Part shown: piece by piece, positions 1-64,000 of the stretch | How the letters are laid out: each line of letters starts with the position of its first letter | How positions within the stretch are numbered: position 1 is the first letter of the stretch | Assembly (NCBI GenBank): GCA_026709935.1 | Contig: JAPOSC010000056.1 | Coordinates: 1-64,000 of the forward strand | Length of the DNA stretch: 64,000 nucleotides | DNA from: Thiotrichales bacterium | Lineage (GTDB): Bacteria > Pseudomonadota > Gammaproteobacteria > HK1 | Direction of reading: 5' to 3' | The notes under the pieces: model-generated | The model's input: the letters and a program-made list of their open reading frames with translations, nothing else | Database searches by the model: none | What the model was told of the DNA's origin: nothing | Translations under genes and position numbers: made by a program

Positions 1-1
1 G

Positions 2-136
2 TACATGGACCGGTGCGAGGCGCGGGCGGGGCATCTGGTGGTGTTCGACCGGCGCGCGGGGCGGACGTGGGAGGAGAAGGTCTTCCGCCGCGAAGAGCGC
101 AGCGGCGAGCACACCGTCACCGTGTGGGGGATGTAG
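2..136 (+). CDS. C-terminal end of a probable AAA-ATPase/PD-(D/E)XK protein (partial)
   Basis: Only the last 44 residues are inside the window; the 5' part lies before position 1. The tail reads YMDRC, then GHLVVFDRR, then WEEKVFRRE, and ends in VWGM. I recognise this tail from a widespread family of AAA-like ATPases (AAA_35 type) that carry a C-terminal PD-(D/E)XK-nuclease-like domain and often occur in mobile or defence-rich DNA. No catalytic residue is visible in the fragment, so the assignment rests only on the conserved tail. The stop is followed by about 130 bases without a recognisable gene, then a toxin-antitoxin pair. Confidence 0.5.
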   Translation, partial: YMDRCEARAGHLVVFDRRAGRTWEEKVFRREERSGEHTVTVWGM

Positions 137-269
137 ACGCTCGGGGGGGACGCGGGCCGGGGGCGTATGGAGATCACGCTCGCATCCGCTCTCCTGTCTC
201 CGGAGCCGACGCAGGTTCCGCTTCAGTCAGCATTTGACCGGGCGTAGGTCACCTCATACATTGCGGACC

Positions 270-890
270 ATGACGAATCTCCATATCCAGTCCGTTCGCG
301 CTCCATTCGACGATCCCGGACTTGCGTCCGCGGCGGTAGGGGCATTGACCCGCGCCGACGCGATGGGCCTGCTCTCTCGCCCTGTCACTTGCCTGGACGA
401 TTCCGCGATACAGGGGCTCAAGACCGGCATGGCCGAAGCCGGGATCGGTCGCAACTTCCTTGCGGAACTCCACCGCCTGCCGTGTTCCGATGCTGCCCGG
501 TTTTCCGCCGTGCTGGAGAAGATCAACGAAGCCCTCGATCAATCGCCGGCCCCCACGCACGAATGGCGCGCCTTGCAGGGTGTCCTCGGCGTGGACTTGC
601 TGACCCGCCTTCTGGGCATCTCCCAGTCCAGTGTGCGGCGCTACATTTCCGCCAGCCGCTCCACGCCGGACGCGATCGCCGCCCGGCTCCACTTCCTGGC
701 CTTCGTCGTCGGCGACCTCAAGGGCGCGTACAACGATATCGGAGTCAGGCGCTGGTTCGATCGCCCGCGCGAGCGCCTTGACGGCCGCACCCCCGCCGAG
801 GTGCTCGGCCATGAATGGTCGCCGGGGGACGATGCGCCGAAACAGGTGCGCGAACTCGCCCGGATGCTGGCATCGTCCCCGGCAACGTGA
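270..890 (+). CDS. Xre/MbcA/ParS-type antitoxin of a RES toxin pair
   Basis: A 206-residue antitoxin. The middle (about residues 115-140, LLGISQSSVRRYIS) reads as a helix-turn-helix. The C-terminal part (about 160-185, GAYNDIGVRRWFDRPRERL) is the toxin-binding domain of the Xre/MbcA/ParS family, whose members neutralise RES-domain toxins. The ATG at 270 was chosen because the family-like sequence starts there; an upstream in-frame ATG at 234 would add 12 unrelated residues. Its stop TGA overlaps the GTG start of the toxin (GTGA), the usual coupled arrangement. Such pairs normally autorepress their promoter, expected in 137-269. It lies in an accessory patch beside a DUF262 gene. Confidence 0.8.
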   Translation: MTNLHIQSVRAPFDDPGLASAAVGALTRADAMGLLSRPVTCLDDSAIQGLKTGMAEAGIGRNFLAELHRLPCSDAARFSAVLEKINEALDQSPAPTHEWRALQGVLGVDLLTRLLGISQSSVRRYISASRSTPDAIAARLHFLAFVVGDLKGAYNDIGVRRWFDRPRERLDGRTPAEVLGHEWSPGDDAPKQVRELARMLASSPAT

Positions 891-1432
891 TCGCCTACCG
901 CCACACTGATCCCCGCTTTCCCTTTCTGCGGGAGGACTCGTCGCAATCCGCCGGCCGCTGGAATGCACCCGGCGAATTGACCCACTATTTCTGCGATACC
1001 CCGGACGGCGCCTGGGCGGAATTCCTGCGTCACGAGGAGATCCGCGATCCACAGGATATCCCCACCATTCGCCGCGCGCTCTGGGCCGTCGACATCGGTG
1101 AAGTCCCGTCGCATCGCCCGGATCTGCCTGGGCAGACACTGATTGGTGGACCAGACACCTGGCCGGCATGCCAACAAGCCGCCAAGCAGTATCGCGAACA
1201 CACGGACGGTATCGCCGCACCCTCAGCAGCGCTCGAAACGGGCGAGGCAAACGGATGGCACGTCGACGGTGGTCTCAAACCCGGCCCCGATCAGGATGGA
1301 CAGGTCTTCGCTCTGTTTGGCCGGCGCCCCGACCTCATCGGCTGGGCCGCGACCGTGGCCGGACACCCGAGCCCGGACCTGCTCCCGAAGGTTCGGCATT
1401 TCCAACCGGATGAACCCGATAATCGATCCTGA
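887..1432 (+). CDS. RES-domain toxin
   Basis: A 181-residue RES-family protein. The conserved core is near the N terminus: AYRHTDPRFPF, then GRWNAPG with the family Arg, a Tyr in LTHYFCDTPDG, and the Glu in AWAEFLRHEE. Known RES toxins (MbcT, RES of Pseudomonas and Photorhabdus) degrade or transfer ADP-ribose from NAD+, so growth stops by NAD+ loss; that activity is inferred here from the motifs. GTG at 887 is the chosen start because it overlaps the antitoxin stop and leads straight into the RES core. The longer in-frame opening from 815 runs inside the antitoxin gene and was discarded. Confidence 0.78.
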   Translation: MIAYRHTDPRFPFLREDSSQSAGRWNAPGELTHYFCDTPDGAWAEFLRHEEIRDPQDIPTIRRALWAVDIGEVPSHRPDLPGQTLIGGPDTWPACQQAAKQYREHTDGIAAPSAALETGEANGWHVDGGLKPGPDQDGQVFALFGRRPDLIGWAATVAGHPSPDLLPKVRHFQPDEPDNRS

Positions 1433-1466
1433 CACGGCAAACGATTCACCCTGAAGGAGATGCTTC

Positions 1467-3731
1467 GTGCCCACCTTGTACAAGGACACCAACTACTCTC
1501 TGACCCACCTGATCGAAGATATCAAGCACGGGAACATTGCTCTACCTGACATCCAACGGCCATTCGTCTGGTCCGCAGCGAAGGTCCGCGATCTGTTCGA
1601 TTCCATGTATCGCGGCTACCCGGTCGGCACGCTCATGTTCTGGGAAACGGGCGCCGAGGTGGGCATGCGGCAGGTGGGTGGCGGAGAAGTGGAGGGTGTC
1701 GCCAGCAGGCTCATCGTTGATGGACAGCAGCGCCTCACGTCGCTCTTCGCAGTGCTCACGGGTCGCCCGGTGCTTGCGAGAACATTCCGAGAACAACATA
1801 TTCGGATCGCCTTTCACCCGGTCGACGAGGCCTTCGAAGTCGCCGATGCGGCAATTCGCAAGGACCCCGAGTTCGTACCGGATATCACCGCATTGTGGGT
1901 CAGCGGCTACAAGTCGACCGTGCGCGCGTTCATGGCGCGCCTGGGAAGCGCGCGAGGCCGGGAGCTGGACCACGATATTCAGGATCGTCTGGAGGAGAGA
2001 CTCGACCGCGTAAGAGATCTGCGCGATTTCAGATTTCAGGTCATCGAACTCAATGCAAATGCCGGTGAAGAGGAGGTCGCGGAGATCTTCGTTCGTACAA
2101 ACTCGAAAGGCGTCACCCTCAATCAGGCGAACTTCATCCTGACCCTGATGTCCGTACACTGGGAACAAGGACGCCGCCAGATCGAGGCATTCTGTCGAAG
2201 CGCCGTCGAATCGAACGGCGACTCACCATCTCCGAGAAACCCCTTTCTCGAACCCGGTCCCGACCAGATGCTGCGCGCTGCTGTCGGTCTGGCCTTTCGC
2301 CGGGGTCGGCTCCAGCACGTCTACAACATTCTACGGGGTAAGGACCTCGACACCGGCGACGTTTCCACCGAGCGCCGTGCCGCCCAATTCGAACGGTTGC
2401 GTCCAGCTCTGGACGAAGTTCTCGACCTGACGAACTGGCATGAATTCCTCAAGTGTCTCACCCACGCCGGTTATCGGAGTGCGCGCATGATCGCGTCCGA
2501 GAGCGCGGTCATCTACACCTATGTCATCTGGCTGATTGGTAGACGCGACTTCAACATGAAACTAGGTCCACTGCGCGAACTGATCTCACGCTGGTTCTTC
2601 ATGGCGCATACCACCGGACGCTACACCTCTTCCCCAGAGAGTCAGTTGGAGTCCGATCTGCGAGTCGTCGCTCCGGCCAAGGATGCCGAGGGATTCAGGG
2701 ACGCCCTGGATCGAATCATTCGCTCCAACTTCACGAGTGACTACTGGGACATCTCGTTGCCGAATCGCCTGGACACGTCTGGAGCCAAGTCCCCCGTACT
2801 GCTGGCCTACTGGGCGGCGTTGAACCTACTGGATGCCGAGGTGTTGCTCGGCGATATCCGAATTCGCGATCTGCTCGACTCGACAGTCACACCGCTTCGA
2901 TCCCTGGAGCGGCATCATCTCTTCCCCAAGGCATGGCTCGCTGGCCAAGGCATCACCGCCCGCCATCAGGTCAATGCCATCGCTAACATGGTATTCGTCG
3001 ACTGGCCCGAGAATGCCGCAATCGGCGCTCGCAGCCCGCAGGATTACTGGCCGTCCATGGCTGGAGCCATGCCGGCGGGCAGGCTGGAACGTCAACGGTA
3101 CTTGCATGCCTTGCCGGTTGGCTGGGAGCAACAAGACTACGGGACATTTCTCGATAAGCGGCGCAAGCTCATCGCGAAGGTCATCAGGGATGGGTTCGAC
3201 CAGTTGCAGGGAATAGCTGATGTGCCCGCACGGCCGGCGACAGTTGCAGACCTTCTTGCAGCGGGTGAATCGCAGACCGTGGAATTCAAATCTACGGCTC
3301 GCTGGAATCTCCATACCCGTGCGCCGGACAGAAAGCTCGAGCATGTCATCGTCAAGACAGTGTGCGGATTCCTTAACGCGGAAGGCGGCACACTGCTGAT
3401 CGGGGTTACGGACGACGGCGATGTCCTCGGTCTCGGTGACGATCTTCAAACTCTTGGGAAAAAGCCAAACCTCGACGGATACGAATTGTTCCTGCGGCAA
3501 AACCTTGACAATAATCTGTCGATTCCGACCGCGGGCGTGGTGAAAGTACGGTTCGAACGGACAGATGCACTGGATGTATGTGCAGTAGCAGTGGCCGCCT
3601 CAGCGAAACCCGTGTTCGCGAAAGCGGCTTCTGGCGGCGAGCCGGCCGAATTTTGGGTGCGAGTCGGAAACGCCACGAAACAGCTCCACGGAGACGACAT
3701 GATGGAGTATCGAGCGAATCACTGGGATTGA
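1467..3731 (+). CDS. DUF262-HNH-AlbA_2 fusion protein, candidate defence nuclease
   Basis: A 754-residue multidomain protein. Residues 1-230 are a DUF262 (GmrS/ParB-like) domain, with LPDIQRPFVW at 26-35, the DGQQR nucleotide-site motif at 85-89 and VRTNSKG near 210. Around 482 the RHHLFPK motif, followed by an Asn-rich NAIANMVF segment, matches the HNH-type nuclease half of GmrSD/DUF1524 proteins. From about 595 to the end there is a Schlafen-type AlbA_2 domain (GESQTVEFKSTARW, then GGTLLIGVTDDG). GmrSD proteins are type IV restriction enzymes against modified phage DNA; the AlbA_2 end suggests nucleic-acid or nucleotide sensing. By eye the gene is less GC-rich than the genes to its right, which fits transfer. 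ATG 1467 follows an AAGGAG box. Target specificity cannot be read from sequence. Confidence 0.8.
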   Translation: MPTLYKDTNYSLTHLIEDIKHGNIALPDIQRPFVWSAAKVRDLFDSMYRGYPVGTLMFWETGAEVGMRQVGGGEVEGVASRLIVDGQQRLTSLFAVLTGRPVLARTFREQHIRIAFHPVDEAFEVADAAIRKDPEFVPDITALWVSGYKSTVRAFMARLGSARGRELDHDIQDRLEERLDRVRDLRDFRFQVIELNANAGEEEVAEIFVRTNSKGVTLNQANFILTLMSVHWEQGRRQIEAFCRSAVESNGDSPSPRNPFLEPGPDQMLRAAVGLAFRRGRLQHVYNILRGKDLDTGDVSTERRAAQFERLRPALDEVLDLTNWHEFLKCLTHAGYRSARMIASESAVIYTYVIWLIGRRDFNMKLGPLRELISRWFFMAHTTGRYTSSPESQLESDLRVVAPAKDAEGFRDALDRIIRSNFTSDYWDISLPNRLDTSGAKSPVLLAYWAALNLLDAEVLLGDIRIRDLLDSTVTPLRSLERHHLFPKAWLAGQGITARHQVNAIANMVFVDWPENAAIGARSPQDYWPSMAGAMPAGRLERQRYLHALPVGWEQQDYGTFLDKRRKLIAKVIRDGFDQLQGIADVPARPATVADLLAAGESQTVEFKSTARWNLHTRAPDRKLEHVIVKTVCGFLNAEGGTLLIGVTDDGDVLGLGDDLQTLGKKPNLDGYELFLRQNLDNNLSIPTAGVVKVRFERTDALDVCAVAVAASAKPVFAKAASGGEPAEFWVRVGNATKQLHGDDMMEYRANHWD

Positions 3732-3873
3732 TACATCCGTACTCCGAACCCGGGGAACCGCCGGATTCAGTACAAGATGTCCTCCGATGTCGAGAAAGCA
3801 AGTGAGTGGGGCGCCATCCCATTCCAGCACCGCGAACGCCGTGCCGCCCGGCCCAGCGCGTGGAGCGCCTCCG

Positions 3874-5271
3874 CTACATCGCCTTCACGATCTCCTCCAC
3901 CATCTTCTTCGCGTCCGCGAACAGCATCATGGTGTTGTCGCGGAAGAAGAGTTCGTTCTCGATGCCGGCGTAGCCTGAACCCATGCCGCGCTTGGAGAAC
4001 AGCACCGTCTTCGCGCGCTCGACGTCGAGCACCGGCATGCCGTAGATGGGGCTTTGCGGGTTGGTCTTGGCGGCGGGGTTGGTCACGTCGTTGGCGCCGA
4101 TGACGAAGGCGACGTCGGCTTGCGGGAACTGGCTGTTGATGTCGTCGAGTTCGAAGACCTCGTCGTAGGGGACGTTGGCCTCGGCGAGCAGCACGTTCAT
4201 GTGACCGGGCATCCGTCCCGCCACGGGGTGGATGGCGTAACTCACCTTCACGCCCTCGGCCTTGAGGGTGTCGGCCATCTCGCGCAGCGCGTGCTGGGCC
4301 TGCGCCACCGCCATGCCGTAGCCCGGCACGATGATGACCGAGCCCGCGTTCTTCATGATGAAGGCGGCGTCCTCGGCGCTGCCCTGCTTGACCGGACGCT
4401 GCTCCATCTCGCCGCCCGCGGCCAGGTCCGTCTCGCCGCCGAAGCCGCCCAGGATCACGCTGAAGAACGAGCGGTTCATGCCCTTGCACATGATGTAGGA
4501 GAGGATGGCGCCGGACGAGCCCACCAGCGCCCCGGTGATGATGAGCGCGGTGTTCTCCAGGGTGAACCCGATGCCCGCGGCCGCCCACCCGGAGTAGGAA
4601 TTCAGCATGGAGACCACCACCGGCATGTCCGCGCCGCCGATGGGGATGATGATCAGCACCCCGAGGGCGAAGGCGAGCAGGGTGAGGAGCCAGAACGCGG
4701 TATGCGACTCGGTGCGGCAGAACCACACCGTCAGCACCACGATCAGCACCCCGAGGACGGCGTTGAGCAGGTGCTGGCCGGGGAACACGACAGGACGGCC
4801 GGAGACGAGCCCCTGGAGTTTGGTGAACGCCACCACCGACCCGGTGAAGGTGATGGCGCCGATGGCCGAGCCGATGGACATCTCGACGAGACTTGCCACC
4901 CGGATATTCCCCGCGGTGCCGATGCCGTAGGCGTCCGGGGTATTCAGCGCCGCGGCCGCCACCAGCACCGCGGCCATCCCGACCAGGCTGTGGAAGGCGG
5001 CGACGAGCTGCGGCATTGCGGTCATCGGGATGCGGCGCGCAATGACTGCGCCGGCGCCACCCCCGACGCCGACGGCGAGCGCGATCAACCCCCACGTCAG
5101 CCCTTGGGCGATATCGGCGAGCACGAGGGTGGTGACGACCGCAATCGCCATCCCCGTCATGCCGAGGAAATTGCCCCGCCGGGAAGTCTCCGGCGAGGAG
5201 AGTCCCCGCAGGGCGAGGATGAAGAGCGCCCCGGAGACGAGATAGGCAAGCGCGGCGATGTTGGCAGACAT
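3874..5271 (-). CDS. pntB: NAD(P) transhydrogenase subunit beta
   Basis: A 465-residue inner-membrane subunit of proton-translocating transhydrogenase. The first ~265 residues are hydrophobic helices (domain II); the rest is the NADP(H)-binding domain III, with VPGYGMAVAQAQ, the HPVAGRMPGHMNVLLAEA stretch and VIGANDVTNPAA. It couples hydride transfer between NADH and NADP+ to the proton gradient and supplies NADPH. It is last in a minus-strand set pntAa-pntAb-pntB; only 6 bases separate it from pntAb. Length and motifs are normal for the family. The 3' end faces the DUF262 gene convergently, with about 140 bases between. Confidence 0.95.
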   Translation of the reverse strand: MSANIAALAYLVSGALFILALRGLSSPETSRRGNFLGMTGMAIAVVTTLVLADIAQGLTWGLIALAVGVGGGAGAVIARRIPMTAMPQLVAAFHSLVGMAAVLVAAAALNTPDAYGIGTAGNIRVASLVEMSIGSAIGAITFTGSVVAFTKLQGLVSGRPVVFPGQHLLNAVLGVLIVVLTVWFCRTESHTAFWLLTLLAFALGVLIIIPIGGADMPVVVSMLNSYSGWAAAGIGFTLENTALIITGALVGSSGAILSYIMCKGMNRSFFSVILGGFGGETDLAAGGEMEQRPVKQGSAEDAAFIMKNAGSVIIVPGYGMAVAQAQHALREMADTLKAEGVKVSYAIHPVAGRMPGHMNVLLAEANVPYDEVFELDDINSQFPQADVAFVIGANDVTNPAAKTNPQSPIYGMPVLDVERAKTVLFSKRGMGSGYAGIENELFFRDNTMMLFADAKKMVEEIVKAM

Positions 5272-5277
5272 GACTCC

Positions 5278-5595
5278 CTACTCCGGTTTCTGCTTCTTCT
5301 TGTACATGGCGAGCATCCGCTGGGTGACCAGGAACCCGCCGAAGATGTTCACCGATGCCAGCGTCAGCGCGACGAACCCGAATCCCTTGGACAGACCGAT
5401 GCCCTCCCCCGTCTCGACCGCCACCGCGAGCAGGGCGCCGACCACGATCACCGAGGAGATGGCGTTGGTCACCGACATGAGCGGCGTGTGCAGCGCGGGG
5501 GTGACGCTCCACACCACGTAGTAGCCCACGAAGATCGCGAGCACGAAGATGGAGATGCGGAAGACGAAGGGGTCGATCTGGGCGGCTTCGGCCAT
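5278..5595 (-). CDS. pntAb: NAD(P) transhydrogenase subunit alpha part 2
   Basis: A 105-residue membrane protein with three or four hydrophobic segments and a KKKQK tail. It corresponds to the membrane part that is fused to the alpha subunit in E. coli PntA but is a separate polypeptide here, as in Rhodospirillum rubrum. Motifs such as [21 protein letters not shown] and [10 protein letters not shown] are typical. It completes the proton channel with PntB. About 157 bases separate it from the upstream pntAa stop; that stretch shows no gene. Confidence 0.93.
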
Positions 5596-5752
5596 CGGAA
5601 AATGTCCTCGCGGAAGTGTCTTCTATTGGAACGCGCCGGCTGGGCGGCTCTCTCGACAGGTGCGTCCGACTCAGCGATATCCGGGGTGATACCGGACGGC
5701 GGGGAGGAAACATGAGGTCTGCAGGGTCTTCGATGACACGTTCGCAGCCTCC

Positions 5753-6889
5753 TCAGCTCTCGGGCCGGAACGACGGATGCACCACCTGTCCGTCCCGCGT
5801 GAGTCCGGTGCCGGTCACCAGTTCGTCGCTCCAGTCGAACGCGACGGCACCGGTCTCGCGGTCGACGAACGGGGACACGAAGTTGTAGAGGTTGCGCGCG
5901 TAGAGCGCCGATGCGTCCACCGGCAGGCACCCCGGCACGTTGATGTGACCGATGATCCGTACCCCGCCGTGGTCGACAACCTCGCCCGCGCGCGACAGCG
6001 GGCAGTTCCCGCCCTGCTCCACCGCGAGGTCCACGACGATGCTGCCGGGCTTCATGCTCGCGACCATCGCCTCGGTGACGAGCACCGGGGCCGGTCGGCC
6101 GGGAATGAGGGCGGTGGTGATCACGATGTCCTGCTTCGCGAGATGCTCGGCCACCAGCGCCGCCTGCCGGCGCCGGTAGTCCTCGCTCATCTCCTTCGCG
6201 TAGCCGCCCGCGGTCTCTGCCGCCCCGGTCTCCTCGCTTTCGACCATCACGAAGGACGCGCCCAGACTCTCCACCTGCTCCTTCACCGCGGAGCGGACAT
6301 CGGTGGCGCTGACGATGGCGCCGAGGCGCCGCGCGGTCGCGATCGCCTGCAACCCCGCCACCCCGGCTCCGAGCACGAACACCCGGGCCGGCGGCACCGT
6401 ACCGGCCGCGGTCATCATCATCGGCATCGCCCGCGCGAACATCGCCGAAGCGTCGATCACCGCCTTGTAGCCGGCGAGGTTCGCCTGCGAAGAGAGCACG
6501 TCCATTGACTGCGCGCGACTGATCCTCGGCACCAGCTCCATCGCGAACGCATTGATGCGGGCGGCGGCGTAGGCGTCCACCGCCTCGCGGTCGCCGTAGG
6601 GCGAGAGCATGCCGACGAGCGCGGCTCCCGGCGGTATCGCGGACAGCTCGGCGCCGGTCGGTGCCCGGACCCTGAGCACCACATCGGCATCGGCGTGCAG
6701 AGCTGCGCCGTCATCGACGAGCGTCGCGCCCGCCGCCTCGTAGTCCGCATCCGCGAACCCCGCCGCCGCGCCCGCACCGCGCTCAACCGCCACCTCCAGA
6801 TTCAGCGCCCGAAACTTCTTCGCGGTCTCCGGGGTGAGTGCGGCCCGGGTCTCGTGGGGATGGGATTCCTTCGGTACCGCCAGCTTCAT
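5753..6889 (-). CDS. pntAa: NAD(P) transhydrogenase subunit alpha part 1
   Basis: A 378-residue soluble NAD(H)-binding subunit of the AlaDH/PNT family. It starts MKLAVPKESHPHETRAALTP and has the Rossmann motif VLGAGVAGLQAIATARRLGA and the RQAALVAEHLAKQDI and PGRPAPVLVT stretches. It binds NAD(H) at the cytoplasmic face and passes hydride to PntB. ATG 6889 is preceded by an AGAAAGG-type ribosome site and gives the standard N terminus; the longer opening in this frame runs antiparallel-free into ispG and was ignored. First gene of pntAa-pntAb-pntB; 65 bases downstream of ispG on the same strand. Confidence 0.94.
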   Translation of the reverse strand: MKLAVPKESHPHETRAALTPETAKKFRALNLEVAVERGAGAAAGFADADYEAAGATLVDDGAALHADADVVLRVRAPTGAELSAIPPGAALVGMLSPYGDREAVDAYAAARINAFAMELVPRISRAQSMDVLSSQANLAGYKAVIDASAMFARAMPMMMTAAGTVPPARVFVLGAGVAGLQAIATARRLGAIVSATDVRSAVKEQVESLGASFVMVESEETGAAETAGGYAKEMSEDYRRRQAALVAEHLAKQDIVITTALIPGRPAPVLVTEAMVASMKPGSIVVDLAVEQGGNCPLSRAGEVVDHGGVRIIGHINVPGCLPVDASALYARNLYNFVSPFVDRETGAVAFDWSDELVTGTGLTRDGQVVHPSFRPES

Positions 6890-6954
6890 GAATTCGACCT
6901 TTCTGGAACGGGTTCGGAGGCACGGCCGGAAGCGGCCGAGCGCCAGCGGCGCAC

Positions 6955-8190
6955 TCAGCCCCCCGGGTCCCGGGGCGGGTATTGCGTCTCGACGTACTCG
7001 TCGACGATGCTGCGGAATTCCTCCGCGATGTTCTCGCCGCGCAGCGTCACCGACTTGTGGCCGTCGATGAACACCGGGGCGGCCGGGGCCTCGCCGGTAC
7101 CGGGAAGACTGATGCCGACGTTGGCATGGCGGCTCTCTCCGGGGCCGTTGACCACGCAGCCCATGACCGCCACCGACATATTCTCCACTCCGACGTAGCG
7201 TTCCCGCCAGCGCGGCATGTTCTCCCGCAGGTGGCTCTGGATGCTGTTCGCAAGCTCCCGGAAGAACGAACTCGTGGTCCGACCGCATCCGGGGCATGCG
7301 GTCACGAGCGGCGTGAACGAGCGCAGGCCCATCGTCTGCAGAAGCTCCTGAGCAACGATGACCTCTCGCCTCCGGTCGCCTCCGGGCTCCGGGGTCAACG
7401 AGACCCGGATGGTGTCGCCGATGCCCTGCTGCAGCAGGATGCCCATACCCGCGGTGGACGCCACGATGCCCTTCGATCCCATGCCCGCCTCGGTCAGTCC
7501 GAGGTGCAGAGCATGGTCGGTGCGCGAAGCGAGATCGGAGTACACCGCGATCAGGTCCTGCACCGCGCTCACCTTGCAAGAAAGCACGATGCGATCGCGC
7601 GCAAGCCCCATCCGCTCCGCCTCCAGCGCGCTGTCGAGCGCGGAGCGGACCAGCGCCTCGCGGGTCACCGCGGCGGCGTCGCGCGGGGCCGCGCTCGCCG
7701 CATTCTCGTCCATCAGCCGCGCGAGCAGCGCCTGGTCGAGACTGCCCCAGTTCACGCCGATGCGCACGGGGCGGTCGTACTCCATCGCCTTCTCGATCAT
7801 CATCGCGAACCGCGTGTCGCGCTTGGCGCCGAAGCCGACGTTTCCAGGGTTGATCCGGTACTTCGCGAGCGCCTCGGCGCACTCGCGAACATCGGTGAGG
7901 AGCCGGTGCCCGTTGTAGTGGAAGTCGCCGATGAGGGGCACCCGGCAGCCGCCCGCGTCGAGCCGCTCACGAATCGCGGGCACCGCGCGCGCCGCCTCCT
8001 CGGTATTGACAGTGATCCGCACCAGCTCGGACCCCGCGCGGGAGAGCGCCTCGACCTGAGCAACGGTCGCGGCGATGTCCGCGGTGTCCGTGTCGGTCAT
8101 GGACTGGACGACGATGGGAGCGCCGCCGCCAACCTGAACGGAGCCTATCCGCACGCCGACGCTCGCGCGGCGTGATGCTGTCCGAATCAT
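6955..8190 (-). CDS. ispG: 4-hydroxy-3-methylbut-2-enyl diphosphate synthase
   Basis: A 411-residue enzyme of the MEP isoprenoid pathway; it converts MEcPP to HMBPP with electrons from flavodoxin or ferredoxin. The N terminus carries [17 protein letters not shown]. The [4Fe-4S] ligands are in CPGCGRT (about residue 300) and GCVVNGPGE (about 345), with the catalytic Glu in the second motif. ATG 8190 fits the family; the opening extends to 8289 but the extra residues are unlike IspG. It is the short direct form seen in proteobacteria. The tail of about 30 residues after [15 protein letters not shown] is normal. Confidence 0.95.
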
Positions 8191-8387
8191 TGCTGGTTCC
8201 CGAACGTGACCCGAGGAGGCATCAAGTCTACTCCGCCCACAGCGGAGATTCACCGCGCCCTGGCGATCCGCAGCGATTTCCACCGGCACCCCGAGAGGCC
8301 GTCATGCGGTGCGATTCCGGCGGGATATCGATCTGCGCCGCGGTCGTTCCGGTGGTGGCGGCGTCAGGGCTCGTCACGGATTCGGGT

Positions 8388-9692
8388 CTATACCGCGAGC
8401 GCCTTCCGCGCCAGCACTCCGCCCCCGAACACGTCTTGGTAGCGTTCGATGAGCGAGGGCGGGCCGGACGCCTTCTCCAGGTTGTCCGACAGCTTGACCG
8501 TCGGGCGGCCATTGGCCCGGGTCACCTTGCACACCAGTGAGATGGGATCGAGCCCCGGGTTCTTGACCGGCGCGCAGTCCCGCAGGTCGTTGGTCAGCAG
8601 CGTGCCCCAGCCGAAACCGAGATGCACCCGGCCGGAGAAGTGACGCCAGGCTCTCTCGATGTCGCCGATATCCAGCCCGTCGGAGAAGATGAGGAGCTTG
8701 TCGCGGGGATCCTGACCCATGGCTTTCCACCAGGCGACGATCTCCTCGCCGCCCTCGATCGGGTCCTTGGAGTCGATGCGAAAGCCGCTCCACCGCGCCA
8801 CCCACTCGGGCGCGCGACGCAGAAACGACGTGGTCCCGAACGTGTCCGGCAACACGATGAGAAGATTGCCCTCGTACGCGCGCTGCCAGCTCTCCAGCAC
8901 GCGGTACGGAACCTGCAGAAGCTCCTGGTCGTCCTCGCACATCGTGGCCCGCACCATCGGCAGCTCGTGGCCGTTGGTCCCGATCGCCTCGATGTCGAGT
9001 TCCATCGCGTGCAGGATGTTGCTGGTGCCGGTGAACTTCTCGCCCAGGCCCTCCTTCATCGCCTCCACGCACCAGCGGTGCCACAGGAAGCTGTGCCTCC
9101 GGCGAGTGCCGAAATCGGCGATGCGAAGGTCGGGCAGCGCGTTCAGGCGCACGACCTTCTCCCACAGCTTCGCCTTGGCCCGCGCGTAGAGCACATCGAG
9201 CTCGAACCGCCCGATCCCTTTCATGGCGGCGCGCGAGCGCAGCTCGCTGATGATCGACAGGACCGGAATCTCCCACAGGGTGACCGCGGCCCAGGGGCCG
9301 CTGAAGTCGATGCGGAACTGCCCCTCCTCCACCCGCAGGTCGTACTCCGGGAGCCGGTACTCGCCGAGCCACGCGAGGAACTCCGGCGAGAACAGGCGTT
9401 CCTTGCCGTAGAAGGTGTTTCCGGCGAGCCAGATGCGCTCCTTCTTGGTGAGCCCGACGGTACGCGCGTGATCGAGCTGCGCGCGAAGCTCCCCCTCGTC
9501 GATAACGCGGGCGAGGCTGACCCGGGACGAGCGGTTGATGACCGAGAACGTCACCGGGACGTGCGGGTCCTCCTGCCAGATCGTCTGCAACATGAGGAGC
9601 TTGTAGACGTCGGTATCGAGCAGGCTGCGGATGATCGGGTCCAGCTTGAACGCGTGGTTATAGACCCGGGTGGCAATGTCGGTGGTGGTCAT
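8388..9692 (-). CDS. pncB: Nicotinate phosphoribosyltransferase
   Basis: A 434-residue enzyme that makes nicotinate mononucleotide from nicotinate and PRPP with ATP, in the Preiss-Handler NAD salvage route. Family marks are [13 protein letters not shown] near the N terminus, [14 protein letters not shown] with the phosphohistidine region, GTSNILHA and FSDGLDI. ATG 9692 was chosen over 9722 because it overlaps the stop of the upstream methyltransferase gene (ATGA), which implies coupled translation. NAD salvage is of interest in a genome that also carries a probable NAD-consuming RES toxin at 887, but the genes are not linked. Confidence 0.93.
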
Positions 9693-10360
9693 CACCGGAG
9701 TCGATCCGGCGCCTTGCGCCACACGAGGATGCGATTGTTCGACGGCATCGCGACATCCTCCTCGAGTTGCATCGCCACGCCGGTCGCGAGGCGCTCCAGG
9801 TCGCGGCGGTCGCGTACCCCGAACCCGGGATCGTGCGCCCGGAGCGTTCGGTCGAATGCGGCGTTGCTCGCGCTCGTGTGACGGCCGTCACGGGCGAAAG
9901 GGCCGTAGAGTGCGAACCGCGCCCCCGGCGGAAGCAGGTCGGCGACGCCGCCGAACATCGCCTCGACCTTCGACCAGTGCATGTAGTGGGCGGTGTTCGC
10001 GCTGAACACGCCGCCCGCGCTCGCGATCGGCCACGGCCGGCCCGCGACGTCGAGGGCGAGAGGGCGCTCCAGATTGGCGAGGCCGGCCTCGTCGATCCAG
10101 ACATTGATGCCGGCGTGGTTGCTGACGAGGTCACTCGTGCGCCAGGTGAGGTGCGGCAGCCCCGCCGCGAACCACACCGCGTGCTGGCCGGTGCCACTAC
10201 CGATTTCGAGCACGTCCGTCGCGTCGGCGAACAGGCGGCGCAGCACTTCGAGAATCGGACCCTTGTTCCTCTCGCAGGCGGGAGCGAACGGCCGGTCGGC
10301 CACGCGGATCTGTTCCCAGGTAAGAGGTGCGGGGGCACCGTCGAAATCGTGATCCGCCAT
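9692..10360 (-). CDS. DUF938 family SAM-dependent methyltransferase
   Basis: A 222-residue protein of the DUF938 family. It carries the signature [20 protein letters not shown], the SAM-binding [16 protein letters not shown] and the WRTSDL segment that replaces the usual WQPSD. The substrate of this family is not established. It overlaps pncB by ATGA and is probably cotranscribed with it. ATG 10360 gives the standard N terminus. It resembles small-molecule methyltransferases of class I fold. Confidence 0.85.
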
Positions 10361-10437
10361 CGCTTCGATTCCTCCCGGGCCGCACGCCGGGCTTCGTCAG
10401 GCGACGGAGGGTCGCGCGCAGATCCGAATCCTGTCAA

Positions 10438-10471
10438 TGATACGGCGTCAGCCGTGATACGGCGTCAGCCG
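10438..10471. repeat. 17-bp tandem duplication at the penicillin acylase stop
   Basis: The unit tgatacggcgtcagccg occurs twice in a row. The first copy lies across the 3' end of the penicillin-acylase gene and beyond its stop; the second is within the last codons. Confidence 0.85.
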
Positions 10472-13261
10472 GAGACGCCCCACCGCGTTCGGCTCGTATG
10501 CCGCGCGCTCGGTCGGGATGAGAATGTACCCGCCGTCGCGCCAGCGCCTCTCGAGGTTCCGGTACCAGGGTGAGAGGATGTTTCCCGACTGGCCGGTGGA
10601 CTGGACGAAGAGCGAACGGTCGAGATCGGCCAGATCGTAGATGGCCCGGAAACTCGGACCGTGGGTGGAGGCGAAGGGCCGCTCCTCTTCGAGAGTGCCG
10701 AACGAGAATGCGTTGACGGCGTAGATACTGCCCGGGGCGGGGCCGCTCAGATTGAACAGCGGCGCGAGCGGGGTCGCGCCGAACGGTCGGTGCTCGGCAA
10801 TGGCGACGTGCGCGTGTCCCCAGCGCCAGGCCTCCGGGTCGTCTCCGTGGTCCTCCGCGAGACGGCTCGTCGCGGCGACCAGGGCACGGACCAGCATCTC
10901 CTCGCAGGTCTCGGCCGCGGCGGTGTGGATGTCGTCGCACCACACGTTGCGCCCTTCCAGCACCCGCTGGACGAATGCCCCCTTCCGCCCCCAGGCGGCG
11001 CGCTGGTGCACGCCCAGTTCGTCGGCGGAGACAAGGCGCGCGAATTCCCAGATCCACGCCTGGAAGACGAGCGGCTCGGGGCGGTCGGGGTCCATGCTCC
11101 CCTCCCAGCCATCGAGAAGGGCTTGGGCGCGCCCCGCGATCTCGCCGGCTCCGGCCGGCACTGCGACCGAACGCAGCCACGGCAGAAGGGCGCGCGCAAA
11201 CAGCGACGTCCGGTCCTGCTGCAAGGCGCGGAAGCTCGCCAGATCGTGACGCCCGCTCTCCGCGAGCTTCTCCATGATGCGCTGCGCGCGGTATCCCGCC
11301 GCCCATTCGAAGGTAAGGTGGTGCGGGTAGCCGTCGGGGACCACCTGGTGGTTGGCGGTGACGATGGCGCCGCCGGGGGGGTTGTAGACCCGCGGAAGCG
11401 CCTCGAACGGCACGAACCCCTGCCAACCGCCGCCCGCCTCCCATCCCGGCCGCGGCATGGTGCCGGGGCGCTCCCCGCCGGAGCCGCCACGGATCGGAAT
11501 CAGGCCCGGGGCGAGAAAGCCGATGTTCCCGTCCACGTCGGCGTAGGTGATGTTCTGTTGCGGTGAGTGGAAGTCCCGGAGACTGGTGACGAAGCTCGGC
11601 CAGTCACGCGCATGCGCGACCCCGAGGCCGGCCTGCAAGGTGAGGTCGTCGTCCCGCAGCGCGGTCCACGCGAGCGCGAGCACCGGCGCGGCGCCGTCGC
11701 CGCTGCCCGGCGCCCGGTCCGTATCGTCGAGGATGGGGCCGTGCCGAGATTCACGCACCTCCAGCACCACGTTCTCGCCGTCCCTGACCCGGAGGCGTTC
11801 ACGGCGCACATCGAACGCGCGCCACCCCTCGGGAGTGGCGTAGCGCAACGGGTCCGACGGATCGATCTGTTCCAGGAACAGGTCCTGCACGTCGGGGCCG
11901 GTATTGGTGAACCCCCACGCGACGCGGCCATTGTGCCCGAGCACCACCCCCGGCATGCCGGGAAGGGTCGCACCCACGACGTCCACACCGGGCCAGGACA
12001 GGTGCGCCAGGTACCAGACCGAGGGCGCGGTGAGTCCGAGATGGGGATCGTTGGCGAGCAGCGGCTTTCCGCTCGCGGTGCGCGACCCGTCCACCACCCA
12101 GGAGTTGGAACCGAGGTGGCCTCCGAACGACGAGAGCGGCGACGGCGCCGACCGCAATCGGGAGACGCTCCGATCCGCATACGATGATGGGACGGGGAAC
12201 GCTGCGTCCTCGCTTGCCTTGAGCATGGCCGAAGCCGGGTGCCGTTCCGCGATGGCGCCGCTCGTCGGGGCGGACAGCGCTCGGGAGACACTCCGATCCG
12301 CGGGACGGGGCCGGATGGGAAACGCCCCATCCCCACGTGCCGGTAATACGCCCGTTCTCAGGTGCTGAAGTGATTGAAACCGCGGAGCGAAGGCGGGCAT
12401 GGCTCCAAAGAGCCCCGGACCGCCGCCGGCGCCGACATGTTGGTCTCCCGACAATGGAAAAATTCCAGATGCCTTGAGCCCGGCCGGAGCCTGGCGCGGT
12501 TCCGGGGCGGTGCGGCTCACCGGAGCCGGCCGGAACGGAGCAGCAGCCTGTCCGGACGAAGCAACGGGCGGTGCAGACGAAGGAAGGGCTCGCGCGGGCA
12601 CGACGCCCCGCGGCTTGTCGGCTCGATACGGCGGGTAGAAATCGACGAGTTGGTCCGGGGGCAGGATCTCCGACAGTCGCAGTCGCATCCGATCCCGCGT
12701 CCACTCGCGCGCGAGGTCGAGCGACATAAGCTTCGGCAGCAGGACGGAATCGGCCGCGCTCCACGGCTCCGGCTCGAACCCGAGCCCGAGAAATTCCGGC
12801 GGCAACGGCCCGGGGCGCGTCTCCATCCAGGCGTTCACCCCCCGGACATAGGCGGCGATCCGGCGCTTCACATCCGGCCGGAAGTGCCCGAGCGACGCCT
12901 TCGCCCGGTGGTGGAGTCCCAGCACCCGCAGCAGCCGGTCCGTGTCGAGCGCGGCGGCGCCAAGCACTTCCGCGAGCCGTCCTGCCCCGATGCGCCGGTT
13001 CATCTCCATCTGCCACATCCGGTCCTGCGCGTGCACGAAGCCGAGCGCGAACAGGGCGTCCTCTTCATTCGTGGCCGTGATGTGCGGAATGCCGTTCACA
13101 TCCCGAACCACCTCTACCGGCGCCACCAACCCGGTCAGGGTCCGTTCACCGTCGATTTGCGGGAGCGATCCTCGAAGCCAGGCGAAGGCGCCACCCACTG
13201 CCGCGCTCAGCCCGAGAACCGCGAGCATTCCCCACACCCACCACTTCCGTCGTTTCATCAT
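10448..13261 (-). CDS. Penicillin acylase family amidohydrolase with an expanded spacer
   Basis: A 937-residue Ntn-hydrolase precursor. After a basic start ([11 protein letters not shown]) comes a hydrophobic export or anchor helix. The alpha subunit has the family marks [10 protein letters not shown] and [19 protein letters not shown]. The beta subunit starts at Ser385 in GSNSWVVDG, the autoprocessing nucleophile, followed by [12 protein letters not shown]. Later marks are [13 protein letters not shown] and [16 protein letters not shown]. It probably cleaves side-chain amides (beta-lactam side chain or acyl-homoserine lactone type); the substrate is unknown. The spacer between alpha and beta (about residues 220-384) is far longer than the ~50 residues of E. 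coli PGA; it is Ala/Pro/Arg-rich and built from internal repeats. A 17-bp tandem duplication sits over the stop codon. Confidence 0.9.
12158..12330. repeat. In-frame ~124-bp repeat in the penicillin acylase spacer
   Basis: The block starting cgggagacgctccgatccgc near 12159 recurs with one or two changes near 12283, and both are followed by a related GGGACGGGG...GGAAACGC segment. On the protein side each copy reads [14 protein letters not shown] weaker third trace may be the CCTTGAGC..GGCC match shared by about 12217 and 12473. Confidence 0.75.
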
Positions 13262-13306
13262 GCCGCCCGATTTGGGATCGCACCGCCTTCGTGCGACGAT
13301 CGCTGC

Positions 13307-13807
13307 ATGCAGTGTCCGTTCTGCGACGAGCAGGATACGCGGGTCATCGACTCGCGGCTTGCGCTCGACGGTGCCGGGGTGCGGCGCCGGCGGGAGTGCA
13401 CGCGCTGCCGGGAGCGGTTCACCACCTGGGAGACGGCGGAGATCGCGCTTCCCAGAGTCATCAAGAACGACGGGACGCGGGTGCCATTCGACGAGCACAA
13501 GCTGCGGGCGGGGATGCTGCGGGCGAGCGAGAAGCGCCCCGTCACCAGCGAAGCGATCGAGGCCGCGATCGGTCGCATCAAGCGGCGGCTGATGCGCTCC
13601 GGGGAACGCGAGGTCGACTCGCAGGCGGTGGGAGAAGCGGTCATGGACGCGCTGCGGGACCTCGATCAGGTCGCCTATGTCCGGTTCGCATCGGTCTACC
13701 GCAAGTTCGAAGATGTGAGCGAGTTCCGCGACGAGATCGAGCGCCTGGAGAGCGAGCCGCGGCCGGAGACGCGGCGCAGCCAGATTCCCCTGATCCCCGA
13801 TGACTGA
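13307..13807 (+). CDS. nrdR: Transcriptional repressor NrdR
   Basis: A 166-residue repressor of ribonucleotide reductase genes. The zinc ribbon has Cys3, Cys6, Cys31 and Cys34 (MQCPFC ... CTRC); the ATP-cone follows from about residue 48 with [18 protein letters not shown]. It senses ATP/dATP and binds NrdR boxes. ATG 13307 gives the universal MQCPFC start. It overlaps ribD by 8 bases, so the riboflavin run begins here, as in many proteobacteria. The upstream 45 bases to the divergent penicillin acylase must hold both promoters. Confidence 0.95.
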
Positions 13808-15053
13808 CCGCCGCCGCGACGGCGTCATGGAAGTCGACGCCACGGAGACTGACGCCACAGACATCGGCGCCGTCGACCGCCGCCACATGATGCGCGCGCT
13901 GACGCTTGCCCGGCGGGGCCTCTACTCGACCGATCCCAATCCGCGGGTCGGCTGCGTGATCGCGCACGGCGAACGGATCGTCGGCGAAGGATGGCACCGG
14001 TACGCGGGGGAGCCGCACGCCGAAATCCACGCCCTCACTGCGGCCGGGAGGGAGGCGGCCGGAGCCACCGCCTACGTGACGCTGGAACCCTGCCGCCACA
14101 CCGGACGCACCGGACCGTGCACCCGGGCACTGGTCGAGGCGCGGGTGGCGCGGGTGGTAGCGGCGATGCGCGACCCCGACCCGAGGGTCGCGGGCAGGGG
14201 CTTCGCCGCGCTGGCCGCGGCCGGGATCGAAGTCGAGACCGGACTTCTGGAGGCAGAAGCGCGGGCGCTCAACCGCGGTTTCGTCTCTCGGTTCGAGCGC
14301 GGCCGCCCCTGGGTGCGCTGCAAGCTCGCCGCGACCCTGGACGGCCGCACCGCCACCGCGGTGGGAGAGAGTCAATGGATCACCGGCGAGGCGGCGCGGG
14401 CCGATGTCCACCAGTTGCGCGCGCAGGCCGGCGCCGTCCTCACCGGCATCGGCACCCTGGTCGCGGACGACCCCCGGCTCGACGCCCGCGTGGATGACAC
14501 CGACTGCCTTACCCCGCCGATGCGCGTCATCCTCGACTCGCGCCTGCGCACCTCGCCCCGAGCGCGGGTGTTCTCGGCCCCCGGCCGCGTCCTCATCGCC
14601 ACGTCCCGAGAGGTGTCCCCGTGCCCGGCGCTTCTCGATGCGGGGGCGGAAGTCATCTCGCGGCCGGGCGACGCGGGGCGGGTCGCACTCGACGCCCTCA
14701 TGGCCGTTCTGGCCGAGCGCGGCGTCAACGAGGTCCACACCGAATGCGGCCCGACCCTGGCCGGAGCGCTGCTCGAAGCGGGCCTGGTCGACGAAGTGGT
14801 GACGTACCTGGCCCCGATGCTGCTCGGCGACGCCGCGCGGGGAATGTTCACGCTGCCGACGGTCACCGCGATGCGGGATCGGGTCGGGCTGGAGATCACC
14901 GGCGTGACGCGGATCGGAGACGACCTGCGCATCGACGCGCGCCCGCCGGCTCCGACGCCGGGCCCTGAGCAAGCGCGGCCCGGCCGACCACGATGCAGAA
15001 GTTCCGCTGGAATCGCGCCATGGTTCGGCCTCTCGGCGCGTCGGCGGGAATGA
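13800..15053 (+). CDS. ribD: Bifunctional riboflavin deaminase/reductase
   Basis: A 417-residue enzyme with two steps of riboflavin synthesis. The N-terminal deaminase has HAE at 73-75 and the zinc cysteines at 98 and 107 ([11 protein letters not shown]). The C-terminal reductase has [22 protein letters not shown] and [20 protein letters not shown]. It deaminates the GTP-cyclohydrolase II product and reduces the ribose side chain with NADPH. ATG 13800 overlaps nrdR. An N-terminal extension of about 25 acidic residues and a ~30-residue basic tail go beyond the usual length of ~370. Confidence 0.94.
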
Positions 15054-15170
15054 CTGACCGCGATGGCGCAATGTCACCGCGGCTCGGGAAATGTGGTACG
15101 CATCCCGGCTGCCGCGGATGCCTCGCGAATGCGTGAGCGGGAATGGCCAACGCTTGAGGAGTCGACCACG

Positions 15171-15785
15171 ATGTTCACGGGAATCGTCCAGGCGGTGGGC
15201 CGCATCGAGGAGCGGATCGAGCACCCCTCGGGAGATGTGTCGCTGCTCGTCGACACCGCGGCTATCTCTATGGCCGACATCGCGATCGGGGATTCGATCT
15301 GCGTGAGCGGCGTGTGCCTCACCGCGGTCGAGGTGACCCCCGCCGGGTTCCGGACTGACGTCTCGGCGGAATCGCTGGCGCGGACCACCCTGAACAAGCT
15401 CGCAGCCGGCCGCCGGGTCAATCTGGAGACCGCGCTGACACCGGAGACGCGCCTTGGAGGCCACCTCGTCTCCGGCCACGTCGACGGCGTCGGGGAGTTG
15501 CTCGCACGGCGGGACGATGCGCGATCCGTCCGGTTCGAATTCCAGGCGCCGGAGGCGCTGGCCCGGTACATCGCGGAGAAGGGTTCGGTGTGCATCGACG
15601 GCACCAGCCTCACCGTCAACGGGGTGGACGGCGCTTCGTTCGACGTGAACATCGTGCCCCACACCCTGCGGGCGACCACGTTCGGCGCGCTCCGTCCGGG
15701 AGATGCGGTGAACATCGAGGTCGACCAGATCGCCCGCTACGTCGAACGGCTGCTCACCTGGCGGAAGGGTAGTGTCTCGCCTTGA
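15171..15785 (+). CDS. ribE: Riboflavin synthase alpha chain
   Basis: A 204-residue enzyme that dismutates two 6,7-dimethyl-8-ribityllumazines to riboflavin. It has the MFTGIVQ start and two homologous lumazine-binding halves, with LGGHLVSGHVDG at the second. ATG 15171 has a GAGGAG ribosome site eight bases upstream; the opening extends upstream to 15063 without family similarity. The last codons and the stop are supplied by the left arm of a 20-bp inverted repeat (15767-15859), so the C terminus after LLTWRKG is not ancestral. No FMN riboswitch is visible in the 117-base leader. Confidence 0.95.
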   Translation: MFTGIVQAVGRIEERIEHPSGDVSLLVDTAAISMADIAIGDSICVSGVCLTAVEVTPAGFRTDVSAESLARTTLNKLAAGRRVNLETALTPETRLGGHLVSGHVDGVGELLARRDDARSVRFEFQAPEALARYIAEKGSVCIDGTSLTVNGVDGASFDVNIVPHTLRATTFGALRPGDAVNIEVDQIARYVERLLTWRKGSVSP

Positions 15786-15859
15786 CCCCTGAACTTTCGG
15801 GAAAGTCCGTGCATACAGGCGGGTGCCGCCGGGCGGAATGTCAAAGTGAGACACTACCC
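15767..15859. repeat. 93-bp element bounded by 20-bp inverted repeats
   Basis: The left arm is gggtagtgtctcgccttgac (15767-15786). The right arm (15840-15859) is its reverse complement at 18 of 20 positions. Inside is a small hairpin (actttc-gg-gaaagt, about 15793-15806). The left arm codes for the last residues and stop of ribE. It may be a small mobile palindrome or a terminator; there is no T-run. Confidence 0.75.
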
Positions 15860-15987
15860 GGTCACAGGCTCCTTCCGTCAGGCGGCCCTCCTTCATTGCG
15901 CCGGATCGACCGGGGCGGGCAGAATGCGGCCCCCGACCACGAAGTGCCGCGCCGCCGGTGTCGCGCGCAGTGCAGGACTTTCGGCCG

Positions 15988-17121
15988 ATGTCATTCGACT
16001 CCATCGACGACCTCATCACCGAGTTCCGGAACGGAAACATGGTGGTGCTCGTCGACGACGAAGACCGCGAAAACGAGGGTGACCTCGTGATGCCGGCCGT
16101 GCACGTCACGCCCGAGGCGATCAACTTCATGGCCCGTTACGGGCGCGGCCTGATCTGTCTGCCGATGACCCGCGAGCGGTGCGACGCGCTCGGCCTGAAG
16201 CTGATGGTCGGCGACAACCGGGAAGCGCAGGGCACCCAGTTCACCGTCTCCATCGACGCCGCCCACGGCATCTCGACCGGAATTTCCGCCGCGGACCGCG
16301 CCGAGACCATCCATGCCGCGGTCCGCCAGGGGGCGAGACCGTCCGACTTCGTCCAGCCCGGCCACATATTCCCGCTGATGTCGGAGCCGGGGGGCGTGCT
16401 CACACGCGCCGGTCACACCGAAGCCGGCTGCGATCTTGCGAGGCTCGCGGGACTCGAGCCTGCCGCGGTGGTCGTCGAGATCCTGAACGAAGACGGGACG
16501 ATGGCCCGGCGGCCGGACCTCGAGCGGTTCGCCGAGCACCACGGGCTCAAGGTCGGCACCATCGCGGATCTCATCAAGTACCGGATGCTCAACGAGAAGA
16601 CGGTAGAGCGCGTCGGCGAATGCCGCCTCCCCACCGAATTCGGCGAGTTCCGGCTCGTCGCCTTCCGGGCGAGGACGGACGACCGGATCCACTACGCGCT
16701 CGTGGCCGGAGCGATCGAACCGGACACCCCGGCCCTGGTCCGGGTCCACATTCACGATTCGCTCTACGATCTCACCGGCAGCCTGCGCCCCGACGCCGGA
16801 TGGCCGGTCGGCGATGCGCTGCGTCGCGTCGCGGCCGAGGGCCACGGCGTGGTCGTGGTGCTGCGGCCTCCCGAACCGGCCGGCGAGATCATCGCCCGGA
16901 TCGACGCCTACCGCCGGGAAGACGCGAGCGAAGCGCTCCCGCAGCAGGACTCGGGCACCGACCTGCGTACCTTCGGCCTCGGCGCCCAGATTCTCGCCGA
17001 CCTCGGGGTCCGGCGGATGCGGGTGCTGAGCGCGCCGAAACGCCTCCATGCCCTTTCGGGCTTCGGCCTGGAGGTGGTCGAGTACGTCAACGAGCGCGAT
17101 CCCGCCGGGCGCGCGGCCTGA
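15988..17121 (+). CDS. ribB: 3,4-dihydroxy-2-butanone-4-phosphate synthase with degenerate GTP-cyclohydrolase II domain
   Basis: A 377-residue RibBA-type protein. The N-terminal RibB half is intact: DDEDRENEGDLV at 23-34 and RAGHTEAGCDLARLAG around 140-155. It makes the four-carbon riboflavin precursor from ribulose 5-phosphate. The C-terminal half aligns with GTP cyclohydrolase II (DLRTFGLGAQILADLGV, FGLEVVEYV), but where RibA has the zinc cysteines (GSLRCDCG) this protein reads GSLRPDAGWPV. It therefore cannot be a normal RibA and resembles the proteobacterial RibBX variant. A separate ribA must be elsewhere. ATG 15988 fits the family. Confidence 0.92.
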   Translation: MSFDSIDDLITEFRNGNMVVLVDDEDRENEGDLVMPAVHVTPEAINFMARYGRGLICLPMTRERCDALGLKLMVGDNREAQGTQFTVSIDAAHGISTGISAADRAETIHAAVRQGARPSDFVQPGHIFPLMSEPGGVLTRAGHTEAGCDLARLAGLEPAAVVVEILNEDGTMARRPDLERFAEHHGLKVGTIADLIKYRMLNEKTVERVGECRLPTEFGEFRLVAFRARTDDRIHYALVAGAIEPDTPALVRVHIHDSLYDLTGSLRPDAGWPVGDALRRVAAEGHGVVVVLRPPEPAGEIIARIDAYRREDASEALPQQDSGTDLRTFGLGAQILADLGVRRMRVLSAPKRLHALSGFGLEVVEYVNERDPAGRAA

Positions 17122-17145
17122 TTTTCCCGACGGAGCCGGCTCCCC

Positions 17146-17622
17146 GTGGCACGGTATGACCTCTCCCCCGCCGAGTACGACGTGACCGGCGCGCGCATCG
17201 CCATCGCGGCGGCGCGGTTCAACGACGCCGTCGTGTCGCAGTTGCTCGAAGGCGTCCTCCACACCCTGTCCCGATACGGCCTCGGTGCCGACGCCACTCC
17301 CGTGGTCCGGGTGCCCGGGGCGTTCGAGCTTCCGCTGACCGCCCGCTGGCTGGCGCGGGGCGGCGACATGGACGCGGTCATCGCCCTCGGGGCGGTGATC
17401 CGGGGCGATACCCCGCACTTCGACTACGTATGCGCGGAGGCCGCGCGCGGCCTCCGGACCGCCGCGACCGATACCGACATCCCCGTGATTTTCGGCGTCC
17501 TCACCTGCGACGACCACGCCCAGGCCGCCGCCCGCGCGGGCGGCGCGCACGGCAACAAGGGCCGCGAGGCAGCGCTGGCGGCGCTGGAGATGGTCACTCT
17601 GCGGCGGCGCCTCGGCGCCTGA
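17146..17622 (+). CDS. ribH: 6,7-dimethyl-8-ribityllumazine synthase
   Basis: A 158-residue enzyme that joins the RibB product to the RibD product. Family marks are ARFNDAVVSQLLEGVL, PGAFELPLTARWLA, GAVIRGDTPHFDYV and GVLTCDDHAQA with AGGAHGNKG. Normal length. The start is ATG within the MARYDLSPAEYDVTGARIAI segment (GTG-less alternative not needed). It sits between ribB and nusB, 13 bases before nusB. A second, broken copy of its 5' end lies at 19224-19310. Confidence 0.95.
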   Translation: MARYDLSPAEYDVTGARIAIAAARFNDAVVSQLLEGVLHTLSRYGLGADATPVVRVPGAFELPLTARWLARGGDMDAVIALGAVIRGDTPHFDYVCAEAARGLRTAATDTDIPVIFGVLTCDDHAQAAARAGGAHGNKGREAALAALEMVTLRRRLGA

Positions 17623-17634
17623 CCCGGAGCCGCC

Positions 17635-18060
17635 GTGAACCACCGAGGCATTCGCAGCCGCACCCGCCGGGTGGCGCTGCAGGCGCTGTACCAGTGGCAG
17701 ATGACCGGACACTCGGCGGAGGAACTCCACGCGCAGTTCAGCGAGAACCCGCCGCCGGGAGGATTCGATCCGGTCTTCTTCGACGCTCTGGTGGGCGGCG
17801 TGATCATCGATTTCGAGACCCTCGACGCCGAGATCGCGGCATTCGCCGACCGGCCGGTGGCTCAGCTCGACCCGGTCGAGCGCGCCATCCTGCGCATGGG
17901 CGCGCACGAGCTGCGCTCCATGGTCGATGTGCCCTGGCGGACGGTCATCGACGAGGCGGTGGAGCTCGCCCGCACCTTCGGCGCGGAGCAGAGCCACAAG
18001 TACGTCAACGGCGTGCTCGATCGGGTGGCGCGCCGCCTGCGGCCGGAGCAGGGACTCTGA
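17635..18060 (+). CDS. nusB: Transcription antitermination factor NusB
   Basis: A 141-residue all-helical protein of rRNA antitermination, partner of NusE/S10 on boxA RNA. Marks are RTRRVALQALYQWQMTG, PVERAILRMGAHEL and the VPWRTVIDEAVELARTFGAEQSHKYVNGVLD block. GTG 17635 is the start, with a CGGAG box just upstream. It is in the conserved ribH-nusB-thiL context. About 220 bases separate it from the next gene, where the thiL N terminus would be expected but is missing. Confidence 0.94.
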   Translation: MNHRGIRSRTRRVALQALYQWQMTGHSAEELHAQFSENPPPGGFDPVFFDALVGGVIIDFETLDAEIAAFADRPVAQLDPVERAILRMGAHELRSMVDVPWRTVIDEAVELARTFGAEQSHKYVNGVLDRVARRLRPEQGL

Positions 18061-18085
18061 CCGGAACCCCATCGAGCCGCGGCGA

Positions 18086-18117
18086 CCGCAACCCTCACCG
18101 CGACGCGGGCATCGTGA
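18086..18117 (+). repeat. 32-bp repeat shared with the pgpA start region
   Basis: This segment, ending ...cgggcatcgtga, matches 20092-20123 at 30 of 32 positions. In the second copy the GTG is the pgpA start; here it only opens a 20-codon frame ending at a TGA just before 18174. Confidence 0.8.
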
Positions 18118-18279
18118 GGGTGCGAGTGGAGGTCACGACACCGAAGGCTCGACAATTCATCACCGATGGATGAACGGTCCGCACCGATCTGCGCACCTCC
18201 GCGCTGATGGTGCACCTGATCCATCGATTCGAATCCCTCCATTCAACGGTGTTGATCGACCGGGTCCAGGGCAATACGG

Positions 18280-19227
18280 GTGAGAGAAGAAGCCGAGCAC
18301 GTGGTGGTGGCCCTCGACACCCTCGTCGGCGGCGTGCATTTCCCGGCCGACACCCCGGCGTACGACGTCGGATACAAGGCGCTCGCGGTCAACCTGAGCG
18401 ATCTCGCCGCGATGGGGGCGGTCCCGACCGAGGCGGTGGCGGTGGTCTCGATGCCCGAGCCCCTCGGCCCGCCCTGGCTCGCGGAGTTCCGCGCGGGACT
18501 CGCGTCGCTGGCCGACTCGCTGGGGGTTGCGCCGGGGGTCGTGGTCGCCGCCGTCGACGCCGTACCCGGCGCCCTGTCGGTGAGCGTCGAAGTACAGGGG
18601 CGCTGCTCGGCCGGAAAGGCACTGACCCGGGTCGGCGCCCGCGCAGGAGACCGGATCTTCGTCTCCGGGACGCTCGGAGACGCGGGGGGCGGGCTCGAAA
18701 TCGCGCTGGGGAGACGCCCGGAACGACCCGGCGCAAGCGCCCGCGCACTCGTCGCCCGGCTGCGACGCCCGGAACCGAGGTTGGCTCTCGGTGTCGCGTT
18801 GCGCGGCATCGCCGGGTCCGCCATCGACGTCTCGGACGGGCTGTGCCAGGACCTGAATCACATTCTGACCGCCAGCGGCGTGGGCGCACGCGTGGATGCC
18901 AGCCGCGTACCCCTGTCGCCCGCGCTCCGCGAGGTGATGGGGGACGGCGGGGCGCGATCACTCGCGCTCTCGGCCGGCGACGACTACGAACTGCTGTTCA
19001 CCGTGGCGCCGGAGCGCGTAGGTCGCCTCGGGACCCTGAAATTGGCGGATGCGTCATTGCGGCACGATTTTTCGTCGGTCACCGAGGCCGGAGTCATCGA
19101 GCCCGAGCCCGGTCTGCGCCTCACCGAAATCGGAGTGATCGAGCCCGAGCCCGGCTTGCGACTGGAGGACGCCGCCGGGACCGCGATACCGGTACCGGCG
19201 GGATACCGTCACTTCCCGACCCAATGA
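18280..19227 (+). CDS. thiL: Thiamine-phosphate kinase homologue lacking the N-terminal motif
   Basis: A 315-residue ThiL/PurM-superfamily protein in the place of thiL after nusB. It has DTLVGGVHF at 13-21, NLSDLAAMGA at 38-47, AIDVSDGL at 181-188 and GDDYELLF at 233-240. It lacks the usual first ~40 residues with GIGDDAA, and the GGDTTRG motif is replaced by VVVAAVDAVPG near 87-97. An in-frame stop at 18253-18255 leaves no room for the missing N terminus, and no other frame upstream encodes it. A 14-residue tandem duplication (GVIEPEPGLRL twice, 271-297) lies near the end. ThiL makes thiamine diphosphate from the monophosphate with ATP. The missing motifs occur in the ORF at 20618. It may be a degenerate copy or one half of a heteromer. 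Confidence 0.85.
   Translation: MREEAEHVVVALDTLVGGVHFPADTPAYDVGYKALAVNLSDLAAMGAVPTEAVAVVSMPEPLGPPWLAEFRAGLASLADSLGVAPGVVVAAVDAVPGALSVSVEVQGRCSAGKALTRVGARAGDRIFVSGTLGDAGGGLEIALGRRPERPGASARALVARLRRPEPRLALGVALRGIAGSAIDVSDGLCQDLNHILTASGVGARVDASRVPLSPALREVMGDGGARSLALSAGDDYELLFTVAPERVGRLGTLKLADASLRHDFSSVTEAGVIEPEPGLRLTEIGVIEPEPGLRLEDAAGTAIPVPAGYRHFPTQ
19090..19173 (+). repeat. 42-bp tandem duplication inside thiL
   Basis: Two copies of a 42-bp unit, starting ggagtcatcgagcccgagcc and ggagtgatcgagcccgagcc, encode two successive 14-residue blocks of the thiL C-terminal region. The reading frame is kept. Confidence 0.9.
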
Positions 19228-19310
19228 CGGACGAGCGCATCCATTCCCCCGCCGAGTGCGACATGACCGGTGCGCGCATTGCCATCGCGGCGGCCCGGCC
19301 CGGTTCATTG
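19224..19310 (+). pseudogene. Truncated duplicate of the ribH 5' end
   Basis: ATG 19224 overlaps the thiL stop. The reading frame gives SPAECDMTGARIAIAAARP, closely matching SPAEYDVTGARIAIAAARF of the intact ribH (17146). Similarity stops after about 25 codons and the frame continues into unrelated sequence. At DNA level the match is also strong (ccgccgag.gcgac.tgaccgg.gcgcgcat). It is a partial copy left by a local duplication, not a functional lumazine synthase. Confidence 0.8.
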
Positions 19311-19426
19311 GAAATTCCTATCCGGTCCATGAGAATTCGATCTTGGACCCATGCGCCGCATCGGCACTACGGTGCATACCGTCCATGGTGCGGGACAAAA
19401 GGCGCACCCCCGAATGGAGATGCATC

Positions 19427-19960
19427 ATGAAGCACTCGATCGACGGAAGCACTGGACTGTTTGCTCGGCGCCTGCGAAGCGGAGCGGCAGGCATCGCCGC
19501 CGCCCTGATGATGGCGGCGCTGGCCCCGCCGGCGGCGGCGCAGGGATTCAGGGCGCCGAACGTCGCGGTGAACCAGGGCGAGACCGCGGTCTTCACCATC
19601 ACCCTGCCGTCCCGGCGGAGCCACGCCGTCCGGTACGCCTACCGCACGCTGAACAACGGTGCCAAGGCCGGAATCCACTACGAGGGGAAGTCGGGCCATG
19701 TGGTGTTTCCCGCCGGTACGAGGAAGGCACGGGTCAAGGTCAAGACCTACCGCGATCGTCTTTTTACGAACGCCACGACTTTCTATCTGGAACTCTCCGG
19801 CTTGGAAACGCAACTGGTATCCCTCGGCGGATCACCGTACTGGACCCACTTCTTCAGGGTGAATACGGGCGACCCCATGAACCTTCCTCCGAGCAAGACG
19901 GTGGTCGGAACGATCCGTGCCCCGAATTACCAGTCACAGGGCTGTTCCGCCAAGTGCTGA
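19427..19960 (+). CDS. Secreted Calx-beta-like single-domain protein
   Basis: A 177-residue exported protein. ATG 19427 has GGAGA five to nine bases upstream. Residues ~13-38 are a signal peptide (RRLRSGAAGIAAALMMAALAP, ending near AAAQ). The mature part looks like one Calx-beta domain: GETAVFTITLPS, the YRTLNNGAKAGIHYEG segment in the position of the T..GTA..G.DY motif, VVFPAGTRKARVKVKTYRD and TTFYLELSG. Calx-beta domains bind calcium and mediate adhesion or matrix contacts. Two Cys close the protein (CSAKC). Its place between thiL and pgpA is not usual and coincides with the duplication scars, so it was probably inserted. Confidence 0.7.
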   Translation: MKHSIDGSTGLFARRLRSGAAGIAAALMMAALAPPAAAQGFRAPNVAVNQGETAVFTITLPSRRSHAVRYAYRTLNNGAKAGIHYEGKSGHVVFPAGTRKARVKVKTYRDRLFTNATTFYLELSGLETQLVSLGGSPYWTHFFRVNTGDPMNLPPSKTVVGTIRAPNYQSQGCSAKC

Positions 19961-20091
19961 CCGCGCCGGTGTCGAGCATTCCCCCCTCCCCGGGCGGCGC
20001 ATGACAGCGAAGGACACCGCCCCGGGGAGGGCGCCGGCAGCCAGGGTCGGCGCCCTCCCCGCTTCGACCGAGCAGGCCGCGGCAGCCGCAA

Positions 20092-20123
20092 CCGCAACCC
20101 TCACCACGACCCGGGCATCGTGA
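20092..20123 (+). repeat. Second copy of the 32-bp repeat, containing the pgpA start
   Basis: Matches 18086-18117 at 30 of 32 positions. The GTG at 20120-20122 is the pgpA initiation codon, so the duplication includes part of the pgpA leader. Confidence 0.8.
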
Positions 20124-20608
20124 CGAACGCCCTCCCCCGCCATCGCCCGCGGCCTCGGTCCGTGCTGCACTGGATCGCGTTCGGCGCGGGGGCCGGCCTC
20201 GCCCCGCGGGCGCCCGGCACCGTGGGCACCATCGTCGCGGTCCCGATTTATCTGGCGGTCGGAACCGCACCGGTAGTGGTCTATACGCTCGTGACGGCCT
20301 TCGTCATCGGCGTCGGAATCCGGATCTGCGGGCGCACCGCGCGCGACCTCGGCGTGCACGACCATCCCGGCATCGTGCTCGACGAGATCGCGGGATTCCT
20401 GGTCACGATGACCGCGTTGCCCTTCGAGTGGCCCTGGATCGTGGCGGGTTTCATCGCGTTCCGCGTCTTCGACATCGCCAAGCCGTGGCCGGTCTCGCTC
20501 GCCGACCGCCGGGTCGGTGGAGGGCTCGGGATCATGCTCGACGACGTGATCGCCGGAACTCTTGCATGCGCCGCGCTGCACGCGGTGCGCTACGCATTCG
20601 GCCTCTGA
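20120..20608 (+). CDS. pgpA: Phosphatidylglycerophosphatase A
   Basis: A 162-residue membrane phosphatase that removes the phosphate from phosphatidylglycerophosphate. Marks are GLAPRAPGTVGTIVAVP, the DDHP-like HDHPGIVLDEIAGFLV motif with conserved Asp/Glu, AFRVFDIAKPWPVSLADRR and GLGIMLDDVIAG. Three or four hydrophobic segments fit the family. GTG 20120 is the start because the next start codon would remove the conserved N terminus. The usual order is thiL-pgpA; here a ThiL-like ORF also follows, nine bases after the stop. Confidence 0.93.
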   Translation: MTNALPRHRPRPRSVLHWIAFGAGAGLAPRAPGTVGTIVAVPIYLAVGTAPVVVYTLVTAFVIGVGIRICGRTARDLGVHDHPGIVLDEIAGFLVTMTALPFEWPWIVAGFIAFRVFDIAKPWPVSLADRRVGGGLGIMLDDVIAGTLACAALHAVRYAFGL

Positions 20609-20617
20609 TCGGATTCC

Positions 20618-21064
20618 ATGGACGAATTCGAGTTCATCAGACGCTACTTTCGGGACCGCGCCACCCGGCGCCCCGGCACCGTGCTCGGCATCGGCGACGA
20701 TGCGGCCCTGCTCGACACCGGCGGTTTGCCGCTGGTCCGGGCCTGGGCGACGGCTCCGCTCCGCGCCGACGACGAGGGGGCCGAGACCGCGCGACAGGTG
20801 TTCAGGGCCGCCTTCATCCAGCTCGCCACCCGGGCGGTCAGGCCGCGGTGGGCGACCCTCGCCCTCACCCTGGAAGCAGCGGTCCCCGCACAGGTCGAAT
20901 CCTTCGCGATCGCCGCCACGGCGCTCTGCGATGCGTACGGCGTCGAACTGGTCGGTGGCGACACCACGCGTGGCCCCGGGCGCGCGACCGTCTTCGCGTC
21001 GGGGACGGAGGACACTCGCCACCGGCCCCCTGTCGATGGAAACGAGACCGCTGGCCCCCGATGA
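20618..21064 (+). CDS. ThiL N-domain homologue with complementary motifs
   Basis: A 148-residue protein aligned only with the N-terminal domain of ThiL. It starts MDEFEFIRRYFRD as ThiL does and keeps GIGDDAALL at 24-32 and VGGDTTRG at 112-119. The DTLVxGVHF motif is lost (RAWATAPLRADDEG), NLSDLAAMGA is replaced by IQLATRAVRP, and the whole C-terminal ATP-binding domain is absent. These are exactly the elements present in the 18280 ORF. The start ATG 20618 follows pgpA by nine bases; its stop overlaps mutH (ATGA), which argues for translation as part of the operon. It could be a partner subunit, or a remnant from duplication of thiL-pgpA. Confidence 0.75.
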   Translation: MDEFEFIRRYFRDRATRRPGTVLGIGDDAALLDTGGLPLVRAWATAPLRADDEGAETARQVFRAAFIQLATRAVRPRWATLALTLEAAVPAQVESFAIAATALCDAYGVELVGGDTTRGPGRATVFASGTEDTRHRPPVDGNETAGPR

Positions 21065-21741
21065 CCGAATTCGGCCGCACCCCGCCGCCCCGCAGCGAAG
21101 CCGAGCTTCTGACCCGGGCCGACGCCATCGCCGGACGCACCCTGGGCGATGTCGCGGCAGAGCACGGACCGCCCGTCCCGGCGACCACCCGGCGCGGCAA
21201 GGGCTGGACCGGAACGGTGATCGAGCACGCGCTCGGCGCGAACGCGGGTTCCTTGTCCGAGCCGGACTTCCGGCTGATCTCGGTAGAGTTGAAGACGATC
21301 CCGATCGGCGTGAATCACCGTCCGCTCGAATCGACCTACGTGTGCACGGTGCCGCTGGCGGGCGGCGCCGGCCCGGGCTGGCGGGACTCGAACGTGCGGC
21401 GCAAGCTCGCGCGCGTGCTGTGGGTGCCGTTCGAAGGCGACCGGGCGATTCCGCTGCCCGCGCGACGTATCGGTTCCGCGCTGCTATGGAGCCCGTCGCC
21501 CGCGGAGGAGACAGCGCTCGAGAGCGACTGGGAGACACTGATGGACCGGGTCGTGCTCGGTCGGGTGGAGGAGATCTCGGCCCGGGAGGGCGAGTGCCTG
21601 CAGATCCGCCCGAAGGCCGCCAACGCGGCGGCCCGGCGCCGCGCCATCGGGGCGAGCGGCGCCTGGGAGACGACCCTGCCGCGCGGGTTCTACCTGCGAG
21701 CGCGCTTCACCGCCGCGATCCTCGCCCGGCACTACGCCTGA
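21061..21741 (+). CDS. mutH: DNA mismatch repair endonuclease MutH
   Basis: A 226-residue GATC nicking enzyme of methyl-directed mismatch repair, activated by MutS/MutL. The catalytic set is Glu55, Asp69, Glu76 and Lys78 (PDFRLISVELKTIP), one position off E. coli numbering. KGWTGTVIEHALGA and the C-terminal RPKAANA and PRGFYLRARFT segments are typical. ATG 21061 overlaps the stop of the upstream ThiL-like ORF. MutH is known almost only from Gammaproteobacteria that have Dam methylation, which supports the taxonomic placement. Confidence 0.93.
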   Translation: MTEFGRTPPPRSEAELLTRADAIAGRTLGDVAAEHGPPVPATTRRGKGWTGTVIEHALGANAGSLSEPDFRLISVELKTIPIGVNHRPLESTYVCTVPLAGGAGPGWRDSNVRRKLARVLWVPFEGDRAIPLPARRIGSALLWSPSPAEETALESDWETLMDRVVLGRVEEISAREGECLQIRPKAANAAARRRAIGASGAWETTLPRGFYLRARFTAAILARHYA

Positions 21742-21922
21742 CTGACCATCAGAATCATCACGACGACGAAGACGGCGACGAGCAGGTCGGCACGAGCGCC
21801 GCCTTCCAGTCGCCCGCCCCGGCCTTGGGCGCTTCCTCCGCCGCCCGCTTTGCGCCCGGTCCGAAGAAGTAGAGCACCGCGAGCACCAGCACCCCGGCGA
21901 GAATCGCTTCCCAGATTTCCAT
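21732..21922 (-). pseudogene. Small conserved membrane protein with an apparent frameshift
   Basis: From ATG 21922 the frame reads MEIWEAILAGVLVLAVLYFF, then GPGAKRAAEEAPKAGAGDWK and AALVP, like a family of ~60-residue membrane proteins in which a second hydrophobic helix should follow. Instead this frame ends in a Ser-rich tail at 21758. The expected helix (DLLVAVFVVVMILM) is present at once in another frame and ends at 21732, overlapping the convergent mutH end. A single-base change near 21790 would restore one protein with two helices. Either a real frameshift or a sequencing error; function unknown. Confidence 0.6.
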
Positions 21923-22275
21923 GCGCCGTCACCCCTCGGGCCTGCGGCGGGGACGGGCCAGCATCCTCTGGCCGACGCCGCCTCACCGTTTTCTCGAACC
22001 GGCCGGGCAATCTACCCCGACCGGCGACGATCCCTCCGCGAGACGGCACTCGGCCAGCCATGTCCGCCAAGCGGAAAGCGCCTCCGAAATCGGACTCGTA
22101 CCGCCATTCCCGTCAGACCGGAACGTACTCTCCATTTCAGCCGGACCGGACGCCCCGGAGGTCGAAGTCTCGCCAAATCCGCGCGGCGGGAAGGCGTCCC
22201 GGAGTACTGGCGGAGGTGGCTGAAAAATCACTCGATTGGATGCTCCGGAGACCAGCAGGCTTGAAGAAAGCCCGG
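21923..22275. other. Gene-poor 353-bp stretch
   Basis: This lies between the small frameshifted membrane gene and the glutaminyl cyclase stop. Openings on both strands look like compositional shadows and I recognise no family. No clear terminator hairpin with a T-run is visible for the cyclase gene. Confidence 0.5.
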
Positions 22276-23157
22276 TCAGGGGAGCAGTTCCAGACCGTAG
22301 ACCGTGCGCCAGAACTTGCCGGTCACGAAGAGTCGGCGCCCGTCCCAGGCGAGGCCGTTGGCGACGTCGACCTCGCCGGTGCTGCGCTCGCGGGCGGCGA
22401 TCGGCGAGAGGTCGAGCCATCCGGTGACGGCGCCGCGGGCGGGGTCGATGCGGGCCACCCGGTCGGATCGCCAGATGTTGGCATAGAGGGCGCCATCGAC
22501 GAATTCGAGTTCGTTGAGGGCGTCGACGGGGCGGGCGCCCTCTCGGACCACCACCTCGCGTTCCACCCGGAATGTGAGCGGGTCCCGGAACCGGAGTGTC
22601 GCGCTGCCGTCGCTCATCACCAACCGCTCGCCGTCGAAGGCGAGGCCCCACCCCTCGCCCTCGTAGCAATGCTCACGCACCCGCGAGAAGTCCTCGATAC
22701 GCAGCACGAACGCGCGCCCGGCCGTCCACGTGAGCTGGTACAACGTGTCGCCGACCCGCGCCAGCCCTTCCGCGAAGAGCCGGTCGGACAGCCGCCGTAT
22801 CCGGACGACGCGGCCGGTGGCCGGATCGACCTTGCGCAGCGAAGAACGGCCGCGCAACCCCGTGCTCTCGTAGAGCGCGCCGCGGTCGAAGACCAGTCCC
22901 TGGGTGAATGCCCTCCGGTCGTGAGGGTATTCGACCGCGATGCGGTACTCGATCTGCGGGGCGCCGGCGGCGCCAACGGGACCGGCGACGAGAAGGCAGG
23001 CAGCGAGCACGACCACCTGAGCTGCGCAGCCCGTCGACCGGGCGCAAGCCCACGCGGCGAGGACCGGCGAACGCGGGAGACGCCTGGCGAGCCCTGCCGG
23101 AGCACGCGCCACCCGCCGAGCGCGACGCCGGTAATGAGGATGGTAATTCCCGCGCAT
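22276..23157 (-). CDS. Glutaminyl-peptide cyclotransferase, exported
   Basis: A beta-propeller glutamine cyclotransferase (PF05096 type) of up to 293 residues that turns N-terminal Gln into pyroglutamate. Marks are YPHDRRAFTQGLVF, LYESTGLRGRSSLRKVD, EGEGWGLAFDG, LVMSDGSATLRFRDP, NELEFVDGALYANIW and VANGLAWD with the final FVTGKFW. A hydrophobic export segment (VVVLAACLLVAGPVGAAGA) precedes the mature start, so it should act in the periplasm. ATG 23157 gives a long, very basic leader; GTG 23064 would give a more normal signal peptide and may be the true start. It lies 67 bases downstream of ilvD. Confidence 0.85.
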   Translation of the reverse strand: MRGNYHPHYRRRARRVARAPAGLARRLPRSPVLAAWACARSTGCAAQVVVLAACLLVAGPVGAAGAPQIEYRIAVEYPHDRRAFTQGLVFDRGALYESTGLRGRSSLRKVDPATGRVVRIRRLSDRLFAEGLARVGDTLYQLTWTAGRAFVLRIEDFSRVREHCYEGEGWGLAFDGERLVMSDGSATLRFRDPLTFRVEREVVVREGARPVDALNELEFVDGALYANIWRSDRVARIDPARGAVTGWLDLSPIAARERSTGEVDVANGLAWDGRRLFVTGKFWRTVYGLELLP

Positions 23158-23224
23158 TGTCGCCCCGCCCGACGGATACCAGGCGATCCAGACCAGACCG
23201 AACCGGCCTCGGGGCGCCCGGCAT

Positions 23225-24907
23225 CTACTCGTCGGTCACACAGCCGTGCGAGGCGTCGGACACGTTCTTGATGTACTTGTACAGGGTGCCGCGGGATTCC
23301 TTGTACGCGGGCATCGTCCACGCCGCGCGCCGCCGCGCCATCTCCTCGTCGGAGACGTCCACGCGGATCGAGTTCTCCTCCGCGTCGATGGTAACGAGGT
23401 CGCCGTCCTGAAGCAGCCCGATGGGACCGCCCTCCTGCGCCTCGGGCACCACGTGTCCGATGATGAAGCCGTGCGAGCCGCCGGAGAAGCGGCCGTCGGT
23501 GATGAGGGCGACGTCGGAACCGAGGCCGGCGCCCATGACGGCCGAGGTGGGCGTCAGCATCTCCGGCATCCCTGGTCCGCCCTTCGGCCCCTCGTATCGG
23601 ATGACGATCACGTCGCCCTTCGCGATCTTCCCCTCCTCCAGGGCGCGCAGCATGTCCTCCTCGGCGTCGAAGACACTGGCCGGGCCTTCGAACCGCAGTC
23701 CCTCCTTGCCCGTGATCTTCGCCACCGCGCCACCCGGCGCGAGGTTGCCCCGCAGGATGCGGATGTGTCCGCTCTCCTTGATGGGACTGGCGAGCGGGAA
23801 CACGATGCTCTGGCCCTCGGCGAGCGGCGGCAAGTCTTCCAGGTTCTCGGCGATGGTCCGCCCGGTGCAGGTCGGGCAGTCGCCGTCGATGAGACCCTCG
23901 GCAAGCAGGTATTTCATCACCGCTGGCACTCCGCCGACCTGGTGCAGATCCTCCATCACGTACCGGCCGCTCGGCTTCAGATCCGCGATGTAGGGGATCC
24001 GGTCGCTCACCGCCTGGAAGTGGTCGATGGTGAGATCCACGTCCACTGCCCGCGCCATCGCGATGAGGTGCAGCACCGCGTTGGTGGACCCGCCGAGCGC
24101 CATCACCATCACCATCGCGTTCTCGAACGCGGTCCGGGTCATGATGTCGCGCGGCTTGATGTCGTTTTCCATCAGCGCGCGCACCACCGCGCCGGCCCGC
24201 CGACACTCCTCCCGCTTGGCCGGGTCGGTGGCCGGGGTGGACGAGCTGTACGGGAGCGACATGCCCATCGCCTCGATCGCGGTGGCCATGGTGTTGGCGG
24301 TGTACATGCCGCCGCACGCGCCGGGACCGGGGCAGGCGTTGCGCACGATCTCGGCCCGTTCGCCTTCGTCGATGCTGCCCGCAAGGTACTGGCCGTAGCT
24401 CTGGAACGCATTGACGATGTCCACCACCTGCCCGTTGGACATGCGCCCGCCCCGGATGGTGCCACCGTAGACCATGATCGACGGGCGGTTGATGCGGCCC
24501 ATCGCCATCAGGCACCCGGGCATGTTCTTGTCGCACCCCGGGATGGTGACAAGGCCGTCGTACCACTGCCCGCGGGTCACGGTCTCGATGGAGTCCGCGA
24601 TGAGGTCGCGGGACTGGAGCGAGAACGACATTCCCTCGGTGCCCATCGACATGCCGTCCGACACCCCGACGGTGTTGAAGCGCATCCCCTTCACCCCGGC
24701 CGCCTCGACCCCCTCCTTCACCGCGTCGGCGAGCCCGAGCAGGTGCATGTTGCAGTTGTTGCCCTCGTACCAGATGCTGGCGATCCCGATCTGCGCCTTG
24801 TCGAGGTCCGCCTCCGTGAACCCGGTGGCGAAGAGCTGCGCCTGCGACGCGCCCTGGGATTTCGGCTGGGTGATGCGCGAACTCCAGCGATTGATCTGTC
24901 CTGCCAT
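23225..24907 (-). CDS. ilvD: Dihydroxy-acid dehydratase
   Basis: A 560-residue iron-sulfur dehydratase of valine, leucine and isoleucine synthesis. Cluster ligands are in [18 protein letters not shown] and [23 protein letters not shown] and [10 protein letters not shown] are further marks. ATG 24907 starts [10 protein letters not shown] and has a GGAG box; the longer opening to 25066 is read-through of the MITE-like repeat immediately upstream. The length is the short form of the family. A palindromic repeat element at 24935-25094 begins only 28 bases before the start, so it must contain or adjoin the ilvD promoter. Confidence 0.95.
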
Positions 24908-24934
24908 GACGTGCTCCGGTGGGGGTGGGTCTAG

Positions 24935-25094
24935 CCCGGAAATTTCACCAATTTGCAGCAAGGATCGGAGAACCGCTGAGGCCGGGATGGCTCCGGTTCG
25001 AGGGTTTGTGAGAAATGCGACCGAATGCTCTTCTCTCTCACAGACGCCTTGATGCGCATTTCTCACCTATTCACGGCTGCGGTGAATTTCCGGG
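24935..25094. mobile_element. MITE-like palindromic repeat, copy 1
   Basis: A ~160-bp element with terminal inverted repeats cccggaaatttcacc (24935-24949) and ggtgaatttccggg (25081-25094). A nested perfect 12-bp inverted repeat, gtgagaaatgcg at 25008-25019 and cgcatttctcac at 25055-25066, lies inside. The reverse complement of copy 2 (50817-50974) aligns along the whole length, including ctccggttcgagggt and the aaggatcg.agaaccgct block; flanks differ. No transposase is encoded. No clear target duplication was seen. Confidence 0.85.
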
Positions 25095-25319
25095 CGGGCG
25101 CGCCGACTGTAGTGGCTGGACCTTGAAAAGGCCAGACGCGGCAACGGTTCACGCGGCCGGCAGTTGCCGCGCGGCGGCGGGCGGAAGGGCGAGCTCGATA
25201 CCGGCCTTCGCGATGAACAGATCGAGTGCTCGCACACCATCCGGACCGAACCGGCTCCAGACGATCATCAACGCCTCGACGAACGCAGGCCACCCCCTTT
25301 GCGCGGACTCCTGCCCGGA
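25095..25319. other. Intergenic remainder with a possible gene remnant
   Basis: On the minus strand a frame between a TAG at 25320-25322 and a TGA near 25149 reads WPAFVEALMIVWSRFGPDG and then VRALDLFIAKAGIELALPPA. It looks protein-like but has no convincing start and follows an in-frame stop. It may be the tail of a broken gene. Nothing else is recognised. Confidence 0.3.
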
Positions 25320-25673
25320 CTATCGGCACTTCTTGAACCGCGTGCCGATACACTCTCCGGCTCCGCCGATGATCTCACCGGCCTGATCGTCGGCTTCATC
25401 GTCGGCGTTACCCGCGCCTTCATCGACCAGCGCCGTCGGCCCGATATCCTCCTTGACGGGCATGCCCGGCTCCTCGCTGCAACCCTCGACTCTTTTCCCG
25501 TCGCTCCGGACCGCCTTTCCCGCCTCCTTCAATCCGGAGCCCCGTCCCGCCTCGTCGGAGACCGATGCACATTCGGGCGCGGCGTGATCCCGGTATGCGC
25601 CCTCCACCTCCTCCGAGGACACCTGAGCGCCGCCATGCCACAGGAGCAGGGAGACGGTCAGCCGAAGCAGCAT
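25320..25673 (-). CDS. Small exported acidic hypothetical protein
   Basis: A possible 117-residue protein 23 bases after potA on the same strand. It starts MLLRLTVSLLLWHGGAQVSS, which reads as a short signal peptide. The mature part is rich in Asp, Glu and Gly and has four Cys (ECAS, GCSEE, ECIG, KKCR), with VDEGAGNADDEADDQAGE in the centre. I recognise no family. There is no strong ribosome site, so it may be a chance opening. It would be the distal gene of the ABC importer cluster. Confidence 0.4.
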   Translation of the reverse strand: MLLRLTVSLLLWHGGAQVSSEEVEGAYRDHAAPECASVSDEAGRGSGLKEAGKAVRSDGKRVEGCSEEPGMPVKEDIGPTALVDEGAGNADDEADDQAGEIIGGAGECIGTRFKKCR

Positions 25674-25696
25674 GCCCGAGGTGACATTGCGCCGCC

Positions 25697-26824
25697 TCAA
25701 CGTCCTTCCCGCTTCGTTCCGGCCTGTTCCTCGCCCGGCAGCAGCACCGCCGCGTCGTCCGACCACGTGAGCCATACGTCCCGGCCGGTGCCACCGATCC
25801 GCTCCAGGGATTTCGCGAGATTCGGCAGCGCCACCGAGACCGGATCGTCCCGGCCCTCCAGATACACGTAGAAGTGGCTGCGGTCCCCGAGATACGCCGA
25901 AGGCCCCATCCGACCCCTGACGGCGTTCCCGGTGGCCTCTGCGTCCTCGAACGCGAGCTGGAACTTCTCCGGGCGAATGCCCAGCACGAAGCCCTCGCCG
26001 GCCGCGGCCGGAGGCGCCTCGCAGGTGGTCCGGACCCGGCCGAGCTCCGCCGAGTCGGCCGTCGCCACGCCGTCCCGGTACTCGCGCAGAGTGCAATCGA
26101 AGAAGTTCATGGTGCCGATGAAGTCTGCGACGAAACGCGACCTCGGCGCTTCGTAGAGCGCTCCCGGGGTGGAAATCTCCAGCACGTCGCCCTGAGACAT
26201 GACCGCGATGCGGTCCGAGAGGGTCAGCGCCTCCTCCTGGTCATGGGTTACGAACACGAAGGTGATGCCCACCCGCTGCTGGAGCTGGCGCAGCTCGATC
26301 TGCATCTGCTCGCGCAGCTTCTTGTCGAGCGCCCCCAGCGGCTCGTCGAGCAGCAGCACTCTGGGCTGCTTGATGAGCGCCCGCGCCAGCGCCACCCGCT
26401 GGCGCTGGCCACCGGAGAGCTCCATCGCGGTGCGCTCTCCGTAGCCGGGCAGCCTGATCAACTCCAGCATCTCCTCGATGCGATCCGCCAGCGCCCGCTT
26501 CGAGAGCCCGGACTTGCGCATCCCGAACGCGATGTTGGAGGCGACGTTCAGGTGCGGGAAGATCGCGTAGTTCTGGAACACCATGTTCACCGGACGATGG
26601 TTCGGCGGAACCATGGTGACGTCCCGGCCGTCGATGCGGATGCGCCCCCGGGTCGGCACCTCGAAACCCGCCAGCATCCGCAGCAGGGTCGTCTTACCGC
26701 AGCCCGACGGACCGAGCAGAGAGAAGAACTCCCCCGGCGCGATCTCGAAGTTCGCGTCGTTGACGGCCCGAACCGACCCGAACTCCTTGAATACGTGCTC
26801 GATGGAGATGATCGGCGCCGACAT
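25697..26824 (-). CDS. potA: Polyamine-type ABC importer ATPase
   Basis: A 375-residue ATPase of the PotA family. Walker A is GPSGCGKTT at 38-46; the Q-loop FQNYAIFPHL, the signature LSGGQRQRVALARAL, Walker B VLLLDEP and the switch VTHDQEEA follow. The C-terminal TOBE-like domain has GFVLGIRPEKFQLAF. ATG 26824 starts MSAPIISIEHVFKEF. It is the energy unit for the permeases at 26842 and 27733 and the binding protein at 28899. Family members move spermidine, putrescine or related cations; the exact ligand is not readable. Confidence 0.92.
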   Translation of the reverse strand: MSAPIISIEHVFKEFGSVRAVNDANFEIAPGEFFSLLGPSGCGKTTLLRMLAGFEVPTRGRIRIDGRDVTMVPPNHRPVNMVFQNYAIFPHLNVASNIAFGMRKSGLSKRALADRIEEMLELIRLPGYGERTAMELSGGQRQRVALARALIKQPRVLLLDEPLGALDKKLREQMQIELRQLQQRVGITFVFVTHDQEEALTLSDRIAVMSQGDVLEISTPGALYEAPRSRFVADFIGTMNFFDCTLREYRDGVATADSAELGRVRTTCEAPPAAAGEGFVLGIRPEKFQLAFEDAEATGNAVRGRMGPSAYLGDRSHFYVYLEGRDDPVSVALPNLAKSLERIGGTGRDVWLTWSDDAAVLLPGEEQAGTKREGR

Positions 26825-26841
26825 GTTCCCGGACCCTCCGG

Positions 26842-27729
26842 TCAGAGCCCGGACGGTTTGAGCTGCACGCCGCCGCGCCGTATGAGTTCCGCGGCGAACA
26901 CCACGATGGTGGACGCCACGACGATGATCGCGCCCAGCGACAGCACCGAAGGCAGCCGCTCCGGAAAGCGGAGCTGGCTCCAGATGTGCACCGGCAGGGT
27001 CGCATCCGTACCGCAGAGGAAGAACGCCAGCACGAACTCGTCGAACGAGATGGTGAAGGTCAGCAGCAGGCTCGCCACCACCCCGGGGAAGATGATGGGC
27101 AGGGTCACCCGCCGGAACGTGCCCCAGGCGTTCTCCCCGAGATCCCGCGCGGCCTCCTCCATGCTCGGGTCGAACCCCTCCATCCGGGAGATCAGCACCA
27201 GCATCGAGAACGGCACACACAGCAGGAGATGGCCGATGCCGACAGTGACGAGCGAGAGCTTCACCCCGCCCAGGCTGAATGTCATGAGGAGCGAGATGCC
27301 CAGGATGATCTCCGGGATCACGAGCGGCACCATGATGAACCCGAGCAGGCCCCCGCGCCCCCGCATGCGGTAGCGGGTCACCGCCTTGGCGGCGAAGACG
27401 CCGAGGATGGTGCTCAGGATCGACACGCTCACCGCGACCTTCACGCTGTTCCAGAACCCGTTGAGCAACCCGTGGCTGTCCGCGAGCGCCTCGTACCACT
27501 TGAACGTGAAGCCCTTGAGCGGAAAGGTGACGTACTGCGAATCGTTGAACGAGAAGACGGGCAGGACCGCCACCGGCAGGTAGAGGAACACGAGGTAGGC
27601 CACCGCATAGATCCCGAATCCGTTCAGCCCGAGGCCTCGCGGACACCGGACGCGGCGAACGACCGCATCATCGCGCTCGCCGGCGGCGTACCCTCCGGTG
27701 GCGTTCGTGCTTGCACGCCGGTCGGACAC
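26842..27729 (-). CDS. potC: Polyamine-type ABC importer permease (PotC-like)
   Basis: A 295-residue inner-membrane permease with six predicted helices. The coupling EAA motif reads MEEAARDLGENAWGTFRRVTLPII. Typical stretches are FNDSQYVTFPLKGFTFKWYE and TISFDEFVLAFFL, the last one characteristic of PotC. The start is GTG 27729, four bases after the potB stop, giving a hydrophilic N terminus of ~35 residues that is longer than usual. A later start is possible, but the tight potB-potC spacing favours 27729. Confidence 0.9.
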   Translation of the reverse strand: MSDRRASTNATGGYAAGERDDAVVRRVRCPRGLGLNGFGIYAVAYLVFLYLPVAVLPVFSFNDSQYVTFPLKGFTFKWYEALADSHGLLNGFWNSVKVAVSVSILSTILGVFAAKAVTRYRMRGRGGLLGFIMVPLVIPEIILGISLLMTFSLGGVKLSLVTVGIGHLLLCVPFSMLVLISRMEGFDPSMEEAARDLGENAWGTFRRVTLPIIFPGVVASLLLTFTISFDEFVLAFFLCGTDATLPVHIWSQLRFPERLPSVLSLGAIIVVASTIVVFAAELIRRGGVQLKPSGL

Positions 27730-27732
27730 CGC

Positions 27733-28647
27733 TTATCCCACCTTCTTCCGGTACCAGCGGGTGGCGCCGAGAAGCACGCACACCGCGAGGGTGACCGTGA
27801 GCATGGAGATGATCGACAGCGCCGCCCCGAGCGGCCAGTTGAGCGCCTTGCCGAACATGGACTGGATGATGTTGCCCATCATGATCCCGCGCGTCCCCCC
27901 CACCAGCGCCGGCGTCACGTAGTCGCCCACGGTGGGGATGAACACCAGCAGACTCGCCGCGATCACTCCGGGGAGCGACAGCGGCAGAGTCACGCGCACG
28001 AAGGTCATGAACGCGCTCTCGCCGAGATCGCGTGCCGCCTCGATGAGGGAGCGGTCGATCTTCTCCAGTGAGACGTAGATGGGCAGGATGGCCACCGCCG
28101 CCCACGCGTGGGCCAGGGTGATCACCACCGCCGTGGGGTTGTAGAGCAGGAATTCGAGCGGTTCGGAAATGATCCCCAGCGAAATGAGCCCGGAATTGAC
28201 GACCCCGTTGTAGCCCAGGATCACCTTCCACGCGAAGACGCGCAGCAGGTAACTGGTCCAGAAGGGAATGGTAACCAGTACGATCCACATCATCTTGTTC
28301 TTCTTGACGTGGAAGGCGATGTAGTACGCGAGCGGATAGGCCAGCACGATGGTGACGAGGGTCACCAGGGCGGAGATCCGGATCGAGCGGTAGAGGATCA
28401 GGGAGTAGATCCTCTTGTCGAAGAATGCGGCGTAGTTCTCGGTGGTGAAGGTCCGGACGAGGTCGACGTACTCCTGCTTCCAGAAGCTCATCGTGGTCAG
28501 GATGAGCATCGGAAAGAGGAGCCCCAGCACCACCACCACCAGCGTCGGCGACAGCAGGGCGTATCCCCGCCCCGACTCGCTCCGCATGAACCATGCCCGC
28601 ACCCGCCAGCGCGGGCCGCTGCCGGATGCGGTGCGAGCAGCGTTCAT
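27733..28647 (-). CDS. potB: Polyamine-type ABC importer permease (PotB-like)
   Basis: A 304-residue permease with six helices. The EAA motif is LIEAARDLGESAFMTFVRVT. Marks include LLFPMLILTTMSFWKQEYVD, PFWTSYLLRVFAWKVIL and FIPTVGDYVTPALVGG, the last typical of PotB. ATG 28647 was chosen; the opening extends to 28788 but the extra residues are translated from the REP-like repeats at 28676-28787. Cotranscribed with potC and potA, downstream of potD after a 250-base gap. Confidence 0.9.
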   Translation of the reverse strand: MNAARTASGSGPRWRVRAWFMRSESGRGYALLSPTLVVVVLGLLFPMLILTTMSFWKQEYVDLVRTFTTENYAAFFDKRIYSLILYRSIRISALVTLVTIVLAYPLAYYIAFHVKKNKMMWIVLVTIPFWTSYLLRVFAWKVILGYNGVVNSGLISLGIISEPLEFLLYNPTAVVITLAHAWAAVAILPIYVSLEKIDRSLIEAARDLGESAFMTFVRVTLPLSLPGVIAASLLVFIPTVGDYVTPALVGGTRGIMMGNIIQSMFGKALNWPLGAALSIISMLTVTLAVCVLLGATRWYRKKVG

Positions 28648-28675
28648 GAGCGGAGCGGCCTCCGGCGCGGGAGGT

Positions 28676-28787
28676 CGTGTCGGATAACGCCTTTGGCCAA
28701 TCCGACCCGGGTCCGTGCGGGATGACGCCTGCGGCTTGTCCGGCTTGAGACGGTGCCGGATGACTCCTTCGGTTTCATCTCCCGCCA
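28676..28787. repeat. Three REP-like imperfect repeats between potD and potB
   Basis: Three units of 37-38 bp start at 28676, 28714 and 28751; each carries a ggatRacKcc core (ggataacgcc, ggatgacgcc, ggatgactcc), and units 1 and 2 have a complementary tccg stretch (ccaatccgac, cttgtccggc). This is the layout of repetitive extragenic palindromes. They lie between potD and potB, where such repeats often limit transcription or protect the upstream mRNA. Confidence 0.55.
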
Positions 28788-28898
28788 ACGCCCCGAGAGG
28801 TCATCCCACGGGACGGTTTTGGCGAAACTTCAGCCACCAGGATGCTCAATCCGGGAGATTTCGAGAGCATGTCCCGGCCTGACGGGAATTGCCGGGCT

Positions 28899-30035
28899 CT
28901 ACAACCCCGCCTTGACCTCTTCGAACATTTCCTGAAGCACGGGCTCGTTGCCGATCGGCTCCTGGAAGATGCCTGCGCTCAGAATCTCCTCGGGGTTGGC
29001 GGACAGGCCGCGCTCTTCGAGCAGATGCGCGGAGACCAGCTCGTACGAGTGCGTGTTCGCATGACCGTAGCCCTCTTCCAGGATGGAAAAGACTCCGGAG
29101 TCCGGGCTGAGAAACGCGTCGATGGCGTCGTAGCTCTTGTCGATTTTCGCGGGGTCGGCGGCGGCCATGAGGCAGAAGCCGCACACCCAGGTCATGGCAC
29201 CCTCCTTCGGCGTCATGTACTTCACGTTCACGCCCTCCGCCTTCAGCGCGGTGAACGCGTCGTTCCACGAGCTGGTTGCGACCAGCTCGCCGGCCGCCAT
29301 CGAGTTCTCCAGATCGGTGGGGCTGGTCCAGTAGTAACGCAGCAGCGGAAGCTGCTTGCGGAGCAGCTCACGCGTGACCTCCACCTCGTCGGGCGTCATG
29401 TTGAAGGGGTCCTTCGCGCCGCCGTAGATAGCCGCCACCATCACGCCGTCGATGAGGCTGTCCGCCATCGACAGTCGCCCCCGGTAGCGTTCGTCCCACA
29501 GGATCCCCCAGGTCTCCTCTTCCTGGTACTTCGGATCGACGAGGTCGGGACGGTAGAGCACCGAGGTGAGGCCCCAGTCGGCCGCGACGAACCAGACGTC
29601 GCCGTTATCGCCGGTCATGCCGGGGATCTCCTTGAGGCTCGGAATGATCTCGTCCCAGTGGCTCAGCCGGCTCGTGTCGATGGGTTGCAGGATCCCCGCG
29701 TCGCGCCAGATCTCCACCTTGTAGGAGCAGGGGTGGGTCACGTCGAACTGGGCACCGGCCCTGATCTTCGCGAAGGCCTCCTCCTCGTCCCCGAAGATGG
29801 AGAAGTTGGGGTACGCACCGTACTTGTTGTGGTACTCGAAGTGGTGCTGCGGCGCGTCCCATCCTTCCCAGGTGAAGATGTTGGGATGGTCTTCGGCCGC
29901 GGCCCGCGCGGAGCGCGGCAGCATCGGAAACGTGACCGCGGCGACGCCGAGGGACGCCAGGTAGGACTGGAACGTGCGCCGCGACACCTTGCCGGTGGCC
30001 AGCATGTCGATCAGATCGTCTTTCTTGTAGTTCAT
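28899..30035 (-). CDS. potD: Polyamine-type ABC importer binding protein with a Tat-like signal
   Basis: A 378-residue extracellular solute-binding protein of the PotD/PotF group. The N terminus has an SRRTFQSYLASLGVAAVTF twin-arginine signal (RR at 19-20), then SARAAAEDHPNIFTWEGWDA. Further marks are FDVTHPCSYKVEIWRDAG, WGLTSVLYRPDLVD, SMAAGELVATSSWNDA and MTWVCGFCLMAAADPAKID. It delivers the ligand to PotBC from the periplasm. ATG 30035 has CGGAGG-like leader sequence. Five short tandem repeats lie immediately upstream. Tat export suggests folding before secretion, which is a plausible inference only. Confidence 0.9.
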   Translation of the reverse strand: MNYKKDDLIDMLATGKVSRRTFQSYLASLGVAAVTFPMLPRSARAAAEDHPNIFTWEGWDAPQHHFEYHNKYGAYPNFSIFGDEEEAFAKIRAGAQFDVTHPCSYKVEIWRDAGILQPIDTSRLSHWDEIIPSLKEIPGMTGDNGDVWFVAADWGLTSVLYRPDLVDPKYQEEETWGILWDERYRGRLSMADSLIDGVMVAAIYGGAKDPFNMTPDEVEVTRELLRKQLPLLRYYWTSPTDLENSMAAGELVATSSWNDAFTALKAEGVNVKYMTPKEGAMTWVCGFCLMAAADPAKIDKSYDAIDAFLSPDSGVFSILEEGYGHANTHSYELVSAHLLEERGLSANPEEILSAGIFQEPIGNEPVLQEMFEEVKAGL

Positions 30036-30050
30036 CGTGATTTCCCTCCG

Positions 30051-30114
30051 GGAACATCGGCCAGGAACATCGACCGGGGATATCGGCCAAGGGCATCGGC
30101 CGGGGACATTGGGA
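30051..30114. repeat. Five short tandem repeats in the potD leader
   Basis: Units of 12-14 bp follow each other: ggaacatcggcca, ggaacatcgaccg, gggatatcggccaa, gggcatcggccg, gggacattggga. They start 16 bases upstream of the potD ATG, so copy number could alter spacing or leader structure. Confidence 0.75.
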
Positions 30115-30291
30115 CGGCGCAGCTTGCCCGCTCTTATGGCCCGTCACCTGCCGGTTGTCAAGCAACGCCCGGGCGGTGACGGATTTCCCTTGCCGCTGTA
30201 GTGGCCGCGTTCTCCGATGACAGATGGGCATCCCCGGAACCGGAGGTGGGGCCAGGCATGAGGTGCGCACTCCCCGCTCCGACGCGCCGCC

Positions 30292-31566
30292 TCAGAGGAG
30301 CGATTCGAGCAGGCCCGCAGCCTTCTCGGTACCGCTCCGACTCCGCATGTGGGCGGACGTCGCCTCCAGTCTTGAACGCATGATCCGGTCACCCAGGCAC
30401 GTCTCGATGGCCTGGAGCAGCGTCTCGTCCGTCCACTCGTAGCGATCCAGATGCAGACCGTGGCCGGTCTCCCGGACCCGGGTGGCATTGTCGTGGCCGT
30501 CCCACACGTAAGGCATGATGATCGCGGGCCGGCCGAAGTACAGGCATTCGGTGAACGAATTGTTGCCCCCGTGGTGGATCACCACGTCGGTCTGCGGAAT
30601 CACCGAAGGCTGGGGATACCAGCCGGCAATGCGGACGTTGGGCGGAAGGTCGGAGTAGGCATCCGCGTAGTCGCCCACGTTCACCAGCGCCCGGAACCGC
30701 GACTTCCCGACGGCGGCGATGATCCGCTTCAGAAGCTCGGTATCGCCCGCGCCGAGACTCCCGAACGAGACGTAGAGCAGCGGGCCATCCTCGTTCGTAT
30801 CGAACCGCGGCACCTCCCAGGGCGTCTCGGTGCGTACGCATCCCTCCAGGTACTGGAACCGGCGCGGGTCGAGCGGCACCGCGCGGATGAACTTCACCGG
30901 CTCCGGATACAGCAGCAGGTTCAGATGGGGCGAAGCCTCGAAGAACTGGCCGAGCGGATACGGCGCCTCCCCGCACTCGGCCAGGAAGCGGTTGAAGTCG
31001 TCGTGGATGGGTTTGATGACCTCGTTGAAACGTTCGCGGAACGCTCGGTGACAGGCCCGGTCGTTCTCGGCGCAGCCGGACAGGTGCGGGGGAATCGCGT
31101 CGTCCTCGATCTCGTTCTCCGAGCACGAGATGATCCGCGCCCAGGGCTTGCCGAAACGCTTGACGGCGGGGAACAGGACCACATTGTCGATACACACGAC
31201 ATCGGGCCGGATCCGGTCAAGCACCCCGGGCAAATCCTTCTCGGCCCACCTGGCGCTGTCGACGATCGCCTCCCAGCACTCCCTGACGTAGTTGTCGATC
31301 TGGTCGATCGGCGCCTTGCGGAAGTTCGGGATGTGGCCGTTGATGAAGTCTTCCCAGAACTTCGCCATCTGCTCCGACGGCATGGGCTCGGAGAGGTTCA
31401 CCGGATGGGCCTCGAACCCGTAGCCCTCGTAGACCTCGACGAAGCCGGGGTCGGACAGGAAGACCACCCGGTGCCCCCTCGCCTCCAGGGCCTGCGCAAT
31501 GCCCACGGAGTTCAGTGCGGGGCCGAAGGCGGCCTCGGGAAAGAATGCGAACGTCTTCTGCGGCAT
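30292..31566 (-). CDS. GT1-family glycosyltransferase
   Basis: A 424-residue UDP-glycosyltransferase of the MGT type (GT-B fold). The N-terminal acceptor domain has FGPALNSVGIAQALEARGH and VVFLSDPGFVEVYEGYGF. The donor domain has LLYVSFGSLGAGDTEL, VRIAGWYPQPSVIPQTDVV and the signature IHHGGNNSFTECLYFGRP followed by GHDNATRV. Such enzymes glycosylate small lipophilic acceptors; the acceptor here is unknown. ATG 31566 gives the natural start MPQKTFAFFPEA. It is transcribed in the same direction as potD with 255 bases between, and diverges from the glutamine-synthetase-like gene. Confidence 0.85.
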   Translation of the reverse strand: MPQKTFAFFPEAAFGPALNSVGIAQALEARGHRVVFLSDPGFVEVYEGYGFEAHPVNLSEPMPSEQMAKFWEDFINGHIPNFRKAPIDQIDNYVRECWEAIVDSARWAEKDLPGVLDRIRPDVVCIDNVVLFPAVKRFGKPWARIISCSENEIEDDAIPPHLSGCAENDRACHRAFRERFNEVIKPIHDDFNRFLAECGEAPYPLGQFFEASPHLNLLLYPEPVKFIRAVPLDPRRFQYLEGCVRTETPWEVPRFDTNEDGPLLYVSFGSLGAGDTELLKRIIAAVGKSRFRALVNVGDYADAYSDLPPNVRIAGWYPQPSVIPQTDVVIHHGGNNSFTECLYFGRPAIIMPYVWDGHDNATRVRETGHGLHLDRYEWTDETLLQAIETCLGDRIMRSRLEATSAHMRSRSGTEKAAGLLESLL

Positions 31567-31695
31567 GGTGTACGACCTCCGTTGAATTCGACCTTCGACT
31601 CTCGTACGGTAGACACGAGCAACCCTCCTGTTCAAGGGCGACGATTCCTCCCGCACCGACATCGAGGCGGCGTGAGCCCGCGGAGACGAGCGGCG

Positions 31696-33054
31696 ATGAA
31701 TGCACCCGCCGGCGGCGCCCCGAGCCCTATCGAGCAATGGTGCCGAGAACACGCGATTACCGAGGTCGAGGCGCTGATGCCCGACATGTCCGGGGTCGCC
31801 CGCGGCAAGGTGGTGCCGGCCGCGGCGTACTGCCGCACCCTCGGCCTGAACCTCCCCGAAGCGCTGGTGCTGCAGACCGTCACCGGAGACTATCCCGAGG
31901 ATCAGAGCGCGGTCGATCCTTCGGACCGCGACATCGTGCTGCGCGCCGACGAGCGCACGATCCGACGGGTGCCGTGGGCGGCGGACCCCACCGCGCAGGT
32001 CATCCACGACTGCTTCCACACCGACGGCACCCCGGTCACCACAACCCCCCGTTACGTGTTGAGGCGCGTGCTCGACCTCTACCGGGAGCACGGCTGGCGG
32101 CCCATCGTCGCGCCGGAACTCGAGTTCTACCTCGTCAAGCGCAATGCCGACGCCGACTATCCGCTGGAACCGCCGGAAGGGCGCTCGGGACAGGCGGAGC
32201 GGGGACGCCAGTCCTACGGCATCGACGCGCTGAACGAGTACGATCCGCTCATCGACGACATCTACGACTTCTGCGAGGCTCAGGAGATCGAGCTCGGCAC
32301 CCTGAGCCACGAATCGGGGGTCGCGCAGCTCGAAATCAACCTGTCGCACGGCGACCCGCTGGCGCTCGCGGACCAGGCGTTCCTGTTCAAGCGCACCGTG
32401 CGCGAAGCGGCGACGCGCCACGGCGTGTACGCCACGTTCATGGCGAAGCCGATGGAGCGCGAGCCGGGCAGCGCCATGCACATCCATCAAAGCGTGGTCG
32501 ACGCCGACACGGGCGAGAACGTGTTTGCGGACGCGAACGGTGCGATGACCCCGCTGTTCCGCGCCCACATCGGCGGACTGCAGCAGTATCTGCCGGCGGC
32601 GATGTCGTTTCTCGCCCCCAACGTCAACTCCTACCGTCGGATCACGAAGTACATGGCGGCACCCATCAACGTGCAGTGGGGCATCGACAACCGGACCGCC
32701 GGCCTGCGCGTCCCACTCGGTGAGGCGGACGCGACCCGCGTCGAGAACCGGGTTGCGGGCGCCGACGCGAACCCCTACCTCGCCATCGCGGCCTCCCTCG
32801 CGTGCGGTCTCCTCGGCATGACCCGGGGACTCGCGCCGACGCCTGCTGTCATCGGCAGCGCCTACAAGATGCCCTACGAGCTGCCGCTCAGTCTGGCCGA
32901 GTCGCTGCGCACGCTGCGCGACTCCGCGCCGTTGACCGAAATACTCGGCGAACGGTTCGTGGGCGCCTGGAACGCGGTGAAGGAGTGCGAACTGCGAGCG
33001 TTCCTTCAGGTCATCAGCTCCTGGGAACGCGAGTTCCTGCTGCGCAACGTGTGA
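31696..33054 (+). CDS. Glutamine synthetase family protein, likely gamma-glutamylpolyamine synthetase
   Basis: A 452-residue protein of the PuuA/GlnA3-like glutamine synthetase subfamily. Marks are PDMSGVARGKVVPA, VAPELEFYLVKR, GVAQLEINLSHGDPL, GSAMHIHQS, FLAPNVNSYRR and NRTAGLRVPLGEADATRVENR. These proteins ligate glutamate to amines such as putrescine or spermidine with ATP. The adjacent polyamine-type importer supports that reading. ATG 31696 was chosen because the family similarity starts there; upstream is the divergent glycosyltransferase promoter region of 129 bases. The argA gene follows after 11 bases. Confidence 0.88.
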   Translation: MNAPAGGAPSPIEQWCREHAITEVEALMPDMSGVARGKVVPAAAYCRTLGLNLPEALVLQTVTGDYPEDQSAVDPSDRDIVLRADERTIRRVPWAADPTAQVIHDCFHTDGTPVTTTPRYVLRRVLDLYREHGWRPIVAPELEFYLVKRNADADYPLEPPEGRSGQAERGRQSYGIDALNEYDPLIDDIYDFCEAQEIELGTLSHESGVAQLEINLSHGDPLALADQAFLFKRTVREAATRHGVYATFMAKPMEREPGSAMHIHQSVVDADTGENVFADANGAMTPLFRAHIGGLQQYLPAAMSFLAPNVNSYRRITKYMAAPINVQWGIDNRTAGLRVPLGEADATRVENRVAGADANPYLAIAASLACGLLGMTRGLAPTPAVIGSAYKMPYELPLSLAESLRTLRDSAPLTEILGERFVGAWNAVKECELRAFLQVISSWEREFLLRNV

Positions 33055-33065
33055 AGGAGTCCGGG

Positions 33066-34406
33066 ATGATCGATGCGATCCCGACCGGCGACGCCACGCA
33101 GTTCGTGGAGTGGTTTCGCCGCGCGGCTCCGTACATCAATGCGCATCGCGGGCGCACTTTCGTCGTCGAGATCGGCGGCGAGTCGGTCGACGATCCGCAG
33201 CTCCCCGGCATCGTCCACGATCTGGCACTGATGCGCAGCCTCGGCGTCGACCTCGTCGTCGTTCATGGGGCGCAGCCGTGGATCGAGCAAGGAGTGCGGG
33301 CGCGGGGCCTTGCATCGCGCTGCGTCGATGGCGTGCGCATCACGGACATCGCCACCCTGGAGACAGCCAGGGAGGCGATCGGGGCAGCGCATGTCCAGAT
33401 CGAGGCGCTGCTCTCGATGGGAATCGCGAACTCCCCGATGGCGGGCGCCAGGGTGCGCGTGGCCTCCGGCAACTTCGTCACCGCGCGTCCCATCGGTATT
33501 CGCGACGGCGTCGACTACGAGCACACTGGCGAAGTGCGGCGCATCGACGCGGAGGCAATCCGGCAGCGCCTCGCCGACGGGGCCATCGTGCTCGTCTCGC
33601 CACTCGGCTATTCCCCCACCGGAGAGATCTTCAGCCTGCGGGCGGAAGAGGTCGCAACCGCGATCGCGACCGGAATCGGGGCGGGTAAACTCGTGTTTCT
33701 TCTCGGCGGACCCGGTATCGTCGACGACAGAGGTACGCTGATCCGCGAGCTGACGCCCGACGAAGCGACGGCTCTCGCGGCCGACCTCTCTCAGGAGACC
33801 GACGCCGGAGACATGATCGGAGGTCGGCTGCGGCAGTCGATTCGTGCGTGCCGCGGCGGGGTCAACCGAGTGCACATCATCGATCAGGGAATCGAAGGGG
33901 CGCTGTTGCTCGAGCTGTTCTCCCGCGACGGCGTCGGCACCATGATCAACGCCGACGCCTACGATTCTATCCGGCGCGCCACCATCGACGACATCGGAGG
34001 CATCCTCGAGCTCATCCGACCGCTGGAGGAATCCGGAGCCCTCGTGCGACGTTCACGCGAGAAGCTCGAAACCGAGATCGCGCACTTCAGCGTCGTCGAC
34101 CGCGACAGCGCAGTGGTCGCCTGCGCCGCCATGTACCCCTACCCCGGTGATCGGCTGGCCGAGCTTGCGTGCCTCGCCGTCGACGATGCGTATCGAGGCA
34201 GCCAGTACGGCGAGCGCCTGCTCACCCTGGCCGAGCGCGAAGCCCGCGAGGCGGGGGCGCAGCAACTCTTCGTGCTGACCACCCAGGCGGCGCACTGGTT
34301 CAGGGAACGCGGCTTTGTCGAGGCCGACCACTCGATGCTGCCCGACGAACGACAGGCCCTTTACAATTTCCAGCGCCGCTCCCGAGTGCTGGTGCGGGCG
34401 CTGTAG
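33066..34406 (+). CDS. argA: Amino-acid N-acetyltransferase
   Basis: A 446-residue N-acetylglutamate synthase. Residues 1-290 are an amino-acid-kinase domain that binds arginine as feedback inhibitor (FVVEIGGESVDD, VVVHGAQPWIEQGVRARG, LLGGPGIVDD). The C-terminal GNAT domain starts near 300 (IRRATIDDIGGILELIRPLE) and has CLAVDDAYRGSQYGERLL for acetyl-CoA binding. It commits glutamate to arginine synthesis. ATG 33066 has an AAGGAG box. It is paired with the glutamine-synthetase-like gene on one transcript; the pairing of glutamate-consuming reactions may be functional or accidental. Confidence 0.93.
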   Translation: MIDAIPTGDATQFVEWFRRAAPYINAHRGRTFVVEIGGESVDDPQLPGIVHDLALMRSLGVDLVVVHGAQPWIEQGVRARGLASRCVDGVRITDIATLETAREAIGAAHVQIEALLSMGIANSPMAGARVRVASGNFVTARPIGIRDGVDYEHTGEVRRIDAEAIRQRLADGAIVLVSPLGYSPTGEIFSLRAEEVATAIATGIGAGKLVFLLGGPGIVDDRGTLIRELTPDEATALAADLSQETDAGDMIGGRLRQSIRACRGGVNRVHIIDQGIEGALLLELFSRDGVGTMINADAYDSIRRATIDDIGGILELIRPLEESGALVRRSREKLETEIAHFSVVDRDSAVVACAAMYPYPGDRLAELACLAVDDAYRGSQYGERLLTLAEREAREAGAQQLFVLTTQAAHWFRERGFVEADHSMLPDERQALYNFQRRSRVLVRAL

Positions 34407-34554
34407 ATACCATCCCGCAGTTCCGACTCAACCGCCCGATTCCTCGATACCACGCTCGACCGCCTCGGGCAGCGCCGCGATGGGAGACGGCGCCCGGGTT
34501 TGCCGGCCGACGGATACCGGGCTCGCGCTGATCGTCGGATGTGGGGGCGAACCT

Positions 34555-34590
34555 GACTCCGGGAAGCCGGGGGCTGGGGTTTCCGGAGTC
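34555..34590. terminator. Hairpin between convergent argA and lapB
   Basis: Perfect 8-bp arms GACTCCGG (34555-34562) and CCGGAGTC (34583-34590), extended by weaker pairing, enclose a G-rich loop. The right arm ends at the lapB stop. Position suggests a shared terminator for both genes; there is only a weak T-tract on either side. Confidence 0.5.
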
Positions 34591-35782
34591 ATTCTCCTTC
34601 GACTCCCTGGATGGGTCTGATCGATGCCCAGTGCTTGCAGCTCGGGCACTGCCAGTGAAGCGACTTGGCGGGAAAACCACAGTGCCGGCATTTGTAGGCC
34701 GGCCGCTCGAACAGCAGCTCGGCCGTCAGTCCCTTCAGGATCTCGAGGTGCTCGTCGATCGCGTCCGAGTCGCGCTGGTCCTCGATCTCCAGATCGAGCA
34801 GACGATCGAGGCCGCGTACCGACGCGCGCTGGCGCAACCGCTCGGTGAGGAATCGAATCGCTTCGCGCCGACTGTGCGCGGTGCGCTTGATATCCGCGAG
34901 CGTCAGGGTCACGCTGATCCAGCCGTAGCGACGCATCAGCTTCGAGAGGTATTCGTCGAGCGCGTCGATTCGATCGAGAGCCTGAAACGATCGATGCAGC
35001 CGGTCGACCGTCTCGGGCAGAAAGTCCGAGTCCTGCTCCTCGACCCGCTGAAGCGCACGGATCGCCCGTTCATGCTCACCCTGCTCGGCCTGGATGTCGG
35101 CCTCGATCAGGCTTGCCCGCACGCACGCGGGATGCACGTGACGCGCTTGCTGGACATGCTTGAGCGCCCGAACGTGATCGCCTTCGACACCGTGCCGACG
35201 GGCCTGCTCGCAGCAGTAGTGAGCGATGATCCATCCGAGCTGGTTGCCGGTGGCCTTCTCGAGCTTGCGCGCGCTCGCTATCGCCTTCGGCCAATCCTTC
35301 TCCTGCTCATAGATGTCGATGAGCTGACGCAGCGCCTGCACACGATAGTCGGCGTCTTCGGCAAGCTCGCGGAAGAGATCCTCGGCGCGATCGAGCAGGC
35401 CGGCGCTCATGTAATCCTGTCCGAGTTCGAGTAGCGCCTCGGTGCGCTGCGAAACGTTGAGCGACTCGCGGGCGATGAGATTCTGATGGATCCGGATTGC
35501 GCGGTCGACGTCGCCACGACGGCGATACAGGTTCCCGAGCGCGAGATGCGTCTCCACCGTCTCGCTGTCGACCTCGATGAGCTTGATGAAGACTTCGATC
35601 GCCTTGTCGGGCTGCTCGTTGAGGAGATAGTTGATGCCCTGGAAGTAATCGGATCGGAGACTACCGGTCTCGCGCTTGCGCGAGATCTGGCGCGTGGCGC
35701 CGCGTGCCGCGAGCCACCCGGTGCCCGCCGCCACCGGCAACAGCAGCCACAGAGCCTCGAGCCCGAGCAGTGATTCGAACAT
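34589..35782 (-). CDS. lapB: Lipopolysaccharide assembly protein LapB
   Basis: A 397-residue protein of the LapB/YciM family. An N-terminal hydrophobic helix (ALWLLLPVAAGTGWLAARG) anchors it in the inner membrane. Several TPR units follow (YFQGINYLLNEQPDKAIEVF and LGNLYRRRGDVDRAI are the clearest). The C terminus is a rubredoxin-like metal site with CRHCGF and CPSCKHW. In E. coli it controls LPS levels by driving FtsH proteolysis of LpxC. It follows ihfB as in many gammaproteobacteria (a lapA homologue is not seen). Confidence 0.93.
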   Translation of the reverse strand: MFESLLGLEALWLLLPVAAGTGWLAARGATRQISRKRETGSLRSDYFQGINYLLNEQPDKAIEVFIKLIEVDSETVETHLALGNLYRRRGDVDRAIRIHQNLIARESLNVSQRTEALLELGQDYMSAGLLDRAEDLFRELAEDADYRVQALRQLIDIYEQEKDWPKAIASARKLEKATGNQLGWIIAHYCCEQARRHGVEGDHVRALKHVQQARHVHPACVRASLIEADIQAEQGEHERAIRALQRVEEQDSDFLPETVDRLHRSFQALDRIDALDEYLSKLMRRYGWISVTLTLADIKRTAHSRREAIRFLTERLRQRASVRGLDRLLDLEIEDQRDSDAIDEHLEILKGLTAELLFERPAYKCRHCGFPAKSLHWQCPSCKHWASIRPIQGVEGE

Positions 35783-35924
35783 TACGGGATGCGGCCGGCA
35801 CCGACCGACATTGTCGACTGCGGTGGGTCCATCGGAGGATCAGATGTCTTCGGAATCCCGACCCGGCGAGGGGTATCTACGCCCGAACATCGGCACCGTG
35901 GCGGGGACCGAAGGCCCGATGGAG

Positions 35925-36254
35925 TCATCGGAGCCGGCGGCCGGATGCGGCTCCCGATTCGAGCGTCACGCTCGTTTCCCGGTTCACGCGCTCGCGCAGC
36001 CTCTTGCCCGGCTTGAAGTGGGGAACGTATTTCGCCGGAAGCGATACCGAAGCCCCCGTCTTGGGATTGCGGCCGACGCGCCCGGAACGGAAGTGGAGGG
36101 AGAAGCTGCCGAAACCCCGGATCTCGATACGCCCTCCCCCGGCGAGACACTCCGCCATGTGCTCGAGGATCGCCTTCACCGCCAGTTCGACGTCCCGGTG
36201 GACAAGCTGGGATTGCTTCTGCGCAATCCGTTCGATGAGCTCCGACTTCGTCAT
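35925..36254 (-). CDS. ihfB: Integration host factor subunit beta
   Basis: A 109-residue DNA-bending protein; starts [17 protein letters not shown], with [15 protein letters not shown] and the arm [24 protein letters not shown]. It pairs with IHF-alpha and bends DNA in replication, recombination and promoter control. ATG 36254 gives the universal start; the opening to 36392 upstream overlaps the rpsA end. It lies downstream of rpsA, as is typical. The C-terminal extension after GKRLRERV is about 15 residues. Confidence 0.95.
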
Positions 36255-36293
36255 CTCCCCACTCCCCATCGTGCGGCGCAAGGCGGCGACAGA

Positions 36294-36307
36294 CCGACGA
36301 TCGTCGG
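36294..36307. promoter_or_regulatory. 14-bp perfect palindrome upstream of ihfB
   Basis: ccgacgatcgtcgg is a perfect palindrome 40 bases upstream of the ihfB ATG in the rpsA-ihfB gap. It could be an operator or part of a hairpin. Assignment is uncertain. Confidence 0.3.
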
Positions 36308-36388
36308 CTTGCGGAGGCAGCACGGGCGCCGGGACGACGCCCGATACGGCGAGGCATGCCCTCCCACTCGCCGCCCCCTTTTGACGGT

Positions 36389-38080
36389 TCACTCTCCCCG
36401 TGCACCCTCCGTACTACCGCTGCTCATCTGCTCCTTGATGAGATCGCCAAGGGTCGTGGCACCGGCGGGGGCGTTCGACGTGTACTCCTGTATCGCCTGC
36501 GCCTCCTCATCGCTCTCCTTCGCCTTGATGGAAAGTGACGGAATACGCTTCTTCCTGTCGACTCCCACGAGCTTCGCCTCGATTTCGTCGCCCGCCTTGA
36601 GAACGGTCCGAACATCTTCGACTCGTTCTCGCGCGATCTCCGACGTACGGAGATACCCTTCAACGCCTTCCGCAAGCTCCACGAGGGCGCCCTTGGCGTC
36701 GACCTCGACAATCCGGCCACGGACGATCGAGCCCTTCGGATTCATCGCCAGGAAGTTCGAGAAAGGATCCTTGTCGAGCTGTTTCACCCCCAGTGAAATC
36801 CGCTCGCGCTCCGCATCCACACCGAGCACCACGGTCTCGATCTCGTCGCCCTTCCGGTAGCGGCGGATCGTCTCCTCACCCGAATCGTTCCAGGACAGAT
36901 CGGAGAGGTGCACGAGGCCGTCGATCCCGCCATCAAGTCCCACGAAGACCCCGAAGTCGGTAATCGACTTGATGGCGCCGGTCACGTGATCGCCCTTCTT
37001 GTAGCTCGCCGCGAAGTCTTCCCAGGGATTCGGGGTGCACTGCTTGATACCGAGGGAGATCCGGCGGCGATCCTCGTCGATGTCGAGCACCATGACCTCG
37101 ACTTCGTCGCTGAGCTGCACGACCTTGTTGGGGTGGATGTTCTTGTTCGTCCAGTCCATCTCCGATACGTGGACGAGCCCCTCTACCCCTTCCTCGATCT
37201 CGACGAAGCAGCCGTAGTCGGCGATGTTCGTCACCTGCCCGAACAGCCGCGTGCCCTCGGGATAGCGCCGCGAGATGTCCACCCACGGATCGGCCCCGAG
37301 CTGCTTCAGCCCGAGAGATACCCGTGAGCGTTCGCGATCGAACCTCAGGACCTTGACTTCGACCTCGTCGCCGACATTGACGACTTCCGTCGGGTGCTTG
37401 ACCCGCTTCCACGCCATGTCGGTGATATGCAGCAGGCCGTCGATCCCTCCGAGGTCCACGAATGCGCCGTAGTCGGTCAGGTTCTTCACCACGCCGGGCA
37501 GCACGGCTCCCTCCTGGAGGCTCTCCAGCAGAGCTTCGCGCTCGGCGGAGTTCTCCTGCTCGACCACTGCGCGCCGCGAGACAACCACGTTGTTGCGGCG
37601 GCGATCGAGCTTGATCACCTTGAAGTCCAGTGGCTTGCCTTCGAGGTAGGAGGTATCGCGCACCGGGCGCACATCGACGAGCGACCCGGGCAGGAACGCC
37701 CGGATGTCGTTGATATCGACAGTGAATCCGCCCTTGACCTTGCCGTTGATGATCCCGGTCACGGTCTCCTCGTCCTCGAAAGAGGCTTCGAGGTGATTCC
37801 AGGCCCGGGCTCTCTTCGCCTTCTCCCGCGAAAGCCTGGTGGCGCCGAATCCATCCTCCACCGCATCGAGCGCGACCTCGACCCGATCGCCGACCACGAC
37901 CTCGACCTCGCCGTTCTCGTTTCTGAACTGTTCGACCGGGATGGTCGACTCGGACTTCAGACCCGCATGAACCGTGACGTACTCGGACCCGACCGCCAGC
38001 ACCGTTCCGTCGATGATGACTCCCGGCCGCATCTTCTTCTCGACTTCGCTCTGCTCGAGCAGTTCCGCAAAGCTTTCCAT
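36389..38080 (-). CDS. rpsA: 30S ribosomal protein S1
   Basis: A 563-residue protein with six S1 RNA-binding repeats, close to the 557 residues of E. coli S1. The start [20 protein letters not shown] is standard. Repeated signatures are [40 protein letters not shown] and [20 protein letters not shown]. It lets the ribosome bind structured or weak-SD messages. ATG 38080 was chosen; the opening to 38287 runs into cmk. It is 109 bases downstream of cmk and probably has its own promoter there. Confidence 0.96.
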
Positions 38081-38189
38081 ACTCTTAAGGTGATCTCCCG
38101 CCCACTGTTTGGGTTGTCGAATTGCATGCGGCCTCACGCGCCAGGGGCATTGCGCACGAGACACATGCCCGACCGTCATTCTTCGGGCT

Positions 38190-38897
38190 TCATTCTCGGA
38201 AATACGCCGCGACCATCTTCGTCCTTGCGATTTCGAGCACCCGTGCCACCACGGTGTCGATATCAAGTTCGGTCGTATCGACGACAACGGCGTCCGCAGC
38301 CGGTTTCAGGGGTGCGACCATCCGTTCACGATCACGACGGTCGCGTTCCACCATCTCCCTGTACAGACGATTCACACTAACATCAATACCCTTAGCCATC
38401 AATTGTTTATGGCGTCTCTCGGCTCTCACCCGCGCGGTGGCGACAAGAAACACCTTCACGCAGGCATCGGGAAACACGACGCTGCCCATGTCGCGCCCGT
38501 CCGCGACGAGCCCGGGCGGGCGGCGAAACCCGTGCTGGCGGGCCAACAGCGCGTCCCGTACTTCACAATGGGCGGAGACGCGCGAAGCGTCGTTCCCGCA
38601 CTGCTCGGTGCGGATATCGTCGGTGATGTCCACGCCGCCGAGCCGCACGCGCACGGGCTGCACAGCATCTCCGGGCGCGAATTCGATATCGAGACTCTCC
38701 GCGAGGCGGGCGAGCGCCGGACCAGCGTCGGGAGATACCCCTCGCGTGCGGGCGGCCAGCGCGAGAACACGATAAAGCGCGCCGCTGTCGAGGAGCGAGA
38801 ACCCGAGTATGGATGCGACGCGATGGGAGACGGTTCCCTTTCCGGTACCGACCGGGCCGTCGATCGCGATCACCGGCACCGTGTCAGTGGTCGGCAT
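38190..38897 (-). CDS. cmk: Cytidylate kinase
   Basis: A 235-residue CMP/dCMP kinase with P-loop GPVGTGKGT at 14-22, [33 protein letters not shown] and [15 protein letters not shown]. It supplies CDP and dCDP. It starts 14 bases inside the 3' end of aroA, so translation is probably coupled. Order aroA-cmk-rpsA is the conserved gammaproteobacterial one. Confidence 0.95.
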
Positions 38898-40200
38898 CGA
38901 CAGCCTCGATGTCGAACCCGACCGAGCGCGCGAGCATCTCGAAACCGGGAAAGGAAGTCGCCACGTTGCGGCAATTGCGGATGCGTACCGGAGCGGTCAC
39001 CGCCGAGGAGGCGAACGCCATCGCGATGCGATGATCGCCTTCGCTGTCCACTGCTCCCCCCGAGATCACGCCGCCCTCGACCTCCATGCCATCATCGGCA
39101 ACCCGCACCGAGACCCCGAGCGCGCGCAGGGCTTCGGCACTCGCCGCGATTCGATCGCTCTCCTTGACCCGCAGCTCCGCGGCTCCGGTGACACGCGTGA
39201 CGCCGCGCGCGGCGGCGGCGGCGGCGAAAATGGCCGGAAATTCGTCGATCGCGAGCGGCACCAGCGCGGGATCCACGTCGATTCCATGCAGTACCGCGCC
39301 CCGCACCCGGAGATCCGCGACCGGCTCGCGACCGGCGGTGCGCCGGTCAAACCATTCGATGTCCGCGCCCATGCGCTCAAGGATAGTCAGCACGCCGATG
39401 CGCGTCGGGTTGACGCCGACGCCCCGGATCAGCAGATCCGAACCGGGCCGACCCGCCGCGGCGGCCAGAAGGAACGCGGCGGACGAGATATCCCCCGGCA
39501 CCTCGATCTCCGTTGCGGCGAGACGCTCCCCCCCCTCGATGCACGTGCGCCGCCCGTCGCGCACGGTCTCGACCCCGAAGGCGCCCAGCATACGCTCGGT
39601 GTGATCGCGGGTCGGGCTCGGCTCCGTCACGCATGTGCGCCCGTTCGCGTAGAGTCCGGCCAGAAGAATGCCCGACTTCACCTGGGCGCTGGCTACGGGA
39701 CTCTTGTAATCGATGGATGCGAGTCCGTCGCCGGCGCGGACCCGAATGGGCGGGGTCCCGCCGGACGCGGTTTCGATTCGCGCTCCCATCTGCGACAACG
39801 GCTCGGTGATTCGCCGCATCGGACGACGCTGGAGTGAATCGTCGCCGACGAGCGTGCAGTCGAAATCCTGTCCGGACAGAAGCCCCGCGAGCAGCCGCAT
39901 GGCGGTACCCGAGTTTCCGAGATCGATGTCCGCCGCCGGCGCGCGCAGTCCATCCCGTCCGACGCCGTGGATCGATACCTCGCCACCCCTCGGCCCTTCG
40001 ATCCGCACCCCCATCGCTCGAAACGCTTCCAGCGTGGCGAGTACATCTTCGCCCTCCAGAAGCCCCGTGACGCGGGTGTGACCGTCGGCGATCGCGGCGA
40101 GCATCACGCCGCGGTGCGAGATCGACTTGTCGCCGGGGACGCGGACCTCGCCGCGCAGCGGACCGGACGGACGCGCGATGAAGTCGAAGGGACCGGTCAT
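38884..40200 (-). CDS. aroA: 3-phosphoshikimate 1-carboxyvinyltransferase (EPSP synthase)
   Basis: A 438-residue shikimate-pathway enzyme. Marks are RVPGDKSISHRGVMLAAIAD, LGNSGTAMRLLAGLLSG, DDSLQRRPMRRI, SPVASAQVKSGILLAGLYA and VKESDRIAASAEALRALG. ATG 40200 gives a family-like start; an in-frame GTG at 40260 with a good GGGAG box would add 20 residues and cannot be excluded. The TGA is 14 bases inside cmk. The enzyme transfers enolpyruvyl to shikimate 3-phosphate and, by motif, looks like the glyphosate-tolerant class II type. Confidence 0.94.
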   Translation of the reverse strand: MTGPFDFIARPSGPLRGEVRVPGDKSISHRGVMLAAIADGHTRVTGLLEGEDVLATLEAFRAMGVRIEGPRGGEVSIHGVGRDGLRAPAADIDLGNSGTAMRLLAGLLSGQDFDCTLVGDDSLQRRPMRRITEPLSQMGARIETASGGTPPIRVRAGDGLASIDYKSPVASAQVKSGILLAGLYANGRTCVTEPSPTRDHTERMLGAFGVETVRDGRRTCIEGGERLAATEIEVPGDISSAAFLLAAAAGRPGSDLLIRGVGVNPTRIGVLTILERMGADIEWFDRRTAGREPVADLRVRGAVLHGIDVDPALVPLAIDEFPAIFAAAAAARGVTRVTGAAELRVKESDRIAASAEALRALGVSVRVADDGMEVEGGVISGGAVDSEGDHRIAMAFASSAVTAPVRIRNCRNVATSFPGFEMLARSVGFDIEAVDADH

Positions 40201-40287
40201 CCTGCTCTGCGCCCTCACGCGATCGACATCCGAAAACCGGAATGGAACGTATGCGGGCACCTGTCTCCCACGCCCCGGCCCACCGGC

Positions 40288-41142
40288 TCAGGAGTACCGG
40301 TCCCGGATCGCCTTGCTGCGGGTAAAGACCGCATAGACGTACTCGCTGTCCCCGCGACGCACGGCCTCGGCGAGCTGGTCGAGTTCGGATCGGAAACGAT
40401 CGATCACGCCCATCATCGCCGCGCGGTTTGCGAAACAGATGTCATGCCACATCTGCGGGTCACTCGAGGCGACACGGGTGAAATCACGAAGGCCCCCGGC
40501 GGAGTAGCCGAAGATCTCGGGGCGATCCTTCATGCCGCCCAGCATGCTGACGAGAGTATAGGCGAGCATGTGCGGCAGGTGGCTGGTGGCGGCCAGGATC
40601 TCGTCGTGGTGCGCGACATCCATCTCCACGACCTCGGCCCCGACCATCCGCCACATCGCGGAGACCCGCTCGAGCGCCGTGACCTCGGTCTCTTCGATCG
40701 GAGTCAGGATGACGCGCCGACGTTCGAACAGGCGCTCGATCGACGAGTCGACACCGTGATGCTCGGTACCGGCCACGGGATGACCCGGCACGAAACGCGT
40801 CAGCCGCGCACCGAGGGACGCTCGCGCGGCCGCGACCACGCTGCCCTTCGCGCTTCCGACATCCGTGATGATCGCGTCGTCCTCGACGGTGTCGCGCACA
40901 CGTTCGAGCACCATCTCGGTCGCCCCCAGCGGCACCGCGACCACAACCATGTCCGCGCCGGCCGCCGCGCGTCCGGGGTCGGTGTCGAAGCGATCGATGA
41001 TTCCCAGTTCGACCGCGCGTTCGAGGTTCGTCGCGCAACGACTCGACCCGACCACCTCGTCGACCGCTCCCAGTCTTCGCAGATCACGGGCAAGCGAGCC
41101 TCCGATCAGACCGGTCCCGACGATGCAGAGCCTGCGAATCAC
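40288..41142 (-). CDS. tyrA: Prephenate/arogenate dehydrogenase
   Basis: A 284-residue NAD(P)-dependent TyrA. Rossmann motif VGTGLIGGSLARDLRRLG at the start, then VVVAVPLGA, DVGSAKGSV, FVPGHPVAGTEHHGVDSS and the HHDEILAATSHLPHMLAYTL catalytic segment. It makes 4-hydroxyphenylpyruvate or tyrosine from prephenate or arogenate. The start is GTG 41142; it overlaps the pheA stop (GTGA). The length is that of monofunctional proteobacterial TyrA without fused AroA. Confidence 0.93.
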   Translation of the reverse strand: MIRRLCIVGTGLIGGSLARDLRRLGAVDEVVGSSRCATNLERAVELGIIDRFDTDPGRAAAGADMVVVAVPLGATEMVLERVRDTVEDDAIITDVGSAKGSVVAAARASLGARLTRFVPGHPVAGTEHHGVDSSIERLFERRRVILTPIEETEVTALERVSAMWRMVGAEVVEMDVAHHDEILAATSHLPHMLAYTLVSMLGGMKDRPEIFGYSAGGLRDFTRVASSDPQMWHDICFANRAAMMGVIDRFRSELDQLAEAVRRGDSEYVYAVFTRSKAIRDRYS

Positions 41143-41954
41143 CGAGTCTCTCTCTCCGCCGAGGCGACTCCGCCGACCCCACCACCGGCGACAGCCGCGG
41201 GATAGGCACCGAGTAACCCGTCGGGGTATCGCTCCACGAGCGGCGCAAGCCGGGGATCGCTCTCATGTGCCGACACGTCGACGACAACCCATGGCACTGT
41301 CCCGGCGACGGGGGCCGAACGCATATCGAGATCCGAGCCTCCGCACCACGACTCAACGGCCATCAACTCCCCGGACGGGACGATGAACGACGTCAAGTCG
41401 TACCCGGTGGGCGCCACCGGTTCATGTCCTATCGCGACGAACCGCTCGCCATCTCTCGCGTACCACTCCCCGCAAAGCCGGAGCCCTCTGCGGCGGAGGT
41501 CCGTCATGACCGGCGATGCGAAGCCCGCCCGGGAGAATTCGAGCATCGCGTAGTTGCAACCGGCACTTCCGACGGCATCGAGTGCTTGCACGGCATCGCC
41601 CAGGGAGCGGATGTCGACAGCGCCGCCGAAGTGACCGATGGCGGCGCACCCCTCCCCCACCGTCGTGCAACCAACGACCAGCCGCTGCTCCAGCGTGCGG
41701 CAGCTCGAGACGATCTCGCGAAACAGTCGCGTGGCCTCGCGGTCGGGAAGGGGCCCGGAGTTCGCAGCGACGATACGCCGGAGCAGCATCGCCTCGCGTT
41801 CGGGGCGATAGTATCGAGGCTCCGTCTCCCCTTCCTTGACCGCCGCCACCCGGAAGATCACGCGGACGCGCCGGTTGAGAAGATTGAGTAGCTCGATGTC
41901 CAGCGCATCGATCTCACGGCGGATCGCATCCAGCCGCGTCTCGCTGTCGGTCAC
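41139..41954 (-). CDS. pheA: P-protein with chorismate mutase and a deleted prephenate dehydratase core
   Basis: A 271-residue protein, about 90-100 shorter than normal P-proteins. Residues 1-90 are an intact AroQ chorismate mutase (RLDAIRREIDALDIELLNLL, YYRPEREAMLLRRI). Then GHFGGAVDIRSLGDAVQALD and NYAMLEFSRAGFASPVMTDL follow the first half of the dehydratase fold, with EFS in place of ENS. The second half is gone: LRLCGEW is followed within about six residues by ERFVAIG, so the SHPQAL block and the catalytic TRF threonine are absent. A shortened ACT-like end remains (DLTSFIVPSGEL, LLGAYP). Phe-regulated mutase activity is plausible; dehydratase activity is doubtful. GTG 41954 was chosen since the mutase core begins there. 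Confidence 0.8.
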   Translation of the reverse strand: MTDSETRLDAIRREIDALDIELLNLLNRRVRVIFRVAAVKEGETEPRYYRPEREAMLLRRIVAANSGPLPDREATRLFREIVSSCRTLEQRLVVGCTTVGEGCAAIGHFGGAVDIRSLGDAVQALDAVGSAGCNYAMLEFSRAGFASPVMTDLRRRGLRLCGEWYARDGERFVAIGHEPVAPTGYDLTSFIVPSGELMAVESWCGGSDLDMRSAPVAGTVPWVVVDVSAHESDPRLAPLVERYPDGLLGAYPAAVAGGGVGGVASAERETR

Positions 41955-41985
41955 GATACGGCTCCGGGAATATGGTGACGCCACC

Positions 41986-44574
41986 TCAGCCGGATCGCGG
42001 CGGCTTTTCGCCAATCTCGGCCTGATCATCCATGATCTGATCGTCCACGATCCGCTCCAGGCCGACCAGTCGCTCGCCCTCCGACAGGCTGATGAGCTTG
42101 ACCCCCTGGGTATCGCGGCCGAGCACGCTGATCTCGTTCACCCGCGTGCGCACAAGCTTGCCGCCATCGGTGATCAGCATGAGTTCGTCGGTCGACTCGA
42201 CCAGCTCCGCCCCGACCACAGCTCCGTTGCGCCGGCTCGTTCGAATCGAGATGAGCCCCTGCCCGGCTCGACCCTGCCGGCGATAGTCCACGGCCGGTGT
42301 GCACTTGCCGTAACCGTTCTCGGTCGCGGTCAGCACCAAGCTCTCCGACGCGATCATGAGAGAGATGACCCGCGCCCCTCGCCCGAGCCGCATGCCGCGC
42401 ACGCCTCGTGCGGTCCGGCCCATCGCGCGCACGTCACTTTCGGGGAAGCGAATGAGCTTTCCGTCGCTCGTGGCAAGCATGACGTCTCGGGTGCCGTCGG
42501 TCACCGCGACCCCCACCAGGCGGTCGTCTTCGAGCAGATCGACCGCAATCAGCCCGGTCGAACGCGGCCGGGAGAAATCGGCGCACGGTGTCTTCTTCAC
42601 GATGCCGGACGCCGTCGCCATCAGCACGAACCCGTCCTGATCGACCTCGCTCATCGGCAGAATCGCGCTGATGCGCTCGCCCTCTTCCAGCGGCAGGATG
42701 TTCACCATGGGTTTGCCGCGCGCCGTACGAGCGGCGCGCGGCAACTGGTAGACGCGAACCCAGTACACCTTGCCGCGACTCGAGAAGAACAGCACCGTAT
42801 CGTGGGTGTTCGCAACGAAGAGGCGTTCGACGAAATCCTCCTGCTTGGTCGTCGCCGCAGTCTTGCCGCGCCCGCCCCGGCGCTGCGCCGAGTAGTCGTC
42901 GAGCGGCTGCCACTTCACATAGCCCTGATGCGACATCGTGACCACGACATCCTGCGGCTTGATGAGGTGGAGGATATCCATGCCATCGCGGTGCAGCTCG
43001 ATCTCGGTCCGCCGGGTATCGGCGAACTGCTCCTTCACCCGGAGCAGCTCCTCGCGCACGACTTCGCGCAGGCGGTCCGGATTGACGAGAATCTCGAGCA
43101 ATCCGCGGATCCTGTCGAGGAGATTGTCGAACTCCTCGATGATCTTGTCCTGCTCCAGCGCGGTGAGGCGGTGCAGGCGAAGGTCGAGGATCGCCTGGGC
43201 CTGCGTTTCGCTCATGCGGTACACGAATCCGTCGGTTCGCGCCACGAACCCGAAGCCCTCGGGAAGATCGTCGGGCTTCGAAGTATCGGCGCCGGCGCGA
43301 TCGAGCATCTCGCGGACCGACCCGGGCTCCCACTCGCGCTCGACGAGTCGCTCTCGGGCTTGCGCGGGGTTGGCGGACGTCCGGATCAGTTCGATGACCG
43401 CATCGATATTCGCGAGCGCAACCGCAAGCCCCTCCAGAACATGCGCGCGTTCCCGCGCCTTGCGCAACTCGAAGATGGTGCGCCGCGTCACCACCTCGCG
43501 CCGGTGGCGCACGAACGCCTCGATCATCTCCCGGATGCCGAGCAGCCGCGGCTGTCCGTCGACCAGCGCGACGAGGTTGATGCCGAACACCGTCTCCATC
43601 GAGGTGAGCCGGTACAGGTTGTTCAGCATCACCTCCGCGTTCTCGCCGCGGCGAAGCTCGATGACGAGACGCATGCCGTCCTTGTCCGATTCGTCACGCA
43701 GCGCCGAGATGCCCTCGATCCGTTTCTCCTTGACGAGCTCCGCGATCTTCTCCATCAACCGCGCCTTGTTGACCTGATAGGGAAGCTCGCTCACCACGAT
43801 GCGCTCGTGGGCTCCCGCCTCCGCGGTCTCGAACGCGGCCCGGGCGCGCACGTAGATGCGTCCCCGGCCGGTGCGGTACGCCTCGTGGATCCCGGCCGTG
43901 CCGTTGATGATCCCCGCGGTCGGGAAGTCCGGACCGGGCATGATCTGCAAGATTTCGTCGATACCGAGCTCGGGGTCGTCCAGCAGCGCCACGCAGGTGT
44001 CCACGACCTCGCCGAGATTGTGGGGCGGGATGTTGGTGGCCATGCCGACCGCGATGCCCGAAGAGCCGTTGACGAGGAGGTTGGGCAGCCGGGTGGGGAA
44101 CACCGAAGGCTCGATCTCCGAGCCGTCGTAGTTGGGGACGAAGTCGACCGTTTCCTTGTCGATGTCGGCCAGCAGCTCGTGCGCGATCCGGGCCATGCGC
44201 ACTTCGGTATAGCGCATCGCAGCCGGCGGGTCGCCGTCGACGGAGCCGAAGTTGCCCTGACCATCGACCAGCATCACCCGCATCGAGAAGTGCTGCGCCA
44301 TGCGCACGAGCGCGTCGTACACCGCGCTCTCGCCGTGGGGGTGGTACTTGCCGATGGTGTCGCCCACCACCCGAGCGGATTTCTTGTAGGGCCGGTTCCA
44401 GTCGTTGCCCAGCTCGCGCATGGCGTGGAGTACGCGCCGGTGGACCGGTTTCAAGCCGTCGCGGACATCCGGCAGCGCCCTGCCCACGATGACGCTCATG
44501 GCGTAATCGAGGTAGGACTGCTTCATCTCCTCTTCGATGTCGACAGGAACGACTTCCTTGGCGAAATCACTCAT
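41986..44574 (-). CDS. gyrA: DNA gyrase subunit A
   Basis: An 862-residue type IIA topoisomerase subunit. The catalytic Tyr122 is in [10 protein letters not shown]; Ser83 and Asp87 in [12 protein letters not shown] are the quinolone-sensitive residues at E. coli numbering. The GyrA-box QRRGGRGK lies in the C-terminal wrapping domain with six blades ([20 protein letters not shown] and [12 protein letters not shown] are clear blades). Start [20 protein letters not shown] is normal. pheA starts 32 bases after its stop. Confidence 0.97.
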
Positions 44575-44911
44575 CTGTGCGTACCCGATCCCGCGTTGCG
44601 GGAGATGTGCCGGAACCGGCCGGGAAGGCTGCCCTCTCGGATCGACGGGACATGTTCAAGCCACCCGCACTCGTTCGCAGCCACGGCGCATCGTACCGCT
44701 CGCGGCCTCGTCCCCGTCGTTGTGGAAGCCAGCTTCGAAGTTTCGGATCGACTGGAAGGATCGACACCGTTCAAGGCGCCACGGAGACCCGTCCGTGAAG
44801 CCCGGATTCTACCACGAGAGACCGCGGCGTCGGTCCGTGTCGCACCCCCGCCACGAGCGGGAGGGGGCCAGGAAACGACCCCCGCCAGCATCGATGGGCC
44901 CGTCCGGCAGT
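44575..44911. promoter_or_regulatory. gyrA upstream region (337 bp)
   Basis: No gene is recognised. On the minus strand TAGAAT (44806-44811) is a candidate -10 box for gyrA, without a clear -35. Between mtnA and that site a GC-rich inverted segment (cccccgccacgagcgggagg, about 44847-44866) may be the mtnA terminator. Both are weak predictions. Confidence 0.3.
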
Positions 44912-45994
44912 TCAGGATTTCGCGCGGGCGAGGAGCGCAGCGATCCGATCCCGATCCGGGGCTTCGACGACACCGTGCTCGGTCACCAGAGCGTCGACCA
45001 GCGCCGCCGGGGTCACGTCGAACACCGGGTTCCACGCCCCGGCGCCGTCCGGTGCGACGCGGCGACCGGCGTGCGAGAGCAGTTCGTCGGATCGCCGGCT
45101 CTCGATGGGAATGTCGTCCCCGCTCGCCGCGTGCCGGTCGATGGTGGAGGTGGGAGCGACGACCATGAAGCGCACCCCGTGGTGGCGGGCGGACACCGCG
45201 AGCGAGTACGTGCCGATCTTGTTCGCGACGTCGCCGTTGGCGGCCACTCGGTCCGCCCCCACGATCACCCAGCGCACGCGGCCCTGACGCATCGCCCAGC
45301 TCGCGGCGGAGTCGGCGATCAGGGTCACAGGAATTCCGGCCTCGACCATCTCGTACGCGGTCAGTCTCGCTCCCTGAAGCCAGGGCCGCGTCTCGCCGGC
45401 GTACACGTGGGCAATGCGGCCCGCCGCATGGGCGGCGCGCACGACCCCCAGCGCGGTGCCGTAGCCAGCGGTGGCCAGCGCGCCCGCGTTGCAATGGGTG
45501 AGAACCTCGCAGCGCGATTCGATGAGCGCCGCCCCCAGCTCGCCCATGCGGCGGTTCGCGGCGATGTCCTCCGCGTGCATGGCGCGGGCGGCTTCGAGCA
45601 GGGCGGGTTCGGGGTCGGCACCCGCCGCCACCGCGTCCATCGTCTCCTGCATCCGGTCGAGGGCCCATGCGAGGTTCACCGCCGTCGGCCGCGATGCGGC
45701 GAGCCGGTCGAGATCCGCATCGATGTGATCGCGCCAGGTCGCGGGGTCATCGGCGAAACGCCGACGCGCCGCCAGCACCACTGCGTACGCGGCGGCAACG
45801 CCGATGGCCGGGGCGCCGCGCACCACCATCTCCCGAATCGCGTCCGCCACTTCCCCGCACTCGGAGTAGCGCAGCCTCGTCGAGGCATGCGGCAGCACGC
45901 GCTGATCGAGAAGCTCCAGCGCTCCGTGCCGCCAGACGATCGCGCTCACCGGCGACACCGCAGCTTCGACCGCGGATTGGACGCCGCCCCGCAT
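44912..45994 (-). CDS. mtnA: Methylthioribose-1-phosphate isomerase
   Basis: A 360-residue enzyme of methionine salvage that converts MTR-1-P to MTRu-1-P. Marks are the [19 protein letters not shown] substrate loop, [20 protein letters not shown] with the catalytic Cys, and [19 protein letters not shown] with the catalytic Asp. ATG 45994 starts MRGGVQSAV; earlier starts would overlap the divergent mtaD gene. The 69-base gap to mtaD must carry two promoters. mtnA beside gyrA and mtaD matches the Pseudomonas order. Confidence 0.93.
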
Positions 45995-46063
45995 CCCGAT
46001 ATCATCGGGCGCCGTCGGCTGTGCGTCCGCACTGCCCTTTCCCACCATCGGATCCGTCATCGC

Positions 46064-47386
46064 ATGCAATCCGTCGATACCGTGGTCGAAGGCCGCTGGG
46101 TGGTTCCGGTCGAGCCCGAAGGCGTGGTGCTGGAGCACCATGCCGTGGTCATCGACGGCGGCCGCATTCGCGCGATGGTACCCCATGCCGAGGCCCGTTC
46201 GGACTACCGCGCCGACCGCACCGTGGAGCTTCGCGACCACGTGCTCCTGCCGGGGCTTGTCAACACCCACACCCACGCCGCAATGGCGCTCATGCGCGGC
46301 CTGGCCGATGATCTGCCCCTCATGCGCTGGCTGGAGGAGCACATCTGGCCGGTCGAAGGCCGCTGGGTCGGCGACGAGTTCGTACGCGACGGCACCCTGC
46401 TGGCGGTCGCCGAGATGCTGCGCGGGGGGACCACCTGCTTCAACGACATGTACTTCTATCCGAGCGATGCGGGGCGCGCGGCGGCGGCGGCCGGCATGCG
46501 CTGCACAGTTGGCTTGATCGTGCTCGACTTTCCCACCGTGTGGGCCGGCGGAGCGGAGGAATACCTGACGCGGGCGGCGGAAGTGCACGACGAATTCCGC
46601 TCCCATCCCCTGGTCGACACCGCCTTCGCGCCGCACGCACCGTACACGGTGTCGGACGGCCCGCTGGAACGGGTCCGGATCCTGGCCGACGAGCTGGACA
46701 TCCCCGTCCACATCCATCTGCACGAGACCCGAGGGGAGGTGGAGAGCGCGGTCGCGGCGCAGGGCATGCGCCCGCTCGCGCGCCTGGACCAGCTCGGGCT
46801 CCTGTCACCCAGACTGATGGCGGTGCACATGACGGAGCTGGCCGACGAGGAGATCGACCGACTCGCCGAGTGCAGCGCCCACGTGGTGCACTGCCCCGAG
46901 TCCAACCTGAAGCTCGCGAGCGGCTTCTGCCCGGTCGCGAAGCTGCTCGCGGCCGGTGTCAACGTCGCGCTCGGTACCGACGGTGCCGCGAGCAACAACG
47001 ACCTCGACATGGTGCAGGAGATGCGCACCGCGAGCCTCCTCGCCAAGGCGGTGGCGGGCGACGCCACCGCCGTGCCCGCCCACCGGGCGATCGCCATGGC
47101 GACGATCGCGGGCGCCCGTGCGCTCGGTCGGGACGACACCATCGGCAGCCTCGTGCCCGGCAAGGCCGCGGACATGATCGCGGTCGATCTCGGCGCCGTC
47201 GAATCGCAGCCGGTGTACGACGCGGCGTCGCAGGTCGCGTTCTCGGCGTCGCGGCGCCAGGTGAGCGACGTGTGGGTCGCCGGACGAAGGCTGCTCCGCG
47301 ACGGGCAGCTTCTCACCGTCGACGAAGACCGCGTGCTGGCGCAGGCGAAGCACTGGGCCACGCGGATCGGCGGGAAATCGCCGTGA
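46064..47386 (+). CDS. mtaD: 5-methylthioadenosine/S-adenosylhomocysteine deaminase
   Basis: A 440-residue amidohydrolase. The metal motif is [12 protein letters not shown]; later marks are [28 protein letters not shown] and [18 protein letters not shown], all typical of MTA/SAH deaminases. It converts MTA to methylthioinosine, an alternative entry to salvage. ATG 46064 starts [17 protein letters not shown]. It diverges from mtnA and leads the plus-strand run mtaD-ubiG-HAD phosphatase. Confidence 0.92.
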
Positions 47387-47524
47387 ACACGCCGGATGCG
47401 TCCCGCCGCCCGCACTGTGTCCCCGCCGCGCAATCGGCCATGAGAAAACGGTCATGAGCCGGAACCCGACCGGGTGCGAGTGCTCGCAGCGCCGGCCGGA
47501 ACCCAGCGACGGGAAGGCGCGCTG

Positions 47525-48313
47525 ATGACCGATTCACTGCGGACCGATCCGATGCGGGCAGGCGCGCCGGACGCGAACGTCGACGCGGCCGAGGTCGCCC
47601 GGTTTTCCGCACTCGCGTCGCGCTGGTGGGATCCGGACGGAGAGTTCCGCCCTCTGCACCGGCTCAATCCGATACGCATCGGGTACGTCGCGGATCGCGT
47701 CTGCCTCGCGGGGGCGAAGGTCGTCGATGTCGGCTGCGGCGGCGGACTGCTCAGTGAGTCGCTCGCGGCCCGGGGCGCGGATGTTCTCGGCATCGACGCC
47801 TCCGAGGAGGCAGTGGCGGCGGCCCGCGCGCACCTGGACGTTTCGGGGCTCGACGTCACATATCGCACGACGACCGCCGAGGCCCTCGCCGAGTCCCGGC
47901 CGGGACGCTTCGACCTCGTCACGTGCATGGAGCTCATCGAGCACGTCCCGGACGGCCCCGCGCTCGTCGCCGCCTGCGCGCGCCTGGCCCGTCCCGGCGG
48001 AATCGTCGTCTTCTCCACCATCAGCCGGACACCGAAGGCCTGGGCGCTCGCAATCGTGGCCGCCGAGTACGTCCTCGGCATGCTGCCGAAGGGCACGCAC
48101 CACTACGCCCGATTCGTGCGGCCCTCGGAGCTTGCGCGGTGGGGCCGTGCCGCGCGCCTGCGGCTCGGCGACGTGACCGGCGTCGCCTGGTCCCCCGCCG
48201 CCGGTGGATTCCGGCGATGCCGCGACCCCTCCGTCAACTATCTGGCGACGTTCGAGGTGCCCGCAGGCGGATCGGGAGACGCGGACGCCGAGGGCGGAAC
48301 CACCGTCGCATGA
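47525..48313 (+). CDS. ubiG: Ubiquinone biosynthesis O-methyltransferase
   Basis: A 262-residue class I methyltransferase that performs both O-methylations in ubiquinone synthesis. Marks are FSALASRWWDPDGEFRPLHR, the SAM site VVDVGCGGGLLSESLA at 66-81, CMELIEHVPD and FSTISRTPKAWALAIVAAEY with LPKGTHHYARFVRP. ATG 47525 fits the family; the upstream in-frame opening to 47474 is not similar. It is followed by the HAD phosphatase after 31 bases, as in Pseudomonas. Confidence 0.94.
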   Translation: MTDSLRTDPMRAGAPDANVDAAEVARFSALASRWWDPDGEFRPLHRLNPIRIGYVADRVCLAGAKVVDVGCGGGLLSESLAARGADVLGIDASEEAVAAARAHLDVSGLDVTYRTTTAEALAESRPGRFDLVTCMELIEHVPDGPALVAACARLARPGGIVVFSTISRTPKAWALAIVAAEYVLGMLPKGTHHYARFVRPSELARWGRAARLRLGDVTGVAWSPAAGGFRRCRDPSVNYLATFEVPAGGSGDADAEGGTTVA

Positions 48314-48344
48314 GCCATGAGCCAGCAGACAGGGGCGCGGAACC

Positions 48345-49040
48345 ATGAGCGCTGAGTCGGCACCGCGGCTGGAGGCGATGCTGTTCGATCTCGACGGCAC
48401 GCTGGCCGACACCCTCCCCGACCTCGCCGATGCGCTGGCCACGGCAGCGGATGTCGGCGCGGTGGACGAGGCCCGGCTGCGACCCCTGGTGTCGGGGGGA
48501 GCCCGGCAGATGATCGCGAACGTGCTCACCCCCGGCGCCGATCCGGCGCGACACGATCGGGCGCGACACCGATTCCTTGCGGAGTACCGCGAGCGCATCG
48601 CGGTCCGGACCCGCCTGTTTCCGGGAATCGATCCGATACTGCGGACTCTGGAAGGGCACGGTGTGCGCTGGGGGGTCGTCACCAACAAGCATGCGTGGCT
48701 GACCGAACCGCTGCTCGAATCGCTCGATCTGGAACGCCGCGCCGCATGCGTGGTGAGCGGCGACACCGCTGCCCACCCCAAGCCCCACCCCGCCCCCGTG
48801 CTCCTCGCGTGCGAAAGACTGTCGGTCCCGCCGCGCACCGCCGTGTACGTGGGCGATGCCCGTTCCGACATCACCTCGGGCCGGGCCGCGGGTGTCACTA
48901 CCGTGAGCGCGGGATGGGGCTATCTGAACCCGGACGATCCCCCGGAACGCTGGGGCGCGGATATCGACACCCGCACGCCGCAGGATCTGCTCGTCTGGCT
49001 GCGCGGTGCACTCGGCGCACGGTCAATGATGGCGCGGTGA
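48345..49040 (+). CDS. HAD phosphatase, Gph or MupP
   Basis: A 231-residue HAD-family phosphatase. The nucleophile motif FDLDGTLADTLPDL has Asp15 and Asp17; GVVTNK, HPKPHP and YVGDARSDITSG complete the active site. Sequence alone fits phosphoglycolate phosphatase, but in Pseudomonas the gene in this ubiG-yciK position is mupP, which dephosphorylates MurNAc-6-phosphate in cell-wall recycling. The choice needs phylogeny or assays. A 15-bp tandem repeat begins at its 3' end. Confidence 0.85.
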   Translation: MSAESAPRLEAMLFDLDGTLADTLPDLADALATAADVGAVDEARLRPLVSGGARQMIANVLTPGADPARHDRARHRFLAEYRERIAVRTRLFPGIDPILRTLEGHGVRWGVVTNKHAWLTEPLLESLDLERRAACVVSGDTAAHPKPHPAPVLLACERLSVPPRTAVYVGDARSDITSGRAAGVTTVSAGWGYLNPDDPPERWGADIDTRTPQDLLVWLRGALGARSMMAR

Positions 49041-49083
49041 GTGATGGCGCGGTCGACGATGGCGCGGCCAATGATAATCAGGG
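49024..49083. repeat. 15-bp tandem repeat over the HAD phosphatase stop
   Basis: Four units, three of them ending gatggcgcgg (t/c) with changing five-base starts: caatgatggcgcggt, gagtgatggcgcggt, cgacgatggcgcggc and the diverged caatgataatcaggg. Confidence 0.8.
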
Positions 49084-49106
49084 CAACCAGCGTTCGGTGA
49101 TCGCGC

Positions 49107-49991
49107 GTGGACCCGGACCGCTACTGCGTCGACCTGGCCGCGCCGCCGGGCTCGTCGCTCCACTACGCCACGCTCTGGGCGGGAGCCCGCGAGCGTAGCG
49201 CCATCATCGCGGTCCATGCCCTGCGGCATTCGCTGGTTGCGATCATCGAGACCATTGCCGACTCGCACGTCCGGGCCATGAAGCTGAACTGGTGGAGCGG
49301 CGAGATCCTGAATGCGCGCGACGGCCACCCGCACCACCCCGTGTCGGTGGCGATGGCCCGGCACTGCACAGAGCGGATCTGGCACCGGGCGGAAGTGCTC
49401 GCGATGTTCGCGGCGGTCGCCCACGCTTCCACCGAGGACGGATTCGCGTCCGAGACGGCACGGGACGAGTTCTGCGGGCATGTCGGCGGCGGCACGGCAC
49501 GTCTGTGCATGGCGGCGGCGGGCAACGACGCACCAGAGGAGGTCGGGGAGGTCGGGGAAATCGACACGCTCGGCGCCGCTCTCGAACGCGCACTCCTCGC
49601 CGGCACTCCGAACGCGCGCTCCGGCATGCAACGTATTCCGACCTCGACCTCAGAGTCGCCCTTGGGGCTGGAACACGGCGACCCCGACGTGGGTCCGGAC
49701 CCGATTATCGAGGAACGCACCCGCGCCCACCGGGCGCTGGCGGAGGCGGTCCGTGACATGCCGCGGCGCACGGAACCGGCCGTGCTCGTCTACCGAGCAC
49801 TTGCGCGCCTCCGACTCGCGGCGCTGGCCGCCGCGCTTCGGAAACCGGCCGGGGGGGGGGCGTCGACCGCGTCGATCTCACCGGTCCGGAAGTTGTGGAT
49901 CGCGTGGCGCGCCTCGCGCGAGACGGAACACGACGAGCCAGTGAATCCAGCCAGCAGGGAGCGACGCGATGGCCGCATCGGTCCCGGGTGA
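49107..49991 (+). CDS. Squalene/phytoene synthase-like protein
   Basis: A 294-residue protein of the isoprenoid head-to-head condensation superfamily. RYCVDLAAPPGSSLHYATLW and the VRAMKLNWWSGEI...HPVSVAM segment match its N-terminal region, and the end SPVRKLWIAWRASRE is typical of the proteobacterial copies found next to yciK. The usual two Asp-rich motifs (DXXXD) are not clear, so activity is uncertain; it may instead serve in quinone or hopanoid-related assembly. The start is GTG 49107. A run of ten G at 49851-49860 lies in the 3' part of the gene. It overlaps yciK by 23 bases. Confidence 0.7.
   Translation: MDPDRYCVDLAAPPGSSLHYATLWAGARERSAIIAVHALRHSLVAIIETIADSHVRAMKLNWWSGEILNARDGHPHHPVSVAMARHCTERIWHRAEVLAMFAAVAHASTEDGFASETARDEFCGHVGGGTARLCMAAAGNDAPEEVGEVGEIDTLGAALERALLAGTPNARSGMQRIPTSTSESPLGLEHGDPDVGPDPIIEERTRAHRALAEAVRDMPRRTEPAVLVYRALARLRLAALAAALRKPAGGGASTASISPVRKLWIAWRASRETEHDEPVNPASRERRDGRIGPG
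49851..49860. repeat. G10 homopolymer tract
   Basis: Ten consecutive G inside the squalene/phytoene synthase-like gene. The reading frame stays family-like after it, so the present length is the ON or true state. Confidence 0.85.
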
Positions 49992-50724
49992 CTACCGACC
50001 CGCCCCGCGCGCGTTCGCGGGCCGGACCGTGCTCGTGACCGGCGCCGGAGACGGACTCGGGCGCAGCGTCGCGCTCGAAGCCGCCCGATACGGCGCCGAG
50101 GTCATCCTCCTCGGACGCACCGTGCGCAAGCTCGAATCGATCCACGACCGGATTGTCGAGGCTGGAGGTCCGCCTCCCGCCCTCTATCCGATGGATCTCT
50201 GTGGAGCGAACCCCGACGACTACGCGGACATGGCGGGCCGGATCGACGAGGCATACGGTCGGCTCCATGGAATCGTGCACGGCGCCGCTGCGTTCCGCGG
50301 ACTTGCGCCCCTGGCGCACATCGAACCCGAGGACTGGGTACGCACCGTTCATGTCAATCTGAGCGCACCGTTCCTGATCACCCGGGCCTGCCTGCCTCTG
50401 CTGCAGCGCGTACCCGACGCCGCGGTGGTGTTCGTGGGCGATACCTCCGGCCAGCGCGCCCGTGCCTACTGGGGCGCATACGCGGTATCGAAGTGCGGCG
50501 TCGAAGGACTGGCGGGGGTGCTGGCCGAAGAAGTCGAGTCCGCCGGCACGCCACGGGTCGCCTGCGTCCACCCCGGTCCGATGCGGACCGGACTGCGCCG
50601 CCGGGCCTTTCCCGCGGAGGCACCGGATGTCTCGGCCGAGCCCGACGCAGTGGCCGGGGGGGTGCTCTTCGCCCTCGATCCCGCGGCTCCGATCGTCCAC
50701 GGCGCAAGCGTCGACATCGAGTGA
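49969..50724 (+). CDS. yciK: YciK-family short-chain dehydrogenase
   Basis: A 251-residue SDR oxidoreductase. NAD(P) motif TVLVTGAGDGLGRSVALEAA, HGAAAFRGLAPL, VNLSAPFLITRACLP, and the catalytic Tyr-Lys in YWGAYAVSKCGVEGLAG. The substrate of YciK is not known. ATG 49969 fits the family and overlaps the previous gene by 23 bases, so the two are probably coupled. The gene order after ubiG and the HAD phosphatase is as in Pseudomonas. Confidence 0.88.
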   Translation: MAASVPGDYRPAPRAFAGRTVLVTGAGDGLGRSVALEAARYGAEVILLGRTVRKLESIHDRIVEAGGPPPALYPMDLCGANPDDYADMAGRIDEAYGRLHGIVHGAAAFRGLAPLAHIEPEDWVRTVHVNLSAPFLITRACLPLLQRVPDAAVVFVGDTSGQRARAYWGAYAVSKCGVEGLAGVLAEEVESAGTPRVACVHPGPMRTGLRRRAFPAEAPDVSAEPDAVAGGVLFALDPAAPIVHGASVDIE

Positions 50725-51077
50725 GCCGGGAACCGGAAAGCGAACAAGGGCCGCGCGAAGACGGATACGGTACTGAACTCCGGATCGTCGAAGCGGCGGC
50801 GTCAGGGTTCGCTGAACCGGAAATTTCACCGATTCGGGAACTGGTGAGAAATGCGGGTCAAGTCGCATATGAAGAAGACGCGCATTCGGCCGCATTTCTC
50901 ACAGACCCTCGAACCGGAGCCATTCAGGCTTGAGCGGTTCTTCGATCCTTGCCGAGAACAAGTGAAATTTCCGGGTCAGGCGCGCCTCTCTCCCCGGCCG
51001 GGTCCGGCATCGAATGCCGAAGAGGTGCGCATCACGGCCGCTTCCATCCTTGTCGGCCGCGGAGGACCATAACCGCG
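50725..51077. other. Intergenic region dominated by a repeat element
   Basis: 353 bases between yciK and the racemase. Most of it is the second MITE-like copy (50817-50974). The rest shows no recognisable gene; the racemase promoter should lie in 50975-51070. Confidence 0.5.
50817..50974. mobile_element. MITE-like palindromic repeat, copy 2 (inverted)
   Basis: 158-bp element with ends ccggaaatttcacc (50817-50830) and agtgaaatttccgg (50961-50974). The inner inverted repeat gtgagaaatgcg (50844-50855) and cgcatttctcac (50891-50902) is identical to that of copy 1. The whole element is the reverse complement of copy 1, with most positions conserved and unrelated flanks. Confidence 0.85.
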
Positions 51078-51806
51078 ATGAAACTGCTCCTCGTCAATCC
51101 CAACACCACGGCCTCGATGACCACGAAGATGCGCGAAGCCGCCGGCGCGGTCGCATCGCCGGGCATCGACATCGTCGCCGTCACCGCCGAGTACGGACCC
51201 GAGAGCATCGAGGGGTATTACGACGAAGTGTTCTCGGTCCCCGCGATGCTGGACGTGGTCAGGGCGCACCCGGACGCCGCTGGCGTCGTGGTCGGCTGCC
51301 TCGACGACACCGGGGTCGATGCGGCGCGGTGCGTGACCTCCGCCCCGGTGATCGGTCTCTGCCAGGCGGCGATGCAGGTGGCGTCCATCGTCTCCGGGGG
51401 CTTCACGGTGGTCACCACCCTCGGTCGGTCCGTGCCGGCTCTGGAGCACCTCGCGCGGCGCTACGGATACGCGGATTTGTGCCGCCGGGTCCGGGCCTCC
51501 GAGATCCCGGTGCTCGCCCTGGAGGACCCGGCGTCGGGCGCCCACGACCGGTTGCGGACCGAGGTGCGCCGTGCGCTCGACGAGGACGGCTGCGAAGCCA
51601 TCGTGCTCGGCTGCGCGGGGATGGTGGACATGGCCCGCGCGCTATCGGAGGAATTCGCGGTGCCGGTGATCGAAGGCGTGACCGCAGCGGTGAAGATCGT
51701 CGAGAGTCTCGCCGCTCTCGGCATCACCACTTCGAAGCGGGGCGGCTACGCACCGCCGCGGGCGAAGACGTACACGGGAGCATTCTCGCGTTACGGTCCC
51801 GCCTGA
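51078..51806 (+). CDS. Aspartate/glutamate/hydantoin racemase family protein
   Basis: A 242-residue two-cysteine racemase fold. Marks are LLLVNPNTTASMT at the start, VVVGCLDDTGVDAAR with the first catalytic Cys, and IVLGCAGMVDMA with the second. PVIEGVTAAVKIVESL is typical of hydantoin racemases and the related maleate cis-trans isomerase group. ATG 51078 was chosen; the frame opens earlier but only noncoding repeat sequence would be added. It may act on hydantoins or amino acids with the neighbouring catabolic genes at 52465-57805. Confidence 0.85.
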   Translation: MKLLLVNPNTTASMTTKMREAAGAVASPGIDIVAVTAEYGPESIEGYYDEVFSVPAMLDVVRAHPDAAGVVVGCLDDTGVDAARCVTSAPVIGLCQAAMQVASIVSGGFTVVTTLGRSVPALEHLARRYGYADLCRRVRASEIPVLALEDPASGAHDRLRTEVRRALDEDGCEAIVLGCAGMVDMARALSEEFAVPVIEGVTAAVKIVESLAALGITTSKRGGYAPPRAKTYTGAFSRYGPA

Positions 51807-51854
51807 CGGTCCGGGGTGAGACAACGTCTGCGGCCTGCCCGATGGCGAATCGGT

Positions 51855-52115
51855 TTATCGGTATACGTCCCGGCGGTGTCCGACCTTCAGGACGACGATG
51901 ACCAGCGTGCGCTCGGAGACACTGTAGAGAATCCGATACCGACCTGTTCGCACCCGGAAAACGTCGTCATACCCCGAAAGCTTCCGCGAACCTCTGGGAA
52001 ACGGGTCGTCCGCCAGGGCCTGCATTGTTCGGACAACGCGCATCCGGTCCGCGCGAACCAGTCCGCGTAGCTGCTTCTCGGCAGTCCGGGTGATCTCGAT
52101 TTCATAGCGCGCCAT
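51855..52115 (-). CDS. RelE/ParE-family toxin
   Basis: An 86-residue toxin. The N terminus MARYEIEITRTAEKQLRGL, the centre ADDPFPRGSRKLSGYDDVFR and the end YRILYSVSERTLVIVVLKVGHRRDVYR are typical of RelE/ParE-fold proteins. These cleave mRNA at the ribosome or inhibit gyrase; by sequence it leans to RelE. It overlaps its antitoxin by 14 bases, antitoxin first. Confidence 0.9.
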   Translation of the reverse strand: MARYEIEITRTAEKQLRGLVRADRMRVVRTMQALADDPFPRGSRKLSGYDDVFRVRTGRYRILYSVSERTLVIVVLKVGHRRDVYR

Positions 52116-52326
52116 TCAGCTTGAGCTCGGCGAGCATCTCGGAAAGGGGTCTGGTCGACTCATGTCGGATCCGCTTCAGGTCTTCGATATCCTCGAGTTC
52201 CTCCAACCGATCGAGCAGCGCTTCCTGGACAAAGTGGTTCATGACCACGCCCCTCGACTTGCAGTACCGCTCCACGGCGCCCTTGAGGGACGCGTCTATC
52301 CGTGCATTGATCTGCACCTTGCTCAT
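52102..52326 (-). CDS. RHH-type antitoxin for the RelE toxin
   Basis: A 74-residue antitoxin. Residues 1-45 (VQINARIDASLKGAVERYCK, MNHFVQEALLDRL) read as a ribbon-helix-helix, followed by an acidic helix that should cover the toxin. It probably represses the pair by binding upstream. ATG 52326 is the only reasonable start. A 7-bp inverted repeat, tgctagc in acctgctagcac, about 45 bases upstream could be part of the operator. Confidence 0.85.
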   Translation of the reverse strand: MSKVQINARIDASLKGAVERYCKSRGVVMNHFVQEALLDRLEELEDIEDLKRIRHESTRPLSEMLAELKLNGAL

Positions 52327-52464
52327 GGCTCCACCATCAGGCGAACGGTTGAATGCCGCCAGACGCTAGCACCTGCTAGCACGATGAACAACCGCAGACC
52401 CTTGCACAGACCCATGCGCACGTAGAACCCCACCAGCATCAGGATCCGCCCGACAAGGTTTCCG

Positions 52465-53574
52465 TCATGCCATTCCATGGCACAGCACCGGCTCTCCCAG
52501 TACTTCGGCCCGCGGGGCCACGCCGAGCCCGGGGGCGGACGACGCCGCCATGCGGCCACGGATTCGTCGTGGAGCGCCGTCGGCGATGCCGACGGTCACG
52601 TAGCTGTTGAAGTCGGTGGCGGTGAACAGGAGCTCATGCGGCGTGCTGTGCGCAAGGTGGGCGATGGCGGCGGTGACGATGTCGCCGCCCCAGGTGTCCT
52701 CCAGGGTCATGGCGATGCCGAGCGAGACGCACAGATCGCGCGCCTGCCGCGCCCGCGTCAGACCGCCGAACTTCCCGATCTTGATGTTGACCACGTCCAT
52801 CGCGAGATCCGCATGTCCGCGCAGCAACGCGTCGATGCCGTCGATGGACTCGTCCAGCACGAAGGGACGGTCGGTGTGGCGGCGCACCGAGAGGCACTCT
52901 TCGTAGCTCGCGCACGGCTGCTCGATGTAGACGTCCAGGTCGCGCACCGTAGCCGTTACCCGCATCGCCTCGTGGCGCAACCAGCCGGTGTTGGCGTCCG
53001 CGATCAGCCTGTCCCCCGGGTCCAGAGCCGCGGCGCACGCGCGTATCCGTTCGATGTCGATATCCGGATCGCCTCCGACCTTGAGCTGGAATCGGCGGTA
53101 TCCCTCCTCCCGGTACGCTGCCACGCTCGCCGCCATGGCGTCGGGCAGGTCCTGGGAAATCGCCCGGTAGAGGACGAAGTCGTCCCCGTACCGCCCTCCG
53201 AGCAGCGTGCAGACCGGCATCCCTGTCACCTGGCCGAGCACGTCCCAGGCTGCCATGTCGAGGGCGCTCTTGACGTAGGGGTGGCCCTTGAGCGCCCGGT
53301 CCATGGTGCGATTCAGACGCTCGATCTGCGTCGGATCCTCGCCGATGAGCTGCGGGACCAGCTCCTCCAGGCCGGCCCGCACCCCGCGCGCGTAGGACGG
53401 CAGATACACCGGACCGAGCGGACAGACCTCGCCGTGGCCCCGGACCCCGGCGTCGGTCTCGATGCGCACCACGGTGCTGTCGAAAACCTCCACCGACTTG
53501 CCGCCGGACCACTTGTAGCTGCCTTCGTGCAGTGGAAGGTCCACCTGAAAGACGGAGATCCCCGTGATCTTCAT
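52465..53574 (-). CDS. Mandelate racemase/muconate lactonizing family enzyme, cis-3-hydroxyproline dehydratase-like
   Basis: A 369-residue enolase-superfamily protein. The N terminus ([38 protein letters not shown]) resembles cis-3-hydroxy-L-proline dehydratases and hydroxyproline-betaine epimerases. The catalytic frame is present: FQLKVGG lysine, [18 protein letters not shown] and NIKIGKFGG. It probably dehydrates or epimerises a cyclic amino acid or its betaine. The specificity assignment is by pattern memory and should be treated as tentative. It stands alone, 142 bases upstream of the M19 gene end. Confidence 0.8.
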
Positions 53575-53716
53575 GCTGCCTCCGGACTTGAGCGTCGATC
53601 CGGCGAATGCGACGGCGGGCCGAAAACGGACGGTGCGGTCGGACCGCGACCTCGGGCAGGATATCAGCCTCGATAACCCGCCTGGCCGGAGCAGGGGCGA
53701 ACCGTCTCGCGGAACA

Positions 53717-54703
53717 TCACTCCCCCCACACCTCGCCCAGAAACCGCAGCCAGTTCTCTCCGAGGACCCTGCGGATGCGTGTCTCGCTCCAGCCGCGGCG
53801 GACCATGGCGGCGGTCAGATTCGGAAACTCCCTGATGGTCGCGAGCCCCTCCGGCAGGCGCGGCACCCGCGGCGCGCCCGGCACCAGCAGCCGCCCGTGG
53901 CCCTTGTCGCGGCGCAGCCACTCGAAGAATGCGAGATCCTGATCCTGGGTGAAGTCGGTGCCGATCCCCACCGCATCCTCGCCGGCCACGTCGATGACGT
54001 ACTCGAACACCTCGACACACTGGTCCACCGTGGTCTCGTCCCCCCACGGGAGGAACGGGGGGTAGGTCGCGACCCCGACGAAACCGCCCCGCTCCACCAC
54101 CGCCCGCATCTCGGCGTCGGTCTTGTTGCGCGGATGCTCCATGATTCCGGTCGGGCAACAGTGGGTGTAGGCGACCGGCTTCGCCGAATGGCGCGTCGCG
54201 TCCGCGCTCGTCCTCGGGCCCACGTGGGAGAGATCGACGAGCACCCCGCAGCGGTTCATCTCGTCGATCACGTCCCGCCCGAAGTCCGACAACCCCCCGT
54301 CGCGCGACTCCCAGCACCCGCTGCCGACCAGATTCTGCGTGTTGTAGGTGAGCTGCATCACCCGCACCCCGAGGTCGCGGAACAACTCGACGAACTCGGC
54401 CCGGTCCTCCAGCGCCGAGGTGTTCTGCCAACCCAGGATGATGCCGGTGCGCCCCTCGCGCTTCGCGCGCCGGATGTCGGCGACGCCGTGCACCGGGAGA
54501 AGCAGGTCGTCGTGCTCCCGCAGCCACCGCTTCCACTGCGCGATGTTCTCCATGGTGGCCCGGAATCCTTCCCACACCGAACAGGTGCAGTTCGCGGCGG
54601 TCACCCCACCCGCGCGCATCTCCTCGAACACGGTTCGGCTCCAGTTCGAGATGATCAGCCCATCGATCAGGATCGCATCGTCATGCAGTCCGGCCGGGTT
54701 CAT
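53717..54703 (-). CDS. Peptidase M19-family protein with altered first metal motif
   Basis: A 328-residue protein of the renal-dipeptidase fold. [50 protein letters not shown] and IGTDFTQ match the family. However the first zinc motif DGHxD is replaced by [10 protein letters not shown], so one metal pair is missing. This subgroup is annotated 'membrane dipeptidase' but no signal peptide is visible and its reaction is not established. ATG 54703 was chosen. It is likely part of the local catabolic set with the enolase-superfamily gene and betA. Confidence 0.8.
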
Positions 54704-54965
54704 CGCACCACCTTCGGGTTCGCTCCGCTCAACGGGCCGTGAACGTAGCACGCGGACGCTCGGGCGCGTATCTCTATTGAGGTCGATTCTCTGATAGTCG
54801 CGATAATGAGTTGAAATTCCATTGAAATCTATCCGGTGAAATCGGCGGAGGTCGGTCGGGAATACAGGCCACGCGGGCAGCCCGCGGGACGGGCCGGTGC
54901 CTGACAATCGGCGGCGGGCGCTCGGAATGCAGGCCCCGAGCGTCCTCCGGTTCGGACAAAGGGCC

Positions 54966-56639
54966 TCAGCGCTGTCTCCCCGGCGTGCCGTTCGCCACCC
55001 AGTAGGGGACGGTCGACGGCGGGAGCGGGGCGCGGCCCCGGATGGCGTCGGCGAGCTTCTCCGCGATCATGATGGTGGGCGCGTTGAGGTTGCCGTTGAC
55101 GATCCTCGGCATGATCGAAGCATCCACCACCCGCAGCGCTTCGATGTCGTGGACCCGGCCCTCCCCGTCGGTGACCGCGCTCCGGTCGTCGGCCGGACCC
55201 ATCGCGCAGGTGCACGAGGGGTGGTAGGCGCTCTCGGCGTTGCGCCGTACCCAGGCGTCGATGGCGTCGTCGCGGTCGGGCACGCCGGGGCCGGGGCCGA
55301 GTTCTCCGCCCTGATACGGTTCGAAGGGTCGTTGCGCGGCAATCTCGCGCGAGATGCGCACCGCGTCGCGCATGTCCTGCCGATCGGACTCGGTGGTGAG
55401 GTAGTTGAAAACGATCGACGGCGGGTCGCGCGGGTCGGGGGAGCGGATGCGCACGTGTCCGGTGCTGGTGCCCTTCATCGGCCCCACGTGCATCTGGAAG
55501 CCGTGGCCGTCGGCGGGGTTGCGTCCGTCGTAGCTCATGGCGATGGGCACGAAGTGATATTGCAGATTCGGGATCTCCAGATCGTCACGCGAGCGCACGA
55601 ACGCGCCCGCCTCGAAGTGGTTCGAGGCCCCGATGCCGGTGCCGGCGAACATCCAGCGCGCGCCGATGAGGAGCTGGTTCCAGGGTTTGAGCGCCGGATA
55701 CAGCGTGACCGGCAGCTTCGAGCGGAACTGGACGTAGATCTCGGGATGATCCTGGAGGTTGGCCCCAACCCCGGGGCGCTCGGCGGTCACCGCGATGTCG
55801 AGGCTCGCGAGGAAATCCGGATCGCCGACCCCGGAGCGCTGGAGGATCCGCGGCGAATCGATCGCGCCGGCGCAGCAGATGATCTCCCGTTCGGCCCGGA
55901 TGCACTCGGTGCCGCCGGAGCCCGTGACCTCGATCTCCGTCGCCCGCCCCCGCTCGACGACAATCCGGTTCACCAGCGTGCGGGACCGCAACGTGAGGTT
56001 CGGGCGCGCGAGCGCCGGCTGGAGATAGAAGAATGCGGCGCCGCCCCGCCGCCCGCGCCAGGTGGTGCGGTCCATCGGCGCGAAACCCTCCTGGCGGTAG
56101 CCGTTCAGATCCTCGGTGCGCGCGAAGCCGGCCGCGACGCCCGATTCGATGAACGCCTCGAACAGCGGATTGGTCGGCCGGGATCGGGTGACGGGGAGCG
56201 GGCCGTCCCCGCCGTGGTAGTCGTCCGGCCCGGTGTCGCGGGTCTCCGCCTTCCTGAAGTACGGCAGACAGTGCGGATACGACCAGTGCGCGAGGCCGGG
56301 GATCCGGGACCACTCGTTGTAGTCGAGCGGGTTGCCGCGGATGTAGACCATGCCGTTGATCGAGGACGAGCCGCCGAGCGCCTTGCCCCGCGGGCAGTCC
56401 ATGCGCCGGTCGTCCATCCCCGGCTCCGGCTCGGTGACGTAGGCCCAGTTCCAGGTAGTGCCGTTTTGCGGATACGAGAGCGCGGCCGGCATCCGGATGC
56501 GCCACTCCCACCACGGCACCGGCCGACCGGCCTCGATGAGAAGAACGCGCACGTCCGCGTCCTCAGTGAGTCGGCGCGCGAGTACGCACCCCGCAGAGCC
56601 GGCCCCGATGATAATGTAGTCGTAGCTGGACGTGGCCAT
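54966..56639 (-). CDS. betA: Choline dehydrogenase (GMC oxidoreductase)
   Basis: A 557-residue FAD enzyme, nearly the 556 of E. coli BetA. FAD site IIIGAGSAGCVLARRLTED (10-28), GKALGGSSSINGMVYIRGN, DYHGGDGPLPVTRS, SGVGDPDFL, GVGANLQDHPEIYVQF, GASNHFEAGAFVRS and NAESAYHPSCTCAMG all match. The GRRASTA stretch of E. coli is here GRRGGAAFFYL. It oxidises choline to betaine aldehyde, and possibly similar alcohols. No betB or betI is in the window. ATG 56639; it diverges from the Gfo/Idh gene with 185 bases between. Confidence 0.9.
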   Translation of the reverse strand: MATSSYDYIIIGAGSAGCVLARRLTEDADVRVLLIEAGRPVPWWEWRIRMPAALSYPQNGTTWNWAYVTEPEPGMDDRRMDCPRGKALGGSSSINGMVYIRGNPLDYNEWSRIPGLAHWSYPHCLPYFRKAETRDTGPDDYHGGDGPLPVTRSRPTNPLFEAFIESGVAAGFARTEDLNGYRQEGFAPMDRTTWRGRRGGAAFFYLQPALARPNLTLRSRTLVNRIVVERGRATEIEVTGSGGTECIRAEREIICCAGAIDSPRILQRSGVGDPDFLASLDIAVTAERPGVGANLQDHPEIYVQFRSKLPVTLYPALKPWNQLLIGARWMFAGTGIGASNHFEAGAFVRSRDDLEIPNLQYHFVPIAMSYDGRNPADGHGFQMHVGPMKGTSTGHVRIRSPDPRDPPSIVFNYLTTESDRQDMRDAVRISREIAAQRPFEPYQGGELGPGPGVPDRDDAIDAWVRRNAESAYHPSCTCAMGPADDRSAVTDGEGRVHDIEALRVVDASIMPRIVNGNLNAPTIMIAEKLADAIRGRAPLPPSTVPYWVANGTPGRQR

Positions 56640-56824
56640 GACCTCAGTTCTCCCGATCCGGCGAATCTTCCCGCCCGAGAGCTTACGGGAAGTTGGGCAA
56701 CAAGACTCCAGGATCGTGACCCGGATCGTGAGCCGGCCGGCCCGAACCCGGTCCGGCCGAAATACGCGCAACGACACCCCCGCCCGGGACCAATCACCCG
56801 GGACCGACCACCCAGGAGGTGACC

Positions 56825-57805
56825 ATGTCCGACGACACCGTTCGACCCCTTCGCATCGCGATGATCGCGACCGGCGGCATCGCGGAGAGTGCCCTCGGCC
56901 CTGCCATCCGGCGCGCTGATGGCGCCGAGCTGTGGAGCGTGCTGAGCCGCGATGCAGAACGCGCCCGCGATTTTGCCGCCCGCCACGGTGCCGCGTCCCC
57001 CGAGCCCGCGCACGACGACATCGACGCCCTCCTCGCCGATCCGGAGCTCGACGCGGTGGTGATCGCATCGGCGGATGGCCTGCACGCCGAGCAGTGCATC
57101 GCGGCAGCCCGGGCCGGCAAGCACGTGCTCTGCGAGAAGCCGATGGCGACCTCCGCCGCCGACGCCGAACGCATGGCCGCGGTCGGCCGGGACACCGGGG
57201 TGCGGCTCGGGCTCGCGTACCACATGCGCTGGCATCGCGGACACCGGAGTCTCGCCCACGCCGCCCACGCCGGCCGCTTCGGAACCCTGCGCCACATGCG
57301 CGCGCAGTGGACGATGCGGGCGCCGGACGACTCCACCTGGCGGGCACACTCCGAGGTCGGACGCTGGTGGAGTCTCGCCGCGGTCGGCACCCACTGCCTC
57401 GACCAGGTGCGCTGGTACATGCTGCCGTCGTGCGGCGAGGTCGTGCGCCTCACCCCCGTCATCACCCGCAACGTGTTCGGCGGCCCGCACGACGAGAGCG
57501 CGCTGCTCGCGCTGGAATTCGAGTTCGGCGCGACGGCCGAGATCTGCACCTCGGTGCTGTTCGATGCGCCGAGGCGCATGGAGGTGTACGGCAGCGAGGG
57601 CTACGCCCTGTTCGACGATACCCTCGGCCGGTACGGGGCGGGCCGCATCGTGACCCACGAAGGCGAGCACGCCTTCGAGGTCGCCGACCCCTACACCGGC
57701 GAGATCGAAGACTTCGTCGCCGCGGTACGCGAGCACCGCGACCCGGAAGTGAACGGCGAGGAAGGCGCCCGCAACGTGGCGCTGCTCGAACAAGCCGTTT
57801 CCTGA
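56825..57805 (+). CDS. Gfo/Idh/MocA-family oxidoreductase
   Basis: A 326-residue NAD(P)-dependent oxidoreductase. Rossmann start IAMIATGGIAESALGPAI and the conserved KHVLCEKPMATSAADAE are clear; the C-terminal beta-sheet domain has AVGTHCLDQVRWY with the usual His. Substrates are often cyclic sugars, inositols or related alcohols; the specific one is unknown. ATG 56825 is decided by a near-perfect AGGAGGTGA box. It is transcribed away from betA and could share a regulator. Confidence 0.86.
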   Translation: MSDDTVRPLRIAMIATGGIAESALGPAIRRADGAELWSVLSRDAERARDFAARHGAASPEPAHDDIDALLADPELDAVVIASADGLHAEQCIAAARAGKHVLCEKPMATSAADAERMAAVGRDTGVRLGLAYHMRWHRGHRSLAHAAHAGRFGTLRHMRAQWTMRAPDDSTWRAHSEVGRWWSLAAVGTHCLDQVRWYMLPSCGEVVRLTPVITRNVFGGPHDESALLALEFEFGATAEICTSVLFDAPRRMEVYGSEGYALFDDTLGRYGAGRIVTHEGEHAFEVADPYTGEIEDFVAAVREHRDPEVNGEEGARNVALLEQAVS

Positions 57806-57974
57806 GCTGAGAGGAACCGACCGGCGCGAGAAATGCGGGCGGAGGTGTCCGCCTCGACCGATCGACGATGGCGTCGTCTACCCCACCTCCGACGACCAGC
57901 CCATGGCTGAGACCGCCATCCATCGCCGGTGAATGGTGGACGTGTGCGGATGCGAGCGAGCGCCTGGCACGCTC

Positions 57975-58040
57975 GGGTTGTCGTCGCGCGAGCGTGTTGC
58001 CGACTTCGTAGATCCACAGCGACGGCACGAGGGCGTCCCG
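57975..58040 (-). pseudogene. Fragment of a VapC-like PIN toxin
   Basis: On the minus strand DALVPSLWIYEVGNTLARR (about 58037-57981) matches the region of VapC toxins that carries a conserved Glu-x-x-Asn. No catalytic Asp start or C-terminal part is found in frame, so it is a remnant. The surrounding 57806-58107 has no complete gene, but has a short tandem run of cccgcaaccg units. Confidence 0.55.
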
Positions 58041-58107
58041 ATCCCGCCCGCAACCGCCCGCAACCGACCGCAACCGAGGCGTCGGATCCGACGGTCTCCG
58101 GAGTCGT

Positions 58108-60723
58108 TCAGCGCCTCCAGGCGAGGGTGAGCGAGCACGGGCGAATCGGCCGGTCCGACACGTCGATGCGCGCCCCTCCGGTTCCGGCCGTCGCTCCGAG
58201 ATCGCGGCCCGAGGTCTCATGACGGCCCGGGGTCTCATGAGGACCCGGGGTCTCGTGCAGGCGAGCGGTCGTCACCGCTTCCGTGGCAACACCGGGCAGC
58301 TCAATCCATTGCCGCTCGCCGGACGCGGACTCCGGTGGAGGCAGCTCCAGGTGGAGCGAACCGGCCTCCAGTCGCAGGTGGCGGAATCGGCCTCGCACAT
58401 TCGTGCGCAGCACCGGCCGGTCGTCCACGTGGACCGTGACGATTCCGGCTCGGGCTTCGCATCGCACCCATCCGCAGGGGCCGCGCAACGGACCCAGAGC
58501 AACCTCATCTCCCGTGTGGACAATCGACCATCCGTCCCACGGGGAGACATCGCACACTTCGGCGACGGCCAGCGCCGGCATCAGCGCGCCCCAGCCGTAG
58601 AACGTGTCGGTGTCCGGCTGGTCGGTGACCGCTCCGTCCTTCGCCCCGTAATTCTCCGCGCAGTGGCGCGATTCACGCCACGGCCCGGCGAACAGCGCGT
58701 AGCTGCCGCGAGCGAGGGCGGTCGCCTCCGCGTCGAATCCGTACCGACGCAGTCCTTGGTAGACCAGGAAGTTGAGCGGCGGCCAGATGCGACCGCGCCA
58801 GTAGACGTTGTCCTCGAAGGCGGGATCGTCACGCGAGACCGAAGGCAGCGCGAACCAGCCTCCGAAGCGCCCCGGATCCGCAAGCCATGCGAGCAGCGCA
58901 CGGGCCTGGACCGGCGAGGCGGCGCCCGCAAGCAGGGGATAGAAACTGGTGGGGGCGATGCTGGCGACGAACCGGCCCGACCACAGCCGGTTCGCGAACA
59001 CCTGGCGCTGCGGATCCCAGAGCGTCTCCCCGATCCGCGCGGCGAGGGCGCGGGCGCGGGCGTCGAGCCGCTGCGCCTCCCCCGCGTGGCCGAGCTCCGC
59101 GGCCATGAGGGCAAGCATCTCTCCGTCCAGCGCGAGCAGACTGTTGAGACCCACATCCTCGCAGTCGAGGGTATGGCACTCGGGGACCAGCACCGCCTCG
59201 TCGTGCACCGGCGAGTTGTCCATGCTCGATTCGTCCCGGGCCGCAAGCGCGGTGCCGCGATACAGGCCGTCGCCCACCGGAGAAGTGCCGTACTCCAGCA
59301 GCCCGTTCCCGTTGCCGTCACGCTCGCGCCACCACCACTCGTGATTGGCGAGCAGCGTCTCCCAGGCCTCCGCGAGCAGCCGCCGTTCCCCTCCGCGCTG
59401 ATAGAGGACCCACACCACAAAAGCGCCGATGGGCGGCTGGGAACGGTCCACCCAGGCATCGCGCCCGGTCAGCAGGCAGGGCAGATTGCCGGCTCCGGTA
59501 CGGCCCGCGAACACCGCACGGAGATTCTCCCGCGCCAGATCCGGATCGAGGATTCCGGCGAGCAGGGCGTGATACAGCATATCGTCGAGCCACAGCCCGA
59601 ACCCACCGAACTTCACGCTCGACCAGTTGCGGCTGAGCGCGGTGTACGGCCGCCGGTTCACGGGATCGTAGACGGTGTTCCAGCCGATGACGTCGCGGAT
59701 GGCGTCGAGCGCCCCGTCGTACCGGCCGGTGTGCAGAGGCGGGCGAGCGGCCGGCGGTGATGCCGGTGGGACGAGGATGGCGGGGCGTCGAGAGTACGGC
59801 GATGCCGGCGGCGAAGAAAGCACCGGATCGGGCGGATCATCGTGCGCCGGATCCCCCGTCCCGCCCGAGGTCTCCGAATGACCCGAGCCATGTGATGCGA
59901 GCGGTCCCCGCGTTCCCGCCACTCCGGGCTCCCGACCCGGAGCCGGCCGTTCATCGCCCGGACCGGAAGCCGGTCCGGCGAGCACGGGGACGATCGCCGC
60001 CCGCGCCCGCTCGACGGCCGCCGCGGTATCCGCCGCGGCATCCGACGGATCGGGCCCGATACCGACGGCAACGCAGTTTTCGGGCATTTCCTCCAGGTTG
60101 TAGCGCAGTGCGAGCAGCGGACCCCCGGCGCCCCGCGATCCGAGATACCAGTACCCGTGGGTCTCGTACTCGTGCGCGAGAGCCGCCAGATCCGGATGAG
60201 AGGTGACGAGAAGCGGCGGGCGCGCCCCGAGCACCCCCGCACAACGCTCGACGCCGCCCGCCGACCAGCGCAGACCGATCGCGGATGGGTCCGACCACCC
60301 GAGCACGCGATCCGCGGCACCCTCGAACGCCGTCGCCTCCAGGGCGATCACCACCCAGAAGCGCAGCCCCCACTCACCGGTATGCTCCGTCCACCAGCGT
60401 ACGCGGGCGGTATCGGCTCCGGTTCGCTCGAACCGCAAACCGAGCCCCGTCCCCTCGTGCGTCACCGCGAGATCGACCGCTTCACCGTCCAGGGTTCGCG
60501 GTCCTAACCGCACTCGCGGCTCTAACCGCACCCGCGATCCGGCGGGAAAGCGGGTGAACGCCCCGGCCCGGTCGGAGTAGGCGCACAGGTGGACCCGCAA
60601 CCCCGACGGCAGGTGCACGAGGGCGGTCGGATGATCCACATCCCAGGTGTCGAAGCGCCGCCCGGGGTGCGCCGGCTCCCACAACGCAGTGCCTCCCCGA
60701 CCTCGGTCCCCGCCGGTCACCAC
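58108..60723 (-). CDS. GH63/MGH-type glycoside hydrolase
   Basis: An 871-residue hydrolase with an (alpha/alpha)6 barrel in its C-terminal half. Marks are NWSSVKFGGFGLWLDDMLYH, NGNGLLEYGTSP, DESSMDNSPV, APTSFYPLLAG and EDNVYWRGRIWPPLNFLVYQ with DTDTFYGWGAL, typical of the GH63 group that includes mannosylglycerate hydrolase and YgjK. A Pro/Gly/Ser-rich linker (about residues 250-335) separates the halves. GTG 60723 is chosen because a GGAGGAG box precedes it; an earlier GTG at 60804 would overlap the upstream gene. The C terminus carries three 6-residue HETPGR-type repeats. Last gene of the second ABC importer operon, so it probably acts on the imported glycoside. Confidence 0.82.
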   Translation of the reverse strand: MVTGGDRGRGGTALWEPAHPGRRFDTWDVDHPTALVHLPSGLRVHLCAYSDRAGAFTRFPAGSRVRLEPRVRLGPRTLDGEAVDLAVTHEGTGLGLRFERTGADTARVRWWTEHTGEWGLRFWVVIALEATAFEGAADRVLGWSDPSAIGLRWSAGGVERCAGVLGARPPLLVTSHPDLAALAHEYETHGYWYLGSRGAGGPLLALRYNLEEMPENCVAVGIGPDPSDAAADTAAAVERARAAIVPVLAGPASGPGDERPAPGREPGVAGTRGPLASHGSGHSETSGGTGDPAHDDPPDPVLSSPPASPYSRRPAILVPPASPPAARPPLHTGRYDGALDAIRDVIGWNTVYDPVNRRPYTALSRNWSSVKFGGFGLWLDDMLYHALLAGILDPDLARENLRAVFAGRTGAGNLPCLLTGRDAWVDRSQPPIGAFVVWVLYQRGGERRLLAEAWETLLANHEWWWRERDGNGNGLLEYGTSPVGDGLYRGTALAARDESSMDNSPVHDEAVLVPECHTLDCEDVGLNSLLALDGEMLALMAAELGHAGEAQRLDARARALAARIGETLWDPQRQVFANRLWSGRFVASIAPTSFYPLLAGAASPVQARALLAWLADPGRFGGWFALPSVSRDDPAFEDNVYWRGRIWPPLNFLVYQGLRRYGFDAEATALARGSYALFAGPWRESRHCAENYGAKDGAVTDQPDTDTFYGWGALMPALAVAEVCDVSPWDGWSIVHTGDEVALGPLRGPCGWVRCEARAGIVTVHVDDRPVLRTNVRGRFRHLRLEAGSLHLELPPPESASGERQWIELPGVATEAVTTARLHETPGPHETPGRHETSGRDLGATAGTGGARIDVSDRPIRPCSLTLAWRR
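58208..58261. repeat. 18-bp tandem repeat in the GH63-like C terminus
   Basis: Three units of 18 bp (cccgaggtctcatgacgg, cccggggtctcatgagga, cccggggtctcgtgcagg) encode HETSGR, HETPGR and HETPGP in frame. Confidence 0.85.
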
Positions 60724-60748
60724 CCCTCTCCTCCGGGACGCCAGGGCG

Positions 60749-61810
60749 TCACGGGCGGACCACCACCGTGTGCTCGGGCCACCAGGAGACGGTGACCGGT
60801 TCACCCTGCGCGATGGGCACCGCCTCCCGGTTCTGCTCCAGCACCGTCACCTCGGCCTCGCCGCAGGCCACCCGGTAGGTGACGGTGCTGCCCGCGTAGA
60901 GCACGCCCGCCACCGTCCCCGCGAGGCGGTTGGCTCCGTCAAGCTCCGGTGTCCCGGCCCGGGCGATGCGCAGCTTCTCCGGACGCACGGCGAGGATGAT
61001 CTCGCCGCCGGTGTCTTCCGGCACGCCGGCGGCGAGCAGGGCGCTCCCCGAGGATGTGCGCACCCGGCCCTCGTCATCGACCCACCCGGTGAAGAAGTTG
61101 GCGTCGCCCAGGAAGTCGGCCGCGAACACCGTCTCCGGACGCTCGTAGACCGCCCGCGGCGGACCGGACTGAACGATTCGGCCGGTGTCGAGAATGGCGA
61201 TGCGGTCGGACAGGGTCAGCGCCTCCTCCTGATCGTGGGTAACGAACACCGTGGTGATCCCCACTTCGCGCTGGATCTGCCGGAGCTCGACCTGCATCCG
61301 GCGCCGCAGCCGCTTGTCGAGCGCTCCCAGCGGCTCGTCGAGGAGCAGGACCCGCGGCCGGGTGACCAGCGCGCGGGCGAGCGCCACCCGTTGCTGCTGC
61401 CCGCCGGAGAGCTGTCCGGGGCGACGCTCTTCGTACCCCTGGAGCTGCACCAGCGCCAGCATCGCGCGCACGCGTTCGGCCGTCTCCGAGCGGGACACGC
61501 GCCGCACGGACAGACCGAACGCCACGTTGTCGAAGACCGACATGTGCGGGAACAGCGCATAGTGCTGGAACACCATGCCGATATCGCGACGGTGCACGGG
61601 GAGGTTGTGCATGGCGTCGCCATCGATGCGGATGACACCGGCGTCCGGTTCGACGAAGCCGGCGATGGCGCGGAGCAGCGTGGTCTTGCCGCTCCCGCTC
61701 GGGCCGAGCAGGGCGAACAGCTCGCCCTCCTCGATCCGCAGGCTCACGCCGTCGAGCGCCAGCGTGTCGCCGAAACGCCGGGTCACGCCCTCGATATCGA
61801 CGATGCTCAT
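60749..61810 (-). CDS. Second polyamine-type ABC importer ATPase
   Basis: A 353-residue ATPase of the PotA group. Walker A GPSGSGKTT at 36-44, FQHYALFPHMSVFDNVAFG, LSGGQQQRVALARAL, VLLLDEP and VTHDQEEALTL are intact; the C-terminal regulatory part has IILAVRPEKLRIA. It energises the permeases at 61841 and 62739. Sequence is clearly different from the potA at 25697, so this is a separate system. GH63-like gene follows after 25 bases. Confidence 0.9.
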   Translation of the reverse strand: MSIVDIEGVTRRFGDTLALDGVSLRIEEGELFALLGPSGSGKTTLLRAIAGFVEPDAGVIRIDGDAMHNLPVHRRDIGMVFQHYALFPHMSVFDNVAFGLSVRRVSRSETAERVRAMLALVQLQGYEERRPGQLSGGQQQRVALARALVTRPRVLLLDEPLGALDKRLRRRMQVELRQIQREVGITTVFVTHDQEEALTLSDRIAILDTGRIVQSGPPRAVYERPETVFAADFLGDANFFTGWVDDEGRVRTSSGSALLAAGVPEDTGGEIILAVRPEKLRIARAGTPELDGANRLAGTVAGVLYAGSTVTYRVACGEAEVTVLEQNREAVPIAQGEPVTVSWWPEHTVVVRP

Positions 61811-61840
61811 CGGCCGAAGAGACTCATCGCCACCCGGCCC

Positions 61841-62653
61841 TCACCGCCCGCCGCCATCGGCCGGCGCGCCGCCGAAGCGGTACAGCCGGGCGAAGAGGAG
61901 CACCACTCCCATGGAGATGATGATGATGATCGACGAGATCGCGTTCACCTCCGGGGTGAAGCCCTTGCGGATGGCGGAGTAGATCTCCACCGGCAGGGTC
62001 GAGACCCCGGGCGGTGCGAGGAAGTACGAGATCACGAACTGGTCGAACGAGACCGCGAACGCGAACAGGGCCGCCGCGACCACTCCGGGCGCGAGCACCG
62101 GGAGCGTCACCCGGCGGAAGGTCTGCCACGGATTGGCGCCCAGAGTGGCGGCGGCCTCCTCCAGCGACGGACCGAAGCTCGCGAGCCGCGCGCCCACTAC
62201 CACCACCACGTAGGGCAGCGACAGGGCGACGTGCCCGAGCAGCATCGCGTGCAGTCCCCGGCCGATCCCGATCCAGAAGAACATCACCAGCATCGCGGTG
62301 CCGATGATGAGCCAGGGGATGGTGATGGGGGGAAACAGCAGCAGCCGGAGCAGCGTCTTGCCGCGGAAGGTGTAGCGCGCGAACGCGAGCGCCGCCATGG
62401 TGCCGAGCGCGGTGGCGATCACGGTATTGGCCAGCGCGAGCCCGACGCTGTTGGCGCTCGCCCGAAGCAGCCGTTCGTTCTCCGCGAGCCGCTCGAACCA
62501 GACCGTGGTGGGCTTGAAGGGAAGCTCGTAGAGCACCGATTCGTTGAAGGCCATGACCACCATGACCGCGATGGGCAGGTAGAGAAAGCCCAGGATCAGC
62601 GCGAGCCAGATGCCGGCAAGCGCGGCGCCGGTGTCGCGCCGCGGACGGAACAT
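61841..62653 (-). CDS. Second importer permease (PotC-like)
   Basis: A 270-residue permease with six helices and the EAA motif LEEAAATLGANPWQTFRRVT. FNESVLYELPFKPTTVWFER and AFAVSFDQFVISYFL match PotC-type proteins. ATG 62653 is supported by a GGAGG box; an upstream GTG at 62677 is less likely. It lies between the ATPase and the PotB-like permease. Confidence 0.88.
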   Translation of the reverse strand: MFRPRRDTGAALAGIWLALILGFLYLPIAVMVVMAFNESVLYELPFKPTTVWFERLAENERLLRASANSVGLALANTVIATALGTMAALAFARYTFRGKTLLRLLLFPPITIPWLIIGTAMLVMFFWIGIGRGLHAMLLGHVALSLPYVVVVVGARLASFGPSLEEAAATLGANPWQTFRRVTLPVLAPGVVAAALFAFAVSFDQFVISYFLAPPGVSTLPVEIYSAIRKGFTPEVNAISSIIIIISMGVVLLFARLYRFGGAPADGGGR

Positions 62654-62738
62654 GCCCGCCTCCGTCCCGCCGCTCACCGGGCGCGCTCCGGGCCCGAAAT
62701 CCTCTTTCCTGTGATCACTGGTCCGGCACCTCGCGCGG

Positions 62739-63602
62739 TCAGCCCTGCGGCAGATGCCGTCGCAGGCCCGGCCAGGCCACGGCCAGGATCAGAAGGACGA
62801 TGGCGAGCAGGATGAACGACAGCGCCGCCCCGCGCGGCCAGTTGAACACCACCGTGAACTGGTCCTCGATGACGGTGCCGAGCAGGGTGCCGGCCCGCCC
62901 CCCGAGGATGCGCGCCTCCATGAACGAACCGATCACCGGCACGAAGGTCAGGATCACCCCCGCGAACAGGCCCGGCACACTGAGCGGCAGGATGATGCGC
63001 CGGAAGATCACCCACCCGGAGGCCCCCAGAGTGCGGGCAGCCTCGATCAGGGCGCCGTCGATGGCCTGCAGGGAGACGTAGCAGGTCAGGATCATGTACG
63101 GCAGGAACGAATGGACGAGGCCGATGACGATGGCGTCGTAGGTGAACAGGAGGTCGAGCGATTCCATGCCCGGCACGATCACCCGTACCGCGGAGTCCAG
63201 CAGCCCGCCCTCGCGCAGCACCATCGTCCACGAGAACACGCGCACCAGCGCGTTGCTCCAGAACGGCAGCACCACCATTAGCAGCAGCGCCTCGCGCCAG
63301 CGCCCGGGCACGTGGCGGGCCAGCGCCAGAGCGGCGGGGTAGCCGATGACGATGCACCAGAACGTCACGTGCAGACCGAGCTGGAGCGAACGCCACGTCA
63401 GCACCTGGTAGAAATCGCGGTCGAGGAACGCCTGGTAGTGCTTGAGGGTGGCGGTCGCTTCCCGCCCGCCGAAGGGGGCGACGGTGAGGAAGCTGAAGTA
63501 CAGCATGGCCGAGAGCGGCAGGAAGATCGCAACCGCCAGCCAGAGGTAGGCGGGCCCGGTCAGGCCGAGCACCGCCCAGGTGCGCCGCCGCGCCCTCAGC
63601 AT
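62739..63602 (-). CDS. Second importer permease (PotB-like)
   Basis: A 287-residue permease with six helices. The EAA motif is LIEAARTLGASGWVIFRRII; PFWSNALVRVFSWTMVLREG and TFVPVIGSFMEARILGG match PotB-type proteins. ATG 63602 starts a short basic N terminus. About 240 bases separate it from the binding-protein gene. Confidence 0.88.
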   Translation of the reverse strand: MLRARRRTWAVLGLTGPAYLWLAVAIFLPLSAMLYFSFLTVAPFGGREATATLKHYQAFLDRDFYQVLTWRSLQLGLHVTFWCIVIGYPAALALARHVPGRWREALLLMVVLPFWSNALVRVFSWTMVLREGGLLDSAVRVIVPGMESLDLLFTYDAIVIGLVHSFLPYMILTCYVSLQAIDGALIEAARTLGASGWVIFRRIILPLSVPGLFAGVILTFVPVIGSFMEARILGGRAGTLLGTVIEDQFTVVFNWPRGAALSFILLAIVLLILAVAWPGLRRHLPQG

Positions 63603-63787
63603 GAGACGCCGGGGCTTCGGGAACGGCGCGCGGGCCGCAAACGATGACCCGGCGCCCGCGCGGGTCGTGCCTCACCCTGAAATTCCGCCCGGTGTCTCCG
63701 GCCTGCACGCACGGGCTTTCCCGAGAGGTCAGGAGTCAAGGCGAGACTCCACCCACAAGAGCGGGCCACAAGAGCGGGCCGCAGGAT

Positions 63788-63824
63788 CGGGCCGGCCGCA
63801 GGTCACGGAACGCCGGCCGGCCCG
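63788..63824. terminator. Strong GC hairpin downstream of the binding-protein gene
   Basis: 10-bp perfect arms CGGGCCGGCC (63788-63797) and GGCCGGCCCG (63815-63824) with a 17-base loop. No T-run follows, so it may attenuate transcription between the binding protein and the permeases, which would favour more binding protein. Two 13-bp repeats (cacaagagcgggc) lie just before it. Confidence 0.45.
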
Positions 63825-63845
63825 CTCCCCGGCCCACGCCTCCCG

Positions 63846-64000
63846 TCATTGCGCGAGCTGGGTCTTGACCTCTTCCCAGATCTCGAGGAACTGCTCGCGC
63901 CGGTCGTCACTGAGCGGCGCCATGAAGTGCAGGCGCGTCACGGTCTCCGGGTCTCCGAGCACGGTGCGGTTGAAGGCGTCCGCGGGAAGCTGGGCATTCG
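63846..64000 (-). CDS. Solute-binding protein of the second importer (partial)
   Basis: Only the last 51 codons are in the window; the gene continues past 64000. The end reads NAQLPADAFNRTVLGD, HFMAPLSDDRREQF and LEIWEEVKTQLAQ, typical of the C terminus of PotD-like binding proteins (a W.E.K helix). It should be the first gene of the ABC set transcribed leftward into the permeases. Confidence 0.7.
   Translation of the reverse strand, partial: NAQLPADAFNRTVLGDPETVTRLHFMAPLSDDRREQFLEIWEEVKTQLAQ

Follow-up and report, generated by a model that had tools for sequence, protein, structure and literature searches.

Two paralogous ThiL genes with complementary active-site residues probably encode a heteromeric thiamine-phosphate kinase in Gammaproteobacteria

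Two separate genes related to thiL, named thiL-A and thiL-B (genes A and B below), were found in the window, that is, the whole stretch of 64,000 nucleotides that was analysed, and their products are very probably the two unlike subunits of a single thiamine-phosphate kinase, although the physical pairing of A and B, the activity of the pair and the inability of either to work alone are inferred. The gene pair itself, the partition of the active-site residues between the two proteins, its conservation, purifying selection on both genes, the predicted folds and the lack of a complete ThiL or of a thiamine pyrophosphokinase in profile searches of the split genomes were established directly. The two genes, their motifs and their neighbours are located as follows.

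17635..18060, + strand: nusB (TIGR01951), adjoining gene A upstream and kept in relatives.
18280..19227, + strand: gene A (thiL-A), identified by TIGR01379, residues of homologues, AlphaFold2 and dN/dS; the proposed TMP/metal-binding subunit, with an N-terminal domain lacking helix α1 and strands β1-β2 and a complete C-terminal domain.
18316..18342, + strand: DTLVGGVHF in gene A (PaThiL Asp47, His54; direct reading, alignment).
18391..18420, + strand: NLSDLAAMGA in gene A (PaThiL Asp75; direct reading, alignment).
18550..18570, + strand: AVDAVPG in gene A, the remnant of the ATP-site loop in the place of GGDTTRG (alignment).
18826..18843, + strand: DVSDGL in gene A (PaThiL Asp211, Ser213, Asp214; direct reading, alignment).
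18976..18996, + strand: GDDYELL in gene A, read on as GDDYELLF (direct reading, alignment).
20120..20608, + strand: pgpA, directly upstream of gene B here; in most relatives it is the gene that follows A.
20618..21064, + strand: gene B (thiL-B), identified by Pfam AIRS, TIGR01379, residues of homologues, AlphaFold2 and dN/dS; the proposed ATP-binding subunit, consisting of the N-terminal domain only.
20624..20650, + strand: EFEFIRRYF in gene B, helix α1 (adenine pocket), missing in A (columns 3, 4, 7 and 11 conserved in B only).
20687..20713, + strand: GIGDDAALL in gene B (PaThiL Gly28, Asp29, Asp30; direct reading, alignment).
20954..20974, + strand: GGDTTRG in gene B, within VGGDTTRG (PaThiL Gly121, Asp122, Thr123; direct reading, alignment).
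21061..21741, + strand: mutH, overlapping the stop codon of B (ATGA) and the neighbour of B in most of the window's family (f1).

Gene A starts with GTG at 18280 and ends with a stop at 19227 (315 amino acids). It was matched by TIGR01379 (thiL) with 228.3 bits over model positions 34-279, which meets the curated cut-off of 184.15, and both AIRS domains are present, the N-terminal one shortened. The gene occupies the usual place of thiL, following nusB (the normal order is nusB-thiL-pgpA). Re-reading of the sequence confirmed the motif content reported for it by the sequence-only reading, with four motifs present and GxGDD and GGDTTRG missing. The in-frame codons upstream of its start hit stops, and therefore no N-terminus carrying a GxGDD is concealed there. 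At the GGDTTRG position both glycines and TTR are gone and the aspartate alone is kept. The division of the motifs between the two proteins was as the sequence-only reading had described it.

Gene B starts with ATG at 20618 and ends with the TGA at 21064 (148 amino acids). It was matched by Pfam AIRS with 31 bits and by TIGR01379 with 53.5 bits over positions 1-125, and the cut-off of the latter (184.15) was not met. Only the N-terminal AIRS domain is present; VRAWAT stands at the position of DTLVxGVHF and AAFIQLATRAV at that of NLSDLAAMGA. GIGDDAALL and GGDTTRG are retained and the other motifs and the C-terminal domain are gone, as had been described. The reported spacing also held when the coordinates were re-read, with nine bases between the end of pgpA (20608) and the start of B, and the TGA of B overlapping the ATG of mutH as ATGA (21061-21064). 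No match to Rfam was obtained in the window.

The two genes are not simple halves of thiL, since the N-terminal domain is present in both. Along ThiL, the first motif is retained in B, the second and third in A, the fourth in B and the fifth in A. This interleaved retention, together with the N-terminal domain in both proteins, cannot be explained by truncation, frameshift or fission, and is explained by the side of the dimer interface to which each motif belongs. Frameshift, assembly error and gene fission were excluded on the same grounds and by the recurrence of the pair in independent genomes, which also disposes of the earlier concern that a correction at the level of reads might join the pieces.

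The solved structures used for comparison were those of PaThiL, from P. aeruginosa (8YKS/8YKU), and AbThiL, from A. baumannii (5CC8/5DD7). PaThiL is a homodimer with two active sites in the cleft between the protomers, AMP-PNP being bound on one protomer and TMP on the other (PMC13254938); in AbThiL, likewise, ATP is on one molecule and TMP on the other (PMC6416309). On the ATP protomer of PaThiL, Asp122 binds Mg1 and Asp30 binds Mg3, the backbone of Gly28 and Gly121 contacts the ribose and Thr123 the adenine, and the adenine pocket is formed by helix α1 and strands β4 and β5 (PMC13254938). On the opposite protomer, Mg2 is bound by Asp47' and Asp75', Mg3 also by Asp75' and Asp211', and TMP by His54', Tyr189' and, through a metal, Asp214'; strands β1-β2 of one protomer prolong the sheet of its partner (PMC13254938). 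The proposal that the active site of ThiL is composed at a dimer interface was therefore sound, and the partition between A and B follows the published trans-composition residue by residue.

Homologues were aligned to PaThiL (22 A proteins, 23 B proteins and 28 single-gene ThiLs from other gammaproteobacterial families). D47, H54, D75, D211, S213, D214, D219 and H222 were each present in 22/22 A proteins. In the B proteins, G28, D29 and D30 were invariant (23/23 each), as were G121 and D122 (22/22, one B being cut by a contig end), and T123 was present in 21/22, with a single Ser. D47 was kept in 1/23 B proteins and D75 in none (0/23), and 15/23 had no residues in the columns of the C-terminal SDGL motif. 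Among the A proteins, an intact GxGDD was found in 0/22, G121 in 2/22 and D122 in 6/22, including the A of the window; the alignment is unreliable at the N-terminus of the A proteins. The ATP side of A is thus heavily eroded, although some of its residues persist in a minority of the proteins. The 28 single-gene ThiLs carry both residue sets in one protein, whereas the full set of ATP-side and TMP/metal-side residues was found in neither A nor B alone and is complete only across the pair.

Within the N-terminal domain, the columns conserved in B only fell within 3-11 (helix α1), 26-32 (GDD loop), 85, 88 and 118-124 (GGDTT); we place columns 85 and 88 in the β4 region, part of the adenine pocket. 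Those conserved in A only fell mainly within 47-55, 65-80 and 106-111, and columns 73, 76, 83, 99, 103 and 126 were kept in both. The B proteins form a series of sizes from near full length to a bare domain of 136 amino acids. At the long end, the B protein of genome G007 is nearly full length, keeps the C-terminal domain and scores 265 bits, over the ThiL cut-off, with D47, D75 and D214 gone; the A protein of the same genome has lost D30, D122 and T123.

In the mechanism that we propose from these residues, an ancestral thiL would have been duplicated and each copy would have lost its residues for one of the two equivalent active sites, the A:B dimer retaining exactly one complete site of the two. 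Helix α1, the GIGDD loop and the GGDTT loop of B would bind ATP and its metals; the DTLxxGVHF, NLSD and DVSDGL motifs of A would provide the opposing metal ligands and hold TMP across the dimer interface, and the metals would be bridged over the A:B interface. A phosphate group of the ATP bound to B would then be transferred in line to the TMP held by A, by the mechanism already proposed for the ThiL homodimer. The β1-β2 hairpin would be donated only by B, to A, as needed by the remaining site. The pieces now missing, α1-β1-β2 of A and the C-terminal domain of B, may have eroded because they served only the abandoned second site. The pair shares with homodimeric ThiL the predicted fold, the gene position (nusB-A-pgpA) and all of the active-site residues, and would share a trans-composed site at the dimer interface, but differs from it in that the residues are shared out between two paralogues, only one of the two sites can be completed, A is without α1-β1-β2 and B without the C-terminal domain. 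PurM, SelD and HypE (AIR synthase superfamily) have the domain fold in common with A and B but act on other substrates, and ThiL is the closer match for A as well as for B.

Selection was estimated by pairwise dN/dS within three genera, and was 0.14-0.31 for gene A and 0.11-0.44 for gene B, with B evolving faster than mutH. The values for pgpA in G005, G012 and G015 derived from over-long stop-to-stop frames and were excluded. With dN/dS of 0.11-0.44 and frames open in relatives, neither gene meets the description of a pseudogene, and the relaxed selection that would have refuted the earlier hypothesis was seen in neither. The genome of the window (3.78 Mb, 96% complete) was searched with TIGR01379 and no other ThiL was found in it, so that this possible refutation was not realized either. 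Two frames elsewhere in it were rejected as a complete thiL: one of 808 amino acids on contig C51 matches only ThiL positions 20-244 (86 bits), and one of 439 amino acids on C30 only positions 38-191 (39 bits), both far under the cut-off. No complete ThiL was found in the split genomes. Thiamine pyrophosphokinase is the other known family that makes TPP. Its profile (TIGR01378) had no match in the 17 genomes of the window's family (0/17) nor in the five further split genomes (0/5; G017, G056, G061, G081 and G138), and a bypass through this enzyme was rejected for that reason. The genome of the window has a match to thiE (140.7 bits, just below cut-off) and, judged by this gene, probably makes TMP. 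The conversion of TMP and ATP to TPP and ADP by the pair is inferred from the residues and from the absence of another ThiL or of thiamine pyrophosphokinase.

The AlphaFold2 model of A (pLDDT 89) has the sheet β3-β6, helices α2-α3 and the C-terminal domain, without α1, β1 and β2; that of B (pLDDT 86.6) has α1, β1, β3-β6 and α2-α3, without the C-terminal domain. The best PDB matches of both were PaThiL and AbThiL (for B, PaThiL with AMP-PNP), which belong to the non-swapped group. Both models thus have the ThiL fold, with the qualification that they were built from alignments of ordinary ThiLs, which favour it.

The two-gene pattern, described earlier from the window alone, was recovered in 22 genomes of five families. 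It was present in 17/17 genomes of the window's family, the sole family of its order in the collection, and beyond it in f2 (G017, G056), f44 (G061, with B also confirmed in G194 and G290), f64 (G081) and f121 (G138). The usual order in the window's family is nusB-A-pgpA-(x)-B-mutH; B and mutH lie 34 kb from A in G002, A and B are on separate contigs in G007 and G008, and G004 has two copies of B. A and B are not within one operon. In f2, f44 and f64, B does not adjoin mutH. It is a lone short gene in f2 and f44 (136-145 amino acids where the start is clear), flanked by a DAHP synthase gene and, in many cases, by one for an MFS transporter on the other side; its neighbours in f64 are an MFS transporter gene and a sixA-like gene (family names read from the translations). 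In f121, B and MutH form one reading frame of 410 amino acids; no ATG, GTG or TTG was found around the junction, and B is therefore probably translated there as a fusion. Neither A nor B was found in G055 (f2), whose assembly consists of 580 contigs.

The alternative offered by the sequence-only reading was that A and B are two halves of a duplicated gene in decay; neither would then yield a functional product, and TPP would be obtained otherwise. Motifs are missing in both genes, B is short, and duplicates of homodimeric proteins frequently decay. Yet the complementary residues do not vary across the 22 genomes from five families, dN/dS is well under 1 for both genes and thiamine pyrophosphokinase is missing in the split genomes. 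Decay was in fact encountered in G069, where the gene in the nusB-pgpA slot has lost every ThiL motif and a thiamine pyrophosphokinase is present (locus L182); true decay of thiL therefore looks different from the A/B pattern, the motifs being lost all together. Thiamine pyrophosphokinase was also found in G149 and G067, in neither of which any ThiL exceeds the cut-off. The alternative is contradicted by this contrast and by the strictly complementary conservation, and we give it almost no credence.

It could also be held that A remains a homodimeric TMP kinase with another site for the nucleotide or phosphate donor, B being unrelated or regulatory, for instance by sensing ATP and acting on A or on MutH; A does exceed the ThiL cut-off with its whole TMP side kept, and B adjoins mutH in f1 and shares a reading frame with it in f121. 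This is nevertheless very improbable, as A and B co-occur in 22/22 genomes, single-gene relatives hold both residue sets in one protein, B retains the catalytic metal ligands D30 and D122 beyond its nucleotide contacts, and B is away from mutH in f2, f44 and f64. A heteromer that is not 1:1 (e.g. A2B2), or one in which B is added to an A2 dimer through α1-β1-β2 as in the domain-swapped AaThiL, would refine the two-subunit explanation. Swapped N-terminal helices are indeed known in the Aquifex/Thermus group, in AaThiL and TtThiL (PMC6416309, PMC13254938), but the N-terminal domain of B is complete, with conserved residues in the β4 and β5 regions, and the structures nearest to B are the non-swapped PaThiL and AbThiL; such an arrangement is considered unlikely. 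The heteromeric kinase of A and B is supported by the motif partition, by selection and by the lack of a full thiL, its association and kinase activity being inferred. What speaks against it is the placing of A and B outside a common operon, the D122 kept in 6/22 A proteins, the faster evolution of B compared with mutH, and the absence of both genes from the fragmented assembly of G055.

The pair probably arose by one duplication followed by complementary degeneration. It seems likely that an essential homodimer with two trans-composed sites became an obligate single-site heterodimer, once and anciently, and persists in several gammaproteobacterial families, where graded intermediates can still be seen. 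A single clade for all A proteins was not rejected (AU p = 0.35), and a tree of the N-terminal domain, in which the trait columns were included, agrees with A and B each having arisen once. The trees could not settle a single origin, and since B has two genomic homes (next to mutH, and with MFS/DAHP synthase genes) two origins remain possible.

A literature search, limited to open-licence papers, gave no description of a ThiL that is split or heteromeric. Mutually dependent paralogous subunits are known from the trypanosomatid deoxyhypusine synthase DHSc/DHSp (PMC3663545). There a homomeric enzyme has given two paralogues that are singly impaired and must associate (PMC3663545), as is proposed for A and B, without kinship in sequence. 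The two differ in that a dead paralogue activates an impaired one in DHSc/DHSp, a eukaryotic enzyme of other chemistry, whereas A and B divide the catalytic residues over the two sides of one site and one subunit is without a whole domain.

If correct, the pair would offer a clean natural example of an obligate heterodimer derived from a homodimer, each copy having lost the half of the two shared active sites that the other kept. The enzyme is an essential one, catalysing the last step of vitamin B1 activation, and the lock-in of duplicated homomers as heteromers could be tested with intermediates that still exist. Because the motif losses are interleaved and yet sorted by interface side, the genomes give independent support to the trans-active-site model drawn from crystal structures. 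ThiL is being studied as an antibacterial target. For annotation, A, and in G007 even B, passes the ThiL cut-off though each is probably inactive alone, and short B genes will probably go unnoticed or be labelled as fragments.

Among 149 genomes drawn from the class, almost all of the others had a single full-length ThiL. A profile scan of public contigs gave, among the matches listed, mostly ordinary ThiLs and served as a control, with one split in 80 named loci and only variants of the motifs at the remaining flagged loci. The split pair of that scan (L080) is from a marine-sediment MAG, Gammaproteobacteria bacterium CS4-K024.

The gene for ThiL-A, the proposed TMP/metal-side subunit of a heteromeric ThiL (18280-19227), is separated from pgpA in this genome by a gene encoding a Calx-beta domain protein with a signal-like N-terminus (19427-19960), whereas pgpA directly adjoins thiL-A in G002, G003 and G004. 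Close to its C-terminus, ThiL-A carries a direct repeat (GVIEPEPGLRL, twice; 19091-19165), and different low-complexity insertions are found at roughly the same site in relatives within the genus.

The gene for ThiL-B, the proposed ATP-side subunit, is present twice in G004 (L039:2120-2953 and 6074-6907); the copies, 97% identical, are separated by about 4 kb, and a fragment of mutH, the usual neighbour of thiL-B in this family, lies between them. In G138 (family f121), ThiL-B and MutH share a single 410-aa reading frame (L162:778-2007, minus strand), with no ATG, GTG or TTG near the junction; a B1-kinase half is thus apparently fused to a mismatch-repair nuclease.

Neither ThiL subunit nor thiamine pyrophosphokinase was found in the 580-contig assembly of G055 (family f2), which reflects either assembly gaps or a TPP auxotroph.

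In family f52, the N-terminal match to ThiL was strong in G199 and weak in G069 and G293, and ThiL may have been lost recently inside one genus. The gene occupying the thiL slot of G069 (contig C8, L148), between nusB and pgpA, lacks any active-site motif; its frame is still open (about 364 aa), and it is possibly a repurposed pseudo-ThiL. Thiamine pyrophosphokinase is encoded elsewhere in G069 (L182).
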